Shown: piece after piece, positions 1 to 45,623 of the stretch
Position numbering within the stretch: position 1 is the stretch's first letter
How the letters are laid out: every line of letters begins with the position of its first letter
Notes under the pieces: generated by a model
Databases searched by the model: none
What the model was told of the DNA's origin: nothing
Seen by the model: only the letters and a program-made list of their open reading frames with translations
DNA from: a virus
DNA: 45,623 bases
IMG/VR virus record: IMGVR_UViG_3300010885_031493
Span: 1 to 45,623 of that record
Direction: 5' to 3' (one strand)
Position numbers and translations under genes: made by a program

Positions 1-13
1 AAATAATTTATAA

Positions 14-664
14 TTATCCGTTGATAACTTCTACGTTTCTCAGAGAAACAACAGGTCTGATTTCTTCAAACACATCAAACACATCAGAGTCAGCAGTTTG
101 ACTGTAAATCTTCATTTTGTCAATAGAACCCTTAGCAACGCTGAAAGAAGTTACAGCTTTGATGATTTTTTCTTTATCATCTTCGTCGATATCATCAGAA
201 CCATAGATTAATTCAGATAAGATTTCACCATATTTATCAACCATTTCACTATCGAAAGAGAAAGAAGTTTTTTCTTCAACGATTTCATCACCGAATTTCT
301 CAGTTAAAGAACCAGCTCTTGTCTCGTTAATAGTGATATAACGATCTGATGGTAAGTACATCGCCTGCGCTAAGTCTAAGTTTTCTTTAGCTTCCAACAT
401 AACAGAACCAGGATTAACACCAGTTTTGTCATATAACTTACTCCACTCCACCTTACCTATCTCCTTAATTTCATCAGAAATCATATCAGCTTCCGCCTTA
501 TCTCTTTTCATGTTTTCAGTTAATTCTGATAACTTTTTAATTTTATCAAAGAAACCCTCATCACTTACTTTAATACGTGTTTTCTGATCTTTATCCTTAG
601 TTTCCTTTGCTGGTGCAGTAGCTTTTGCTTTATTGAACAAGTTACCTTTAGTCTTAGTAGCCAT
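14..664 (-). CDS. Unknown 216-aa phage protein
   Basis: I do not recognise this protein. The first ~35 residues are rich in Lys, Ala and Thr and look disordered. Residues ~37-75 are charged and helical (FFDKIKKLSELTENMKRD), followed by a mixed body with an acidic patch (SDDIDEDDKEK). There is no signal peptide or membrane segment. It is read leftwards from the best match in the window to a Bacteroidetes housekeeping promoter (699-730), so early or abundant expression by the host polymerase is likely (inference). The next gene to the right points away from it. That the ORF is a real gene is well supported; its function is not. Confidence 0.8.
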   Translation of the reverse strand: MATKTKGNLFNKAKATAPAKETKDKDQKTRIKVSDEGFFDKIKKLSELTENMKRDKAEADMISDEIKEIGKVEWSKLYDKTGVNPGSVMLEAKENLDLAQAMYLPSDRYITINETRAGSLTEKFGDEIVEEKTSFSFDSEMVDKYGEILSELIYGSDDIDEDDKEKIIKAVTSFSVAKGSIDKMKIYSQTADSDVFDVFEEIRPVVSLRNVEVING

Positions 665-698
665 ATTAATCAGTTTTATGTTTGTTATTAATTGAATA

Positions 699-730
699 CA
701 AATATACTACTAAGTATCAAATCCACCAAA
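699..730 (-). promoter_or_regulatory. Bacteroidetes primary-sigma-like promoter
   Basis: Read on the minus strand this is TTTG, 20 nt, then TATATTTG. It matches the known Bacteroidetes consensus TTTG-N19/20-TAnnTTTG. It lies 35 nt upstream of the start of the 216-aa gene. Confidence 0.7.
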
Positions 731-780
731 TATACATGTTAAAATATTGCTAATATAAGTGTTAAATAAGTGTTAATGAT

Positions 781-792
781 TATTAATATATA
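781..792 (+). promoter_or_regulatory. TTTTAATATATA-type phage promoter motif
   Basis: TATTAATATATA, 6 nt before the start at 799. It is a variant of a motif that recurs at similar short distances from more than 15 starts in this window. Confidence 0.4.
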
Positions 793-798
793 CAATGT

Positions 799-1278
799 AT
801 GAGAAAATGTAAAAAAGCTAAAGAATTGAGTGATTTCTATCTCAAACCAGACGGCACTGTTAAATCTACCTACTGTAAATTTTGTTATAAGCAAATATAT
901 AAGCAAAATAAAGCGAATAAGGCGGAATACTATAAACAAAATAAAGAGGTATTTAAGAAGAGGTATAAGGAATACATCGAAGATAATCCAAGAGATGACT
1001 ATTTCAAAAAATATAGAGAAGATAATAAGGAAGAAATCAAAAAGAAATCAAAAGAATATAGAGATAATAATAAGGAAATAGTATCAACGCGAAAAACTGA
1101 ATATTGGAATAACCTAAGTGATGATAAAAAATCAGAACTGAGAGATAGGAAAAGAACTATGTACAATGATAACATCGAGGAGAATAGAAAGAAGAAAAGT
1201 AAATACCTGAGAAATAAGTTTGATAGTGATTCATTCTTTAAAATGAAATTCAATATTAGGACACTTATAAGAAGTTGA
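799..1278 (+). pseudogene. Truncated HNH homing endonuclease, catalytic end missing
   Basis: The N-terminus resembles phage HNH endonucleases that open with a Cys-pair zinc knuckle (CxKCKE...FY...CKxCH) and continue as a long Lys/Glu/Tyr helical repeat (NKEEIKKKSKEYRDNN). Here the first Cys pair is degraded (CKKAKE), while the second is kept (CKFC). The protein stops at FKMKFNIRTLIRS, which is where full-length relatives enter the HNH domain. No catalytic His/Asn residues are left in any frame before the next gene at 1321. It still has a promoter-like motif in front. It is probably a decayed element, although a DNA-binding remnant could still be made. Confidence 0.6.
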
Positions 1279-1290
1279 GGAAGGACATAT

Positions 1291-1302
1291 TTTTAATATA
1301 TA
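1291..1302 (+). promoter_or_regulatory. TTTTAATATATA phage promoter motif
   Basis: Exact TTTTAATATATA 18 nt before the start at 1321. Confidence 0.5.
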
Positions 1303-1320
1303 CTTAAAAATAATGATTTT

Positions 1321-1614
1321 ATGAAGATTTTAGAATTTTTAAAAGGTTTATTTAAAAAGAAATGTTGTGATGTATGCACCGGAACTTGTGTAAAGGAAGA
1401 ACCAAAACTTGAATTGTTTTGTGATGTATGCACCACCGCTCCTTTAACTAAGGTTGAAACTAAGGAAGGGTCCTTGTTCCTATCTTCTTTAGAAAGTCCA
1501 GTTATTGAACCAATGGTCGAAGAGCCAAAGGTTGAAACACCAGTTATCGAAGAACCAAAGGTGGCGACGGAACCTAAGACAAAGAAAAAGAAAACAAATA
1601 AACCAAAAAAATAA
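1321..1614 (+). CDS. Small Cys-motif protein with Pro/Glu/Lys tail
   Basis: 97 aa, function unknown. After a basic, amphipathic start (MKILEFLKGLFKKK) it holds two copies of a CDVCT motif (CCDVCTGTC and FCDVCTTAP) about 18 residues apart. The two copies are encoded by near-identical DNA (a shared 13-nt core), and they could form a small metal site. The C-terminal half is a repeated EEPKVETPVIEEPKVA linker ending in a Lys-rich tail. It has its own promoter motif upstream, and a bidirectional hairpin overlaps its stop codon. The arrangement (two Cys pairs plus a flexible tail) suggests an adaptor or nucleic-acid-binding peptide, but this is a guess. Confidence 0.65.
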   Translation: MKILEFLKGLFKKKCCDVCTGTCVKEEPKLELFCDVCTTAPLTKVETKEGSLFLSSLESPVIEPMVEEPKVETPVIEEPKVATEPKTKKKKTNKPKK

Positions 1615-1636
1615 ACCTTAGGTTTATTTTTTTTGG
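1603..1636. terminator. Bidirectional hairpin terminator
   Basis: A near-perfect palindrome: CCAAAAAAATAAACC, loop TTA, then GGTTTATTTTTTTTGG. It sits between two convergent genes (ending at 1614 and 1624), with an A/T tract on each side, so it can stop transcription in both directions. Confidence 0.8.
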
Positions 1637-2235
1637 TATATAGTATATTTAATTGTTAATGATGTGAAGAAACCATCATTATAATTATCAGATCTATCTA
1701 CGCGATTACCATCTAGTTTGCTTATCTTCTTTTCTATATTGTTAAAGTAGTCATCGCCCATTACGGCATAGAATTTAGAACCATCATCTTCCATATCACT
1801 ATCCTCATTTACATCCAATTCAATCTCGAACTCCATTTCATCATCATTTATTGATATATCAAGAGATGTTTCCTCTGGATATCTATCCAATAAGTCAATA
1901 ACAATATCATACAAATCTAATATATCAGGGAAGCCTGACATAAATACAATTGATTCTCTATATAAATCAAAGAAAGAATCCTTCAAACCATTATTATTTA
2001 TGTAGTCAGCAACTATTTTAGAATCATCATTCAGCTTGAATATGCCTTTAGCTTTATTAATCCTACTAGAAAGAAAGTCTGGTTTAATCTTATTAAAGAA
2101 ACTAGTTATTCTACCTCTCTCATCAGCGAGCTTAGGATGCCAATTAAAGTCGATAAAAGAAATGAAAGCAAGTCTTAATACTTCTTCTTCACTGACATCT
2201 TTTGTAACATCTTCAAATAGTTTTATATACTTCAT
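1624..2235 (-). CDS. Unknown protein with MKYIKLFED leader
   Basis: 203 aa. It begins MKYIKLFEDVTKDVSEEE, one of about ten proteins here with this leader. The body is unrelated to the others: a helical first half, then a very acidic stretch (ISINDDEMEFEIELDVNEDSDMEDD cut at ~130-155). The leader resembles the T4 capsid-targeting propeptide MKTYQEFIAE, and LFE fits the [LI]xE cleavage rule of the T4 gp21 prohead protease (family knowledge). Packaging into the head is therefore inferred. It overlaps the upstream gene (2232-2669) by 4 nt and shares its promoter. Confidence 0.75.
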   Translation of the reverse strand: MKYIKLFEDVTKDVSEEEVLRLAFISFIDFNWHPKLADERGRITSFFNKIKPDFLSSRINKAKGIFKLNDDSKIVADYINNNGLKDSFFDLYRESIVFMSGFPDILDLYDIVIDLLDRYPEETSLDISINDDEMEFEIELDVNEDSDMEDDGSKFYAVMGDDYFNNIEKKISKLDGNRVDRSDNYNDGFFTSLTIKYTIYQKK

Positions 2236-2669
2236 ATTTTTTCAAAGTTTATTTTTAGGTTAGTAGAATTAATTAGACTGGTTCTTGATTTATAAAACTT
2301 TTGAGACTCTATCTTATACCCAAATGACTTCATTCTTCTTTCAGCGGTGTATATATCAATATTTTCAAGTGCGTCTCTGTGATAGGTATCATTATTCTCA
2401 TCTTTTATTGATATTATTACTTCAATAGACTTTTTTCCACTTTGAAATTCTTTTCCACTTCCTTTGTATCTTTCTGGATAATATCTAAGTGGTATTATTG
2501 GCATTATACTAACGTTATTGTGTATAATAGGAAAATAAAGATACGTTATTTTGATATTATACATCATATCGATGATGTCCATAAAGGAGTCTTCGATATC
2601 TAGTTTTTCAATGCCCCAGGCATCTTCTAGTGGGTTATCAATATCTTCAAATAGTTTTATATACTTCAT
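2232..2669 (-). CDS. Unknown protein with MKYIKLFED leader
   Basis: 145 aa. Its first nine residues, MKYIKLFED, are identical to those of the next gene downstream (1624-2235), but the rest differs: a hydrophobic beta-rich middle (ITYLYFPIIHNNVSIMPIIPLRYYP) and a charged C-terminus. The start follows a TTTTTTTATATATA motif by 4 nt. It is the first gene of a two-gene unit with a 4-nt overlap. Function is unknown; the leader suggests a head-packaged protein that is cleaved during maturation (inference). Confidence 0.75.
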   Translation of the reverse strand: MKYIKLFEDIDNPLEDAWGIEKLDIEDSFMDIIDMMYNIKITYLYFPIIHNNVSIMPIIPLRYYPERYKGSGKEFQSGKKSIEVIISIKDENNDTYHRDALENIDIYTAERRMKSFGYKIESQKFYKSRTSLINSTNLKINFEKI

Positions 2670-2673
2670 ATTG

Positions 2674-2687
2674 TATATATAAAAAAA
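2674..2687 (-). promoter_or_regulatory. Phage promoter motif sharing a T-tract with a terminator
   Basis: On the minus strand: TTTTTTTATATATA, 4 nt before the ATG at 2669. The T-tract is also the tail of the hairpin at 2686-2710. Confidence 0.5.
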
Positions 2688-2710
2688 CCCATCATTAAAA
2701 TTGATGGGTT
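2686..2710 (-). terminator. Hairpin terminator after the 70-aa gene
   Basis: On the minus strand: AACCCATCA, loop ATTTTAA, TGATGGGTT, then a run of T. It lies just after the stop of the gene ending at 2717. Confidence 0.75.
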
Positions 2711-2716
2711 GATTTC

Positions 2717-2929
2717 TTATAATAGTTTATTTAAACTATCTTCTCGCTTTGTAATTATAATACCATAGTTTCTTAGAGTATTCTTAATTATCTCTCTATT
2801 TTCATAATCACCATTGCTTGCTAGCAACTTAATTAGTTGTAGGACGGTATCTCTTTTAGATTCGTCTAATTCCCAGATTTTGTTCAAATCTAATTGATAC
2901 TCTTCTCTTTTCGTTGGCTTCATTACCAT
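2717..2929 (-). CDS. Small helical protein, degenerate C-terminal tag
   Basis: 70 aa, unknown, almost entirely helical and charged. The C-terminus TKREDSLNKLL resembles the RDxKIxKIL tail shared by many small proteins in the window. Starts at M1 (MVM) or M3 are both possible. A clear hairpin terminator follows. The upstream 2930-3012 holds only AT-rich spacer. Confidence 0.65.
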   Translation of the reverse strand: MVMKPTKREEYQLDLNKIWELDESKRDTVLQLIKLLASNGDYENREIIKNTLRNYGIIITKREDSLNKLL

Positions 2930-3012
2930 TTCTGATTCACCGGGATAATATATGATTACCGAATAAGTTTATTTGTATAAAAATCATTTATTTATTTTAA
3001 TATATAGTATAG

Positions 3013-3273
3013 GTATTTGATGGTTGTAAAAATGAAAGATTTTTACCATTTGATTTCTATCTATATGATAAAAATCTGATTATAGAATTTGATGGTAGAC
3101 AACACTTTGAACCAGTACAAAGGTTTGGTGGTGAAGAGGGTCTTGAGAAAACTAAAATAAATGATAACATCAAGAATCAATATTGTATTGATAATGATAT
3201 TAAATTAATAAGAATAAGTTATAGAGAATGTATTGAAAAGGTTTTAGATAGTTATTTTAGCCTCAATGAATAG
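3013..3273 (+). pseudogene. C-terminal fragment of a Vsr-like homing endonuclease
   Basis: The open frame has no start codon and reads FDFYLYDKNLIIEFDGRQHF, then RFGGEE and IDNDIKLIRISYRE. This is the complete C-terminal nuclease module seen in the intact endonucleases at 16335 and 18150 (D...IEFDGxQHY...FGGE). The zinc-ribbon repeats that normally precede it are missing, and a TAG lies immediately upstream in frame. The fragment ends inside a 22-bp tandem duplication next to the acetyltransferase gene. It fills the otherwise gene-free stretch 2930-3273. Confidence 0.75.
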
Positions 3274-3300
3274 TTATTTTAGCCTCAATGAATAGTTATT
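3249..3300. repeat. 22-bp tandem duplication with a partial third copy
   Basis: TAGTTATTTTAGCCTCAATGAA at 3249-3270 is repeated exactly at 3271-3292, with 8 nt of a third copy following. One copy encodes the end of the acetyltransferase (minus strand), and the other encodes the end of the endonuclease fragment (plus strand). It looks like a duplication made when the fragment inserted or was deleted. Confidence 0.85.
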
Positions 3301-3627
3301 ATATTCATCTTTTACACCATTTAATTTAAATCCAAATGATTTATATAGATTATTAGCTACTGTATTTTCGACTTCAGTTGACAACCCGATCTCATCAAGT
3401 CCTTTTGATTTAGCCTTTTCAATTGCAAACTCAATTAATTTCTTACCATATTTTTTACCTCTATACTTTTCTAGAACAGTAACACTAAATATATTAGCAG
3501 TATTATCCGAACTATAGCATAGAAGTAGGCTACCCACTTGATGATTAGACTCATTAATAAAAATTAACTCACTATCTAATGGACAGATTCCCAATGATAC
3601 TTCTTTCAGTTCTGTAAATTTATTCAT
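3274..3627 (-). CDS. GNAT-family N-acetyltransferase
   Basis: 117 aa, typical of a minimal GNAT fold. The central acetyl-CoA loop is visible as VLEKYRGKKYGKKLIEFAIEKAK (the RGxxxGxxL pattern, ~54-75). It is followed by the beta-strand and helix LSTEVENTVANNLYKSFGF, which is the usual substrate-side signature (N..A..LY...GF). The family transfers acetyl groups from acetyl-CoA to amines on proteins, tRNA, antibiotics or metabolites; the substrate cannot be told here. The start follows the phage-type promoter motif closely. The last codons are in the 22-bp duplication, so the original C-terminus may have been preserved by that event. Confidence 0.85.
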   Translation of the reverse strand: MNKFTELKEVSLGICPLDSELIFINESNHQVGSLLLCYSSDNTANIFSVTVLEKYRGKKYGKKLIEFAIEKAKSKGLDEIGLSTEVENTVANNLYKSFGFKLNGVKDEYNNYSLRLK

Positions 3628-3632
3628 ATACT

Positions 3633-3646
3633 ATATATATAAAAAA
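3633..3646 (-). promoter_or_regulatory. Phage promoter motif after a weak hairpin
   Basis: On the minus strand: TTTTTTATATATAT, 5 nt before the start at 3627. Just upstream lies AAAAAAG, an 8-nt loop, then CTTTTTT (3641-3662), a weak hairpin whose T-run runs into the promoter. Confidence 0.45.
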
Positions 3647-3667
3647 GTATTTCCTCTTTTTTAAAGG

Positions 3668-4402
3668 TTAATAGGTATAACCTATACCAACAGAGAAGTT
3701 TGTGTTAATATTCTTAGTGTTTGCGAATGCGTAAGACTCATAGCTTTTAACAAGAGCTATATTGAGTGATACCTTCTTATCCATCATATATGATAGCTTT
3801 GCATTATAACTATAATTATAGTTACTAATATCACCTAAAGCTGGTTGATAATACATTTCAATGAAATATTTAATATTACTTAATTCACCCATTAATTGCA
3901 GACGAGTACTACTTCTTATAAATTCTCTATTTATAGTAGAATCCTTATTATACTCGGTCTTTGTGTATAACACTGCATCAGATAAGGTAGCTTTGAATTT
4001 ACTTCCTTTGTAGATAAACATTCCGGCACCTATTCCTTCTTCAATTCTATAATTAACTCTACGAGACCATAAATATGATAGTTGTGTATAATTAAAAACG
4101 GTGAACTTCTTATAAACTAATCTTGGTTGTAGTCGGTAGATAACATCATTCGTAACTGGCGAACCGCTCTTTATTAGTGCAGTATATTTAATCTGGTTTG
4201 ATATATCAAAGTGTTTATAGCTATTGTCGTGAAATAAAACTGTGTTGATAATATGTTGTTCAACATCATTCACATTAAGATAGGTATAGGCAATTGAGCC
4301 CATGCCACTATGTTTCCAGTTTTTTGAGTAGATAAATGTAGTATCTTGTGAATAGGCTGTAAATCCTATTAATATTAATAAAGCTAAGATTATTCTTTTC
4401 AT
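3668..4402 (-). CDS. Outer-membrane beta-barrel protein, DUF481/YdiY-like
   Basis: 244 aa with a clear signal peptide (MKRIILALLILIGFTAYS, cleaved before QD, a Bacteroidetes-style site). The mature part is an array of alternating amphipathic strands ending in the aromatic-rich SVGIGYTY that outer-membrane barrels use for assembly. The overall layout (YRLQPRLVYKKF, REEGIGAG-like turn, LMGELSNIKYFIEMYYQP, KVSLNIALVKSYES) resembles the DUF481 salt-induced outer-membrane family. It would be exported to the host outer membrane. A phage-encoded barrel suggests alteration of the infected cell surface, for example receptor masking (inference). A TATATTTG element lies 5 nt upstream. Confidence 0.75.
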   Translation of the reverse strand: MKRIILALLILIGFTAYSQDTTFIYSKNWKHSGMGSIAYTYLNVNDVEQHIINTVLFHDNSYKHFDISNQIKYTALIKSGSPVTNDVIYRLQPRLVYKKFTVFNYTQLSYLWSRRVNYRIEEGIGAGMFIYKGSKFKATLSDAVLYTKTEYNKDSTINREFIRSSTRLQLMGELSNIKYFIEMYYQPALGDISNYNYSYNAKLSYMMDKKVSLNIALVKSYESYAFANTKNINTNFSVGIGYTY

Positions 4403-4406
4403 ACTA

Positions 4407-4414
4407 CAAATATA
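4407..4414 (-). promoter_or_regulatory. TATATTTG -7-like element
   Basis: TATATTTG on the minus strand just before the beta-barrel gene. It matches the -7 half of the Bacteroidetes promoter, but I see no good TTTG 19-20 nt upstream. Confidence 0.35.
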
Positions 4415-4419
4415 AGGAA

Positions 4420-4899
4420 TTAACCCAATATTTTACTGATTTTGATATCTCTTAACTCATCCTTCTCATAGAAGGATGCGGCATTCTGCATTCTAAACTC
4501 TTCAAAAAATTTGTTAAATTTACGACACCAATATCGGGTATAACATCCTAATAAAAATGGGCTGAATAGATACTCACCATTTAACATGCGAACTGATCTA
4601 CATTTGCTAATCCAACTAACTCTCTTTGAGAAGGCGGTTGCTTCTAAGAAGATTACTACCTCATCTCTTTTATCATAATCCCATTTACCTTTAACATATA
4701 AAGACTTACGAACAAAGTAGAATATTGCTGATTCACTCGGATTCTTATCATCAAGTGTTGTGCAATAAGATTCATTTTTAAGAAAATTGTAGGTTTCTTT
4801 ACAACTTCGGTAGGATTTGAAGCTCAAAGTGAATTCCAGTAGCTCCAGTAATAGGATCATAAGTGTTAGCATTAGTATTATAATTAAAATTTTTATCAT
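4420..4899 (-). CDS. Membrane-anchored small protein with RDxKIxKIL tail
   Basis: 159 aa. One N-terminal membrane helix (residues ~2-24, MIKILIIILMLTLMILLLE), then a soluble Cys-containing domain. It ends DELRDIKISKILG, the tail motif shared across this operon. It overlaps the upstream gene by 4 nt. Function is unknown. The single anchor suggests the soluble part works at the inner membrane. Confidence 0.7.
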   Translation of the reverse strand: MIKILIIILMLTLMILLLELLEFTLSFKSYRSCKETYNFLKNESYCTTLDDKNPSESAIFYFVRKSLYVKGKWDYDKRDEVVIFLEATAFSKRVSWISKCRSVRMLNGEYLFSPFLLGCYTRYWCRKFNKFFEEFRMQNAASFYEKDELRDIKISKILG

Positions 4900-5222
4900 T
4901 TTAAAATCTTTTTGATATTTATATCTCTCATCACTGAGAGTAAAAAGTTCTTCATTTCCTCTGATATTTCTTCTGCATGATCCGGTCCAACCACATCAAT
5001 ATTGATAATGAGTGCCCTATCAGCATAATCAAAGTAGAACCCGAACCAAAGGTTAAGGTCATATAATACTGCAGGGTCTGAATGATTTTCCGCAAATTCG
5101 TTCATATTATCAGTAAATTCAAATGTATAATTATTTGGATTTATCATAATATCCTTGACTATGATTGTATAGTCAAAGTAGTTAATCTTCTTTCCATGTA
5201 ACCTTTTTATTATACAATACAT
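4896..5222 (-). CDS. Small acidic protein with RDxKIxKIL tail
   Basis: 108 aa, unknown. It starts MYCIIKRL and ends SVMRDINIKKILK. A beta-rich middle (ALIINIDVVG) precedes a helix that carries the tail. The next gene upstream also begins MYC, suggesting the two are distant paralogues. The two abut (5222/5223), and it overlaps the downstream gene by 4 nt. Confidence 0.7.
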   Translation of the reverse strand: MYCIIKRLHGKKINYFDYTIIVKDIMINPNNYTFEFTDNMNEFAENHSDPAVLYDLNLWFGFYFDYADRALIINIDVVGPDHAEEISEEMKNFLLSVMRDINIKKILK

Positions 5223-5543
5223 TTATAGTTTAAATTTTTTTAACCAGTCTAACCAAGACCTATCTTCTGGTTCTAAGATTTTATTGATCTTATCATCACG
5301 TAACCTACTCTTAACCAGTGCAAATATACCGACAGACATATCAGTTTTTTCAAAATCAACATCGAATACGGCGGTCACCATATCGTTCATGAAGTCTTCG
5401 CGGATAATTGCATACCCCTTTGTCTTTAGATTAGACATATCACCACATTTTGTGAACCTGCCACATGCTTGTTCATATGATAGGTTCATCTCGTCTATCT
5501 CAACATCACCATCTTTTCTAAAGTAAGTAACTAAGCAATACAT
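5223..5543 (-). CDS. Small protein, RDxKIxKIL tag followed by an extension
   Basis: 106 aa, unknown. It begins MYCLVTYFRKDGDVEIDEMNL. Near the end it carries SRLRDDKINKILEPEDRSW and a further ~12 residues (LDWLKKFKL), so here the motif is not the extreme C-terminus. It overlaps the end of the dephospho-CoA kinase gene by 13 nt. Confidence 0.7.
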   Translation of the reverse strand: MYCLVTYFRKDGDVEIDEMNLSYEQACGRFTKCGDMSNLKTKGYAIIREDFMNDMVTAVFDVDFEKTDMSVGIFALVKSRLRDDKINKILEPEDRSWLDWLKKFKL

Positions 5544-6094
5544 GTATTTATAAATTTTATCTGTTCTATTAAATCTCTACCATCATTAATGATAACATAG
5601 TCACAACAGTGCATTTTAGCGCCATCAGACATTTGGTTCTTCATTCGTTTTAGTATGTCATACTTCGTACCACCTCTATCAATAGCCCTTTGTAGTCTTA
5701 ATTCTTTTGGTGCGGTTACACCTATTAAAACATCAACCATTATCTTACATTCTACAATTATGGCAGACTCTTTTATTACATAAGCTGCATTAGATGCCTT
5801 GTGAAAGTCTTCGAACTTTTTTAGTACGATTGGATGCACAATACTATTCAGCTTATTCAATTTTGCTTTGTCTTTAAAAACAATGTTAGATAAGTACATT
5901 GAATCCAATTTACCATCACAATATGCGTACTCACCAAAGTAATTTTTTATTTGCTTTATAACCGATTCATCGGTATTAACAATTATCTTAGCTTCATTGT
6001 CAGTGTTGAACACTGGTATATTGTACATCTCACTGAATAGATTACAAACATACGTCTTACCTGACCCTATGTTACCCGTTATACCCACTCTCAT
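5531..6094 (-). CDS. coaE: Dephospho-CoA kinase-like P-loop kinase
   Basis: 187 aa, near the usual ~200 aa. The P-loop GITGNIGSGKT lies at residues ~4-14. VFNTDNEAK sits where CoaE has its substrate-binding VxDADxxA strand, and SIVHPIV matches the CoaE IxHPxV motif. The C-terminus has the YVIINDG strand (CoaE VIxNxG). CoaE phosphorylates the ribose 3'-OH of dephospho-CoA to finish coenzyme A synthesis in the cytoplasm. Some phage homologues may act on nucleotides instead, which cannot be excluded. It lies inside the operon of tagged small genes with 4-13 nt overlaps. Confidence 0.8.
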   Translation of the reverse strand: MRVGITGNIGSGKTYVCNLFSEMYNIPVFNTDNEAKIIVNTDESVIKQIKNYFGEYAYCDGKLDSMYLSNIVFKDKAKLNKLNSIVHPIVLKKFEDFHKASNAAYVIKESAIIVECKIMVDVLIGVTAPKELRLQRAIDRGGTKYDILKRMKNQMSDGAKMHCCDYVIINDGRDLIEQIKFINTCIA

Positions 6095-6300
6095 TTTAAT
6101 ATCTGTTTAATTTTATCATTTCTCGTATAGTCTTCTATCTCGATTAGTATAATGTTACCTAGAAAGCCACCATCATACGGATCTCCACTTATTTTATCTC
6201 TAGTCCACCTAAATACAACACTTCTTCCCATATCAAATATTTCGCGATAATAATACCAAATACCTCCTCGCCATTCCCTATACCATTTATACTTTCTCAT
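6091..6300 (-). CDS. Small aromatic protein with RxDKIxxIL tail
   Basis: 69 aa, unknown. The first half is unusually rich in Trp, Tyr and Arg (KWYREWRGGIWYYYREIF). The C-terminus is YTRNDKIKQILK, the operon-wide tail. It overlaps coaE by 4 nt, implying translational coupling. Confidence 0.65.
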   Translation of the reverse strand: MRKYKWYREWRGGIWYYYREIFDMGRSVVFRWTRDKISGDPYDGGFLGNIILIEIEDYTRNDKIKQILK

Positions 6301-6302
6301 AA

Positions 6303-6533
6303 TTACATATCTGAAGTGTTAACATCATAGTAGCCGTCTCTTTTTCTTGACTCATAACAATCATCACTAGATTCTTTACACTGATAGGGTCTAGAATCTC
6401 TTTCTTTTCTCCACTTCTCCATCTCATCATTCTCCTTATCCATTTCATCACCAATGTTATATGCCAACCAAATACCACCAATTAATAGTGTTATTCCACC
6501 TAACCACCACAATGCTGTGTTAATATTTTCCAT
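6303..6533 (-). CDS. Small single-pass membrane protein
   Basis: 76 aa. One N-terminal membrane helix (ALWWLGGITLLIGGIWLAYNIG, ~7-28), then a highly charged cytoplasmic-looking tail with two Cys (YQCKESSDDCYES). It lacks the RDxKI tail of its neighbours. It overlaps the upstream gene by one base. Function is unknown; size and topology resemble small phage membrane effectors. Confidence 0.65.
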   Translation of the reverse strand: MENINTALWWLGGITLLIGGIWLAYNIGDEMDKENDEMEKWRKERDSRPYQCKESSDDCYESRKRDGYYDVNTSDM

Positions 6534-6745
6534 TAGTCTAACAATATTTTAATCTTTATATCTCTGAATTCTTCTAAAGTTATAAAACTACTTTTTGGAA
6601 ACCAAACAGTATGTCCATTAAATTCAATATAGATAGTTTTATATTCATCTTCCCATTCAATATCACCAACCACTTCATAAACTTTTCCGATTGTCAATGA
6701 CATAGAAAGTGTCTCATTGCTTATACAGACTAAGAACTGACTCAT
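6533..6745 (-). CDS. Small SH3-like beta protein with RDxKIxxLL tail
   Basis: 70 aa. The pattern FLVCISN...LTIGKVYEVVGD...IEFNGHTVWFPKSSF looks like the short phage proteins with an SH3-like barrel (hydrophobic strand, GKxYEV, then a W-F-P turn). It ends LEEFRDIKIKILLD. Start and stop overlap both neighbours by 1 nt. The fold guess is from pattern only. Confidence 0.65.
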   Translation of the reverse strand: MSQFLVCISNETLSMSLTIGKVYEVVGDIEWEDEYKTIYIEFNGHTVWFPKSSFITLEEFRDIKIKILLD

Positions 6746-7683
6746 TAGTATTCTTCGAGTTTTATATCACAGATAGAATTTAAACCAATATTGAACTTCT
6801 TATATAATTCCCAATCTTGTGCTTGTGATCCACCACCAGGTTGAATAACCCAACCCTTTCTTAGATTGCTAATACAGTCCTCAATCATTATTTGTTCAAA
6901 CCATTTCTTCTTAATATCCCCAAGAAATTCATCATCATCCCTATTCTTCTTACAAAGAGATTTGTAGTCAAACATTAAAAGCTTAGAATCTCTACCGTGA
7001 CTTCCAAATATATGATCAATTCCCAAATCACTCATAAGCTCATGTCGCATTTGCTCGACTGGATCAGTGAATACTTTTTTAATCTTTTGAATGAAGGCAT
7101 CGAATGTTCTATCACCAAAGTCTGATCCACTTATATAGTAAGGTAATGTTTTATCTTCACCTCTCTTAATATTCCAATAGTCCAAAGACTTTGATTGTAA
7201 GTCGACGCACATATCCCAAACATCTTGTCGTATCATAACCCACGAGAGGTCACAATCCTTCTTCTCCGAATTCATATCCGGTACTTTTCCCTTGTCAGTG
7301 CATGCTGTCTTAGATAAGTCGTAATACTGTGGTTGATTCCTAAATGAGCCAGCTCGCTCAATTCCTCTTATTAAATCAAGTAGTCCCCAATCTTTAAACT
7401 CCTCGTCATCTGTAATGATTACATTACCAAATTTTTCTTTTAAGGTTGATTCTATTACTTTATAATTCCAATCCTCATCAACATCTTCAATACTACCGTA
7501 GTCGTCATACTTCCCACTAATTGCTAAGAAAGCGGGTGACAATAACCCAGTTGAATAAACATATCCTGATTGACCCAAAATACTTTGTTTATTAAACCCT
7601 GCTTGTAGAAATACTAACTTTATTTTATCACCTGCGATTATCGGTAAATTCGATATCATACAAGTTCCGTTCCAACATCCCAT
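6745..7683 (-). CDS. Unknown phage protein of the MGCWNxTC type
   Basis: 312 aa. It opens MGCWNGTCMISNLPI, an N-terminus I associate with conserved hypothetical proteins of large phages; no activity is known to me. There is a Gly/Ser-rich loop near the end (QPGGGSQAQDWELY) and conserved-looking Trp/His/Asp residues (DHIFGSHGRDSK). The initial CxxxxC after Met may be an N-terminal nucleophile or metal site, but this is speculation. It is the largest member of this operon. It overlaps the downstream gene by 1 nt. Confidence 0.75.
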   Translation of the reverse strand: MGCWNGTCMISNLPIIAGDKIKLVFLQAGFNKQSILGQSGYVYSTGLLSPAFLAISGKYDDYGSIEDVDEDWNYKVIESTLKEKFGNVIITDDEEFKDWGLLDLIRGIERAGSFRNQPQYYDLSKTACTDKGKVPDMNSEKKDCDLSWVMIRQDVWDMCVDLQSKSLDYWNIKRGEDKTLPYYISGSDFGDRTFDAFIQKIKKVFTDPVEQMRHELMSDLGIDHIFGSHGRDSKLLMFDYKSLCKKNRDDDEFLGDIKKKWFEQIMIEDCISNLRKGWVIQPGGGSQAQDWELYKKFNIGLNSICDIKLEEY

Positions 7684-7693
7684 ATTTATATTT

Positions 7694-8146
7694 TTAAATT
7701 CCTAATTTTTCCAATTGTTTTTCTCTATCCATAGCTTTTCTTTTAGCTGGATCCGACTTCTCATATAATATTTTCTCATAGATAACATGTTGTATCCTAC
7801 GTTGATAATAATATTGTATGGGGAAATATATATCGGCTGATAAACTGTAAGAGAATTTCTTCAATAGTACATCAAAAGGATACGCGCTAGAACTAGTATC
7901 AATATATGTAATTTTACTAATACCCCACATATAATAATTATCAACTATTCCATCCACAATGATACTAAATTTATCAGTCTCTAATCGAGTACATGTCTTA
8001 ACATCATGAACTACATCACCGGAGTGTGCGTAAATACCCAGTGAATGTCTATTCTCATAGATATAGGCATATCTCTTTATATTATCAAGTTGTATATAAA
8101 ATGATAATGGTATAAATAGTAATATTATAAGAATTGATGCAATCAT
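7694..8146 (-). CDS. Membrane-anchored small protein
   Basis: 150 aa, unknown. N-terminal membrane helix (IASILIILLFIPLSFYI), then an exposed, Tyr-rich domain and a basic helical C-terminus (KRKAMDREKQLEKLGI). It is coupled to the upstream gene by a 4-nt overlap. Its end is a weak echo of the charged helical tails in this operon but not a true RDxKI motif. Confidence 0.65.
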   Translation of the reverse strand: MIASILIILLFIPLSFYIQLDNIKRYAYIYENRHSLGIYAHSGDVVHDVKTCTRLETDKFSIIVDGIVDNYYMWGISKITYIDTSSSAYPFDVLLKKFSYSLSADIYFPIQYYYQRRIQHVIYEKILYEKSDPAKRKAMDREKQLEKLGI

Positions 8147-8538
8147 TTTAATAGCTTTTTAATCTTTTGATCTCTCTCATAGGATTTGATAAAATCCTTA
8201 TACTCTGGTGTATCTATTTCTTCTCTCAGTTGTGAATTATATTCGTTACTGTAGTAGTGTGGAGTGAAATACAACACAGTTAACAGATATATTGTCCATA
8301 AGGGTATCGTTAATGTGTATATTAGTCTAGTGCTACCGCTGAAATAGAATAGTATATAGAATCCTTGAACTACTAAAAAGTATTTCAAAATCTTATGCTT
8401 GTTTAACCGCTTAGATCTAAACTTAATATCATATGCAAACTTAGGCGAACCATTTCGTAGGCTATATTCCAATAGTCTTATACAAAGTAGAAAAGTTGGC
8501 ATTGCATATAATAGCAGAACCACAAATAAATCATACAT
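8143..8538 (-). CDS. Multi-pass membrane protein with RDxKIxKLL tail
   Basis: 131 aa with about three hydrophobic helices (residues ~2-24, ~52-70, ~73-92) separated by a basic loop (KFRSKRLNKHK). The soluble C-terminus ends SYERDQKIKKLLK, so the shared tail is predicted to face one defined side, probably the cytoplasm. It overlaps the downstream gene by 4 nt and touches the upstream gene at one base. Confidence 0.65.
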   Translation of the reverse strand: MYDLFVVLLLYAMPTFLLCIRLLEYSLRNGSPKFAYDIKFRSKRLNKHKILKYFLVVQGFYILFYFSGSTRLIYTLTIPLWTIYLLTVLYFTPHYYSNEYNSQLREEIDTPEYKDFIKSYERDQKIKKLLK

Positions 8539-8819
8539 TATACAGGTTGTTTAAAAAACATCAAATCTTTATAGTAGTCCCATACTTGCTCGTCAGTCCA
8601 TCTCCAACCGTATCTATTCAGTCTACCATTTCTATCATAGAGTGGTTTATCGGATTCAGGCTTGAGATCATGCCCAACAACTTTATTGCCTTCTTTAACT
8701 TCAACAAGGTAATTACTATCAAGTGCGACCCACCATCCAAAATCTTCATCATCAAGTTTCATGTATGCGGGGGTGCAGTCTTTTTTCCAAAACATTCTTG
8801 TTCCCTTTTTATATTTCAT
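8538..8819 (-). CDS. Small Trp-rich unknown protein, first gene of operon
   Basis: I choose the start at 8819 (MKYKKGTRMFWKK, 93 aa). The open frame extends 15 codons further upstream, but that part would run through the -7 promoter element at 8835-8842. The body is Trp/Asp rich (DEDFGWWVALDSNYLVEV, YGWRWTDEQVWDYYKDL). Function is unknown. It is the promoter-proximal gene of the operon that runs to about 4420. Confidence 0.65.
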   Translation of the reverse strand: MKYKKGTRMFWKKDCTPAYMKLDDEDFGWWVALDSNYLVEVKEGNKVVGHDLKPESDKPLYDRNGRLNRYGWRWTDEQVWDYYKDLMFFKQPV

Positions 8820-8834
8820 ATATAGAAATATTAA

Positions 8835-8865
8835 CAAATATACGATATTTTTACGAGTAGGCAAA
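8835..8865 (-). promoter_or_regulatory. Bacteroidetes primary-sigma-like promoter
   Basis: On the minus strand: TTTG, 19 nt, TATATTTG, ending 15 nt before the start at 8819. The TTTG half is the end of the T-tract of the hairpin at 8865-8890. It probably drives the whole 8819-4420 operon with host polymerase. Confidence 0.7.
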
Positions 8866-8890
8866 AAAAAGTCCCTTTCGGGACTTTTTT
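8865..8890. terminator. Strong hairpin terminator
   Basis: AAAAAAGTCCC, loop TTTC, GGGACTTTTTT. It lies right after the stop of the 69-aa gene (8889) and ends transcription before the next operon. Confidence 0.85.
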
Positions 8891-9098
8891 AGTTTAAGCT
8901 TTTTAAAATGTTTAGTATAGCTTCGTTATGTTCTTCACAATCAGCATCAGAGTATGACTCTTTAAACTCTAATCCAATTAACTCTTTGTGTGTTGCACTA
9001 AGCAGTTTTAAAAAGTCATTAGCTGCCCAAGTTGCTTCTGGGGGTGTATCAGAACCCCAACTGTAAAGCAATGTAGTAAAACATTTATATATTGTCAT
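8889..9098 (-). CDS. Small unknown protein
   Basis: 69 aa, helical and acidic (ESYSDADCEEHNEAILNILKSLN). No known motif. It stands alone between the terminator at 8865 and the gene ending at 9137. The C-terminal helix LNILKSLN is similar in placement to the IxKIL tails but has no RD. Confidence 0.6.
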   Translation of the reverse strand: MTIYKCFTTLLYSWGSDTPPEATWAANDFLKLLSATHKELIGLEFKESYSDADCEEHNEAILNILKSLN

Positions 9099-9136
9099 AT
9101 TATGAATTTTTGTAAAGATAAGGATAATATTTGATA

Positions 9137-9562
9137 TTATTTCTTCTTAACATATATTTCACATTCATGTACAACATATTCACTACCATTAACGTATGAA
9201 GAATGTCTATTGGTGGTATATTTAGTTATAACCTTGAATCCAATCGCGTCTAATCTCTTACTAAATTTCTGCATCAATTCACTAAACTTTTCGATAGCAG
9301 GGGTGAATACGAAGATAATTTGCGAATCTTCTCTATAATATGTATTTCTTGGGTCTCTTTCACTTGTTACAAAGTAATAAAAGTTTGGATTTATTGATAA
9401 AAAATCCTCAGATAGGTCATCTACTTCGCTGAATGGATATTCTTTGAATATTCCAGTTTTTGGTAGTCTATCTTCAATATAGAAGGTAAACATATCCTGA
9501 ATAGTATATCTATCATCTTGTGATAAGCTATTTCTATCTATAAACTTTTTTATAAATCTCAT
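9137..9562 (-). CDS. Unknown protein, variant MRFIKKF leader
   Basis: 141 aa. It begins MRFIKKFIDRN, a divergent form of the MKxIKLFE leader. The body alternates strands and helices, with a central hydrophobic strand IIFVFTPAIEKF and a C-terminal strand pair ending HECEIYVKKK. It is translated directly after the gene at 9562-10131 (1-nt overlap). Function is unknown. Confidence 0.65.
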   Translation of the reverse strand: MRFIKKFIDRNSLSQDDRYTIQDMFTFYIEDRLPKTGIFKEYPFSEVDDLSEDFLSINPNFYYFVTSERDPRNTYYREDSQIIFVFTPAIEKFSELMQKFSKRLDAIGFKVITKYTTNRHSSYVNGSEYVVHECEIYVKKK

Positions 9563-10131
9563 TAGTTGTAATCTCTTTGATCTGGTGCTGCTCCTAATTC
9601 CTCACAGAAATCTAAGAACTCTTCACCATTAATTATATCTTTCTTACTTACCCAATCCATTATTTCTTTACGAACAGAAACTAGTCTATCATAAGTGAAT
9701 CCTACTTCGGGCCACCAAATTCCATAGGATGAATCATCAATACTATGTATATCAGCTTTCATCGTATAATATGGCATTTTATTCTCATCGTATCTAAATT
9801 TAGCACCAGTAGGACATAGAATAGTAAGAGATATTGGATTATATTCACGGTTATATAAATGTCTCTTGGTTTCAGTATCAACCTTTTTAAGTGTTATCAT
9901 CTCATCTCTTGTAACAAATTGATCAGGGTATTGCCCTTTACCTTTTCTACTTGTAGTGTGTTCAAAGTGTACCCCCTCAAACCAGGTGTTTAGATATTTA
10001 CCTAGTTCATCTTTTTTAAGAGAATAAACTGAATAATAGTCACTATAAGGACCATTTTCTGATTCGCGAGTGGGCCATTTCCTAACTTTAGAAATGTTTG
10101 TTAGCTCTTCAAATAATTTTAAATGTTTCAT
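9562..10131 (-). CDS. Unknown protein with MKHLKLFEE leader
   Basis: 189 aa. It opens MKHLKLFEELTNISK. The rest has no similarity I recognise; it is rich in Tyr/Trp and ends with an acidic helix (EEFLDFCEELGAAPDQ). LFE matches the [LI]xE rule for T4-type prohead protease sites, so head packaging with leader removal is a reasonable inference. It is first in a two-gene unit, and an AT-rich TATAATATATAATT precedes the start. Confidence 0.7.
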   Translation of the reverse strand: MKHLKLFEELTNISKVRKWPTRESENGPYSDYYSVYSLKKDELGKYLNTWFEGVHFEHTTSRKGKGQYPDQFVTRDEMITLKKVDTETKRHLYNREYNPISLTILCPTGAKFRYDENKMPYYTMKADIHSIDDSSYGIWWPEVGFTYDRLVSVRKEIMDWVSKKDIINGEEFLDFCEELGAAPDQRDYN

Positions 10132-10142
10132 TAATTATATAT

Positions 10143-10150
10143 TATATTTG
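10143..10150 (+). promoter_or_regulatory. TATATTTG -7-like element
   Basis: TATATTTG 17 nt before the start at 10168. The upstream TTTG half is not clear. Confidence 0.4.
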
Positions 10151-10167
10151 TAAAATAGGAATTTAAC

Positions 10168-10422
10168 ATGAATACTGCATACTTGAATAAGTGGAAAAAC
10201 CTAAATAAGGTTTTAGAAGAATATACATTTGTAATATCGAACACAATAGATGATTGGAATCATTGCTACTATTCAAATAAGTTTGATGGTAGGCTAGAAT
10301 ATGATATTGAAAGTGATGAAATATCAATCTATGACGTTGATAACATCGAAATAAGATACTTATCCGAATCAACTCTTAATGAATTGGAACTGAGGCATAC
10401 ACTTGAATTCATCTTGCTTTAA
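10168..10422 (+). CDS. Small acidic unknown protein
   Basis: 84 aa, unknown. Acidic and Tyr/Asn rich, with a possible C-terminal amphipathic helix (NELELRHTLEFILL). It is a lone plus-strand gene between two minus-strand units. It overlaps the end of the oxygenase gene by 4 nt tail-to-tail. The TATATTTG element in front supports it being real. Confidence 0.55.
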   Translation: MNTAYLNKWKNLNKVLEEYTFVISNTIDDWNHCYYSNKFDGRLEYDIESDEISIYDVDNIEIRYLSESTLNELELRHTLEFILL

Positions 10423-11045
10423 CGTTGAAAATACTTTTCAATTCGTTTACTTAGTCTTACTCTTGGATCAGAATCATCTCTACCTAATGTTGCATAAGGC
10501 AGAACAAATCCAAAGCTCAGAAGTATTCTTCGTGAGTTAAATTCATTTGTCCAATGTCTATATAGAGAGGCTTCAAAGCAATACATATCTGTTTGCTCTA
10601 TATCCAATATGTCTTTATCAATAAAGAATTGATAATCATCTGCTAATACACTTATGTTACACTTGTAATTTATGTAACCTTCTATGGCGGCATCGTAGTG
10701 ATGGTTTATTTTACCACCTTTATTCATATCAACTGCTTGTAGAAATATATTATCAGTAGGAATACCGATAGTCGTTGATATTCTCTTAATTATAGTTTTA
10801 ATAACTATTGGTAGCTCATCTTGACTAACCTTTGTAGCCGATTGAAAGTTTGTTATATAGTTTGTCAACTTGGTATTGGATATATCAAATATGTTTGATG
10901 TCCCATTAAGTTCACTCGCTAGTATAGTTATGTGCTTATTGCTTACCTTAGGAGAGAGATTGATGGAGTTAACCCAATCTATAATTGAGTTAACTTCATC
11001 ATTACTTATAAATTTCCTTACTATTTTATAATTTGTAGATTCCAT
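10419..11045 (-). CDS. 2-oxoglutarate/Fe(II)-dependent dioxygenase
   Basis: 208 aa. The iron ligands are visible as HxD in NHHYDAAIEG (H116/D118) and a distal His in LYRHWTNEFN (H164). Nine residues later SRRILLSFGF supplies the Arg (about R173) that binds the 2-oxoglutarate carboxylate. Spacing and length fit the prolyl-hydroxylase/AlkB-like superfamily. These enzymes hydroxylate or demethylate proteins or nucleic acids; the substrate is unknown here. Phages often carry such genes next to virion genes. It overlaps the upstream gene by 25 nt. Confidence 0.75.
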   Translation of the reverse strand: MESTNYKIVRKFISNDEVNSIIDWVNSINLSPKVSNKHITILASELNGTSNIFDISNTKLTNYITNFQSATKVSQDELPIVIKTIIKRISTTIGIPTDNIFLQAVDMNKGGKINHHYDAAIEGYINYKCNISVLADDYQFFIDKDILDIEQTDMYCFEASLYRHWTNEFNSRRILLSFGFVLPYATLGRDDSDPRVRLSKRIEKYFQR

Positions 11046-11338
11046 TTTGCTAAGAATTCTTTTGGACTGGACTGTTCGATTATTGAATGTTCTTGGACTG
11101 ATAACAATTTTTGATAACCTGCATCATCAACGTTACAAAAGCAAAACCAATGAGTTGCTGGTTGCTTACCGGTCTCGGATAAAGGAATGCTTAGGTGTTG
11201 CTTTGACTCTTCTGATAGAGAGTCCTTGAATCCTCTAATTAGAGGGTGTATATCCTGTTCAACTTTTGTAAAGATATCTTTACTATTCTCTCTAGCTTTT
11301 GTGACATTAGCATCATCACAAATTATACATAGTTTCAT
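11021..11338 (-). CDS. Unknown small protein with Cys pairs
   Basis: 105 aa. It begins MKLCIICDDANVTKAR and carries CFCNVDD in the middle, giving four Cys that could bind metal or redox pair. Function is unknown. It overlaps the oxygenase start by 25 nt, so the two are translationally linked and may cooperate. Confidence 0.65.
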   Translation of the reverse strand: MKLCIICDDANVTKARENSKDIFTKVEQDIHPLIRGFKDSLSEESKQHLSIPLSETGKQPATHWFCFCNVDDAGYQKLLSVQEHSIIEQSSPKEFLAKWNLQIIK

Positions 11339-11353
11339 ATTATTTATTTATTT

Positions 11354-12601
11354 TTATATACCTATTATATTTGTATTTAAGTAGTCAGTGTTGTATGGTG
11401 TAAAATAGAGAAATTCTGCCTCATATGTTTCAACATTTAATTCTGCTATACAAGTAAATAGTTGACTAAGTTCCTTGTCATTACAGTATAGATGAGTATA
11501 TATTCTACTATTTACGTTTATTATATCTATAATAAACCATACTTTATTTATACTCACATTTGGAACATTGTTTAGTGTTATTGGAGATATACTTTCTTGA
11601 ATAAACTGTGCCAAGTTCATATCAAATAGTCCCAATAAGGCAATTGGTGCACCATATGGAACTGATGTAGAAAGTACCACATCACCATAATTTACTAAGC
11701 CAGTTAGATATAAACCACTATCAGTGCCATCTGAAATAGCTACCAGGCTTGCGGATCCAGTTACATCAATTCTAACTATTTTACTCCAAAGATTATTATT
11801 ATAATCTATAAATAGAAGTCTATCAGTATAGACAAATGATTCACCATCATAAAACATTGAAGTTGGGCATGATTGCGCAACAGTTTCAGTAACTGTTATA
11901 ACTAATGAATGAGAAGCACCTCCAATTTGTTCAGGTGTTACGGTTATAATATCACCTACTTTGAATAGATCACCAAAATTTGATACTGATACATTAGAAA
12001 CTACACCGTCAGTTACGACTATGTCAAATGTCACCCCATATCCATTATTAGGTGCAGACTGTTTTACTGGTGAAATACTGGTATATATATTATTAGTGCC
12101 CGCTACTGAGCTATAGGTTATTGACAATACTGCACCACCTATTTGACTTAATATGGTATCATTTATTACGGTTGTATTTCCAGATTCATCCATTGATCCA
12201 AAGATATACTTATCTCCATATTCTTGATTATCAGAAAAGTATCCTGATGTATTTCTCGTGATGAAGTATGTAGACCCATTATCGTCCTTTGATAATATAG
12301 ATGGTCCTGAAAAATCTTCACTGAATGGTATTAAGGTTGAGTTGTCTTCTACATCAAATAGAACATAATCTTCTTGATTAGTTGCGGGAACTTTAAATCC
12401 AAATAATCTAAATTGTGTTTTAGTATTTCTACTACCTCCAGCCCCTGCTCCAGCACCTGCCGCAGCCGATGCCGCCGCCGCGCTAAAGGTATTTTCCATC
12501 ATCGTGTTCGATTGATGTAAGAAGTATTGTCTAGCTTGCTCTTGTGGAGAAAGTGTTTGTATTCTAGGTAGATTCCTAAATTGTTCCCAATTATTGTACA
12601 T
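11354..12601 (-). CDS. Probable virion (fibre/decoration) protein
   Basis: 415 aa. The N-terminus (YNNWEQFRNLPRIQTLSPQEQARQYF split at ~5-30) is helical and adaptor-like. Residues ~40-56 are a low-complexity Ala/Gly linker (SAAAASAAAGAGAGAGG). The rest is Ser/Thr/Gly/Asn-rich beta repeats, including GGAVLSITYSSVAGTNN and GVTFDIVVTDGVVSNVSVSNFGD cut around ~155-215, as in phage appendage proteins. A phage-type promoter motif precedes the start. A structural role is inferred from composition and promoter class; the exact component is not known. Confidence 0.65.
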   Translation of the reverse strand: MYNNWEQFRNLPRIQTLSPQEQARQYFLHQSNTMMENTFSAAAASAAAGAGAGAGGSRNTKTQFRLFGFKVPATNQEDYVLFDVEDNSTLIPFSEDFSGPSILSKDDNGSTYFITRNTSGYFSDNQEYGDKYIFGSMDESGNTTVINDTILSQIGGAVLSITYSSVAGTNNIYTSISPVKQSAPNNGYGVTFDIVVTDGVVSNVSVSNFGDLFKVGDIITVTPEQIGGASHSLVITVTETVAQSCPTSMFYDGESFVYTDRLLFIDYNNNLWSKIVRIDVTGSASLVAISDGTDSGLYLTGLVNYGDVVLSTSVPYGAPIALLGLFDMNLAQFIQESISPITLNNVPNVSINKVWFIIDIINVNSRIYTHLYCNDKELSQLFTCIAELNVETYEAEFLYFTPYNTDYLNTNIIGI

Positions 12602-12621
12602 TTTTATAATTTATTTTTATG

Positions 12622-12634
12622 TATATATTAAAAA
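12622..12634 (-). promoter_or_regulatory. TTTTTAATATATA phage promoter motif
   Basis: On the minus strand: TTTTTAATATATA, 20 nt before the start at 12601. Its T-tract is the tail of the hairpin at 12634-12661. Confidence 0.5.
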
Positions 12635-12661
12635 TGAGTTATATCATTTATAACTTCTCAT
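12634..12661 (-). terminator. Hairpin terminator overlapping a stop codon
   Basis: On the minus strand: ATGAGAAGTTAT, loop AAATGAT, ATAACTCAT (2-nt bulge), followed by TTTTT. It overlaps the stop of the gene ending at 12648. Confidence 0.55.
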
Positions 12662-13493
12662 TTAGTAGATATATTAATCCATCAATCTGATCACACTTGT
12701 AATACATGTAATACTCCACGACATCATCATTATTATCTATCTGAAAGAAATCCATGTAGTCTCTATCTCTGGTTGGATTTATATAACCACCAGCAACTCT
12801 AACTATAAACCAATCATCATTCACTTTTGATATAAGTATTTTACTCGCGAATTGCTTTTGATACACTCTACCTGTGTCGGTGGGTGTTTCATCGGTAACT
12901 ATATCAAATGATTTACCTGCTTGTTGTAGAATATATTTTTTTCGAAATTTATGTTTACTGTTGTATTCTCTGACTACTTCTTTGATTTTATTTCTTTCAG
13001 CAGAGCTTATTATTAATAGTTTGGACTTAGTTCGTTTAGAAAACATATAGTCAGTGAAGTCACTTACAGATATTTCCTTATAGTATTCACTATTGACACT
13101 CTCATTGAACTCATGTTCAAGTTCGTTTACTAACTTATCACTTACTTTACCAATAATACCTTGTAAACACTTAATCAATCCATCCAACTGATCACACTTA
13201 TAATTATGCTTTGCAATTACATGATGTTGCATATCTTCAACAATTTTCTTTATAACTATAAAATAATAATCATCGAACATCTTTATTATTTCAATTAAAG
13301 AATCCTTTAACCGTATGCTCAGTTTATTTCCTATCCTTGAGATTCCATAGTCGATAAATAGACTTTGAAGCTTACGAATTTCAGATAGTTCAAAAGGTAG
13401 TGATTCCTTAATAGCTATCCTATAATCCTGATCATTCATTTTTTGATACAACTCGTTATTGGTTTCGGTTTCAAATAGTTTTAGATATTTCAT
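12648..13493 (-). CDS. Leader protein with two YKCDQxDGL motifs
   Basis: 281 aa. It begins MKYLKLFETETNNE (leader with LFE). It contains the motif YKCDQLDGLIKCL at ~98-110 and again YKCDQIDGLIYLL at the C-terminus, the second preceded by DDWFIVRVAGG. The DxWFxV ... YKCDQxDGLxxCL pair also ends the genes at 33870 and 36277, so this is a paralogous family with one duplicated motif here. Function is unknown. Head packaging is inferred from the leader. It has its own promoter motif and terminator. Confidence 0.75.
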   Translation of the reverse strand: MKYLKLFETETNNELYQKMNDQDYRIAIKESLPFELSEIRKLQSLFIDYGISRIGNKLSIRLKDSLIEIIKMFDDYYFIVIKKIVEDMQHHVIAKHNYKCDQLDGLIKCLQGIIGKVSDKLVNELEHEFNESVNSEYYKEISVSDFTDYMFSKRTKSKLLIISSAERNKIKEVVREYNSKHKFRKKYILQQAGKSFDIVTDETPTDTGRVYQKQFASKILISKVNDDWFIVRVAGGYINPTRDRDYMDFFQIDNNDDVVEYYMYYKCDQIDGLIYLLNEKL

Positions 13494-13497
13494 ATTG

Positions 13498-13510
13498 TAT
13501 ATATAAAAAA
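13498..13510 (-). promoter_or_regulatory. TTTTTTATATATA phage promoter motif
   Basis: On the minus strand: TTTTTTATATATA, 4 nt before the start at 13493. It is almost identical in sequence and position to the one at 2674. Confidence 0.5.
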
Positions 13511-13532
13511 TATTAATTATATTTACAGTTAT

Positions 13533-13751
13533 ATGAATGAGATAGATGAGATAATATTAAAGATGATCCAGGATGATTATCCACATAGGAATATAAAACA
13601 GATATCCGTACTCGAAAATAATGATAGATACTTTGTGACATATAGATCTGATAATCAATACCAATGGGGAAGCGATGTGATTAAGAAACCGTTTGAAAAC
13701 CCTGAGGTCAATCCACAGGATGGAACTGTTAAAGGTGTATATATATTGTAA
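13533..13751 (+). CDS. Array gene 1, tail separated by an apparent frameshift
   Basis: 72 aa as read. It starts MNEIDEIILKMIQDDYPHRN, the helix plus HP/YP-R pattern of the array, and stops at KGVYIL. In another frame directly downstream (to the stop at 13808-13810) the sequence reads KVKQLLRDSKIDKIND, a perfect tail motif, and its stop overlaps the start of array gene 2 as at the other junctions. A one-base change in the run gtatatatattg joins the two. So this is a recent frameshift, a sequencing error, or slippage. Confidence 0.6.
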   Translation: MNEIDEIILKMIQDDYPHRNIKQISVLENNDRYFVTYRSDNQYQWGSDVIKKPFENPEVNPQDGTVKGVYIL

Positions 13752-13802
13752 AGGTTAGTAAGGTTAAACAATTACTGAGAGATAGTAAAATAGATAAAAT
13801 CA

Positions 13803-14015
13803 ATGACTGAGGAAATGATTATGGATTTCATCAAATGGCATCGACCTAATGATACAAAAACTGCCAGTAATATAAGAAATACTAGCACTTCTATAGTGTA
13901 TGATATGTTATACGGAGACGAATGCCCAGTTGTTAGGGTCGAAGTCGATATGTGTTTCTATAAGATGTATATAATAGAAAATAGAAACAAGAAGATAGAA
14001 TGTATAATAAGTTAG
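13803..14015 (+). CDS. Array gene 2
   Basis: 70 aa. It begins MTEEMIMDFIKWHRPND and ends IENRNKKIECIIS, a weakened form of the shared tail. Two beta strands lie between (STSIVYDMLYG, VRVEVDMCFYKMYII). It overlaps the next gene by 16 nt, so ribosomes probably pass from one to the next. The family is unknown. Confidence 0.65.
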   Translation: MTEEMIMDFIKWHRPNDTKTASNIRNTSTSIVYDMLYGDECPVVRVEVDMCFYKMYIIENRNKKIECIIS

Positions 14016-14233
14016 TAGCAGTAATAAATAGAACTCATCCTGATAGAGAAGTGACTAGTTTAGCACCAAATTCCCGTGCTATCCCGAAACTAAATACTTC
14101 ATACAAGATTATATCTTATTATTACAAGGCGAAAGATAATTTTTCATATGTTGATCAGATATATGAACACGAGTTAGAATATATGATTAAAATAATTAGA
14201 GAAGAAAAGATAAATGATATCTTAAATGACTAG
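14000..14233 (+). CDS. Array gene 3
   Basis: 77 aa. It begins MYNKLVAVINRTHPDREV and ends IIREEKINDILND. It has the same plan as its neighbours: N-terminal helix, HPDR, a strand region and a C-terminal helix with the tail. It overlaps the next start by 8 nt. Confidence 0.65.
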   Translation: MYNKLVAVINRTHPDREVTSLAPNSRAIPKLNTSYKIISYYYKAKDNFSYVDQIYEHELEYMIKIIREEKINDILND

Positions 14234-14480
14234 TAAAGATTTGTTAGTAATTGAATATATTAGAGAAAGACACCCATATAGACATTCGGTAGCTGATATA
14301 TCTGATTGGGATATGGATAATGGTGCTGGCTCATTGAGCTATTCATATAGACAGAAAGAGATATTACCAAATGGGGGTGTTTATTGGAAGAGACTTTATG
14401 CAGTAGTATTTAAACATGCTTTTATGGAATATGTATCTGAGATTAGAGATAAGAAAATAAATGAAATTATAAATGATTGA
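14226..14480 (+). CDS. Array gene 4
   Basis: 84 aa. It begins MTSKDLLVIEYIRERHPYRH and ends SEIRDKKINEIIND. The strands LSYSYRQKEIL and LYAVVFKHAFMEYV lie between. The 8-nt stop/start overlap with gene 5 places the final IIND codons over the next ATG. Confidence 0.65.
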   Translation: MTSKDLLVIEYIRERHPYRHSVADISDWDMDNGAGSLSYSYRQKEILPNGGVYWKRLYAVVFKHAFMEYVSEIRDKKINEIIND

Positions 14481-14760
14481 TTTAATAGAAGAATATATAC
14501 TGGAAGTTAGAACTGATATTAAGCTTATAAATATCTGGGCTTCCAACCTAAGTAAAGACAATGTTATATGGACGACTAAGTATTTTAGATATGATTATAA
14601 TTTTGAAACTGGGGCGGTAGATATATCTTTTGTCGATTATTGTATAAGATTTGATTACTGGTTGGCTAATGATCAGTTATGTGATGATGGTATGTTACTT
14701 AAAAACAACTTCACTGAATGGTTAAGAGATAGACAATTAAATAGTATTATAGATGATTGA
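14473..14760 (+). CDS. Array gene 5
   Basis: 95 aa. It begins MIDLIEEYILEVRTD and ends NFTEWLRDRQLNSIIDD. It is longer than its neighbours because of an extra Tyr/Asp/Phe-rich strand region (TKYFRYDYNFETGAVDISF). It has the same 8-nt coupling to the next gene. Confidence 0.65.
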   Translation: MIDLIEEYILEVRTDIKLINIWASNLSKDNVIWTTKYFRYDYNFETGAVDISFVDYCIRFDYWLANDQLCDDGMLLKNNFTEWLRDRQLNSIIDD

Positions 14761-14983
14761 TATAATAATAGAGTATATACAGGAGTTATATCCGGATAGG
14801 TATAATATAGTTATAAGTAAAAAAACATTTGATATAGTTATTGAATATAGATATCTGATTACATTTACAACGTCACATGGAGCAAGTGTTAAAGCAGGCG
14901 GAACGGGGTTCCTATTAAAAGAAGAATTTGACAAGTTCCTTATGAATAAAAGAGATACTAAGATTGGTAAAATAATAGAATGA
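14753..14983 (+). CDS. Array gene 6
   Basis: 76 aa. It begins MIDIIIEYIQELYPDRYNI and ends FLMNKRDTKIGKIIE. Its N-terminal helix is the closest match to gene 5, supporting origin by tandem duplication. It overlaps the start of the remnant that follows by 4 nt. Confidence 0.65.
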   Translation: MIDIIIEYIQELYPDRYNIVISKKTFDIVIEYRYLITFTTSHGASVKAGGTGFLLKEEFDKFLMNKRDTKIGKIIE

Positions 14984-15145
14984 ATAATATAGTTCCCTTT
15001 CAAGTCTGAATTAGAGGGTGAGTATTACTCATATGTTTACGACGAAGGAAATGAGGTTAATATTAAAGGTTATATCATGAAACACCAGGTTTCTGAATTT
15101 CTAGAGGTAAGTAGAGAGTATAAGATTAATAATCTACTATCTTAG
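14980..15145 (+). pseudogene. Array gene 7, frameshifted remnant
   Basis: An ATG overlaps the stop of gene 6 but reads only MNNIVPFQV. In the next frame the sequence continues as KSELEGEYYSYVYDEGNE ... FLEVSREYKINNLLS, which has the family's tail and then stops at 15143-15145. The N-terminal helix is missing, so this looks like a shortened, broken copy. Confidence 0.6.
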
Positions 15146-15161
15146 AATTTTAAGTATTCCA

Positions 15162-15173
15162 TTTTAATATATA
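15162..15173 (+). promoter_or_regulatory. TTTTAATATATA phage promoter motif
   Basis: Exact TTTTAATATATA 21 nt before the start at 15195. Confidence 0.5.
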
Positions 15174-15194
15174 TTAAATAAATATAATATAAAA

Positions 15195-16160
15195 ATGGCT
15201 ACTATACCACAAACTGAAATAGAAAAGAAAGCTTGGGACTTTGCAAAGAAAGCACATTATGGTGTTAGAAGAAAATTTGGAAATCTTGATTACTTTGAAG
15301 GACATGTCGCTAAGGTATTTGGATTAGTGAAACAATTTGATACACGACCAGAATTAGGAGCTGCCGCACTTTTACACGATACTGTTGAAGATGTTGAGGG
15401 TATTGATTATAAAACTATTCTAGAAGAGTTTGGTGAAACTATCGCAGACTTAGTTAAAGAACTTACATCAAGTGATGAGATACTTAATGTAATGGGTAAG
15501 AAAGACTATCTCTTAGATAAGATGGTAACCATGACAAGCGATGCCCTAATAATAAAGCTATGTGATAGATTACAAAATGTATCAGACTTCTACAACTCAT
15601 CTGATAAATTCAGATCCAATTATTATAAAGAAACTAAACATATACTCGATAACCTGAGAGAATACCGAACACTAAATAGAGTTCATCTAAGAATCATAGA
15701 GAGAATAAATGGTATGTTGTCTAACATTAAGAACAGATATAAGTATGAATCAATCATGACATACCAACTATTCCTTGAAAGTAAATCTGTTGATCAAGAC
15801 GGTTGGAAAAATGCTGAGATAGGTGATATTAAAACCAGCAACGATATTTATTCCTATGTTTATTCATTACATAGAAATGAGGAGGATTTTGAAGATGGTG
15901 ATATAACCGATAGAATACATTATAATGATATGTATAAACTATGTTATATACCATTAAATGAGATTGATATTGAATATGAAGTTGATTATGACTATGTTAA
16001 AGATTACATCAAAGAATATAAATCGACAAATGATTACCCACCAATTGTATTAGGTTATAAACATTTTGGAAGGTATGACATCATCGATGGCACACATCGA
16101 GCAGAAGTATTTAACAAGCTAAAAATTGATAAAATCAAGGCTTGGGTTGCAATTAAGTAA
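15195..16160 (+). CDS. SpoT/MESH1-like HD hydrolase fused to ParB-like domain
   Basis: 321 aa. Residues ~1-175 form an HD hydrolase of the RelA/SpoT type. It has GHVAKVFGLV, ALLHDTVEDV (HD at 61-62 and ED at 65-66) and IKLCDRLQNVSDF, in the order used by (p)ppGpp 3'-pyrophosphohydrolases. No synthetase domain is present. The C-terminal ~45 residues (YPPIVLG ... YDIIDGTHRAEVFNKL ... AWVAIK) match the ParB/sulfiredoxin-like fold, whose GxHR motif is seen here as GTHR. The likely role is removal of the host alarmone during infection. The ParB-like part may bind nucleotide or DNA. The fusion is unusual as far as I know. Confidence 0.75.
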   Translation: MATIPQTEIEKKAWDFAKKAHYGVRRKFGNLDYFEGHVAKVFGLVKQFDTRPELGAAALLHDTVEDVEGIDYKTILEEFGETIADLVKELTSSDEILNVMGKKDYLLDKMVTMTSDALIIKLCDRLQNVSDFYNSSDKFRSNYYKETKHILDNLREYRTLNRVHLRIIERINGMLSNIKNRYKYESIMTYQLFLESKSVDQDGWKNAEIGDIKTSNDIYSYVYSLHRNEEDFEDGDITDRIHYNDMYKLCYIPLNEIDIEYEVDYDYVKDYIKEYKSTNDYPPIVLGYKHFGRYDIIDGTHRAEVFNKLKIDKIKAWVAIK

Positions 16161-16177
16161 AAAAGGGAGGACGCTAA

Positions 16178-16190
16178 TTTTTATATATAT
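16178..16190 (+). promoter_or_regulatory. TTTTTATATATAT phage promoter motif
   Basis: It lies 5 nt before the start at 16196 and belongs to the same class as the motifs at 3633 and 36259. Confidence 0.45.
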
Positions 16191-16195
16191 CCTAT

Positions 16196-16345
16196 ATGAA
16201 ATGTCAATATAGAAATTGTGAAACTGAAGTTGAAGGCAGACCAAACAAAAAGTTCTGTTGTATTCAACATAAGCGCAATGAACAGAAATATTTGAAAAGA
16301 AAAAGGGATAAGCAAAAAAAATTAGCGGCAATTAATGAGATGTAA
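16196..16345 (+). CDS. Small zinc-finger protein
   Basis: 49 aa. It begins MKCQYRNCETEVEGRPNKKF, followed by CCIQHKRNEQKYLKRKRDKQ. The spacing CxxxxC...GRPNxxFCxxxH/C suggests one zinc finger with a basic helical tail. The first 26 residues align with the N-terminus of the next protein (MRCKNIRCDSEFLGRPNQLF, CSRKC). It overlaps that gene by 11 nt. Probably a DNA- or RNA-binding peptide, either an ancestral stand-alone copy or a duplicate of the endonuclease's finger. Confidence 0.65.
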   Translation: MKCQYRNCETEVEGRPNKKFCCIQHKRNEQKYLKRKRDKQKKLAAINEM

Positions 16346-17435
16346 AAATATAAGGTGTGACAGTGAGTTCTTAGGTAGACCTAATCAACTTTTCTGTTCA
16401 AGGAAATGTAATTTCTCGAGTTATAAGAGAAATAGTCGAATTAAAGATATTGTAGGTACTCTAAAGTTAGAGTACGATGATGCGATAGCAATAGTTAATA
16501 GAGGTAAAATAAAATACTCAATTAATGATTGGATAGAAAAATGTAATATTAAGTATAATTCATATTATGACTATTCTAAAGTTATATTTAATAAGCTTAT
16601 TGATAAGGTTATTATTATTTGTCCTAGGCATGGTGAGTTCATATTAGCAGCAGGTGTTCATATAAATAAGAAAGGTTGTAGATATTGTAGAGAAAATAAA
16701 AATAAACATCATATTATTGATATTAGAGATAAGCTAAGATTAAATAAATACTTTGATTTTGTTGATTTTGATGTATATGAAGGAAATACACAAAAGGTAA
16801 AGGTTATTTGTAAGAATGATAGTACACATGTTTCAAATGTTGCTATCAGACATCTTATTAATAATAATGTTGGATGTGCTTATTGTTCCAATGTAGGAAT
16901 ACCAACAACTGAGCAATGGATAAAAAAGTGTGAGATTATACATGGGTATAAGTATGACTACTCGGACGCCGTCTATATATCAACTTCATCACCAATTAGA
17001 ATAGTTTGCCCAAATCATGGTGAGTTTTATCAAAGACCTAGTTTACATGCAAACGGTGCTGGTTGTAGAAAATGTAATAAGTCAATCGGTGAGTCAATAG
17101 TTTTTGATATATTAGAATCGATCAAGGTAGATTTTGATACACAAAAGTCATTCAATGGCTTAAAACATAAAAGCAACCTATATTTTGATTTCTATCTATC
17201 AAAATATAATCTTTGTATAGAGTTTGATGGTATTCAACATTATAAAGCATTCAGATTTTTCGGAGGAGAAGAGAAGCTAAAAGATACGAAAATAAAGGAT
17301 GATATTAAAAATAAATTCTGCATAGATAATGGAATTAAATTACTAAGAATATCCTATAGTATAAATTATAAAACAAAGGATAAAATTAAAAGTCAAATTT
17401 ATACAAAAATAATTGCCTATTTAAATGAACTTTAG
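16335..17435 (+). CDS. Vsr-like homing endonuclease upstream of uvsW
   Basis: 366 aa. Order of domains: N-terminal GRPN-type zinc finger (1-30); three zinc-ribbon repeats of the form YDYS...ICPxHGEF...GCxxC (~75-120, ~130-185, ~190-250); then a nuclease module with FDFYLSKYNLCIEFDGIQHY, FRFFGGEE and LLRISYS. The catalytic candidates are the Asp in FDF, the Glu of IEFDG and the His of QHY. This architecture belongs to the Vsr/PD-(D/E)XK-related homing endonucleases linked to phage genes. It ends inside the start of uvsW (11-nt overlap), so the likely target is the uvsW region. Confidence 0.8.
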   Translation: MRCKNIRCDSEFLGRPNQLFCSRKCNFSSYKRNSRIKDIVGTLKLEYDDAIAIVNRGKIKYSINDWIEKCNIKYNSYYDYSKVIFNKLIDKVIIICPRHGEFILAAGVHINKKGCRYCRENKNKHHIIDIRDKLRLNKYFDFVDFDVYEGNTQKVKVICKNDSTHVSNVAIRHLINNNVGCAYCSNVGIPTTEQWIKKCEIIHGYKYDYSDAVYISTSSPIRIVCPNHGEFYQRPSLHANGAGCRKCNKSIGESIVFDILESIKVDFDTQKSFNGLKHKSNLYFDFYLSKYNLCIEFDGIQHYKAFRFFGGEEKLKDTKIKDDIKNKFCIDNGIKLLRISYSINYKTKDKIKSQIYTKIIAYLNEL

Positions 17436-18153
17436 ATATGACGCGAGTGAGGAAAAGTTGGTGGTAACAGAAGCTACAAGGATAGAATATCACCAGATAA
17501 AAATATGGAATACTAGAAAAATAAAAGGCTGGCGATATCTACCTGCTGTGAAGATGGGAGTTTGGAATGGTGATGTTTCATACTTTGATAATGGTAAGGT
17601 AAACTTAGGCTTATGGAGAGAATGTTTTAAAGCCTGTAAGGAAATCGGGGTTGTTTTTAATATCGAAAACCGAGATGAGTTTCCATTAAACCGAACAGTC
17701 ACATTAGAAAGCGTACAAAACTTCTGCAAAGAGTTCTTCAAGACACATAAGGTGAGAGATAAAGAAGGCAACTGGGTTCCATTTATGCCGTATGATTACC
17801 AAATAGAAACTGCTTACAAGATCCTAAGAAATAGATTCTGTTTGGCTTCTGTTGCAACGAGTGGTGGTAAGTCATTAATTATATCAATTGTTTACTTTTA
17901 TACACTTAGAAACGTTAACCCTGATGCAAAACTACTTATAGTTGTACCAAGTATAACACTTGTCTCACAGTTCTATGATGATATGAAAAAATATTTCTAT
18001 GGAGAGAATAATATAAATAATATATATGATTATATGATTGAGATAGAAATGGAGGATGGTTCTATATCAAGGTTTAATCCAAATGAAGATATAAAAACAT
18101 TAAATAGAGGGATAATAAAGGCAAAAGATATAAAAGAGAGTGATGAGTTATGA
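17425..18153 (+). CDS. uvsW: UvsW-like helicase, N-terminal part with intein remnant
   Basis: 242 aa. Residues 1-~110 correspond to the T4 UvsW N-terminal domain (GWRYLPAVKMGVWNGDVSYFD matches the T4 YRFNP...YGNWDGRIRLLD region). ATSGGKSLI is helicase motif I and LLIVVPSITLVSQF is motif Ia. The helicase similarity ends at about residue 199 (GENNINN). The last 43 residues look like the inner part of a split-intein N fragment. The remaining helicase motifs are on the gene at 19381. UvsW remodels branched DNA and R-loops in T4 replication and recombination. Activity here requires association of the two polypeptides. Confidence 0.85.
   Translation: MNFRYDASEEKLVVTEATRIEYHQIKIWNTRKIKGWRYLPAVKMGVWNGDVSYFDNGKVNLGLWRECFKACKEIGVVFNIENRDEFPLNRTVTLESVQNFCKEFFKTHKVRDKEGNWVPFMPYDYQIETAYKILRNRFCLASVATSGGKSLIISIVYFYTLRNVNPDAKLLIVVPSITLVSQFYDDMKKYFYGENNINNIYDYMIEIEMEDGSISRFNPNEDIKTLNRGIIKAKDIKESDEL
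18022..18150 (+). other. Degenerate split-intein N remnant
   Basis: 43 residues: DYMIEIEMEDGSISRFNPNE and then IKTLNRGIIKAKDIKESDEL. The pattern (hydrophobic strand, EDGSxI, block-B position, strand, IKxxDEL) matches the second half of a Hint-domain IntN such as gp41-type inteins (YKITLEDGKEI...). Block A with its catalytic Cys/Ser is absent, and the block-B TxxH is replaced by NPNED. Splicing is not possible from what remains. Confidence 0.65.
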
Positions 18154-19409
18154 ATAAAATTAGTAGGGATGAAGTAATCAATCGATTTATTAATAAACAT
18201 GGAAATAGGTATGACTATTCGAAATATGATTTTGTTAATACAAATTACAAGTCTATAATAATTTGTAAAGATCATGGTGAGTTTTTACAAACCCCATCAA
18301 AACATTTTTATCAAGGTTGTAAAAAATGTTCAGCGTCTGCTAGTAAATATACAATTGATGAGTTAAAAAAAAGTTTGAAATTGATACATGGTGATAAATA
18401 TCAATTTGAGATTGATGACAATTATTTAGATACTAGTTCTAATATATGGATTGTATGCAAACATAGGAGACATTTGATAAAAGCAAAAGCTGCACTTCGG
18501 GGGCAAGGGTGTATATACTGCACTGGTAAAAAATGGCACAATAGAGACTTAATTGAAAGATTAAGTGTTATACATAATAATAGGTATACTTATCCTGACG
18601 ATTATATTGATAGTGATTATATAAATGTTGAGTGTAAATTACATGGCATTTTTGAGATTAAAAAGAATAAACATCTACTTGGATATGGGTGCCGAAAATG
18701 TTCACCAAGGAAAAAGTATGACACTCAATTTTTCATAGAAGTAATAAAAAGTAAATTTTCAAATTACTCGTTTGATAAATGTATATTTAGTAAATTTAAT
18801 GATAAAGTTATTATTACCTGTAATATACATGGTGACTTTGAACAGTATCCACAATATCTACTAGATGGACATGGATGTAAAAAGTGTTCGTTAAAATATA
18901 CTACTGAGGAATTTATAGAAATTTGTAGAAAAAAACATCCAGATATAGATCATTCTGAAGTTGTTTATAATGGGTCACAAAATAAGATTAAACTTAGGTG
19001 TGAGGTTCATGGATACTTTTACCAATCAACAAGCTATTACTTAAATAATAGCAAAGGCTGTCCAAATTGTAGTGAAACTAAAGGTGAGAAATTTATACGA
19101 ATATTTTTATCGGAAAATTCGGAAAATTTTATACCACAGTATAAGTATGATAAGTTTTATTTTGATTTCTATCTACCAAATCGAAATTTATTTATAGAGT
19201 TTAATGGAAAGCAACATTATACCCCAATAGAATTTTTCGGAGGGGATACTTCTTATATGAAGCAAAAGAAAAGAGATATTGAAAAATATTTACTATTCGA
19301 GAATAATACTAATATTAAGCTATTGGTAATTCCATATTGGAATATGAATAAAATTAGTGATATAATATCAAAAGAATTATATGAAAATAAAGAAAGTATT
19401 AAAGGTTAA
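18150..19409 (+). CDS. Vsr-like homing endonuclease inserted inside uvsW
   Basis: 419 aa. About six zinc-ribbon repeats (for example NRYDYSKYDF...ICKDHGEFLQ...GCKKC) are followed by the nuclease module FDFYLPNRNLFIEFNGKQHY, EFFGGD and IKLLVIPY. The start overlaps the stop of the uvsW N part (ATGA), and the end overlaps the start of the C part by 29 nt, so the three form a single coupled operon. Endonucleases of this family are known to sit between the halves of split-intein genes (fractured genes). It probably spread the insertion into intein-free uvsW alleles. Confidence 0.85.
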   Translation: MNKISRDEVINRFINKHGNRYDYSKYDFVNTNYKSIIICKDHGEFLQTPSKHFYQGCKKCSASASKYTIDELKKSLKLIHGDKYQFEIDDNYLDTSSNIWIVCKHRRHLIKAKAALRGQGCIYCTGKKWHNRDLIERLSVIHNNRYTYPDDYIDSDYINVECKLHGIFEIKKNKHLLGYGCRKCSPRKKYDTQFFIEVIKSKFSNYSFDKCIFSKFNDKVIITCNIHGDFEQYPQYLLDGHGCKKCSLKYTTEEFIEICRKKHPDIDHSEVVYNGSQNKIKLRCEVHGYFYQSTSYYLNNSKGCPNCSETKGEKFIRIFLSENSENFIPQYKYDKFYFDFYLPNRNLFIEFNGKQHYTPIEFFGGDTSYMKQKKRDIEKYLLFENNTNIKLLVIPYWNMNKISDIISKELYENKESIKG

Positions 19410-19425
19410 GGTAGATCAGGAAATT
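19381..19425 (+). other. Degenerate split-intein C remnant
   Basis: The first ~15 residues, MKIKKVLKVKVDQEI, match the start of IntC fragments (compare gp41-type MLKKILKIEELDEREL). Helicase sequence resumes at once (RIKEIMSDSPRK). Blocks F and G, with the His-Asn splice junction, are gone. Confidence 0.6.
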
Positions 19426-20379
19426 AGAATAAAGGAGATAATGAGTGATAGTCCAAGAAAACCAGATAATGGAGAGGATCCAAATGTTTATATTGGAACA
19501 TATCAATCACTTATTAACTATCCAAAGGAGTTCTTCTACCAGTTTCATACAGTAGCTTGTGATGAGTCACACCAAGCTAAAGCAACTTCATTAAAGTCTA
19601 TATTAAGTAAAACATTTAAGTATGCTTATAATAGATTTGGTGTATCTGGTACATTTCCATCAGAAGATTCATTAGAAATACTTTCTATACAGTCAGTATT
19701 AGGTCCTATCATAACAGAGGTATCCGCAGATGAATTGGTTAAGAGAGGAACAATTACTCCAATGTCTATCAAAGCTGTTATAATGAATCATAATCAAAAA
19801 GATATAGGTGATAGACTGGCCCAAGTAAGGAAAAGCGGTGCTGGTGCAGAAGTGTTTAGATATGAGAAGGATTTTATGCAACAGTCGGAAAAAAGATTGG
19901 AGCTCATTAAGAAGTTAGTTGATAAATGTGATAAGAATAGTCTTTTATTATTTCACACAATAGAATATGGTAAGAAGATATTTAGTAAGTTAAAATCTGA
20001 ATGTCCTGATAAGGAGTTCTATTATATAGATGGTGAGGTTAGTGGAAAGAAGCGTGAAGCAATAAAGAAGCTGATGGAAGAAGTTGGTGAGAAGCCAAGA
20101 GTACTTATCGCTAGTTTTGGTACACTTTCAACAGGGGTTTCTATTAAGAACCTACACTATTTAATTATGGTTGATTCATTTAAGAGTGAGCAGATTATTA
20201 TACAGTCTATTGGTCGTTTATTAAGATTGTTTGAAGGAAAGGAAAAGGCAATAATATTTGATTTAATAGATGTCTTTGATGATAAGATGGATAATATTCT
20301 ATATAAGCACTGGCTTGAGCGTGAAAAGTTCTACAAGAAGAGAAAGTATCCTTACGCAATAAAAAAAGTCTTATTATAA
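19381..20379 (+). CDS. uvsW: UvsW-like helicase, C-terminal part
   Basis: 332 aa. After the intein remnant the helicase continues with PNVYIGTYQSLINYPKEFF (T4: VVVGTWQTVVKQPKEWF), motif II TVACDESHQAKA, motif III FGVSGTF, VLIASFGTLSTGVSIKNLHY (motif V) and IIIQSIGRLLRLFEG (motif VI). All motifs beyond Ia are here, so RecA domain 1 is itself broken between the two proteins. An alternative start at 19441 (MSDSPRK), preceded by AAAGGAG, would give a remnant-free subunit. It ends back to back with the spike gene. Confidence 0.85.
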   Translation: MKIKKVLKVKVDQEIRIKEIMSDSPRKPDNGEDPNVYIGTYQSLINYPKEFFYQFHTVACDESHQAKATSLKSILSKTFKYAYNRFGVSGTFPSEDSLEILSIQSVLGPIITEVSADELVKRGTITPMSIKAVIMNHNQKDIGDRLAQVRKSGAGAEVFRYEKDFMQQSEKRLELIKKLVDKCDKNSLLLFHTIEYGKKIFSKLKSECPDKEFYYIDGEVSGKKREAIKKLMEEVGEKPRVLIASFGTLSTGVSIKNLHYLIMVDSFKSEQIIIQSIGRLLRLFEGKEKAIIFDLIDVFDDKMDNILYKHWLEREKFYKKRKYPYAIKKVLL

Positions 20380-21918
20380 TTACAAATCCTTTTCTAACAT
20401 TAGTGTATAGTGGAATCTATTACCATACTTTTGCTTATGCACTTCACATAATTGAAAGAACTTCATTAAATCAGCCTCTCTTGCGAATACTTGACATCCC
20501 TCTGACCAGTTGTTAACGGCACTACCACCTGGATAGCCCCTATGTATTAGCATACCTGCTTCTCCCTGACCCTTAGCGGTATATTTTATTATATCACCAG
20601 GTGAGCTATCACGATAGAACTTTTGTGGTCCAGTTGTCTTCATTGCAGGTGCGCTACAATGTGTTCCAATTTGATAGATATTTAGATATTGAGCTTCCAT
20701 CAAAATGCCCATACCACCTCTACCCAACATAACCGAACTTTGTTTAACATTAGGACTTTTACCAGTATGATCCGCCTTTAATTTACCACCTGATACATAG
20801 GCGGAGTAAAAGCCTGGCATTGTGGTTATTTTAAACTTATAAGTGACCCAGTTATTACTATTATCCTTAAAGAAGATATATAAGTCATCCTTAAAAGCAT
20901 TTGAATATCTCTGACCTTCATATTGTCTTCTTATACCTACAATATTTACTTGATAAGGTTTAGTTAGTATGACATAGTTTCTCTTTTGCATACCTGCTAC
21001 AATCTTATTAATATCAGTATTTGTTGATGGGGTTATATCAGTTGATATATTCTCAGGAGTCTGTACATTTCCAGATGAATCCACAAATGGTGTTAGCTGT
21101 CCATCAGGTGTATCGGTAGATTGTCCACTTTTTGATGCGTAATCAACTTTTTCTTTTGAGGAGTTGTTAGGTATATCAGTAGCAGTCCATGAGTCGCCTA
21201 ATTGTGGTATGTTAACTCTATCTAATTTCTCAACAGAATCATTATCGACAATATTGACATGATGTGAAAGAAACTTCTCATCCCTTAAAGTTTGATACTT
21301 CTCTAAAACATCTAAGAGTGCTGGATTTGGGGTGACTGGTGCTCCCAAATTACCCATATATGGACCACCATTCGATCCCATTAGATTCTGAACGAACTCA
21401 TCGAACCACTCCATCCAGTGATCGCCAAGTATGGCTTTCTGATCAGAGTGTGCAGATCCAATATTAACATGACCAAAGTTATCTTTAAGATTGACATTAA
21501 TATCATCTTTAGTTATATTAATGTTATTAAGTTTATAATCCATCTTTAGTCCTTCCCCATCATTAGAATATATCTGTGTCTTATGATCGAACATAAGAGC
21601 TTTCATAGATTTATAATCAGGATCGGATAAAGATGATAACTTCTTTTCTAAGTTTACGTTATAGTGATCGGCATAAACATATTCAGGTTCGTATAGATTA
21701 CCTTGATCAAATATAACGGACACTACTTTACCTACATCAGGAATATTAAATTGATTACCGTTTAGGTCTTTATGTGGAAATGCCCAAGGTATATCAGCGG
21801 TCGGTATCTCTTCAAATATGTTAGCAACTCGAACTTTTACACGACCTAACTTTCTTGGGTCCTGATTATCTTCTACTATACCGACAAATACTTCACCTTT
21901 TATTTTCTCCTTATCCAT
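20380..21918 (-). CDS. gp5-like baseplate spike with L,D-transpeptidase-like end
   Basis: 512 aa. The N-terminal ~95 residues form the OB-fold of T4 gp5/VgrG-type spikes (GEVFVGIVEDNQDPRKLGRVKVRV; DIPWAFPHKD; PDVGKVVSVIFDQGN). A Pro/Ser/Thr linker (~260-310) leads to a C-terminal domain with MLIHRGYPGG...WSEGCQVF. This His...SxGC arrangement is that of YkuD/L,D-transpeptidase-like or DUF5675-like enzymes; the catalytic Cys would be the one in SEGC. T4 carries a lysozyme in gp5 instead, so a different cell-wall activity may replace it. It follows a phage promoter motif and heads the baseplate block's 3' end. Confidence 0.75.
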   Translation of the reverse strand: MDKEKIKGEVFVGIVEDNQDPRKLGRVKVRVANIFEEIPTADIPWAFPHKDLNGNQFNIPDVGKVVSVIFDQGNLYEPEYVYADHYNVNLEKKLSSLSDPDYKSMKALMFDHKTQIYSNDGEGLKMDYKLNNINITKDDINVNLKDNFGHVNIGSAHSDQKAILGDHWMEWFDEFVQNLMGSNGGPYMGNLGAPVTPNPALLDVLEKYQTLRDEKFLSHHVNIVDNDSVEKLDRVNIPQLGDSWTATDIPNNSSKEKVDYASKSGQSTDTPDGQLTPFVDSSGNVQTPENISTDITPSTNTDINKIVAGMQKRNYVILTKPYQVNIVGIRRQYEGQRYSNAFKDDLYIFFKDNSNNWVTYKFKITTMPGFYSAYVSGGKLKADHTGKSPNVKQSSVMLGRGGMGILMEAQYLNIYQIGTHCSAPAMKTTGPQKFYRDSSPGDIIKYTAKGQGEAGMLIHRGYPGGSAVNNWSEGCQVFAREADLMKFFQLCEVHKQKYGNRFHYTLMLEKDL

Positions 21919-21924
21919 ACTTCG

Positions 21925-21935
21925 TATATATAAAT
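21925..21935 (-). promoter_or_regulatory. ATTTATATATA phage promoter motif
   Basis: On the minus strand: ATTTATATATA, 6 nt before the spike gene start at 21918. Confidence 0.35.
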
Positions 21936-21938
21936 ATG

Positions 21939-23831
21939 TTAAAGATCCCCACTAAAGAAACCTTTTATTGATTTCCCTACAAAATCACGAAAAGCATTTT
22001 TGATATCATCACTTAATGGATTAGTCTCATAAACATTTGTTGGTGATGACATTCTACCAACACCAAGTGAGTTTCTAATGTTATCTAGTGTATTATTCAA
22101 TAGTCTAGCTTGGTTAGTAGTCTGAGAATTAATTTGATTATTAACTGCCTTTGTTATCTTCTCCCCAAGTCCTGCTAGAAGTTTACCAAATGTATCGTTC
22201 TTCTTAGCTTGTTGTAGTGGACCAGTTAAACCAACCGCCTTAGCACCTGGTGTCATTTGAGATAACTGTGCATTTCGTCTCAATGTTTCTATATATGATT
22301 GACTAGCACTAATTATAGGGTAGTCTTTCTTATAATTTGAATATGAAGCAGCATTTGTTGTGCTATATGGTGCTAATGGTGAATTTATATCAGTATTATT
22401 ATTATCTATTGTATAAGTGGTATATCCATCACCAGAGTATTTAAACCTCTCCATTCTTAGAGTTGAGTATTTATAATTAAATTGTATATCAAAGTCATCA
22501 GTGAATTTCTTCTCCGTCATATCAATCTCACCTGGGTGTGACATATTTGGAAATTCAAATTGACAGTCATATAGTGTATATATGTATTTTGGTGGGATAT
22601 CTGAATAAACATTTAATGTGTTATTCGGATCATTAACTGCTTTGATAACCCTATTAAAGTTTCTAATCTCAGTTATCTCGATATCAACATCAAATCTCAA
22701 TAGATTCTCTGGTATTAATTGCTTGCCATTTCTTCTTGACCATGACATTGTTTTGTACAACATCGCTAATGTACCTGTACTTATTTTAACATCCTCATAT
22801 AGTGATAATTTTATGACATCCTTTCCGTAATCAACCATGCTTTTAACTGTATCTGAGTTAACTGATACACCCTTCTCAACAAGATTATCAAGTCCGGATA
22901 GCTTTTTTAAATAATAAATCTTAGTATCTGGGTTTATATATGCACCAGGTGAGGAGGCATTGAATCTACTGCTGCTCAATCCAGCATTACTAACATTACC
23001 ATTGCTATTAAAAAATCTAAAGAACTCACCAACAAAATTTTCCCAAGCAGAAGCTCTGCTTACAATCTCAGGGTCAGACTTTGTACTAATGAAATCTATT
23101 ATAGCACCATTAAAGAGTGGTGATGTGACCTGATTTATTATAATATCATACCCGAATGCAACTGGGTCTTCATTATCACCAAAAGTTTGAACAAAGGATC
23201 CTAGATGTATATCGTCTGGTATATAACCAGTACTTGTAATATCAGGTAACGGGTTAATCCCATCAAGCGCATGTATAAAATCATATTGTCCTACACTTGT
23301 TGTATTGTTATCAAAACTCTCATGTGATTTCCTACCAATATCAAGTTTGAATACAGGTGTTGTTGGTTGAATTTTAGATTTATCAACTATATTAAAATAA
23401 GGGTCCTTATTTTTTGGCATTGTCCCATACTCAGCATTTTGACCAGTATCTGGATTTATAACACCATTTATAATATAATAGTCGTCATCAATCACACTAT
23501 AACCAACCTCTCTATCAAATATTATATCCTGACCTATTTGATTAGACCTACTAGTATGGTATGCCGCATAGTTTGGTGTTATATTATCAGGGTAGTCTCC
23601 TGCTTCAACTGGAAGTCCAGTTATTGAGTTTACTGACTGAGTTCCTTTAACATAGAAAGCCTCTTGTGGTGTGAAACCTGGTATGGCATTACCTTGATTG
23701 GTCTTAACCGGAACCATTACACTTGATGGTGTATTTGATGGTTGCATAGTTCTATAGGTACCTCTTGGTGGAAGTGTATTGAGTGGTAGGTTTAATAGGT
23801 TACCTCTATCATCAGATATATTAAATGCCAT
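21939..23831 (-). CDS. Tail-tube-initiator-like baseplate protein
   Basis: 630 aa. Between residues ~370 and 480 lies a strand-rich region (LLRFDVDIEITEIRNFNR, IYTLYDCQFEFPNMSHPGE, FDIQFNYKYSTLRMERF) that resembles tail-tube/tube-initiator domains, as in T4 gp48/gp54/gp19. The long N-terminal part is Pro/Asn/Thr rich and the C-terminal ~150 residues are helical and Gln/Asn rich (QQAKKNDTFGKLLAGLGEK). It lies between the spike and the hub, as expected for a baseplate part. The exact T4 counterpart cannot be fixed by eye. Confidence 0.65.
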   Translation of the reverse strand: MAFNISDDRGNLLNLPLNTLPPRGTYRTMQPSNTPSSVMVPVKTNQGNAIPGFTPQEAFYVKGTQSVNSITGLPVEAGDYPDNITPNYAAYHTSRSNQIGQDIIFDREVGYSVIDDDYYIINGVINPDTGQNAEYGTMPKNKDPYFNIVDKSKIQPTTPVFKLDIGRKSHESFDNNTTSVGQYDFIHALDGINPLPDITSTGYIPDDIHLGSFVQTFGDNEDPVAFGYDIIINQVTSPLFNGAIIDFISTKSDPEIVSRASAWENFVGEFFRFFNSNGNVSNAGLSSSRFNASSPGAYINPDTKIYYLKKLSGLDNLVEKGVSVNSDTVKSMVDYGKDVIKLSLYEDVKISTGTLAMLYKTMSWSRRNGKQLIPENLLRFDVDIEITEIRNFNRVIKAVNDPNNTLNVYSDIPPKYIYTLYDCQFEFPNMSHPGEIDMTEKKFTDDFDIQFNYKYSTLRMERFKYSGDGYTTYTIDNNNTDINSPLAPYSTTNAASYSNYKKDYPIISASQSYIETLRRNAQLSQMTPGAKAVGLTGPLQQAKKNDTFGKLLAGLGEKITKAVNNQINSQTTNQARLLNNTLDNIRNSLGVGRMSSPTNVYETNPLSDDIKNAFRDFVGKSIKGFFSGDL

Positions 23832-23849
23832 TTTTAGTATAGTTTTTAT

Positions 23850-23864
23850 TATATATTAATTTTT
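23850..23864 (-). promoter_or_regulatory. AATTAATATATA phage promoter motif
   Basis: On the minus strand: AAAAATTAATATATA, 18 nt before the start at 23831. Confidence 0.4.
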
Positions 23865-23871
23865 CAACTCG

Positions 23872-26133
23872 TTATGCTGAGAAATCACTAAAATGTGCAA
23901 TCTTATTACCGCCCTGTGCATTTAACTGAACTGCGTATGAGGCAAGATGTTTTCCACCTGTTGAATAGCTGAAGGCTGTTGAAAGTCCATTTTGTCTTTC
24001 TTGTATTAATATCCTAGCCAATGCACCCGAGTCTTTAGTTCCACCGTCATATGCTTTTTTAGTAATTATATAAATACCCTTAAAGTACGCTTCTCCATTC
24101 CAAACAGCATAGGCAAAATGGAATAGGAGTCTACCATCAGATTTTATTAAATCTAGAAGTGATTTATCAGTTATATATCGATTCACAAACTTATTGAATA
24201 GCTTCAGCTGCATATTCGCACACAGTTGAAACAATTTAGACTTAAATGGTCCTGCTGGTGGTATGTAATTTAGATACCAAGCATGTCTATTTTGTGAAAT
24301 AGCGGCCCTTTTATCTTCATCTATGGCTCCCCAGAAAGCATCAAACTCCGCAGTTCCCTTGGCGGCATCTTGTTTTCTATCAATACCAAACATAGTTTCA
24401 CCGGATGTTTTATAACCTGAATACTTAACTGGGTCTTTAAGATATAAATCAGGTGGATCATAACCTCCTTCAAGATTTGCAATAACAATTGTGCATATAT
24501 CTGTCCAGTTTGTTGTCTCTTTACGCAATAGTAAATACCCACCCTTATTCGTAATACTACCCGACGCAGCACCACCTGTTATCGCAGGTGTTCCATTATC
24601 TGGGTAACCACCTGGATTGTCATGAGTTCCTCTTGTCCCACTATTACCCTTATTGACAGTTACCAATTCAGATGCCAGCTCATCAACTGCCAGTTCTAAT
24701 TCTCTCTTAACCAGTGATACTCTTTGACTCACTGCACCATCCATATATCTAAATTCTATATCAACTATTATCCAATCACCTGACAAACGGTTGTTAACCA
24801 TAGATGAGGCGGGCGTGGATGAGTTTGAACTTAGAAATATCTTAATCTTTTGAAACCTATAAATATTATAGTTTGGACTAGGTAGTTGTAGTTCCAATGA
24901 TATCTTTTGACTCTCATATATATTTCTATTATTATGTATTTTTGAATAGTTATAGTTCTTGTGCATGTTATCACTATCTATCTTACCACCATAAACATAG
25001 TTAACATTGGATTTATAAAATGACTCATCTTGTGGAGCACCCTTTAATATAATTGATTTATCAGAATTGTTATTCATCGAATCAACATTAAACTTTAATA
25101 ATGACTTGTCATTAGTATTATAATACTTTAATATATCAGTATAGCCATGCTCTACAGCAACCTCTGTTGCATTATTGACTATTCTAAATGATGTGAAGTA
25201 GTTATTCTGTCCTTCTAATGCAGCATCATTAGTTAAAAATAGATTAGATAAGTCCTTCTCACCAGCTACCTTCAATATTCCCTCCATACCAGTATTTGAC
25301 ACCCCTATCTCATTATCTATATTTCTCGATAATTCCTTCTGTATATCAACAAAGTTAAGGTTGTAATATAAGTCAACATTACCTGCTACAAATGAGTCAT
25401 CGGATATGTAAGCACTATCTATAACATCTAATATAAAGTCATATGGTCTTTTACCCAAATTCAACCAATTCATCTTATCATTTGTCTCAGTGATATTAGT
25501 ATTGAAGCCTAATCCTATTTCTTTACATACATCTTGAAGGGTTTTATTACTTGTTGAGCCCGAGTATGATTTAAACTTCTTAAAATACAAACCATCGACA
25601 TCAAGTATTGAATCAATTATCATTAATCCATCATTATTCGTAAAGCTTCTTATTTTAAACTGTATATAAACTGGTTTCAGTTGTTCTGATCTAGAATTAA
25701 GGAATAATGTGATTTTAGTATCATCTAATGGGAATCCCTTATCTTTCATTACACCAATAACATCTGTAAATGAGAGTCTCATCGCAGGTAGTATACCATC
25801 GTAATAAACTGATACATATTGTAAGCCACCAGTATCAATTTGAATACCGTTATACCATACAACTGGTACATACCCTAACCCGCTTATTACCTCATCAGCA
25901 TATGCTTGATTATCTGGTGGTGTAGTTATCTGAATCTCTTGTGGTTGTATAGTGGTCTTAAATAGGTTAACTATACCACCGGTTGTAATATTATTCTTTT
26001 GTGTATCAGAAGCAGTCTTAGAGTCATTCTGAGTTGCAATGTCACCACGGCTAGTTTCTTGTGGCACAGGTTGCCCTGGGGCTAGAGTTGTAGTCGTAGT
26101 CGTAGTACTAGTTGTAGTGGTTGTAGTTGGCAT
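23872..26133 (-). CDS. gp27-like baseplate hub with GH108-like lysozyme domain
   Basis: 753 aa. It opens with a Thr tract (MPTTTTTTSTTTTTTTLAPG). Residues ~85-470 have the layout of gp27/VgrG hub proteins (VVWYNGIQI, ILPAMRLSFTDVIG, FKIRSFTN, TLQDVCKEIGLGF, RPYDFILDVIDSAY, SGDWIIVDIEFRY). After a Gly/Asn linker, residues ~535-753 resemble glycoside hydrolase family 108: IVIANLEGGYDPPD with the candidate catalytic Glu, then SGETMFGIDRK, where GH108 has GGxTxxGIS. A muramidase fused to the hub would cut peptidoglycan during tube penetration. The Thr tract is unusual but seen in phage virion proteins. Confidence 0.75.
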   Translation of the reverse strand: MPTTTTTTSTTTTTTTLAPGQPVPQETSRGDIATQNDSKTASDTQKNNITTGGIVNLFKTTIQPQEIQITTPPDNQAYADEVISGLGYVPVVWYNGIQIDTGGLQYVSVYYDGILPAMRLSFTDVIGVMKDKGFPLDDTKITLFLNSRSEQLKPVYIQFKIRSFTNNDGLMIIDSILDVDGLYFKKFKSYSGSTSNKTLQDVCKEIGLGFNTNITETNDKMNWLNLGKRPYDFILDVIDSAYISDDSFVAGNVDLYYNLNFVDIQKELSRNIDNEIGVSNTGMEGILKVAGEKDLSNLFLTNDAALEGQNNYFTSFRIVNNATEVAVEHGYTDILKYYNTNDKSLLKFNVDSMNNNSDKSIILKGAPQDESFYKSNVNYVYGGKIDSDNMHKNYNYSKIHNNRNIYESQKISLELQLPSPNYNIYRFQKIKIFLSSNSSTPASSMVNNRLSGDWIIVDIEFRYMDGAVSQRVSLVKRELELAVDELASELVTVNKGNSGTRGTHDNPGGYPDNGTPAITGGAASGSITNKGGYLLLRKETTNWTDICTIVIANLEGGYDPPDLYLKDPVKYSGYKTSGETMFGIDRKQDAAKGTAEFDAFWGAIDEDKRAAISQNRHAWYLNYIPPAGPFKSKLFQLCANMQLKLFNKFVNRYITDKSLLDLIKSDGRLLFHFAYAVWNGEAYFKGIYIITKKAYDGGTKDSGALARILIQERQNGLSTAFSYSTGGKHLASYAVQLNAQGGNKIAHFSDFSA

Positions 26134-26161
26134 GTCTTATTTATTAAAATAGTTTATTCTC

Positions 26162-26629
26162 CTACTTTATTGGTGAAATAGTTATCTTACCATTTGAATA
26201 AGAGATTGGACTTTGTGGTGTATCTAAGAATGTAGGTGCTATTTGATAATTATTCTCAACATAAGACACTCTATTTGGATCCTTAACATTTGATTTATTC
26301 TGATTAAGTAATGTTTTATTAGTCGCAGTAACTGTTACATCTACTTTGTATAAATCATATACCGCCGGTGGAACATAAAATATTACATCACCACTCATTA
26401 TATTAAGTGGGTTATCAATATCATTCAGGTCCATAACCATATCAACATAATCAACATTATTGTAAAGTGATTTGCAGATATTATCCATTCTCATCTCATG
26501 ATCCTGTGTAACATTAAATTTGAACGGGGTTACTCCAGTTTCAATTAAGTGAAATGTTGGTGCTATTAAATCATATAATCCACCTTGATTATCATCTGTT
26601 ATTAGCGTTTTTATGTCATAAATTTCCAT
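26162..26629 (-). CDS. gp53-like/LysM-like baseplate wedge protein
   Basis: I choose the start at 26629 (MEIYDIKTLI, 155 aa). A longer reading to 26665 would overlap the upstream gene by 29 nt. The core MRMDNICKSLYNNVDYVDMV...NDIDNPLNIMSGDVIFYVPP has the LysM/gp53 pattern (D-I-...-Y-...-L..N.I..P..I..G..I..P), which in T4 gp53 closes the baseplate wedge. Position within the baseplate block agrees. The rest (VSYVENNYQIAPTFLDTP) is unknown. Confidence 0.65.
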   Translation of the reverse strand: MEIYDIKTLITDDNQGGLYDLIAPTFHLIETGVTPFKFNVTQDHEMRMDNICKSLYNNVDYVDMVMDLNDIDNPLNIMSGDVIFYVPPAVYDLYKVDVTVTATNKTLLNQNKSNVKDPNRVSYVENNYQIAPTFLDTPQSPISYSNGKITISPIK

Positions 26630-26636
26630 GTCATTA

Positions 26637-28505
26637 TTATATTTTTTTCGCAACACCCGCAGCAATATTGTAATTCATACCAGATTTTGGCAAGCTCGCA
26701 TTTACAGTCCCATCTGCATTGAGTGCCCAAGATCCCACTCTAACTGGGGTTGCTTTACTATCAGCACCAGTACTATAAATACTCTTATCTCCCGCAAATA
26801 CAAAGTCGCCATTAAGACCAGGTAATGCGATTGTTTGTCCTGGTAAAAATGTTTTACCACCATCTGCTGAAACTCCCACTGCTTTCCCTTTGAGTGCATC
26901 TGGTGTAACTGATGCAGATCCTGATGTATATGTTGCTTCCGCGGCAGCTTGTTCAGATGAGCTATATGTCCTATTAGCAGCAGTAGAAACTTTATTCTGA
27001 TCTATAGTATTTGCTGCATTATTTATATCAGTCTCATCAATAGTCATCTCTGCTTCTTGGAATGACTTTCTCTTCGCCACAAATGTTCTTGCTTTACCAC
27101 AGGAAAACTTTTTAAATATTTCTTGTAAACCTATATTTCTAGCGCTTTCCATTTTAACTTTTAGCTTAATTGATGATGGTAGATCATTGAATGCTAGTAC
27201 CTTACCTAGGGTAAGTTGAACGTCCTTAACTATCATATCACCTGATGAGAATATAGGTCTTCTTGGGTTGCCTACTGTAACATGCCATGGTCCTGATGGT
27301 GTACCTGTTAAAGAGTTAACTACACTTATAATTCTCAATTTATATTTACTTATAATACCCGCGATTGCTTTAGCACCAATCTTACCAATAAGATCCGCTA
27401 TTCCTAGTTTAGCTTTATTTGCTTGCTTCTGGTCATTACCAGCCTTTTTAGCATCATCCTTTGTTGATGATGAGTTTCCTCCAAATAAATCAACTATCTT
27501 TGTACCAATTGCTTTTAGTGCGGATGATACCGCTGCTACAAAGGTAACTAATGCAGCTTTTAATCTGTTAGTATCACCACTACCAACATCATCTAAAAAC
27601 TTCTTAAATGCACCAGTAGATTCACCTCGGAATTGAAATACTGATTCAGAAGTACCAAAAGAAAGTGCATTTGCTATAAGGTCATAATATACCGTAGTAG
27701 GATCAACACCATTTATAAACTTCTGCTCATACTCAACCTCAAAATCTATACTGTATATACATTTTAGTCCAGATCCAGCGGATTCTTTATCTAATGTGGC
27801 TCTTCTTTTAGATTCTCTAATTAAATTTGGATTACCTAGAGGAAGTTTTGTAGCATCTAGATCTGTTAATCCGAACGCATTAAATACTTCATATTGTAAC
27901 CCTTCTGTGAAGCCAGGAAATGGCACAAGATTAGCACCTGCTGCTAATAAATTACCAAGCTTTCCACCTTTATTATCACCGACTAATACATCACCACCAA
28001 TGTCATTTAATACACTCTTGAATGATGCTTCACCATTAGTCCATTCTTCATTATAAGTAACATCTATAAATTCTTTATTATCATCAACCCATGAAACTAA
28101 TGTTGATATCGGTGTTCTATCTTTTACGGTGAGTAAGTCGTCCTCAACTGGAGCTTCATATCTTCTAGCTACTATTAATCTGTTGTTTGTATATACACCA
28201 AGCTTTCTAAGATATGCAAAGTCGGCATAAGAAAGTTTCATTGAAGGTATCTGACTAGTATAGTCAATTATTGATGAGGTTGATATATCAGAACTATAAT
28301 CCTGATCATCACCACCTGCTGATAATTTAGCTAAATTAAATGAGGTATTATTATTATTATTACTATCTGATTTTCTTGAGAATAAGGATTGTATGTTTGA
28401 TGATGTACCGACAACTTTATAGTTTCCAATTTGGTTATCGTTACGATCCATAGGGTAAAATGTTATCCCAAGTGGAGATGAACCCATTTGATTATTGTAA
28501 GCCAT
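26637..28505 (-). CDS. Tube/baseplate structural protein
   Basis: 622 aa. The region ~385-470 (GPWHVTVGNPRRPIFSSGDM, VKDVQLTLGKVLAFNDLPSS, MESARNIGLQEIFKKF) is a well-kept pattern I associate with tube-terminator or gp48-like proteins of T4-related phages. The N-terminus (MGSSPLGITFYPMDRND) and a Ser/Asn-rich linker precede it. An Ala/Lys-rich, possibly coiled segment (~310-375) interrupts the core. The last ~120 residues are Gly/Ser/Asp-rich repeats, perhaps exposed. It is the promoter-proximal gene of the baseplate block. Confidence 0.7.
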   Translation of the reverse strand: MAYNNQMGSSPLGITFYPMDRNDNQIGNYKVVGTSSNIQSLFSRKSDSNNNNNTSFNLAKLSAGGDDQDYSSDISTSSIIDYTSQIPSMKLSYADFAYLRKLGVYTNNRLIVARRYEAPVEDDLLTVKDRTPISTLVSWVDDNKEFIDVTYNEEWTNGEASFKSVLNDIGGDVLVGDNKGGKLGNLLAAGANLVPFPGFTEGLQYEVFNAFGLTDLDATKLPLGNPNLIRESKRRATLDKESAGSGLKCIYSIDFEVEYEQKFINGVDPTTVYYDLIANALSFGTSESVFQFRGESTGAFKKFLDDVGSGDTNRLKAALVTFVAAVSSALKAIGTKIVDLFGGNSSSTKDDAKKAGNDQKQANKAKLGIADLIGKIGAKAIAGIISKYKLRIISVVNSLTGTPSGPWHVTVGNPRRPIFSSGDMIVKDVQLTLGKVLAFNDLPSSIKLKVKMESARNIGLQEIFKKFSCGKARTFVAKRKSFQEAEMTIDETDINNAANTIDQNKVSTAANRTYSSSEQAAAEATYTSGSASVTPDALKGKAVGVSADGGKTFLPGQTIALPGLNGDFVFAGDKSIYSTGADSKATPVRVGSWALNADGTVNASLPKSGMNYNIAAGVAKKI

Positions 28506-28525
28506 TTAATGAAATTAATTTTATG

Positions 28526-28538
28526 TATATATTAATTT
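28526..28538 (-). promoter_or_regulatory. AATTAATATATA phage promoter motif
   Basis: On the minus strand: AAATTAATATATA, 20 nt before the start at 28505. It probably drives the baseplate genes. Confidence 0.45.
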
Positions 28539-28549
28539 CTAATATGCTC

Positions 28550-29398
28550 TTAGTAATCACGTATGTAAGTGAGTATAGACTCCATTTTAATATCTATATC
28601 ATCATTATATTTTATGATAAAAAGTTTAATATTATTCTTTATACAATAATCAACTTTTAATTTATCCCTATATTGGTAAAGTTCAAAGTTTTCTATTTTT
28701 CGAAAAATGTATTCAATATAGTTATAATGTTGATACCCATTGAACTCAATAAGACAAATAAGGTTATTATTAGAGTCAAGTATAGCAAAATCAAAGAGTA
28801 GATTTCTTTTATGTTTAAGGTCTTCGAATTTATACTGAGTAGCATAACTTATATTATTTAGTTTTAAGATATTTTCTATTTTTAATTCACCTTTTGATGT
28901 GTTGCATCTTGGGCAACCTTTTCCATTTAGATGATTACCCGCAGTTTGTATAAAGTCACCATGTTTAGGACATGTTATTATAACCTTCAATCTATTATTT
29001 TTATATTCGGTATTATTATAATTATACTTATTATTGTGTATTATATTTGACTTATTGACATGGGGTTTGTGTAAACTCACCATGTTTAGGGCATATTATC
29101 GTGACTGGGGTTCTTATATTTTCATAATTTACTTTACTATAGTTGTATATATCACCATGTACTTCTACTGCCCTATTAATAAAGTCTGACTTAGTCATCT
29201 TTTGTGTTTTGTCACATTTTGGACAACCCTGTCCATTTATATGATTGGCTGCATTTTGCTCAAAGTCACCATGTATAGGACAAGTTATAATAACTTTTAG
29301 TCGGTTATTAACATAGATTGTCTTATTATAGTTATATTTATTATTGTGTGTTTTACAGGTTTTTCTATAAATTGTTGTGTGTTGAGTTTTTTGCTCAT
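28550..29398 (-). pseudogene. Broken Vsr-like homing endonuclease (two frameshifts)
   Basis: The original gene starts at 29398 (MSKKLNTQQFIEK). It changes frame and continues KTHNNKYNYNKTIY...CPIHGDFEQNAANH...GCPKC, then a second ribbon ending ICPKHGEFTQTPCQ at a stop. A third frame, open from 29083 to 28550, resumes with NIIHNNKYNYNN...CPKHGDFIQ...GCPRC and the nuclease module FDFAILDSNN, CLIEFNGYQHY and IKLFIIKY. So there is one frameshift near the start and one deletion-plus-frameshift in the middle, at a repeat boundary. The nuclease module alone could still be translated from 29083. Confidence 0.75.
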
Positions 29399-29401
29399 AG
29401 A

Positions 29402-29794
29402 TTAATAATCTCTAATTATTTGAGAATTGCTAAATTTTGAGAGGTTGCTTAGAACGTCATCTAATATCTTCTGCTCCCGCCTGAAGTCATTGAAGAATAT
29501 CAATGTATTGAATTCGTTATCCTCTCCGAGTATTTTTTTAATATTGAGTAGTTTTTCTATCGAGAATTCGCTATCAAAGTCGGGAATATAATAGATATCT
29601 TTCTTTTTCTCAACAGCTTGCTGAATTTTATTAAAGATTAATATTTTCAGATAGGTCTTCTCAACCGTATAATCTACTTCTTCTTCTTCGATTATTTTCT
29701 TTATATCTATAATATATTTATTCTTCACTCTATTAACTTTGACATACTTATCAAATTTCTTTCGACCCTGAACATATACACAGAAAAACCTCAT
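29402..29794 (-). CDS. Unknown small protein
   Basis: 130 aa. Basic, with a Glu-rich helix (IKKIIEEEEVDYTVEK) and then a nucleotidyl- or kinase-like core pattern (YYIPDFDSEFSIEKLLNIKKI, TLIFFNDFRREQKILDD). It could be a small P-loop-less kinase-fold relative, but no decisive motif is seen. It stands between the DHH gene and the endonuclease remnant and has its own promoter motif. The remnant begins 4 nt after its stop. Confidence 0.65.
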   Translation of the reverse strand: MRFFCVYVQGRKKFDKYVKVNRVKNKYIIDIKKIIEEEEVDYTVEKTYLKILIFNKIQQAVEKKKDIYYIPDFDSEFSIEKLLNIKKILGEDNEFNTLIFFNDFRREQKILDDVLSNLSKFSNSQIIRDY

Positions 29795-29813
29795 TATTTA
29801 GTTAAATTTAAGG

Positions 29814-29825
29814 ATATATATAAAA
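29814..29825 (-). promoter_or_regulatory. TTTTATATATAT phage promoter motif
   Basis: On the minus strand: TTTTATATATAT, 19 nt before the start at 29794. Confidence 0.4.
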
Positions 29826-29844
29826 TTTTTCACCGCCCATCCAT

Positions 29845-31647
29845 CTAATTAGGCTTTTCATTCTTAATCTTACCGATTATCTTCTTGTTATCTCTATCGA
29901 TTACGAAGTCACGTTTGTGTATAAAGTCATGTTTTAAGAAAATATCTTTATCTACCTTATTCTCATTACCATTTGATACAATAATATATTCATAGCTCTC
30001 AGCAATAACATCTGCCTTGAAGTCCACTCCACCAGTATTGTATGTAACTTTTTTACCAGCTCTACTATCATCAATTTTAGATTTTAGTATCTTGATAAAT
30101 AAAGCAGCCATACTTCTCATTACTTCTAAGTAATCTTCCGTTTTAAATGCGGCTTTCAACATATCTTTTCTACAAGACATAAAGTTTAGTGATTGAATAT
30201 TAGTAATTGCCTTGTGCCCGCCACTTGTAGCTTCTATTATATCCCATAGAGATACTTTATACCAATTCATTTCATTTTTATCTTCACTTGTCCACTCGTT
30301 ATATGGCTTATCCATACACTCCTTAACATCTTCCAGTGTGTCTAAATCAACAACTAAAGTTGATGTTCTATCTTTTCTATTAGATAGTGTATATACTTTG
30401 CCTTTATAAAATGCTTCTAAATCTTTAAACTTGAAACCAACTGCTTGATAATCAGTGCCGTATCTATTTACCATTTTATCAACATCACTCTCACTAATCC
30501 TCTTAATATCAGCTATTGATACTCTGATAAAGTCTAAGCCCTTTTTATAATGTGCTAGAACTTCTTTAGCTATTGCACCCATATCAATATCTTTAATTCT
30601 TCTTTCTTTGAAAGGGTTGCAAGATACTTGAATTAATCCCATAGGGAATGTTGTACAAACAAATTCCGCATCAGGGAAGTTTTTAAATACAACATATCTA
30701 TCATAAGAACCTGGATCCATGACATAGCCAATACCATATTGACTAACTATTTTATAGTCTTTATCATATTCAATATCTTTATGTTTACCATAAGAACCGT
30801 ATTTCTGTCTTGTTCCAATATATTTATTTAGGTTTCTCATTATTTCCTCAGGAGTAGTTAGCTTTTTTGGAGCATTGTGAACTCTTGCGGATCTATCCCA
30901 CTCAAGTGAAACAGCATTATTGATATAATGTCTTAAATTATTAAAAATAGAATATAAACTAGGGTTAGAATCCAATACAATACATTCCATTAGGTTTCTA
31001 TTAATATGATGATTCTTACCATCTAAACTTGTAACTGAGATTCTTTTATTCTTTAATGACAATAATAATCTATTAACAACTAATCCCATCAATAGTCTAT
31101 TTCTTTCTGGTGACTTATCTTTTTTGTATGAAAAGATTGCATTTTGAATATCATCAGGTGTTAGTCCTTGCTCAAGAAAGTTAGCAGAGTCAACAGTTTG
31201 TATTGACTTAACATCGGTGGATATAAAAATATCACCTGGTGATATTACACCAGATATTGTCTCAGCATTTGATCTAGAAGGTTTGAAGTGTGTGGACGTT
31301 CCTTTCTCAACACCGGCTTGACCAGTGTGGTGGTCGGTGTGTATTGAAAACATTGGCTTTGAGTGTGCAAAATCTACTAAAGCTGCAAGTGAGTCAGTTT
31401 GTTTATCCTGAATTACATATTCTGCTGATCCATATTGGATTATATGTGAGTCAACTAAGACAAGATCATAATCTTGTAAATATTTCTTCATTGCTAATGC
31501 CGAGCAAACTCCATCAAGATCTTGGTGAAAGAATATTTCAAAGTTGTTGCCATGTTCTTCCTTATGTGTATTAATTATATTAGTAATGTTCTGCATACCA
31601 GATTCATTAACTATCCTAAATGTTGAATATTTCTTTATCATAAACAT
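29845..31647 (-). CDS. DHH-family phosphoesterase/exonuclease
   Basis: 600 aa. Motifs: EIFFHQDLDGVCSALAM (DxDG-type metal site, ~38-54), VLVDSHI, FSIHTDHHTGQ (DHH, ~100-110) and, far downstream, ATSGGHKAITNIQSLNF (a GGHxxA-type DHHA1 signature). This is the RecJ/NrnA/Orn-like DHH superfamily: Mn2+-dependent 5'-3' exonucleases or small-oligonucleotide/cyclic-dinucleotide phosphodiesterases. The long middle insert (~170-400) and basic C-terminus are unassigned. It could trim DNA in recombination, or degrade nanoRNA or c-di-NMP. The promoter motif abuts the first ATG; the second ATG (M3, at 31641, MIKKYS) may be the true start. Confidence 0.8.
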   Translation of the reverse strand: MFMIKKYSTFRIVNESGMQNITNIINTHKEEHGNNFEIFFHQDLDGVCSALAMKKYLQDYDLVLVDSHIIQYGSAEYVIQDKQTDSLAALVDFAHSKPMFSIHTDHHTGQAGVEKGTSTHFKPSRSNAETISGVISPGDIFISTDVKSIQTVDSANFLEQGLTPDDIQNAIFSYKKDKSPERNRLLMGLVVNRLLLSLKNKRISVTSLDGKNHHINRNLMECIVLDSNPSLYSIFNNLRHYINNAVSLEWDRSARVHNAPKKLTTPEEIMRNLNKYIGTRQKYGSYGKHKDIEYDKDYKIVSQYGIGYVMDPGSYDRYVVFKNFPDAEFVCTTFPMGLIQVSCNPFKERRIKDIDMGAIAKEVLAHYKKGLDFIRVSIADIKRISESDVDKMVNRYGTDYQAVGFKFKDLEAFYKGKVYTLSNRKDRTSTLVVDLDTLEDVKECMDKPYNEWTSEDKNEMNWYKVSLWDIIEATSGGHKAITNIQSLNFMSCRKDMLKAAFKTEDYLEVMRSMAALFIKILKSKIDDSRAGKKVTYNTGGVDFKADVIAESYEYIIVSNGNENKVDKDIFLKHDFIHKRDFVIDRDNKKIIGKIKNEKPN

Positions 31648-31658
31648 ATATATTAAAA
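31648..31658 (-). promoter_or_regulatory. TTTTAATATAT phage promoter motif at a start codon
   Basis: On the minus strand it runs directly into the ATG at 31647, which argues for a start at 31641 or a leaderless transcript. Confidence 0.4.
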
Positions 31659-31688
31659 TAATAATATTCTTTTTTTAATAATTATAAA

Positions 31689-31699
31689 TTTTATATATA
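31689..31699 (+). promoter_or_regulatory. TTTTATATATA phage promoter motif
   Basis: It lies 4 nt before the start at 31704. Confidence 0.4.
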
Positions 31700-31703
31700 A
31701 TTA

Positions 31704-32477
31704 ATGATAATAACTGTATGGAAGCCATCATTTAAAAATGTAAATAAAGTTAAGATAATACAACATTATGATATTATTCCGGTGGACTTATTGGTAAGTG
31801 AGAAAAAGAAGGGATGTAAAGTGATTTATAGATGCGATAGGTGCAATGGGTTGAATAGTACAACATCACATACATTATTTGGTGATAATATGAGTAGTAT
31901 CACTAATCAGTTATGTAGGAGTTGTAGGTCACATTTATCACAGGATTATATTGACTGGGATAAAATTAAAGGGTCTATAAGAGACGCTGGATATAAAGTT
32001 ATTACAACAGAATCGGAGTATCTAAGTGGAATTCATAGGTCTGGGTTTAAGCTTAAATTAGTTTGTACAAATGAACATGTATATGAATGTAACTGGAACA
32101 ATTGGAGTAGGGGTAAGAGATGTAGAAAGTGTTATATGGATAATCGAACTAAAAATTCAGTTAAGTATAAATATGGTTACGATTTATATAAATTTTTAGT
32201 ATGGAAGCACACTGAAAAAAGTTATAAGAATAATATACATATAATTAATCCATTAGGCTTAAAAAGAATTGAATTTAATATAGATCATAGATTCTCTATA
32301 GCACAGGGGTTTAAATTAGGTATTCTACCAAATATAATTGGTAGTGTTATTAACTTGGAGATGTTACATCACAAGATTAACTTATCAAAAGGTACAAAAT
32401 GCTCCATAACCTTAGAATACTTATTATTTTATTTTTTGAATCCTTTTATAGCACCCTCATCTTTACCCTTATCATAA
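31704..32477 (+). CDS. HNH homing endonuclease with zinc ribbons
   Basis: 257 aa. Two zinc-ribbon-like segments (YRCDRCNG...LCRSCRSH; LVCTNEHVYECN...GKRCRKCYM) precede an HNH-type core: FNIDHRFSIAQGFKLGILPN, then IGSVINLEMLHHKINLSKGT. The His of DHR, the Asn of INLEML and the His/Asn of HHKIN are the candidate catalytic residues. Free-standing HNH endonucleases with this core are common in phages. The last ~18 residues (LLFYFLNPFIAPSSLPLS) are read through the end of the convergent amidoligase gene (49-nt overlap), so the original stop may have been lost. Confidence 0.75.
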   Translation: MIITVWKPSFKNVNKVKIIQHYDIIPVDLLVSEKKKGCKVIYRCDRCNGLNSTTSHTLFGDNMSSITNQLCRSCRSHLSQDYIDWDKIKGSIRDAGYKVITTESEYLSGIHRSGFKLKLVCTNEHVYECNWNNWSRGKRCRKCYMDNRTKNSVKYKYGYDLYKFLVWKHTEKSYKNNIHIINPLGLKRIEFNIDHRFSIAQGFKLGILPNIIGSVINLEMLHHKINLSKGTKCSITLEYLLFYFLNPFIAPSSLPLS

Positions 32478-33817
32478 TCATCATCATCAAATTTAGTATT
32501 GAAGAAGTTATCTGTTTCGGAAACGATCTTAGTATCAGAGCTAATGCTTGCATAAGGTCCCAGTTTACCACTACGAAATATACCACCTTCCATATCACCA
32601 TTCAAGTATCCATTCATGAAGAAACATTCTTTTAGTTGTGATGCTTCAACATTACAGTTTAAAACTTTTGAATGAGTTACATCGCATCCGTTTAGCTTTG
32701 ATTTTATTATTTGGGAGTTAACAACTTTACTATTAACTAAGTCACATGAATCAAATATACCATCAGATAGTGTGCAGTTAATAAAATCAAAGTTTTTAAG
32801 ATCGAAGTTTGATTTTATATTTGCATCTATAATTTCCATACGTTGTGAAACAGTTACAAAGTTTATAATACCGTCCTTTATATCGTCACTTGAGTCTATT
32901 AGCTCAAATAGTTTTTTATATATTCTATCATAATACGCATTAACAACATCATAGCCATTGTTCTGATCAATCTGTATTGATATTGTTGGAAATTCTACAA
33001 TAAAGTTATCATACCTTGAAAATGTTTTAAAGGTGTTGATATTTGCGTCCAAGTATGTCTCTAATTCGACTATATCATCATTATTAAATGGAACATCAAT
33101 TGAGTTATACACATCAATTATGAATCTATCTAAGAAATAGATAATATCACCTGGGTTCTTTTCATAGTCTTTACCACCAATATATCTAAATTCTAATCTT
33201 TGATCCGACTTACCTTTCATTGTGTGTAGAAAGTTTATACCGTAGTATTTATCACTTGGTAGTCTAAGATTATTCTTAACAATATCAATCGGAATATTAT
33301 TGAAATCATATTCTTTGTAGGGTATCATTTTCTTTACTGTCTTAGCATACACATTATTCTTTCTTGATGGGTAAACTCGGTATATCTCATCTTCATCTGT
33401 TGTGAGTATCAGTTTCAATGCGTTTAAATCATTTAAATCTTTATCACAAGTGTCTTTAAAAGATATATTATAGTGTATCGATGATTTATCAGTTGTATAT
33501 CCATGTTCTTGTATAAACTTTAATATCTTAACTAAGTAAAATTTTGCATCAAAGTAGCTTAGTGGACCTGTGATTAGCTCGACCATGTTTTGCCCACCAC
33601 TTAAATCTGGTTCTAATTTAAAATTATCTTCATCTGGTTTGAAATCAGAGTGATATTGATTAAACCCATGAACTTGAATTGGAGTAAGATATTGGTTAAT
33701 TAATTCCAGTGTTTTATAGTAGGATAAGTCTTTCATAAAAAACTCAAACTCCATGCCACATCTGGCATGTTTTAGTATATCATGATTATTAATAAATCTT
33801 TCACTGTATTTCTTCAT
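32429..33817 (-). CDS. Amidoligase with C-terminal pentapeptide-like beta-helix
   Basis: 462 aa. The N-terminal ~260 residues show the amidoligase (COOH-NH2 ligase, glutamine-synthetase-like) signatures: RCGMEFEFFMKD; KLEPDLSGGQNMVELITGPL; SSIHYNISF; QRLEFRYIGGKDYEKNPGD. These ATP-dependent enzymes join amino groups to carboxylates of peptides or cell-wall components. After a helical part, residues ~340-420 are repeats such as NFDFINCTLSDGIFDSCDLV and NSKVVNSQIIKSKLNGCDVT, which predict a pentapeptide-type right-handed helix. The tail is Asp/Lys rich. It is a candidate for modifying virion, wall or host proteins during infection. The substrate is unknown. Confidence 0.75.
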   Translation of the reverse strand: MKKYSERFINNHDILKHARCGMEFEFFMKDLSYYKTLELINQYLTPIQVHGFNQYHSDFKPDEDNFKLEPDLSGGQNMVELITGPLSYFDAKFYLVKILKFIQEHGYTTDKSSIHYNISFKDTCDKDLNDLNALKLILTTDEDEIYRVYPSRKNNVYAKTVKKMIPYKEYDFNNIPIDIVKNNLRLPSDKYYGINFLHTMKGKSDQRLEFRYIGGKDYEKNPGDIIYFLDRFIIDVYNSIDVPFNNDDIVELETYLDANINTFKTFSRYDNFIVEFPTISIQIDQNNGYDVVNAYYDRIYKKLFELIDSSDDIKDGIINFVTVSQRMEIIDANIKSNFDLKNFDFINCTLSDGIFDSCDLVNSKVVNSQIIKSKLNGCDVTHSKVLNCNVEASQLKECFFMNGYLNGDMEGGIFRSGKLGPYASISSDTKIVSETDNFFNTKFDDDDYDKGKDEGAIKGFKK

Positions 33818-33822
33818 ACATC

Positions 33823-33836
33823 TATATATTAAAAAA
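33823..33836 (-). promoter_or_regulatory. TTTTTTAATATATA phage promoter motif
   Basis: On the minus strand, 5 nt before the amidoligase start at 33817. It is back-to-back with the plus-strand copy at 33853. Confidence 0.5.
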
Positions 33837-33852
33837 TTTTAGTGTAAATTAA

Positions 33853-33864
33853 TTTTAATATATA
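33853..33864 (+). promoter_or_regulatory. TTTTAATATATA phage promoter motif
   Basis: Exact motif 5 nt before the start at 33870. Confidence 0.5.
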
Positions 33865-33869
33865 CTTTA

Positions 33870-34163
33870 ATGAAGTACCTAAAATTATTTGATAACTATT
33901 ATACAAGGTTGGATATATTACCTGACTTAGATGAAGTGCCATTCACTAAGTATGAGCGAGAGAAGTTATCTGATCTTGGATTTGGATTCTTTGACGAAAA
34001 TGTGTTTGTAAGACGAAATAGATCTGATACCTACATATATAAAATTAAGGATGAGTGGTTTTATGTACAGAGAATACAAGATGGTCTTAGTAGAAGGATA
34101 TATAAGTGTGATCAGTTTGACGGAGTACTACATTGTCTTGATGAAGAGTTTGACATTAATTAA
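33870..34163 (+). CDS. Short leader protein of the YKCDQxDGL family
   Basis: 97 aa. It begins MKYLKLFDNYYTRLD and ends DEWFYVQRIQDGLSRRIYKC, then DQFDGVLHCLDEEF. It is the shortest complete member of the DxWFYV...YKCDQxDGLxxCL family, so it probably shows the minimal unit. The leader has LFD in place of LFE, which would not fit the usual prohead-protease rule. Function is unknown. Confidence 0.75.
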   Translation: MKYLKLFDNYYTRLDILPDLDEVPFTKYEREKLSDLGFGFFDENVFVRRNRSDTYIYKIKDEWFYVQRIQDGLSRRIYKCDQFDGVLHCLDEEFDIN

Positions 34164-34182
34164 TATAAAAAAAAATATAGCT

Positions 34183-34398
34183 ATGAAACACATTAAAAAA
34201 TTTGAAAATAAATTAAATGAATCACATGATTCGTTTAATACAATAAAAAATACTATTGAGGGTACTATATATGATTTGTCCGCCGAGCTAGATGATTACA
34301 CAACAAATCATCGAGGGTCAATAGCATTATCAGATACATTTGTTGGAGAGTTCGATGGTAAATACCACTATGAGTTAAAAATAACAAAAGTATCTTAA
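34183..34398 (+). CDS. Small leader protein
   Basis: 71 aa from the ATG at 34183 (MKHIKKFENKLNESHD). A longer frame upstream is out of register with the preceding gene's product and is not favoured. The leader contains LNE, a possible [LI]xE cleavage site. The body is acidic, ending YHYELKITKVS. It lies 19 nt after the gene at 33870 and probably shares its transcript. Confidence 0.6.
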   Translation: MKHIKKFENKLNESHDSFNTIKNTIEGTIYDLSAELDDYTTNHRGSIALSDTFVGEFDGKYHYELKITKVS

Positions 34399-34441
34399 TT
34401 AGAAAACTTATCATTATATCTTTTGTATAAAGAATAAACTA

Positions 34442-35311
34442 ATGAAGTTAATTAACAAAGTTCACTCACATGAAGACAGAACAATTAAATATGTCTTCAA
34501 GTCACCTGATAACATCATTGTCGAACACACTTATATCGATAATTATACAGGTAAAGATATAATCTGTGTTAGCTGTCAAACAATGTGTCACATGGGTTGC
34601 ACATTCTGTCATCTAACAGATAATATTGGTAAGCTTAGATTCCGAAATCTAAGTAAGCATGAAATATTAGAAGCAGTAAATTATATCTATTCAGATCTTA
34701 ATCTAATTCAAAACAATCGAACTCTATTAATATCCTATATGGGATGTGGTGAGCCATTACAAAACTTTTCGGAAGTGTATGATAGTATTATATTACTTAT
34801 GTCTGAGTATAGTAATATAAGATTTGGGTTATCTACAATGCTACCGAGAGCAAGATGGCAAAACTTATTTGAGCTTGCACATAGAGTTGTTGAAAGTAAA
34901 ATTCCATTAAAGTTACATCTATCATTACACTATACAAATGATGAACAGAGAACTGAGATGATGCCATCAACAACTAACATTAAGGCATCTATTGCAGCAT
35001 TACAATCCTATAAGGAAATAACAAAGCAGTCTGCGGAGATACACTACACTATGATTAAAGGTTGTAATGATAGTGATGAAGACTTACAAAACTTAGAATC
35101 ATTACTTAAATATAAGAGCATACCTATCAAGTTTCTTAGGTTTAATTCAAAAGAAACATCACATAATGAAGGTGCTGAAAAAGAAACTATAAGAAAGTTT
35201 AGGGATGTTTTGGAAGATGTTAATATAGTTACTGAATATTATGAACCGCCAGGTAAATCAATCGGTAGTTCTTGTGGTAGTTTTATGATGGATGAGTGGA
35301 CTACTATATAA
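34442..35311 (+). CDS. RlmN/Cfr-like radical-SAM methyltransferase
   Basis: 289 aa. The iron-sulfur cluster motif is CHMGCTFC (C49, C53, C56). Seven residues before it, C42 in ICVSCQ matches the second catalytic Cys of RlmN (C118 in E. coli), and C278 in SSCGSF matches the methyl-carrying Cys (C355). ISYMGCGEPLQNF and LHLSLHYTNDEQR are the SAM-binding and substrate motifs of the family, and MIKGCNDSDEDL is also kept. RlmN methylates C2 of A2503 in 23S rRNA and A37 in tRNAs; Cfr methylates C8. The usual N-terminal accessory domain (~80-90 residues) is missing, so the target may differ. Confidence 0.8.
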   Translation: MKLINKVHSHEDRTIKYVFKSPDNIIVEHTYIDNYTGKDIICVSCQTMCHMGCTFCHLTDNIGKLRFRNLSKHEILEAVNYIYSDLNLIQNNRTLLISYMGCGEPLQNFSEVYDSIILLMSEYSNIRFGLSTMLPRARWQNLFELAHRVVESKIPLKLHLSLHYTNDEQRTEMMPSTTNIKASIAALQSYKEITKQSAEIHYTMIKGCNDSDEDLQNLESLLKYKSIPIKFLRFNSKETSHNEGAEKETIRKFRDVLEDVNIVTEYYEPPGKSIGSSCGSFMMDEWTTI

Positions 35312-35313
35312 GT

Positions 35314-36183
35314 TTATCTACCCCATTCATAGATTAGTTGGAACCCATTCTCTTCTAAGAATTTAATTTTTTCTATTGTTTTATCATATAATTCAGAATA
35401 AGTTATATTTAGAAATGGGTGAGTTCCAACTATATCCTTTCTATTTGGATTCCCGTGCCAAAATGATCCAAAATATTCATATATGGTATTTGTTGTGTAA
35501 TCAATTCCGTCGACCTTAAACTTTCTACCATTTACTTTTATTACCTGCTCTGGTATAATATTTGTGTTATTAAATGATTCTATCCATTTGTCGCCTGCTA
35601 ACGAGGTATTAAACCCACATTTACTACAACCAGAGCCTGATAAATGTGATGTTGGTGTTATCGAGAACATACCATGCTTGTTGCAGATTATATCTAGCTT
35701 ATTTTTAGCAGTTGAGTATATTGACTTGGAGTAATCATAGCGGTCACCATGAATATACCTAGCATCTATTATAAACTCTTCAGTTGTCTTATTCTTACCG
35801 CAGCATTTAGGGCAGCCTTGTCCATTTAGATGTTTTTGTGGTGATTGTTCGAATAGTCCATGTTTTTTACAGGAAATATGAATTTTTACATTCTTATTTT
35901 TATAGTTTATATGCGAATAATCATAAGTATTATTATGCTTAATATTAGCAATTGATATAAAATCTTCTCCTGTTATCACACCATTGTTACAAAGTTTGCA
36001 TCCACTCTTTCGATTAGAAATATGTAAGTCAGGTCTTATTAGAAAGTCACCGTGTTTAGGACAAGTAATAATAATTTGCGTTCTTATATTAAGATATATT
36101 GTCTTATCATAAGTATAATAATTATTATGTATAATACTAGCTCTATTTATATAATCATCAATTGTTAGTTTTTTTGTGCTCAT
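35314..36183 (-). CDS. Vsr-like homing endonuclease, apparently intact
   Basis: 289 aa. Three zinc-ribbon repeats (NYYTYDKTIY...CPKHGDFLI...GCKLC; NTYDYSHINY...CKKHGLFEQ...GCPKC; RYDYSKSIYS...CNKHGMFSI...GCSKC) are followed by a Vsr-like nuclease: FKVDGIDYTTNTIYEYFGSF, then WHGNP and a C-terminal KIKFLEENGFQLIYEWG. The Asp (VDG), Glu (YEYF) and His (WHGNP) are in the order of the EDxHD-type homing endonucleases. It points toward and ends 2 nt after the radical-SAM gene, a plausible target neighbourhood. Confidence 0.8.
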   Translation of the reverse strand: MSTKKLTIDDYINRASIIHNNYYTYDKTIYLNIRTQIIITCPKHGDFLIRPDLHISNRKSGCKLCNNGVITGEDFISIANIKHNNTYDYSHINYKNKNVKIHISCKKHGLFEQSPQKHLNGQGCPKCCGKNKTTEEFIIDARYIHGDRYDYSKSIYSTAKNKLDIICNKHGMFSITPTSHLSGSGCSKCGFNTSLAGDKWIESFNNTNIIPEQVIKVNGRKFKVDGIDYTTNTIYEYFGSFWHGNPNRKDIVGTHPFLNITYSELYDKTIEKIKFLEENGFQLIYEWGR

Positions 36184-36186
36184 ATT

Positions 36187-36199
36187 ATATATATTAAAA
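36187..36199 (-). promoter_or_regulatory. TTTTAATATATAT phage promoter motif
   Basis: On the minus strand, just before the endonuclease start at 36183. Confidence 0.4.
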
Positions 36200-36258
36200 G
36201 AAAATAACCAAAAAAATACATTGGGTTAAGATGTGTGCAGATAAATAATTCCAGTTTA

Positions 36259-36272
36259 TTTTTTTATATATA
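36259..36272 (+). promoter_or_regulatory. TTTTTTATATATA-type phage promoter motif
   Basis: It lies 4 nt before the start at 36277 and is nearly identical to the motif at 3633. Confidence 0.5.
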
Positions 36273-36276
36273 GTAT

Positions 36277-36765
36277 ATGAAATGGATTAAGTCAGTAACT
36301 GAGTTAAATGAAAGTGCTAAAACTTTCGAGGAGTATAAAGAGTTATCTGAGGATGAGCATAAGCATATGAAATGGATAAAGTTATTCGAAGATATAGATA
36401 AGGACTTATATAAAGAAATAGATGCGTCTGACTTTTGTAACTCAGAAGCTATCGCCGGTAGTATTGGAGATGATGTATCATATACATTTAAACCTATTTC
36501 TTTTAGTCGTCAGGATACTTCCATATTAAAAGAGTTTGGCTTCAAAGATATTGATGGTGAAGAGATGTGTGGATATTTTAGTATGCCACCTAAGAAATAT
36601 GGAAGGACTTGGTCAAAAGATGGTGAGATAAGAGTGAGTATATTCAAATCTATTGATGACTGGTATTACGTTATGTGTGTAAAAATAGTAAGTACTAAGT
36701 ATTACAAATGTGATCAAATGGATGGTTTATTAAACTGCATTAAAGAGGAGTGTTATGTAAAATGA
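36277..36765 (+). CDS. Leader protein with duplicated leader, YKCDQxDGL family
   Basis: 162 aa. It begins MKWIKSVTELNESAKTFEEY, and a second leader MKWIKLFEDIDKDLYKE follows at residue 31. The C-terminus has DDWYYVMCVK and YYKCDQMDGLLNCIKEE, the family motif. The central part is SFSRQDTSILKEFGF. Either the N-terminus was duplicated in tandem, or the inner Met (36367) is also a start. Function is unknown. Confidence 0.75.
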   Translation: MKWIKSVTELNESAKTFEEYKELSEDEHKHMKWIKLFEDIDKDLYKEIDASDFCNSEAIAGSIGDDVSYTFKPISFSRQDTSILKEFGFKDIDGEEMCGYFSMPPKKYGRTWSKDGEIRVSIFKSIDDWYYVMCVKIVSTKYYKCDQMDGLLNCIKEECYVK

Positions 36766-36778
36766 GAAAATAAGAATA

Positions 36779-37174
36779 TTAGAGAAAGTCTGATTCTACT
36801 TCTAAAACATATTCATATTCTTTTTGTTCAATACCCAATATGATGTTTATCTTATTATCTCTAATAAGATTCTTACCACATGATAGTATAACTCTATTAT
36901 TAATATTCCAATCAAGTCTATAAACCCTCATATCAAGCAAGTAGCCAACTAGTTCGCTTCTATCAGTGGTATTGTAAGTGAAATAATTTGTGTCTATCAG
37001 GACGCTTAGAACTTTTATAGACGCATATAGTTCAGTTGGTCTTATATTGTTATTAGCGTGATACTGATTTTGTAAGTGGATAATCTTTGTAAGAATTTTT
37101 CTCTGAAAACTATTGTAATTTGTGCTTGAGGTATCATTTAGACTATCTGAGTTTATAACCAATTTATCAATCAT
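36779..37174 (-). CDS. Unknown small protein with RDNKINIIL motif
   Basis: I choose the start at 37174 (MIDKLVINSDSLNDTSSTN, 131 aa). The open frame continues further upstream, but only as an antisense reading of the gene at 37215. Near the end it has KNLIRDNKINIILGIEQ, the shared tail motif followed by ~18 more residues (as in the gene at 5223). Otherwise helical. It is transcribed divergently from 37215. Confidence 0.6.
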   Translation of the reverse strand: MIDKLVINSDSLNDTSSTNYNSFQRKILTKIIHLQNQYHANNNIRPTELYASIKVLSVLIDTNYFTYNTTDRSELVGYLLDMRVYRLDWNINNRVILSCGKNLIRDNKINIILGIEQKEYEYVLEVESDFL

Positions 37175-37214
37175 TTGGTTTTTATATGGAAATAACTTAT
37201 CTTTGTTTAAATTG

Positions 37215-38144
37215 ATGCCTATGTCATACGATATAATTAATAAGAATTTAGAGAAATTAAATAATGCCATCGAGCAATTCCCAGAGATATTTAAAGAGTA
37301 TAGAAAGTTAGGAGATAAGGCAAAGAAAGCTACTGAGTTTGAAGAGCGTACAAGAATAAGCAGTATGCAATCAAGGATTGAGGCAACTGCCGGTAACCTA
37401 GGCTTAGGTGAATATATCACACTAATGAAGTGGGTGGATTCAGCAAGTGAGCCAATTATCCAGCCTACAATGACTTGGAATCAATTAAAAGTTTTACTGT
37501 TAGAAAACTGTTTCGATAATAAGGTTAAGGTTTTCCTAGAGAAAAAGACTAAGAGAGGATTTTTATCATTTGTGGATAGTGAGTTATTTCAAGCATATAA
37601 AGGTGCAAAGCCAACTGGTAGAAGAGGATCGAGAAAGTATTATAGTAATAACTTTGGACATACTACATTAGCTATTGCCAATTTCCTAATTCAGAACGAT
37701 ATAAAACTATTAGAGAATGAGTTTTTCTTCAACTACTATTACAATGAGATTAAGAATTTTGAGTGTAATGCCAGTATAGAATTATCTATAACCAAAGATA
37801 TACTAAAAGGACTTTCTCGAAGAATAAATTCTTTGAAATATGATTTCAAAAGAATGAATATAAGCATGTTGGAACGTGAGATAAGTTCTCTTCTGAGAAC
37901 CAAAGTGATGACTATTGAGAAAGGTGAAAAAATTAAGTGTATTGAAGCACAGAATGGTTTAACACTAACAAAGGTATATGATGTTCTTAATTACGATATA
38001 AGTCTAAGCACAGGTAGTTTAATTGTTTTTATTATTGATGATAATGGTAGAAATTCCTCATATAACTATCGTTTGTTTGAGAACGTTACGAAGTTTAGGG
38101 ATGATAGAATTAATGAAATGTTGAGCTTTTTAGACGAAGAATAA
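37215..38144 (+). CDS. Unknown 309-aa protein with RDDRINEML tail
   Basis: The start is taken at 37215 (MPMSYDIINKNLEKLNN); an ATG at 37221 is equally possible, and the longer open frame overlaps the divergent gene. The first 70 residues are helical and charged (FKEYRKLGDKAKKATEFEER). A basic loop (KPTGRRGSRKYY) follows. The C-terminus is VTKFRDDRINEMLSFLDEE, the shared tail plus five residues. It is much larger than the other tagged proteins. It overlaps the next gene by one base. Confidence 0.7.
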   Translation: MPMSYDIINKNLEKLNNAIEQFPEIFKEYRKLGDKAKKATEFEERTRISSMQSRIEATAGNLGLGEYITLMKWVDSASEPIIQPTMTWNQLKVLLLENCFDNKVKVFLEKKTKRGFLSFVDSELFQAYKGAKPTGRRGSRKYYSNNFGHTTLAIANFLIQNDIKLLENEFFFNYYYNEIKNFECNASIELSITKDILKGLSRRINSLKYDFKRMNISMLEREISSLLRTKVMTIEKGEKIKCIEAQNGLTLTKVYDVLNYDISLSTGSLIVFIIDDNGRNSSYNYRLFENVTKFRDDRINEMLSFLDEE

Positions 38145-38527
38145 TGAAAAATATGAAAAATAGAATCGAATGTATCTTAACTAAGATAATTAATATATTG
38201 ATAATAGCAATGGGTATAGGGTTTACTCCTTTTCAATATTATTATATACATCTGCAAATCTCATATGGTAATCTAATTGTTTTATTATTATTATCAGTAT
38301 TTATTTTCCTAATAGGATGGTTTGGGTTGTTGAGGACAAACAATCCTGCAAGAAGGTACAATCCATTCACCATTAATAAAAGATGGCACAATTATGGGAA
38401 AAGTATTGATGAGGATCCGTCACAGGTTTTTAGATTAGATGAGCTGACAGAAACTGAGATAGCGGAAAACTATAATAGAAGGTTGAGAGAAAAGAGGGAT
38501 AAGCTAATTGATAAAATGATAAAATGA
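38144..38527 (+). CDS. Two-helix membrane protein with RDKLIDKMIK tail
   Basis: 127 aa. Two hydrophobic helices (IINILIIAMGIGFTPFQYYY and LIVLLLLSVFIFLIGWFGLL) are followed by a charged soluble tail ending RLREKRDKLIDKMIK, a variant of the shared C-terminal motif. Start and stop overlap the neighbours by 1 and 4 nt. Function is unknown. Confidence 0.65.
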   Translation: MKNMKNRIECILTKIINILIIAMGIGFTPFQYYYIHLQISYGNLIVLLLLSVFIFLIGWFGLLRTNNPARRYNPFTINKRWHNYGKSIDEDPSQVFRLDELTETEIAENYNRRLREKRDKLIDKMIK

Positions 38528-38763
38528 GATTTAAAATATTAAGGCATAAGCAGATTGATATATTTGGTGTATTCGAAGATCCACATGATTATGATCCCGA
38601 CGGTAACACTTACTACGGATATGAGATTTTTCAATCCGCTAAACCAGAGTTACTAGGTATAGAATCAACTATGATTGACTTGAAGAATATATTTCTAGGT
38701 CACACTGCCTATAAACAACTTGATGATTATGATTTAGTTGAAGTTGAGTTAAAAGAAGTGTAA
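38524..38763 (+). CDS. Unknown small acidic protein
   Basis: 79 aa. It begins MRFKILRHKQIDIFGVFEDP. Acidic and Tyr-rich, ending YDLVEVELKEV. No known motif. It is last in the 37215-38763 operon, coupled by a 4-nt overlap. Confidence 0.6.
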   Translation: MRFKILRHKQIDIFGVFEDPHDYDPDGNTYYGYEIFQSAKPELLGIESTMIDLKNIFLGHTAYKQLDDYDLVEVELKEV

Positions 38764-38792
38764 ACTTTTTCTATCATATTAATATAAAAAAC

Positions 38793-39725
38793 ATGATAGA
38801 AAAAGTAAAATGTTTAATAATTGGATCAGGTCCCGCTGGGTTCACTGCTGCAATATACGCCGCTAGAGCAAATATGAATCCTGTGCTTTATCAAGGTATT
38901 CAACCAGGTGGTCAGTTAACAACCACTAATGAAGTAGAAAATTTTCCTGGTTATCCCGACGGCATCACTGGGCCTGAGATGATGGAACAGTTTGAGAGTC
39001 AGGCGAAAAAGTTTGGTACTGATGTTAGATATGGAATGGTAACTAAGGTTGACTTCACCGGAAATATACACAAAGTATGGGTTGATGATGAGAAAGAAAT
39101 TCATTGTGATACTGTAATTATATCAACTGGTGCATCCGCAAAATATTTAGGTTTAAATTCTGAGCAACATTATTTAAAAGTTGGTGGAGGGGTGTCCGCT
39201 TGTGCGGTATGTGATGGCTTTTTCTATAAGGGTAAAGAAGTTATTATTGTTGGTGCTGGTGATTCCGCTTGTGAAGAAGCGCATTACTTATCTAATATCT
39301 GTAAGAAAGTAACTATGTTAGTTAGAAGTAATTTCCGAGCATCTAAGATAATGGTTGAAAGAGTTAAAAAGACATCTAATATTGAAATTATAATGGGTGT
39401 TAATGTTGATACCGTAATGGGGGATGGTCAGTTTGTTACGGGGGTTATGACAATAGATAGTTTTGGAAATTCATCTGAAATAAAAGCTGATGGTATTTTT
39501 ATGGCAATTGGACATAAACCAAATACTGATATATTTAAGGAGTATATAAAACTTGATGATGTCGGTTATATTATAACCGAACCAGGTTCATCTAAAACAA
39601 ATATTCCGGGGGTATTTGCAGCAGGTGATGCCGCAGATAAAAACTATCGTCAAGCTATTACAGCAGCAGGTAGTGGATGTATGGCAGCTTTAGATGCGGA
39701 GAGATATTTAGCAAGTTTGTCCTAG
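38793..39725 (+). CDS. trxB: Thioredoxin reductase
   Basis: 310 aa, the usual length. FAD-binding IIGSGPAGFTAAIYAARANM at the N-terminus, GGQLTTTNEVENFPG, redox pair CAVC (SACAVCDGFFYKG), NADPH-binding IIVGAGDSACEEA, and the C-terminal FAD motif GVFAAGDAADKNYRQAITAAGSG cut at ~280-300. It reduces thioredoxin with NADPH in the cytoplasm. In phages this can feed ribonucleotide reductase or the phage's own thioredoxin; no thioredoxin is in this window. It is transcribed alone, after a 29-nt gap. Confidence 0.92.
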   Translation: MIEKVKCLIIGSGPAGFTAAIYAARANMNPVLYQGIQPGGQLTTTNEVENFPGYPDGITGPEMMEQFESQAKKFGTDVRYGMVTKVDFTGNIHKVWVDDEKEIHCDTVIISTGASAKYLGLNSEQHYLKVGGGVSACAVCDGFFYKGKEVIIVGAGDSACEEAHYLSNICKKVTMLVRSNFRASKIMVERVKKTSNIEIIMGVNVDTVMGDGQFVTGVMTIDSFGNSSEIKADGIFMAIGHKPNTDIFKEYIKLDDVGYIITEPGSSKTNIPGVFAAGDAADKNYRQAITAAGSGCMAALDAERYLASLS

Positions 39726-39902
39726 GTAAAGCTTTTCAGCGGCATCATATATTTTCTTTATAAGTTCTTGTGTGAAATCTATACATCCAGGTATGTTAAA
39801 TGGTAATTCGTTCTCGGTAATTTGAAGATAATAGGTATTAGTTATGCCTGTACTAATATGTTTTTTAGTTGTTTTTCTAATATATCTCTTTAATATTCTC
39901 AT
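39708..39902 (-). CDS. Unknown small protein, maybe the rear half of a broken gene
   Basis: 64 aa from the ATG at 39902 (MRILKRYIRKTTKKH), ending AAEKLYLGQTC. It is in a different frame from the 39-aa reading at 39877-39996, with a 26-nt overlap. It may be a separate gene coupled to it, or the second half of a single frameshifted leader protein. It overlaps the end of trxB tail-to-tail by 18 nt. Confidence 0.5.
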   Translation of the reverse strand: MRILKRYIRKTTKKHISTGITNTYYLQITENELPFNIPGCIDFTQELIKKIYDAAEKLYLGQTC

Positions 39903-39996
39903 CTCTAATATCTCGATCGAAATATTCAGCATCGATGGGAAATATCTCCTCGAATAGTTTTTTAGAGAACTCCTCAAATATTTTTACATGTCTCAT
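39877..39996 (-). CDS. Very small leader peptide or front half of a broken gene
   Basis: 39 aa: MRHVKIFEEFSKKLFEEIFP at the start and DRDIRDENIKEIY at the end. It would be the only product in the window with both the MKxIKLFE-like leader (with IFE and LFE) and an RDxxIxxI-like tail. The alternative is a frameshift joining it to the next frame (to 39708). Confidence 0.45.
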   Translation of the reverse strand: MRHVKIFEEFSKKLFEEIFPIDAEYFDRDIRDENIKEIY

Positions 39997-39997
39997 G

Positions 39998-40242
39998 TTA
40001 TTTTACTTTTTTACAACTTCTACTATATGGTGATCCAATTTCAAACCAATAGTTATTACCATCAGATAAGATAAAGTCGGTTATTATCGAATCATCATCA
40101 ATATCAATTACTGTTTGCAACTTACCAATTGTCTCTAGACTTAGGTCTTTTTCTGATGTAAATTGTTTATAGTTCTTAACATGGTCGTAACCATGACTAG
40201 AAATGTATTATTTATAATCTTATCACCGATTTTGAATCTCAT
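39998..40242 (-). pseudogene. Small unknown gene with one frameshift
   Basis: The ATG at 40242 starts MRFKIGDKIINNTFLV. After this the frame gives only a short tail, while another frame continues GYDHVKNYKQFTSEKDLSLE and ends DGNNYWFEIGSPYSRSCKKVK at 39998. A single-base change near 40190 restores one 81-codon gene. Real decay or a sequencing error cannot be told apart by eye. Confidence 0.55.
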
Positions 40243-40255
40243 AATCTTTTTTTAT

Positions 40256-40268
40256 TATATATTAAAAA
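40256..40268 (-). promoter_or_regulatory. TTTTTAATATATA phage promoter motif
   Basis: On the minus strand, 13 nt before the start at 40242. Confidence 0.45.
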
Positions 40269-40293
40269 TCAAAACACATTATACATTATAGAC

Positions 40294-40301
40294 TATAAAT
40301 A
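40294..40301 (+). promoter_or_regulatory. TATAAATA, T4-late-promoter-like
   Basis: Exact match to the T4 late -10 sequence TATAAATA, 16 nt before the gene 46 start. It is a single occurrence in AT-rich DNA and may be chance. Confidence 0.3.
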
Positions 40302-40317
40302 AAAAATAAAACTATGA

Positions 40318-40611
40318 ATGATAATAAGAGAGATAACCATCAAGAACTTCAAATCATATGGTAATACAACACAAAGATTGACACTCAACACAGAGAAAGG
40401 AGAACTAATACTATTAGTAGGTAACAATGGTAATGGTAAGTCGGTTACACCCTCTACTGAAATAGATGTTGATATACCACTGGAAAATCTAAATTTAGAG
40501 GAATTAGTACAATTTTTGGGAATAATGGATGGGGAAAGCCGGTATATTTTATATATAAAGGAAAATAATAATTCGTTATATGAAGAGTATATCAAATATA
40601 GAAATCAATAA
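40318..40611 (+). CDS. 46: gp46/Rad50-like ATPase, N part fused to split-intein N fragment
   Basis: 97 aa. Residues 1-41 are the start of a T4 gp46-type SMC ATPase (MIIREITIKNFKSYG; LLVGNNGNGK, Walker A up to its Lys). Residue 42 is Ser1 of an intein (SVTPSTEIDVDIPLENLNLE), which takes up the remaining 56 residues. The Walker A Ser is supplied by the C part after splicing. gp46 with gp47 forms the nuclease complex that prepares DNA ends for recombination-dependent replication. It overlaps the endonuclease gene by 32 nt. Confidence 0.88.
   Translation: MIIREITIKNFKSYGNTTQRLTLNTEKGELILLVGNNGNGKSVTPSTEIDVDIPLENLNLEELVQFLGIMDGESRYILYIKENNNSLYEEYIKYRNQ
40441..40608 (+). other. Split-intein N fragment, Ser1 type, atypical split site
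   Basis: 56 aa starting SVTPSTEIDVDIPLENLNLE. Block A (xVTPxTEI) is complete, with Ser instead of the usual Cys at position 1. Block B is not here but on the C fragment, so the split lies between blocks A and B, unlike the common site near the endonuclease position after block B. Confidence 0.8.
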
Positions 40612-41677
40612 AAAACAGTTGGAAGATTATCTATCTGAGTTTCATCCTGATATGAAAGTAAAGATATTGTCAGAAAATGTTCTTGACTTTGATCGTGGTC
40701 CAAAATCATTCAATGATAAGATGAAGAAGATTATAGCCATGCCTAAGTTTGGTAAAAAAACACTCATATACTGGACAAGTCGTGGGTGGTCTGAGGAGGA
40801 GTCACTTAGTAAGAGAATAAAGACTATTAAAAAACCTAATTCATCACCAATGAATCGTGACTTCTGGAGATTAAGGGGGTTTAATGAAGAACAAATAGAC
40901 TTTCAAATAAAGTCACAGAGAAAGATGAATAAAGAATATTGGATTAAAAATGGATTTTCAGATGATCAGGCGATATTAAAAGTGGAGGAATTTCAGAGAG
41001 AAAGTAGTGGGAGATTTATTAAAAAGCTTAAAAGTGATAAGGATTTTAACCTAAGCGTCTGTAGAAAGAGAAAGAACAACATAAACTATTGGCTAGACAG
41101 AGGCTACAGTTTATCTGACTCTAAGAAGAAACAGTCTGATAGTCAGGTCAAATTCTCATTAGACATATGTATAGGAAAATATGGAGCAGTAAATGGTTTG
41201 AAAGTTTGGGAAGATAGACAACGAAAATGGTCGAGTTCATTATTAAATAATGGCAATTTGAAATCTGGCTATTCATCCATAAGTCTAGAATTGTTTGATA
41301 GTATAGTAAGCTGCTTGCTAGATTATGAACAACAGTTTATAAAATATCATAATAGAGGTGGTGAGTTCTTTATAAATTGTATACCTAATTACTTTTTATA
41401 TGATTTCACCGACCTCTTAAATAATAAAATAATTGAATTCAACGGGGATGTATATCATGGTAATCCTTTAATTTTTCAACCAGATGATATTTGTGTTAAT
41501 TATAAACGTAAGCCCCTTATTGCTAAAGAACTATGGGAAAGGGATAAGGTTAAGATAGATTTAGCAAAGGAGAATGGGTTTGAGGTTTTAGTTATTTGGG
41601 AGTCTGAATATAAAAAGGATAGAATAGGAACACTGAATAAGTGTTTAAGTTTTATAAAAAATAATAAGTGTAAATGA
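40580..41677 (+). CDS. EDxHD-type homing endonuclease inside gene 46
   Basis: 365 aa. Four short repeats of the type (Y/F)Wxx(R/N)G(W/F/Y)S...A/S at ~64, ~95, ~120 and ~170 (YWTSRGWSEEES; FWRLRGFNEEQ; YWIKNGFSDDQA; YWLDRGYSLSDS). Next comes GKYGAVNGLKVWEDRQRKWS, then a Vsr-like nuclease YDFTDLLNNKIIEFNGDVYH with GNP (D, E, H in order), ending LAKENGFEVLVIWESEY. The start overlaps IntN and the stop overlaps IntC by 4 nt (ATGA). This is the arrangement known for fractured genes with split inteins. Confidence 0.88.
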   Translation: MKSISNIEINKKQLEDYLSEFHPDMKVKILSENVLDFDRGPKSFNDKMKKIIAMPKFGKKTLIYWTSRGWSEEESLSKRIKTIKKPNSSPMNRDFWRLRGFNEEQIDFQIKSQRKMNKEYWIKNGFSDDQAILKVEEFQRESSGRFIKKLKSDKDFNLSVCRKRKNNINYWLDRGYSLSDSKKKQSDSQVKFSLDICIGKYGAVNGLKVWEDRQRKWSSSLLNNGNLKSGYSSISLELFDSIVSCLLDYEQQFIKYHNRGGEFFINCIPNYFLYDFTDLLNNKIIEFNGDVYHGNPLIFQPDDICVNYKRKPLIAKELWERDKVKIDLAKENGFEVLVIWESEYKKDRIGTLNKCLSFIKNNKCK

Positions 41678-42042
41678 GGTTTAAAATAACATTAGAAAAG
41701 CTAAATGAATTAAATAATTCAATATCTATTATAGACAAGGGTATTAGTGTTAATACACAAAATGGATATAAGAAAATAAAGGCAATTGGGGTGACATCAC
41801 CAAATTCCGAAAAAATTAAAATTCTTACAAAAGATTTTGAATTGGTTGGGTCACCATCACATAGAGTTAAATTTAAGGAAGATTGGTTTTTTCTAAAAGA
41901 CTTGAAACTGGGTAGCTTTGTAAATACGGTAAATGGTCAACAGGAAATAATTTCTATATCAAATGATAGTAATAAGGAGGATTTATGGGATATTGAGGTT
42001 GATGGTGAGGAGTATTACTCAAACGGTATCTTAAGTCATAAT
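41674..42042 (+). other. Split-intein C fragment with intact splice junction
   Basis: 123 aa. It contains a VNTQNGYKKIKAIGVTSPNS strand pair, block B (LVGSPSHRVKF with the block-B His), block F (LWDIEVDGEEYYSNG) and block G ending ILSHN, followed by Ser+1. All residues needed for the C-terminal cleavage (penultimate His, Asn, nucleophile +1) are present. Confidence 0.85.
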
Positions 42043-43623
42043 TCCTCTTTAATAACAGCATTTGATTATGCTTTATATGGTAAGTGTCGTGGTAATAGAA
42101 AGAAAAGTGCCACGCTATCAACACTTCCCAACCGTATAAACGGTAGTGATATGTTAGTATCAATTGACTTCATGTCTGGTGGAACTGATGTTCTTATCAA
42201 TAGAGGTATATCACCAAATGTCCTTACTCTACAAGAAAATGGTATTGAGAATGATAGAGCAGGTAAGTCTAATATAAGTGAGAAAATAGAAGCTCATATC
42301 GGGTTGGATATGGAAACATTTAAGTCGTTTATATCTATGAGTGTGAATGATTTTAAGGACTTTATATCATTATCAAACGAAGAAAAGCAATTATTATTAG
42401 ATAAGTTATTTAACTTAGAGGTTATCAATATACTAAATGATATTCTTAAGGAGATTAATAAGGCTAATAAGTTACAACTAACAAAGTTTGACTCTGAAAT
42501 ATCCACATTAGATGATTCAATTGAGTCTATTAAAAGGTCTATTCGTAATGCAATTGAGAAAGAGAAACTTAATATACAATCTGAAATAGAAACAATTAAG
42601 TTAGAAATGGATTCCAAAAAAGAAGATTATCAGAAGTTAAAGGAAAAGGTAGATAAAATTAAAGCAAAAGATAAAGAAATTAAGAATGAGCTGGATAGAG
42701 AAAAGGAACAGTTTATCAATATTCAGAATGATATTAGAGCCGTGGATAAAGATATCAATCTTTATAATTCTGGCAAGTGCCCTGTTTGTCAAACTGATTT
42801 TGATAATGATCACTTTCATAACCTTAAGGACATTCTATCTGAGAAGAAAGGAAAATTGGAAGAACTTAAACTGGAAGTCGAAAGTAATATCAAACTTATA
42901 AAAGAAAGGCAAGTAAAGCTACAAAAGATGTCTGATGATACTAATACCGCATTCACTGATATAACCTATTTACTTAGAAGTTATAAAACTCAGATTGATA
43001 AGCTAACCACTCAGAAAGATAGAGAATCGGGTAAATCAAGTCCTAATATAGAAGAGTTTGAACGAACAATAGAAGAGTTGGAAACTAAAAGGGTAACCAG
43101 TCAAGAAGTGTCTTCGATATGTAAAGATAAAGAATTATATTATAAAGAGTTATCTAAGGTATTCAGTGAGGATGGTGTTAAGAAGACAATCATCTCAAAC
43201 ATTGTTAAACCAATTAACCATTTCTTAATGCAGAATCTTAGGAAGATGAATCTACCATTTAATGTTCAGTTAGATGATACATTTACTGCTAATATCAAAC
43301 AGTTAGGTGAGACGATTGAACACGATAGTTTAAGCACAGGTGAGCATAGAAGATTAAGTTTAACAATACTTATATCGTATCTAATGTTAATTAGAACAAA
43401 GCATCAGATTAATATCTTATTCTTGGATGAGATATTCAGTTCAATTGATTTAGAAGGGGTGGATGATATATTAAATCTACTGAAAGACTTTGCAGTAAAC
43501 TATAAGATTAATATCTTTGTAGTGCATCACGCCATAGTAAGTCAAGAATATTTCGATAGAATAATCAAGATTAATAAGGATATATTCTCTACAATTGAAG
43601 AGGTTCAATATGTGCTTGATTAA
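41674..43623 (+). CDS. 46: Split-intein C fragment plus main part of gp46/Rad50-like ATPase
   Basis: 649 aa: IntC (1-123), then the gp46 C part from S124 (SSLITAFDYALYGKCRG). Coiled-coil arms flank a zinc hook CPVC (about residues 368-371). The ABC signature is HDSLSTGEHRRLSL (~550-563) and Walker B is INILFLDEIFSSID (~580). Splicing would yield GNGK-SS-LITAF, a correct Walker A, and a protein of about 567 aa, close to T4 gp46 (560). Without splicing the ATPase has no complete nucleotide site. The gp47 partner is not in the window. It converges on the gene at 43620 with a 4-nt overlap. Confidence 0.9.
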   Translation: MRFKITLEKLNELNNSISIIDKGISVNTQNGYKKIKAIGVTSPNSEKIKILTKDFELVGSPSHRVKFKEDWFFLKDLKLGSFVNTVNGQQEIISISNDSNKEDLWDIEVDGEEYYSNGILSHNSSLITAFDYALYGKCRGNRKKSATLSTLPNRINGSDMLVSIDFMSGGTDVLINRGISPNVLTLQENGIENDRAGKSNISEKIEAHIGLDMETFKSFISMSVNDFKDFISLSNEEKQLLLDKLFNLEVINILNDILKEINKANKLQLTKFDSEISTLDDSIESIKRSIRNAIEKEKLNIQSEIETIKLEMDSKKEDYQKLKEKVDKIKAKDKEIKNELDREKEQFINIQNDIRAVDKDINLYNSGKCPVCQTDFDNDHFHNLKDILSEKKGKLEELKLEVESNIKLIKERQVKLQKMSDDTNTAFTDITYLLRSYKTQIDKLTTQKDRESGKSSPNIEEFERTIEELETKRVTSQEVSSICKDKELYYKELSKVFSEDGVKKTIISNIVKPINHFLMQNLRKMNLPFNVQLDDTFTANIKQLGETIEHDSLSTGEHRRLSLTILISYLMLIRTKHQINILFLDEIFSSIDLEGVDDILNLLKDFAVNYKINIFVVHHAIVSQEYFDRIIKINKDIFSTIEEVQYVLD

Positions 43624-44297
43624 GCAGATGTCGGTTTTGAGAAAATATTACTTAGAGCCGACTTATGTTTTTCCTCAGGTGTTAGTGTTTTTGGAGTAAC
43701 ACTTGATGGGGTGTACATAGTATTTATATTCAACTGATCTAATAAGTAAAATGCTGTTTCTACGTCATTAAATTCTGGGAAGTATTCTTCACCTCTTTCT
43801 TCGGCTTCTCTTTCTTTTTCTTTCTCAATGACATTTGTTTTTTGCGCATCAGTAAAATATTCACTTAAAAACTTTTTAAGCTCAACCGCTTCTTTTCTAG
43901 TATCAAATTTATAGGCGGTAATTCTTTTACCATTAGACATACGAGATAGTGCTATACGCACTATATTATTTATACTAACCTCCGATATCATTAAGAACGC
44001 TTCCTTACCATAGTCTGACATGAATTTTATTGCAATTGATTCGCCATCGCACCATGCAAAGGTTGCATAATAATTAACATTTCTTGTTACACCCCCACCC
44101 CAATGAAGTGAGAATGGATAATAGTGCTCTTTAAAATCTTTTGATTTTGGATTCTCAAACGAGGATTTTCCTTTCGTTGACCAATTTTCTAAATCTTTAG
44201 CTCTACCTGCGTGTTCATCACCTAGTTCTCTAAATTTATCAGCTGCGCTGATATAGGTGCTTTTATATAACTCGTTTATGGTTTTAATATATTTCAT
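43620..44297 (-). CDS. Unknown protein with MKYIKTINE leader
   Basis: 225 aa. It begins MKYIKTINELYKST; INE fits the [LI]xE protease rule. The body contains a beta-rich section (YYATFAWCDGESIAIKFMSD, RITAYKFDTRKEAVELKKFL) and a Glu-rich helix (IEKEKEREAEERGEEYFPEF), ending in a Pro/Thr/Ser tail. It is in the same unit as the next gene (3-nt gap). Function is unknown. Confidence 0.7.
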   Translation of the reverse strand: MKYIKTINELYKSTYISAADKFRELGDEHAGRAKDLENWSTKGKSSFENPKSKDFKEHYYPFSLHWGGGVTRNVNYYATFAWCDGESIAIKFMSDYGKEAFLMISEVSINNIVRIALSRMSNGKRITAYKFDTRKEAVELKKFLSEYFTDAQKTNVIEKEKEREAEERGEEYFPEFNDVETAFYLLDQLNINTMYTPSSVTPKTLTPEEKHKSALSNIFSKPTSA

Positions 44298-44300
44298 GTT

Positions 44301-44987
44301 TTATATTTCTATTTTTATGACAGATTTATCGCTATTGTACCAGTCATCAACCTTTACAGTGTAAAATGATGCTATCTCTTCATATTTCGGTATACCCCCA
44401 TATGAGGATATTTTATCAAGCTTCTTCAAGCTTCTAAGATCTTTAATAACTTGATGATATTCAGGTATTTTTTCATCAAAGTATAAGTTAATTTGACTTC
44501 TGGTTGATCTATATCCAGTTCTGTGTTCTCCCTCACTATGGGTATTAAACTTTAGTTTATATTTACTCAACATAACTCTTTTCATTATACCTGATAATAC
44601 ATGATTCATTGTAGATATACTTCCACCAAAAGCATCTGCTAATGTTAATTCCTTATTTTCTCTATCAATATCAATTGTTACATAACTATCTTTATAAGAA
44701 ATATGCCATTTATAATCCATAATATCGAGTCTAGTCAAATAGTTCCTTATTTTTTTATAGTATTTAATATCTTCCATCATTGAGTCCAGTAGTATGTCGT
44801 ATTCGGCTAAATCATTGGCGGATGAATTGATATCATCTTTGTATATAACAACACGAATTATACTCGCATTATCATTAAAAATATCACAAACCTCATCATC
44901 AACATATTGATAGAATATAGATTCAATTTCTTGATATTGTATATCATCTTCCTCTTTGGCCTCAAAAAACTTACTAATATATTTCAT
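44301..44987 (-). CDS. Unknown protein with MKYISKFFEAKEE leader
   Basis: 228 aa. It begins MKYISKFFEAKEEDD. An acidic N-terminal third is followed by a region with basic and aromatic residues (SKYKLKFNTHSEGEHRTGYR). The leader lacks an exact [LI]xE. It is the first gene of a two-gene unit from the shared promoter region at 45007-45023. Function is unknown. Confidence 0.7.
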   Translation of the reverse strand: MKYISKFFEAKEEDDIQYQEIESIFYQYVDDEVCDIFNDNASIIRVVIYKDDINSSANDLAEYDILLDSMMEDIKYYKKIRNYLTRLDIMDYKWHISYKDSYVTIDIDRENKELTLADAFGGSISTMNHVLSGIMKRVMLSKYKLKFNTHSEGEHRTGYRSTRSQINLYFDEKIPEYHQVIKDLRSLKKLDKISSYGGIPKYEEIASFYTVKVDDWYNSDKSVIKIEI

Positions 44988-45006
44988 GTTTAAACTTAAT
45001 ATCTAT

Positions 45007-45023
45007 TTTAGTATATATTAATT
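45007..45023. promoter_or_regulatory. Bidirectional phage promoter motif
   Basis: TTTTAGTATATA on the plus strand and AATTAATATATA on the minus strand overlap, between divergent starts at 44987 and 45024. The near-palindromic ATATAT core could serve both sides. Confidence 0.4.
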
Positions 45024-45272
45024 ATGAAAAATTGGAAATCCATTTTTAAGTTTTTAATTATATTTATATTATCATTTATATCACTTGAGTTAATCGAATA
45101 TTTAGTATCATTATACTTTAATCTAAGATTAGATAGTTTAAAATGGGGTTGGCTTGCATTCATAATATTGTATGGGTTTAAATACCATATATTTTGTTGT
45201 TTATTACCAACTATATGGGCATCTTATAAATGCAGACATAAACACAAATGTAATCACGAACACTGCGAATAA
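45024..45272 (+). CDS. Two-helix membrane protein with Cys/His-rich tail
   Basis: 82 aa. Two hydrophobic helices (FLIIFILSFISLELIEYLVS and LAFIILYGFKYHIFCCLLP), then a short tail CRHKHKCNHEHCE that looks like a metal-binding cluster. Function is unknown. It overlaps the next gene by one base. Confidence 0.65.
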   Translation: MKNWKSIFKFLIIFILSFISLELIEYLVSLYFNLRLDSLKWGWLAFIILYGFKYHIFCCLLPTIWASYKCRHKHKCNHEHCE

Positions 45273-45565
45273 TGAAAGATACAATTATACATTATGAAGG
45301 CATTCAAATACTACCAAGTCTAACACTTTGGAAATATGATGGGATGGTGAGGTTAGGAGAGATTAATAATCTCTTAATTAAGGGCGAGCTATTACTATTC
45401 TATACTGAACGATTGACGATATGTGGTAAGCCGCTATGTATGTACGATGAGAAGTTATTCGAATCTTTAATATGCTATCTCAGTAAAGATTCCATGAATA
45501 CTATAATACATTATCATCTATCCAAAAAGATAACACATAATGAGATGCTAAAATTAACAATATAA
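45272..45565 (+). CDS. Unknown small protein
   Basis: 97 aa. It begins MKDTIIHYEGIQILPSLTLW. Mixed alpha/beta, no recognisable motif. A short internal repetition is seen (TIIHYEG near the start and TIIHYHLS near the end). Coupled to the membrane-protein gene by a one-base overlap. Confidence 0.6.
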   Translation: MKDTIIHYEGIQILPSLTLWKYDGMVRLGEINNLLIKGELLLFYTERLTICGKPLCMYDEKLFESLICYLSKDSMNTIIHYHLSKKITHNEMLKLTI

Positions 45566-45567
45566 AT

Positions 45568-45623
45568 ATGGCAAAAGTTATACACAAATCGGCACCAAGT
45601 CTATCAAAATCAACGTATGGTCC
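45568..45623 (+). CDS. Start of a further gene, cut by the window edge
   Basis: MAKVIHKSAPSLSKSTYG then the edge. It begins 2 nt after the previous stop. Too short to identify. Confidence 0.5.
   Translation, partial: MAKVIHKSAPSLSKSTYG

What the first reader, a model, noticed from the sequence alone, without database searches (positions are those of the whole stretch)
40318..43623. Fractured gene 46: an atypically split Ser1 intein inside the Walker A motif, with an endonuclease between the halves
Seen: the Walker A motif stops after GNNGNGK. A Ser-initiated block A follows, then an EDxHD-type endonuclease gene overlapping both sides, then IntC with blocks B, F and G ending HN/S and the rest of gp46. 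Joining K41 to S124 restores GNGKSS and a length near that of T4 gp46. Known: fractured phage genes with split inteins and Vsr-like endonucleases exist, but most split inteins break after block B and start with Cys. Here the break is before block B, IntN is 56 aa, IntC is 123 aa, and residue 1 is Ser. Inference: recombination and replication depend on trans-splicing of this protein.
Basis: partly seen in the sequence, partly recalled or inferred. Interest (0 to 1): 0.88.

Follow-up and report, generated by a model that had tools for sequence, protein, structure and literature searches.

The report
Split serine intein in phage gene 46
A DNA-repair ATPase gene of a very large phage is cut in two by a mobile element whose halves almost certainly glue the protein back together after translation; it starts with serine instead of cysteine and lacks the histidine thought to go with that, so it can test how inteins change their chemistry.

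Summary
Gene 46 (SbcC/Rad50-like) is broken inside its Walker A motif. ExtN(41 aa)-IntN(56 aa), a 365-aa nuclease ORF and IntC(123 aa)-ExtC(526 aa) overlap by 32 and 4 nt. Joining K41 to S124 gives 567 aa with GNNGNGK-SS, as in more than 50 unsplit relatives. IntC is a Hint domain (best solved match: VidaL, also atypically split). Two more phage lineages carry the same Ser1/Ser+1 split intein at this site, and at least nine loci carry Cys1 versions. The Ser1 inteins form one clade, but their host gp46 alleles do not (AU p=3e-186), so the element moves. The nuclease's N-terminal module matches its Ser1 relatives; its Vsr/EDxHD-like cutting module matches a DnaB split intein instead, so the cutting module was exchanged. 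IntN is 56-58 aa with a conserved tail (published natural atypical inteins: 15-37). All three Ser1/Ser+1 members have Thr where that subgroup carries the motif NX histidine. Best reading: a mobile, atypically split class-1 intein that trans-splices gp46 and switched from Cys1 to Ser1 without gaining NX His. Splicing is inferred, not shown.

The parts
40318..40440 (+). N-extein of gp46: residues 1-41, ending in the broken Walker A GNNGNGK
   Evidence: SbcC-like PHROG_77 E 7e-6; 73% identical to L007 and L016
40441..40608 (+). IntN, 56 aa, Ser1, block A SVTPSTEID; residues 33-56 (about YILYIKENNNSLYEEYIKYRN) form a tail conserved in five members
   Evidence: pN below pS against L007
40580..41230 (+). 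nuclease ORF residues 1-217: repeated YWxxRGxSxEE motifs, probably the DNA-targeting module; first 32 nt overlap IntN
   Evidence: 52% identical to L016, 47% to L007, 46% to L067 nucleases (alignment)
41231..41677 (+). nuclease ORF residues 218-365: Vsr/EDxHD-like cutting domain (E286, D290, H293, D322); stop overlaps IntC start (ATGA)
   Evidence: 54% identical to the L008 (DnaB split intein) nuclease, 36-40% to L009-L011, no match to the L016/L007 cutting domain; weak fold matches to Vsr and I-Bth0305I
41674..42042 (+). IntC, 123 aa: Thr41 at the NX position, block B His63, block F Asp106, block G His122-Asn123
42043..43623 (+). C-extein of gp46: Ser+1 then 525 aa, SbcC/Rad50-like
   Evidence: PHROG_77 E 7e-65; 61-68% identical to unsplit and split relatives

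Best explanation
This is a mobile, naturally and atypically split class-1 intein of the Ser1/Ser+1 type in the P-loop of phage gp46. The two gp46 fragments are made separately from an overlapping three-gene unit. IntN docks into the preformed Hint fold of IntC. Ser1 attacks the K41 peptide bond, the ester passes to Ser+1, Asn123 cyclises, and a 567-aa gp46 with intact GNNGNGKSS is released. The nuclease between the halves, in trans, cuts intein-free gp46 genes at or near the Walker A codons, and the element spreads by homing. The lineage descends from Cys1 inteins at the same site and changed to Ser1 without acquiring the NX histidine. Shown here: anatomy, fold prediction of IntC, conserved catalytic residues, purifying selection, empty sites, conflicting host and intein trees, exchange of the cutting module. 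Inferred: splicing itself, cutting at this site, and dependence of the phage on the spliced product.
For: Intact gp46 in more than 50 relatives reads straight through the junction. IntC alone is modelled at pLDDT 91, matches VidaL at TM 0.85, E 1e-7, and its family profile matches the CatC atypical intein at E 1e-11. His63, Asp106, His122 and Asn123 are invariant in ten IntCs from gp46 and DnaB. pS exceeds pN in IntN and IntC (0.55/0.25 and 0.64/0.30). Ser1 is present in three lineages, with identical L016-type copies in three metagenomes. The Ser1 clade has 96/97 support inside a Cys1 family; the host alleles are rejected as one clade. IntC is 70% identical to L016 while the C-extein is only 61%. 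T41 aligns with NX His in a profile alignment and in gapless spacing (22 residues before block B His in both). One gp46 per relative's contig.
Against: No experiment. IntN residues 1-24 evolve fast (46% identity to L007). The nuclease fold match is weak (E above 0.1, model pTM 0.39). The dS estimates are near saturation. Losses of the element could also produce part of the tree conflict.
Confidence: 0.87

Rival explanations
1. The two gp46 fragments assemble without ligation, as the mobE-split NrdA of phage Aeh1 does; the intein pieces only hold them together.
For: Unspliced working split enzymes exist in T4-like phages (PMC2988022). Another gene in this window, a UvsW-like helicase, is split with Hint-like remnants that lack splice residues.
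Against: The break lies inside the P-loop between K and S, where a gap should destroy ATP binding. All splice residues are kept in many lineages.
Confidence: 0.06
2. The intein is decaying and splices poorly or not at all; another gp46 copy serves the phage.
For: NX His is absent; the window is only 45.6 kb of a much larger genome, judging by 634-642 kb relatives.
Against: All ORFs are open; pN is below pS; three Ser1 lineages persist; one gp46 per contig in eight relatives.
Confidence: 0.05
3. The gene is joined at another level: an intron removed from RNA, or frameshifting that fuses IntN to the nuclease.
For: The ORFs overlap by 32 and 4 nt.
Against: No Rfam intron at E up to 1. The frames would need two shifts and would leave the product with more than 500 extra residues. 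Intein motifs and HN/S make RNA splicing unnecessary.
Confidence: 0.02

Closest known systems
Aes123 PolB1 split intein (Aeromonas phage), Ser1/Ser+1, cysteine-less
   Same: Ser1 and Ser+1; phage replication gene; VSR-type nuclease ORF overlapping both halves (relative Aes144)
   Different: Aes breaks after block B (IntN about 120 aa) and has the NX His; the window breaks before block B and has Thr there
PolB16 OarG intein
   Same: Ser1/Ser+1, split before block B; called the only known natural cysteine-less atypically split intein (PMC13014065)
   Different: IntN 15 aa and IntC 168 aa, needs NX His68 (PMC10189870); the window has IntN 56 aa, IntC 123 aa and no His before block B
AceL-TerL / GOS-TerL (and consensus Cat) inteins
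   Same: Split after block A and a first helix; GOS-TerL has Ser1 and lacks NX His; the IntC profile matches CatC best
   Different: GOS-TerL is Ser1/Cys+1 with a 37-aa IntN in terminase (PMC11766414); the window is Ser1/Ser+1 with 56 aa in gp46
VidaL intein
   Same: Atypical split; best fold match to IntC (TM 0.85)
   Different: VidaL is cysteine-dependent with a 16-aa IntN (PMC13014065)
I-Bth0305I / Vsr (EDxHD homing endonucleases)
   Same: Motif E..GDxYH..D and weak fold match
   Different: Different targeting module of YWxxRG repeats; activity untested; the review PMC3943268 treats EDxHD enzymes as group I intron homing endonucleases

Membership tests
Class 1 intein | Hint fold | tested here: met
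   IntC model pLDDT 91; VidaL TM 0.85, E 1.1e-7
Class 1 intein | nucleophile at residue 1, block B His, block F Asp, HN at the end, +1 Ser/Thr/Cys | tested here: met
   Ser1, H63, D106, H122-N123, Ser+1
Class 1 intein | splicing activity | not testable with these tools
   needs expression
Atypically split intein | break between blocks A and B | tested here: met
   IntN ends before block B; aligned to contiguous TerL inteins
Atypically split intein | IntN of 15-37 aa as published | tested here: not met
   56 aa here, 56-58 in Ser1 relatives, 58-59 in two Cys1 relatives; range from PMC13014065; a descriptive range rather than a definition
Ser1/Ser+1 (cysteine-independent) subgroup | Ser at 1 and Ser/Thr at +1 | tested here: met
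   no Cys in either window intein part
Ser1/Ser+1 (cysteine-independent) subgroup | motif NX His preceded by Arg/Lys | tested here: not met
   Thr41 preceded by Val; no His before block B in IntN or IntC of window, L007 or L016
EDxHD / Vsr-like homing endonuclease | E, D, H, D catalytic residues in a Vsr-like fold | tested here: inconclusive
   E286, D290, H293 invariant in 8 relatives, D322 not invariant; Vsr foldseek prob 0.96 but E 0.3
Fractured gene with split intein and nuclease | host gene split by a nuclease ORF lying between IntN and IntC | tested here: met

The most novel reading that the evidence does not exclude
Within one intein allele (one insertion site) a Cys1 split intein became a working Ser1/Ser+1 split intein without the NX histidine held to be the signature of that chemistry, so Ser1 must be activated in another way. 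Its long IntN tail would be a new docking element, and its nuclease exchanged its cutting domain while keeping its targeting domain.
Probability: 0.55. Interest if true: 0.72.

Novelty: new variant of a known kind. Interest (0 to 1): 0.64.

Why it matters
How an intein moves between cysteine and serine chemistry is an open question: C1S mutants of Cys1 inteins usually die, and a histidine (motif NX) is said to be what Ser1 inteins need. Here natural Cys1 and Ser1 versions occupy the same site in the same gene, so the changes needed can be read off and tested. The window's intein is fully cysteine-free and atypically split, a combination reported for one natural intein so far and wanted for protein labelling. 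The nuclease shows how a homing element can keep its target while renewing its cutter. And a recombination protein that may help repair homing breaks is itself the homing target.

Tried and rejected
Group I intron or other structured RNA: none at E up to 1. IntC as a single query in viral contigs: nothing; as an alignment: five loci. Bacterial and archaeal genomes: no IntC relative. Pfam on the nucleases: nothing above cut-off, and no meaningful PDB relative of the window nuclease by sequence, hence the fold search. Ser1-specific IntC positions (39, 42, 59, 64, 105 near the active site) were listed, but by my count they cluster there no more than expected and may only reflect clade history, so I make no claim from them. 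Relatives of the second split gene's nuclease: none found. Three key papers (looked up by DOI or PMC id; Dassa 2009, Bachmann and Mootz 2015, Taylor 2011) are not in the library, so whether a gp46 allele was listed before is unknown; searches for intein with gp46 or Rad50 gave nothing relevant. Whole-intein folding was not possible, because IntN and IntC are not one natural chain.

Full report
Observation. ExtN-IntN is 40318-40611, a nuclease ORF 40580-41677, and IntC-ExtC 41674-43623. The first protein stops matching gp46 at GNNGNGK, and the third starts matching at SSLITAFD. Joining K41 to S124 gives 567 aa. More than 50 unsplit gp46 genes from related contigs read through the same point as GxNGxGK-SS or a close variant. 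The nearest records in the phage collection are 634-642 kb uncultured phages, so the 45.6-kb window is probably a small piece of a huge-phage genome.

The intein. IntN begins SVTPSTEID (block A). IntC carries GSPSH (block B), DLWDIEVDG (block F) and SHN (block G), followed by Ser. IntC alone is predicted with pLDDT 91 and its best solved match is VidaL, itself atypically split (TM 0.85, E 1e-7). By profile the best PDB matches are CatC, gp41-1 and VidaL at E 1e-11 to 6e-11. Aligned with contiguous terminase inteins, the break falls after block A and a first helix-like stretch, before block B, as in AceL-TerL and GOS-TerL.

Relatives. The same site is occupied by split inteins in at least 12 distinct loci. 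Ser1/Ser+1: window, L007, and L016 (identical in three metagenomes). Cys1/Ser+1: L059, L067, L011, L083, L128, L157. Cys1/Thr+1: L009, L010, L012, L013. L008 is a similar element in a DnaB-type helicase Walker A. The catalytic residues His63, Asp106, His122 and Asn123 are invariant in the ten aligned IntCs. Between window and L007, pS exceeds pN in IntN (0.55 against 0.25) and in IntC (0.64 against 0.30).

Serine chemistry. PMC10189870 reports that Ser1/Ser+1 or Thr+1 inteins nearly always carry a histidine (motif NX), preceded by Arg or Lys, and that removing it abolished or nearly abolished splicing in the inteins tested. In the Aeromonas PolB1 intein (Aes144) that His lies 22 residues before block B His. 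In the window that place is Thr41, preceded by Val, and a profile alignment pairs the two. No histidine occurs anywhere before block B in the IntN or IntC of window, L007 or L016. Thr is invariant there in Cys1 members too. The intein tree puts the three Ser1 inteins in one clade (96/97) beside Cys1 gp46 inteins, with Cys1 outgroups. The simplest reading is one change from Cys1 to Ser1 without gain of NX His. GOS-TerL also lacks NX His but has Cys+1, which was offered as a possible reason it can do without; that reason does not apply here.

Long IntN. Published natural atypical IntNs are 15-37 aa (PMC13014065). Here it is 56, and 56-59 in four relatives, with a shared tail ...YIxYIKENNxxLYExYI. 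The tail is conserved outside the overlap with the nuclease gene (IntN 25-46: 64% identity), so it is not only a by-product of the overlap. A role in docking is my inference.

Mobility. In the gp46 tree the three Ser1-split alleles sit apart among intact ones: L016 beside intact L053 (100/100), L007 beside intact L005/L006. Holding them together is rejected (AU p 3e-186; broader tree). IntC of window and L016 is 70% identical while their C-exteins are 61%. This fits homing. In L013 the nuclease gene is broken by frameshifts while IntN and IntC are intact, as expected after a nuclease has served its turn, though sequencing error is possible.

Nuclease. Residues 1-217 are 46-52% identical to the nucleases of L016, L007 and L067, whereas residues 218-365 do not match theirs but are 54% identical to the DnaB-intein nuclease L008 and 36-40% to L009-L011. 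So the cutting domain was exchanged on a common targeting domain. The window's cutting domain has E286, D290, H293 (invariant in eight relatives) and D322, hits phage proteins annotated VSR endonuclease, and weakly matches Vsr and I-Bth0305I by fold. The other type (L016, L007, L059, L067) looks PD-(D/E)XK-like by eye only.

Conclusion. It is a new variant of a known kind: an atypically split, mobile class-1 intein. The added interest is the Cys1-to-Ser1 change within one allele without NX His, the long IntN, and the swapped cutter. Trans-splicing itself remains to be shown.

Noticed in passing
window 17425-20379: A second fractured gene: a UvsW-like helicase split by a 419-aa treble-clef nuclease ORF. 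The N-half ends in and the C-half begins with Hint-like stretches (IEIEMEDGSISRFNPNEDIKTLNRGIIKAKDIKESDEL; MKIKKVLKVKVDQEI) absent from intact relatives, but without block A or HN: perhaps a decayed split intein whose halves work unspliced.
   Followed up: partly
window 16335-17435: ORF with treble-clef-like repeats and a nuclease-like end, overlapping the helicase N-half by 11 nt; probably another free-standing homing nuclease.
   Followed up: no
window 35314-36183 and 31704-32477: Two further homing-type nuclease genes (PHROG 559/681); the first ends in a Vsr-like EYFGSFWHGNP motif.
   Followed up: no
L008 5794-6045: DnaB-type helicase split intein with an extra 83-aa ORF between the nuclease and IntC.
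   Followed up: no
L013 4317-5310: Nuclease gene broken by frameshifts while IntN and IntC stay open.
   Followed up: no
L190 8736-9461: Possible typically split intein C-half (HN/SASSPFRVHRNQ) in a gyrase/topoisomerase-like gene, 3 kb after a related nuclease.
   Followed up: no
L083 3798-4178: A minimal 126-aa nuclease without the targeting repeats between the halves of a split gp46.
   Followed up: no
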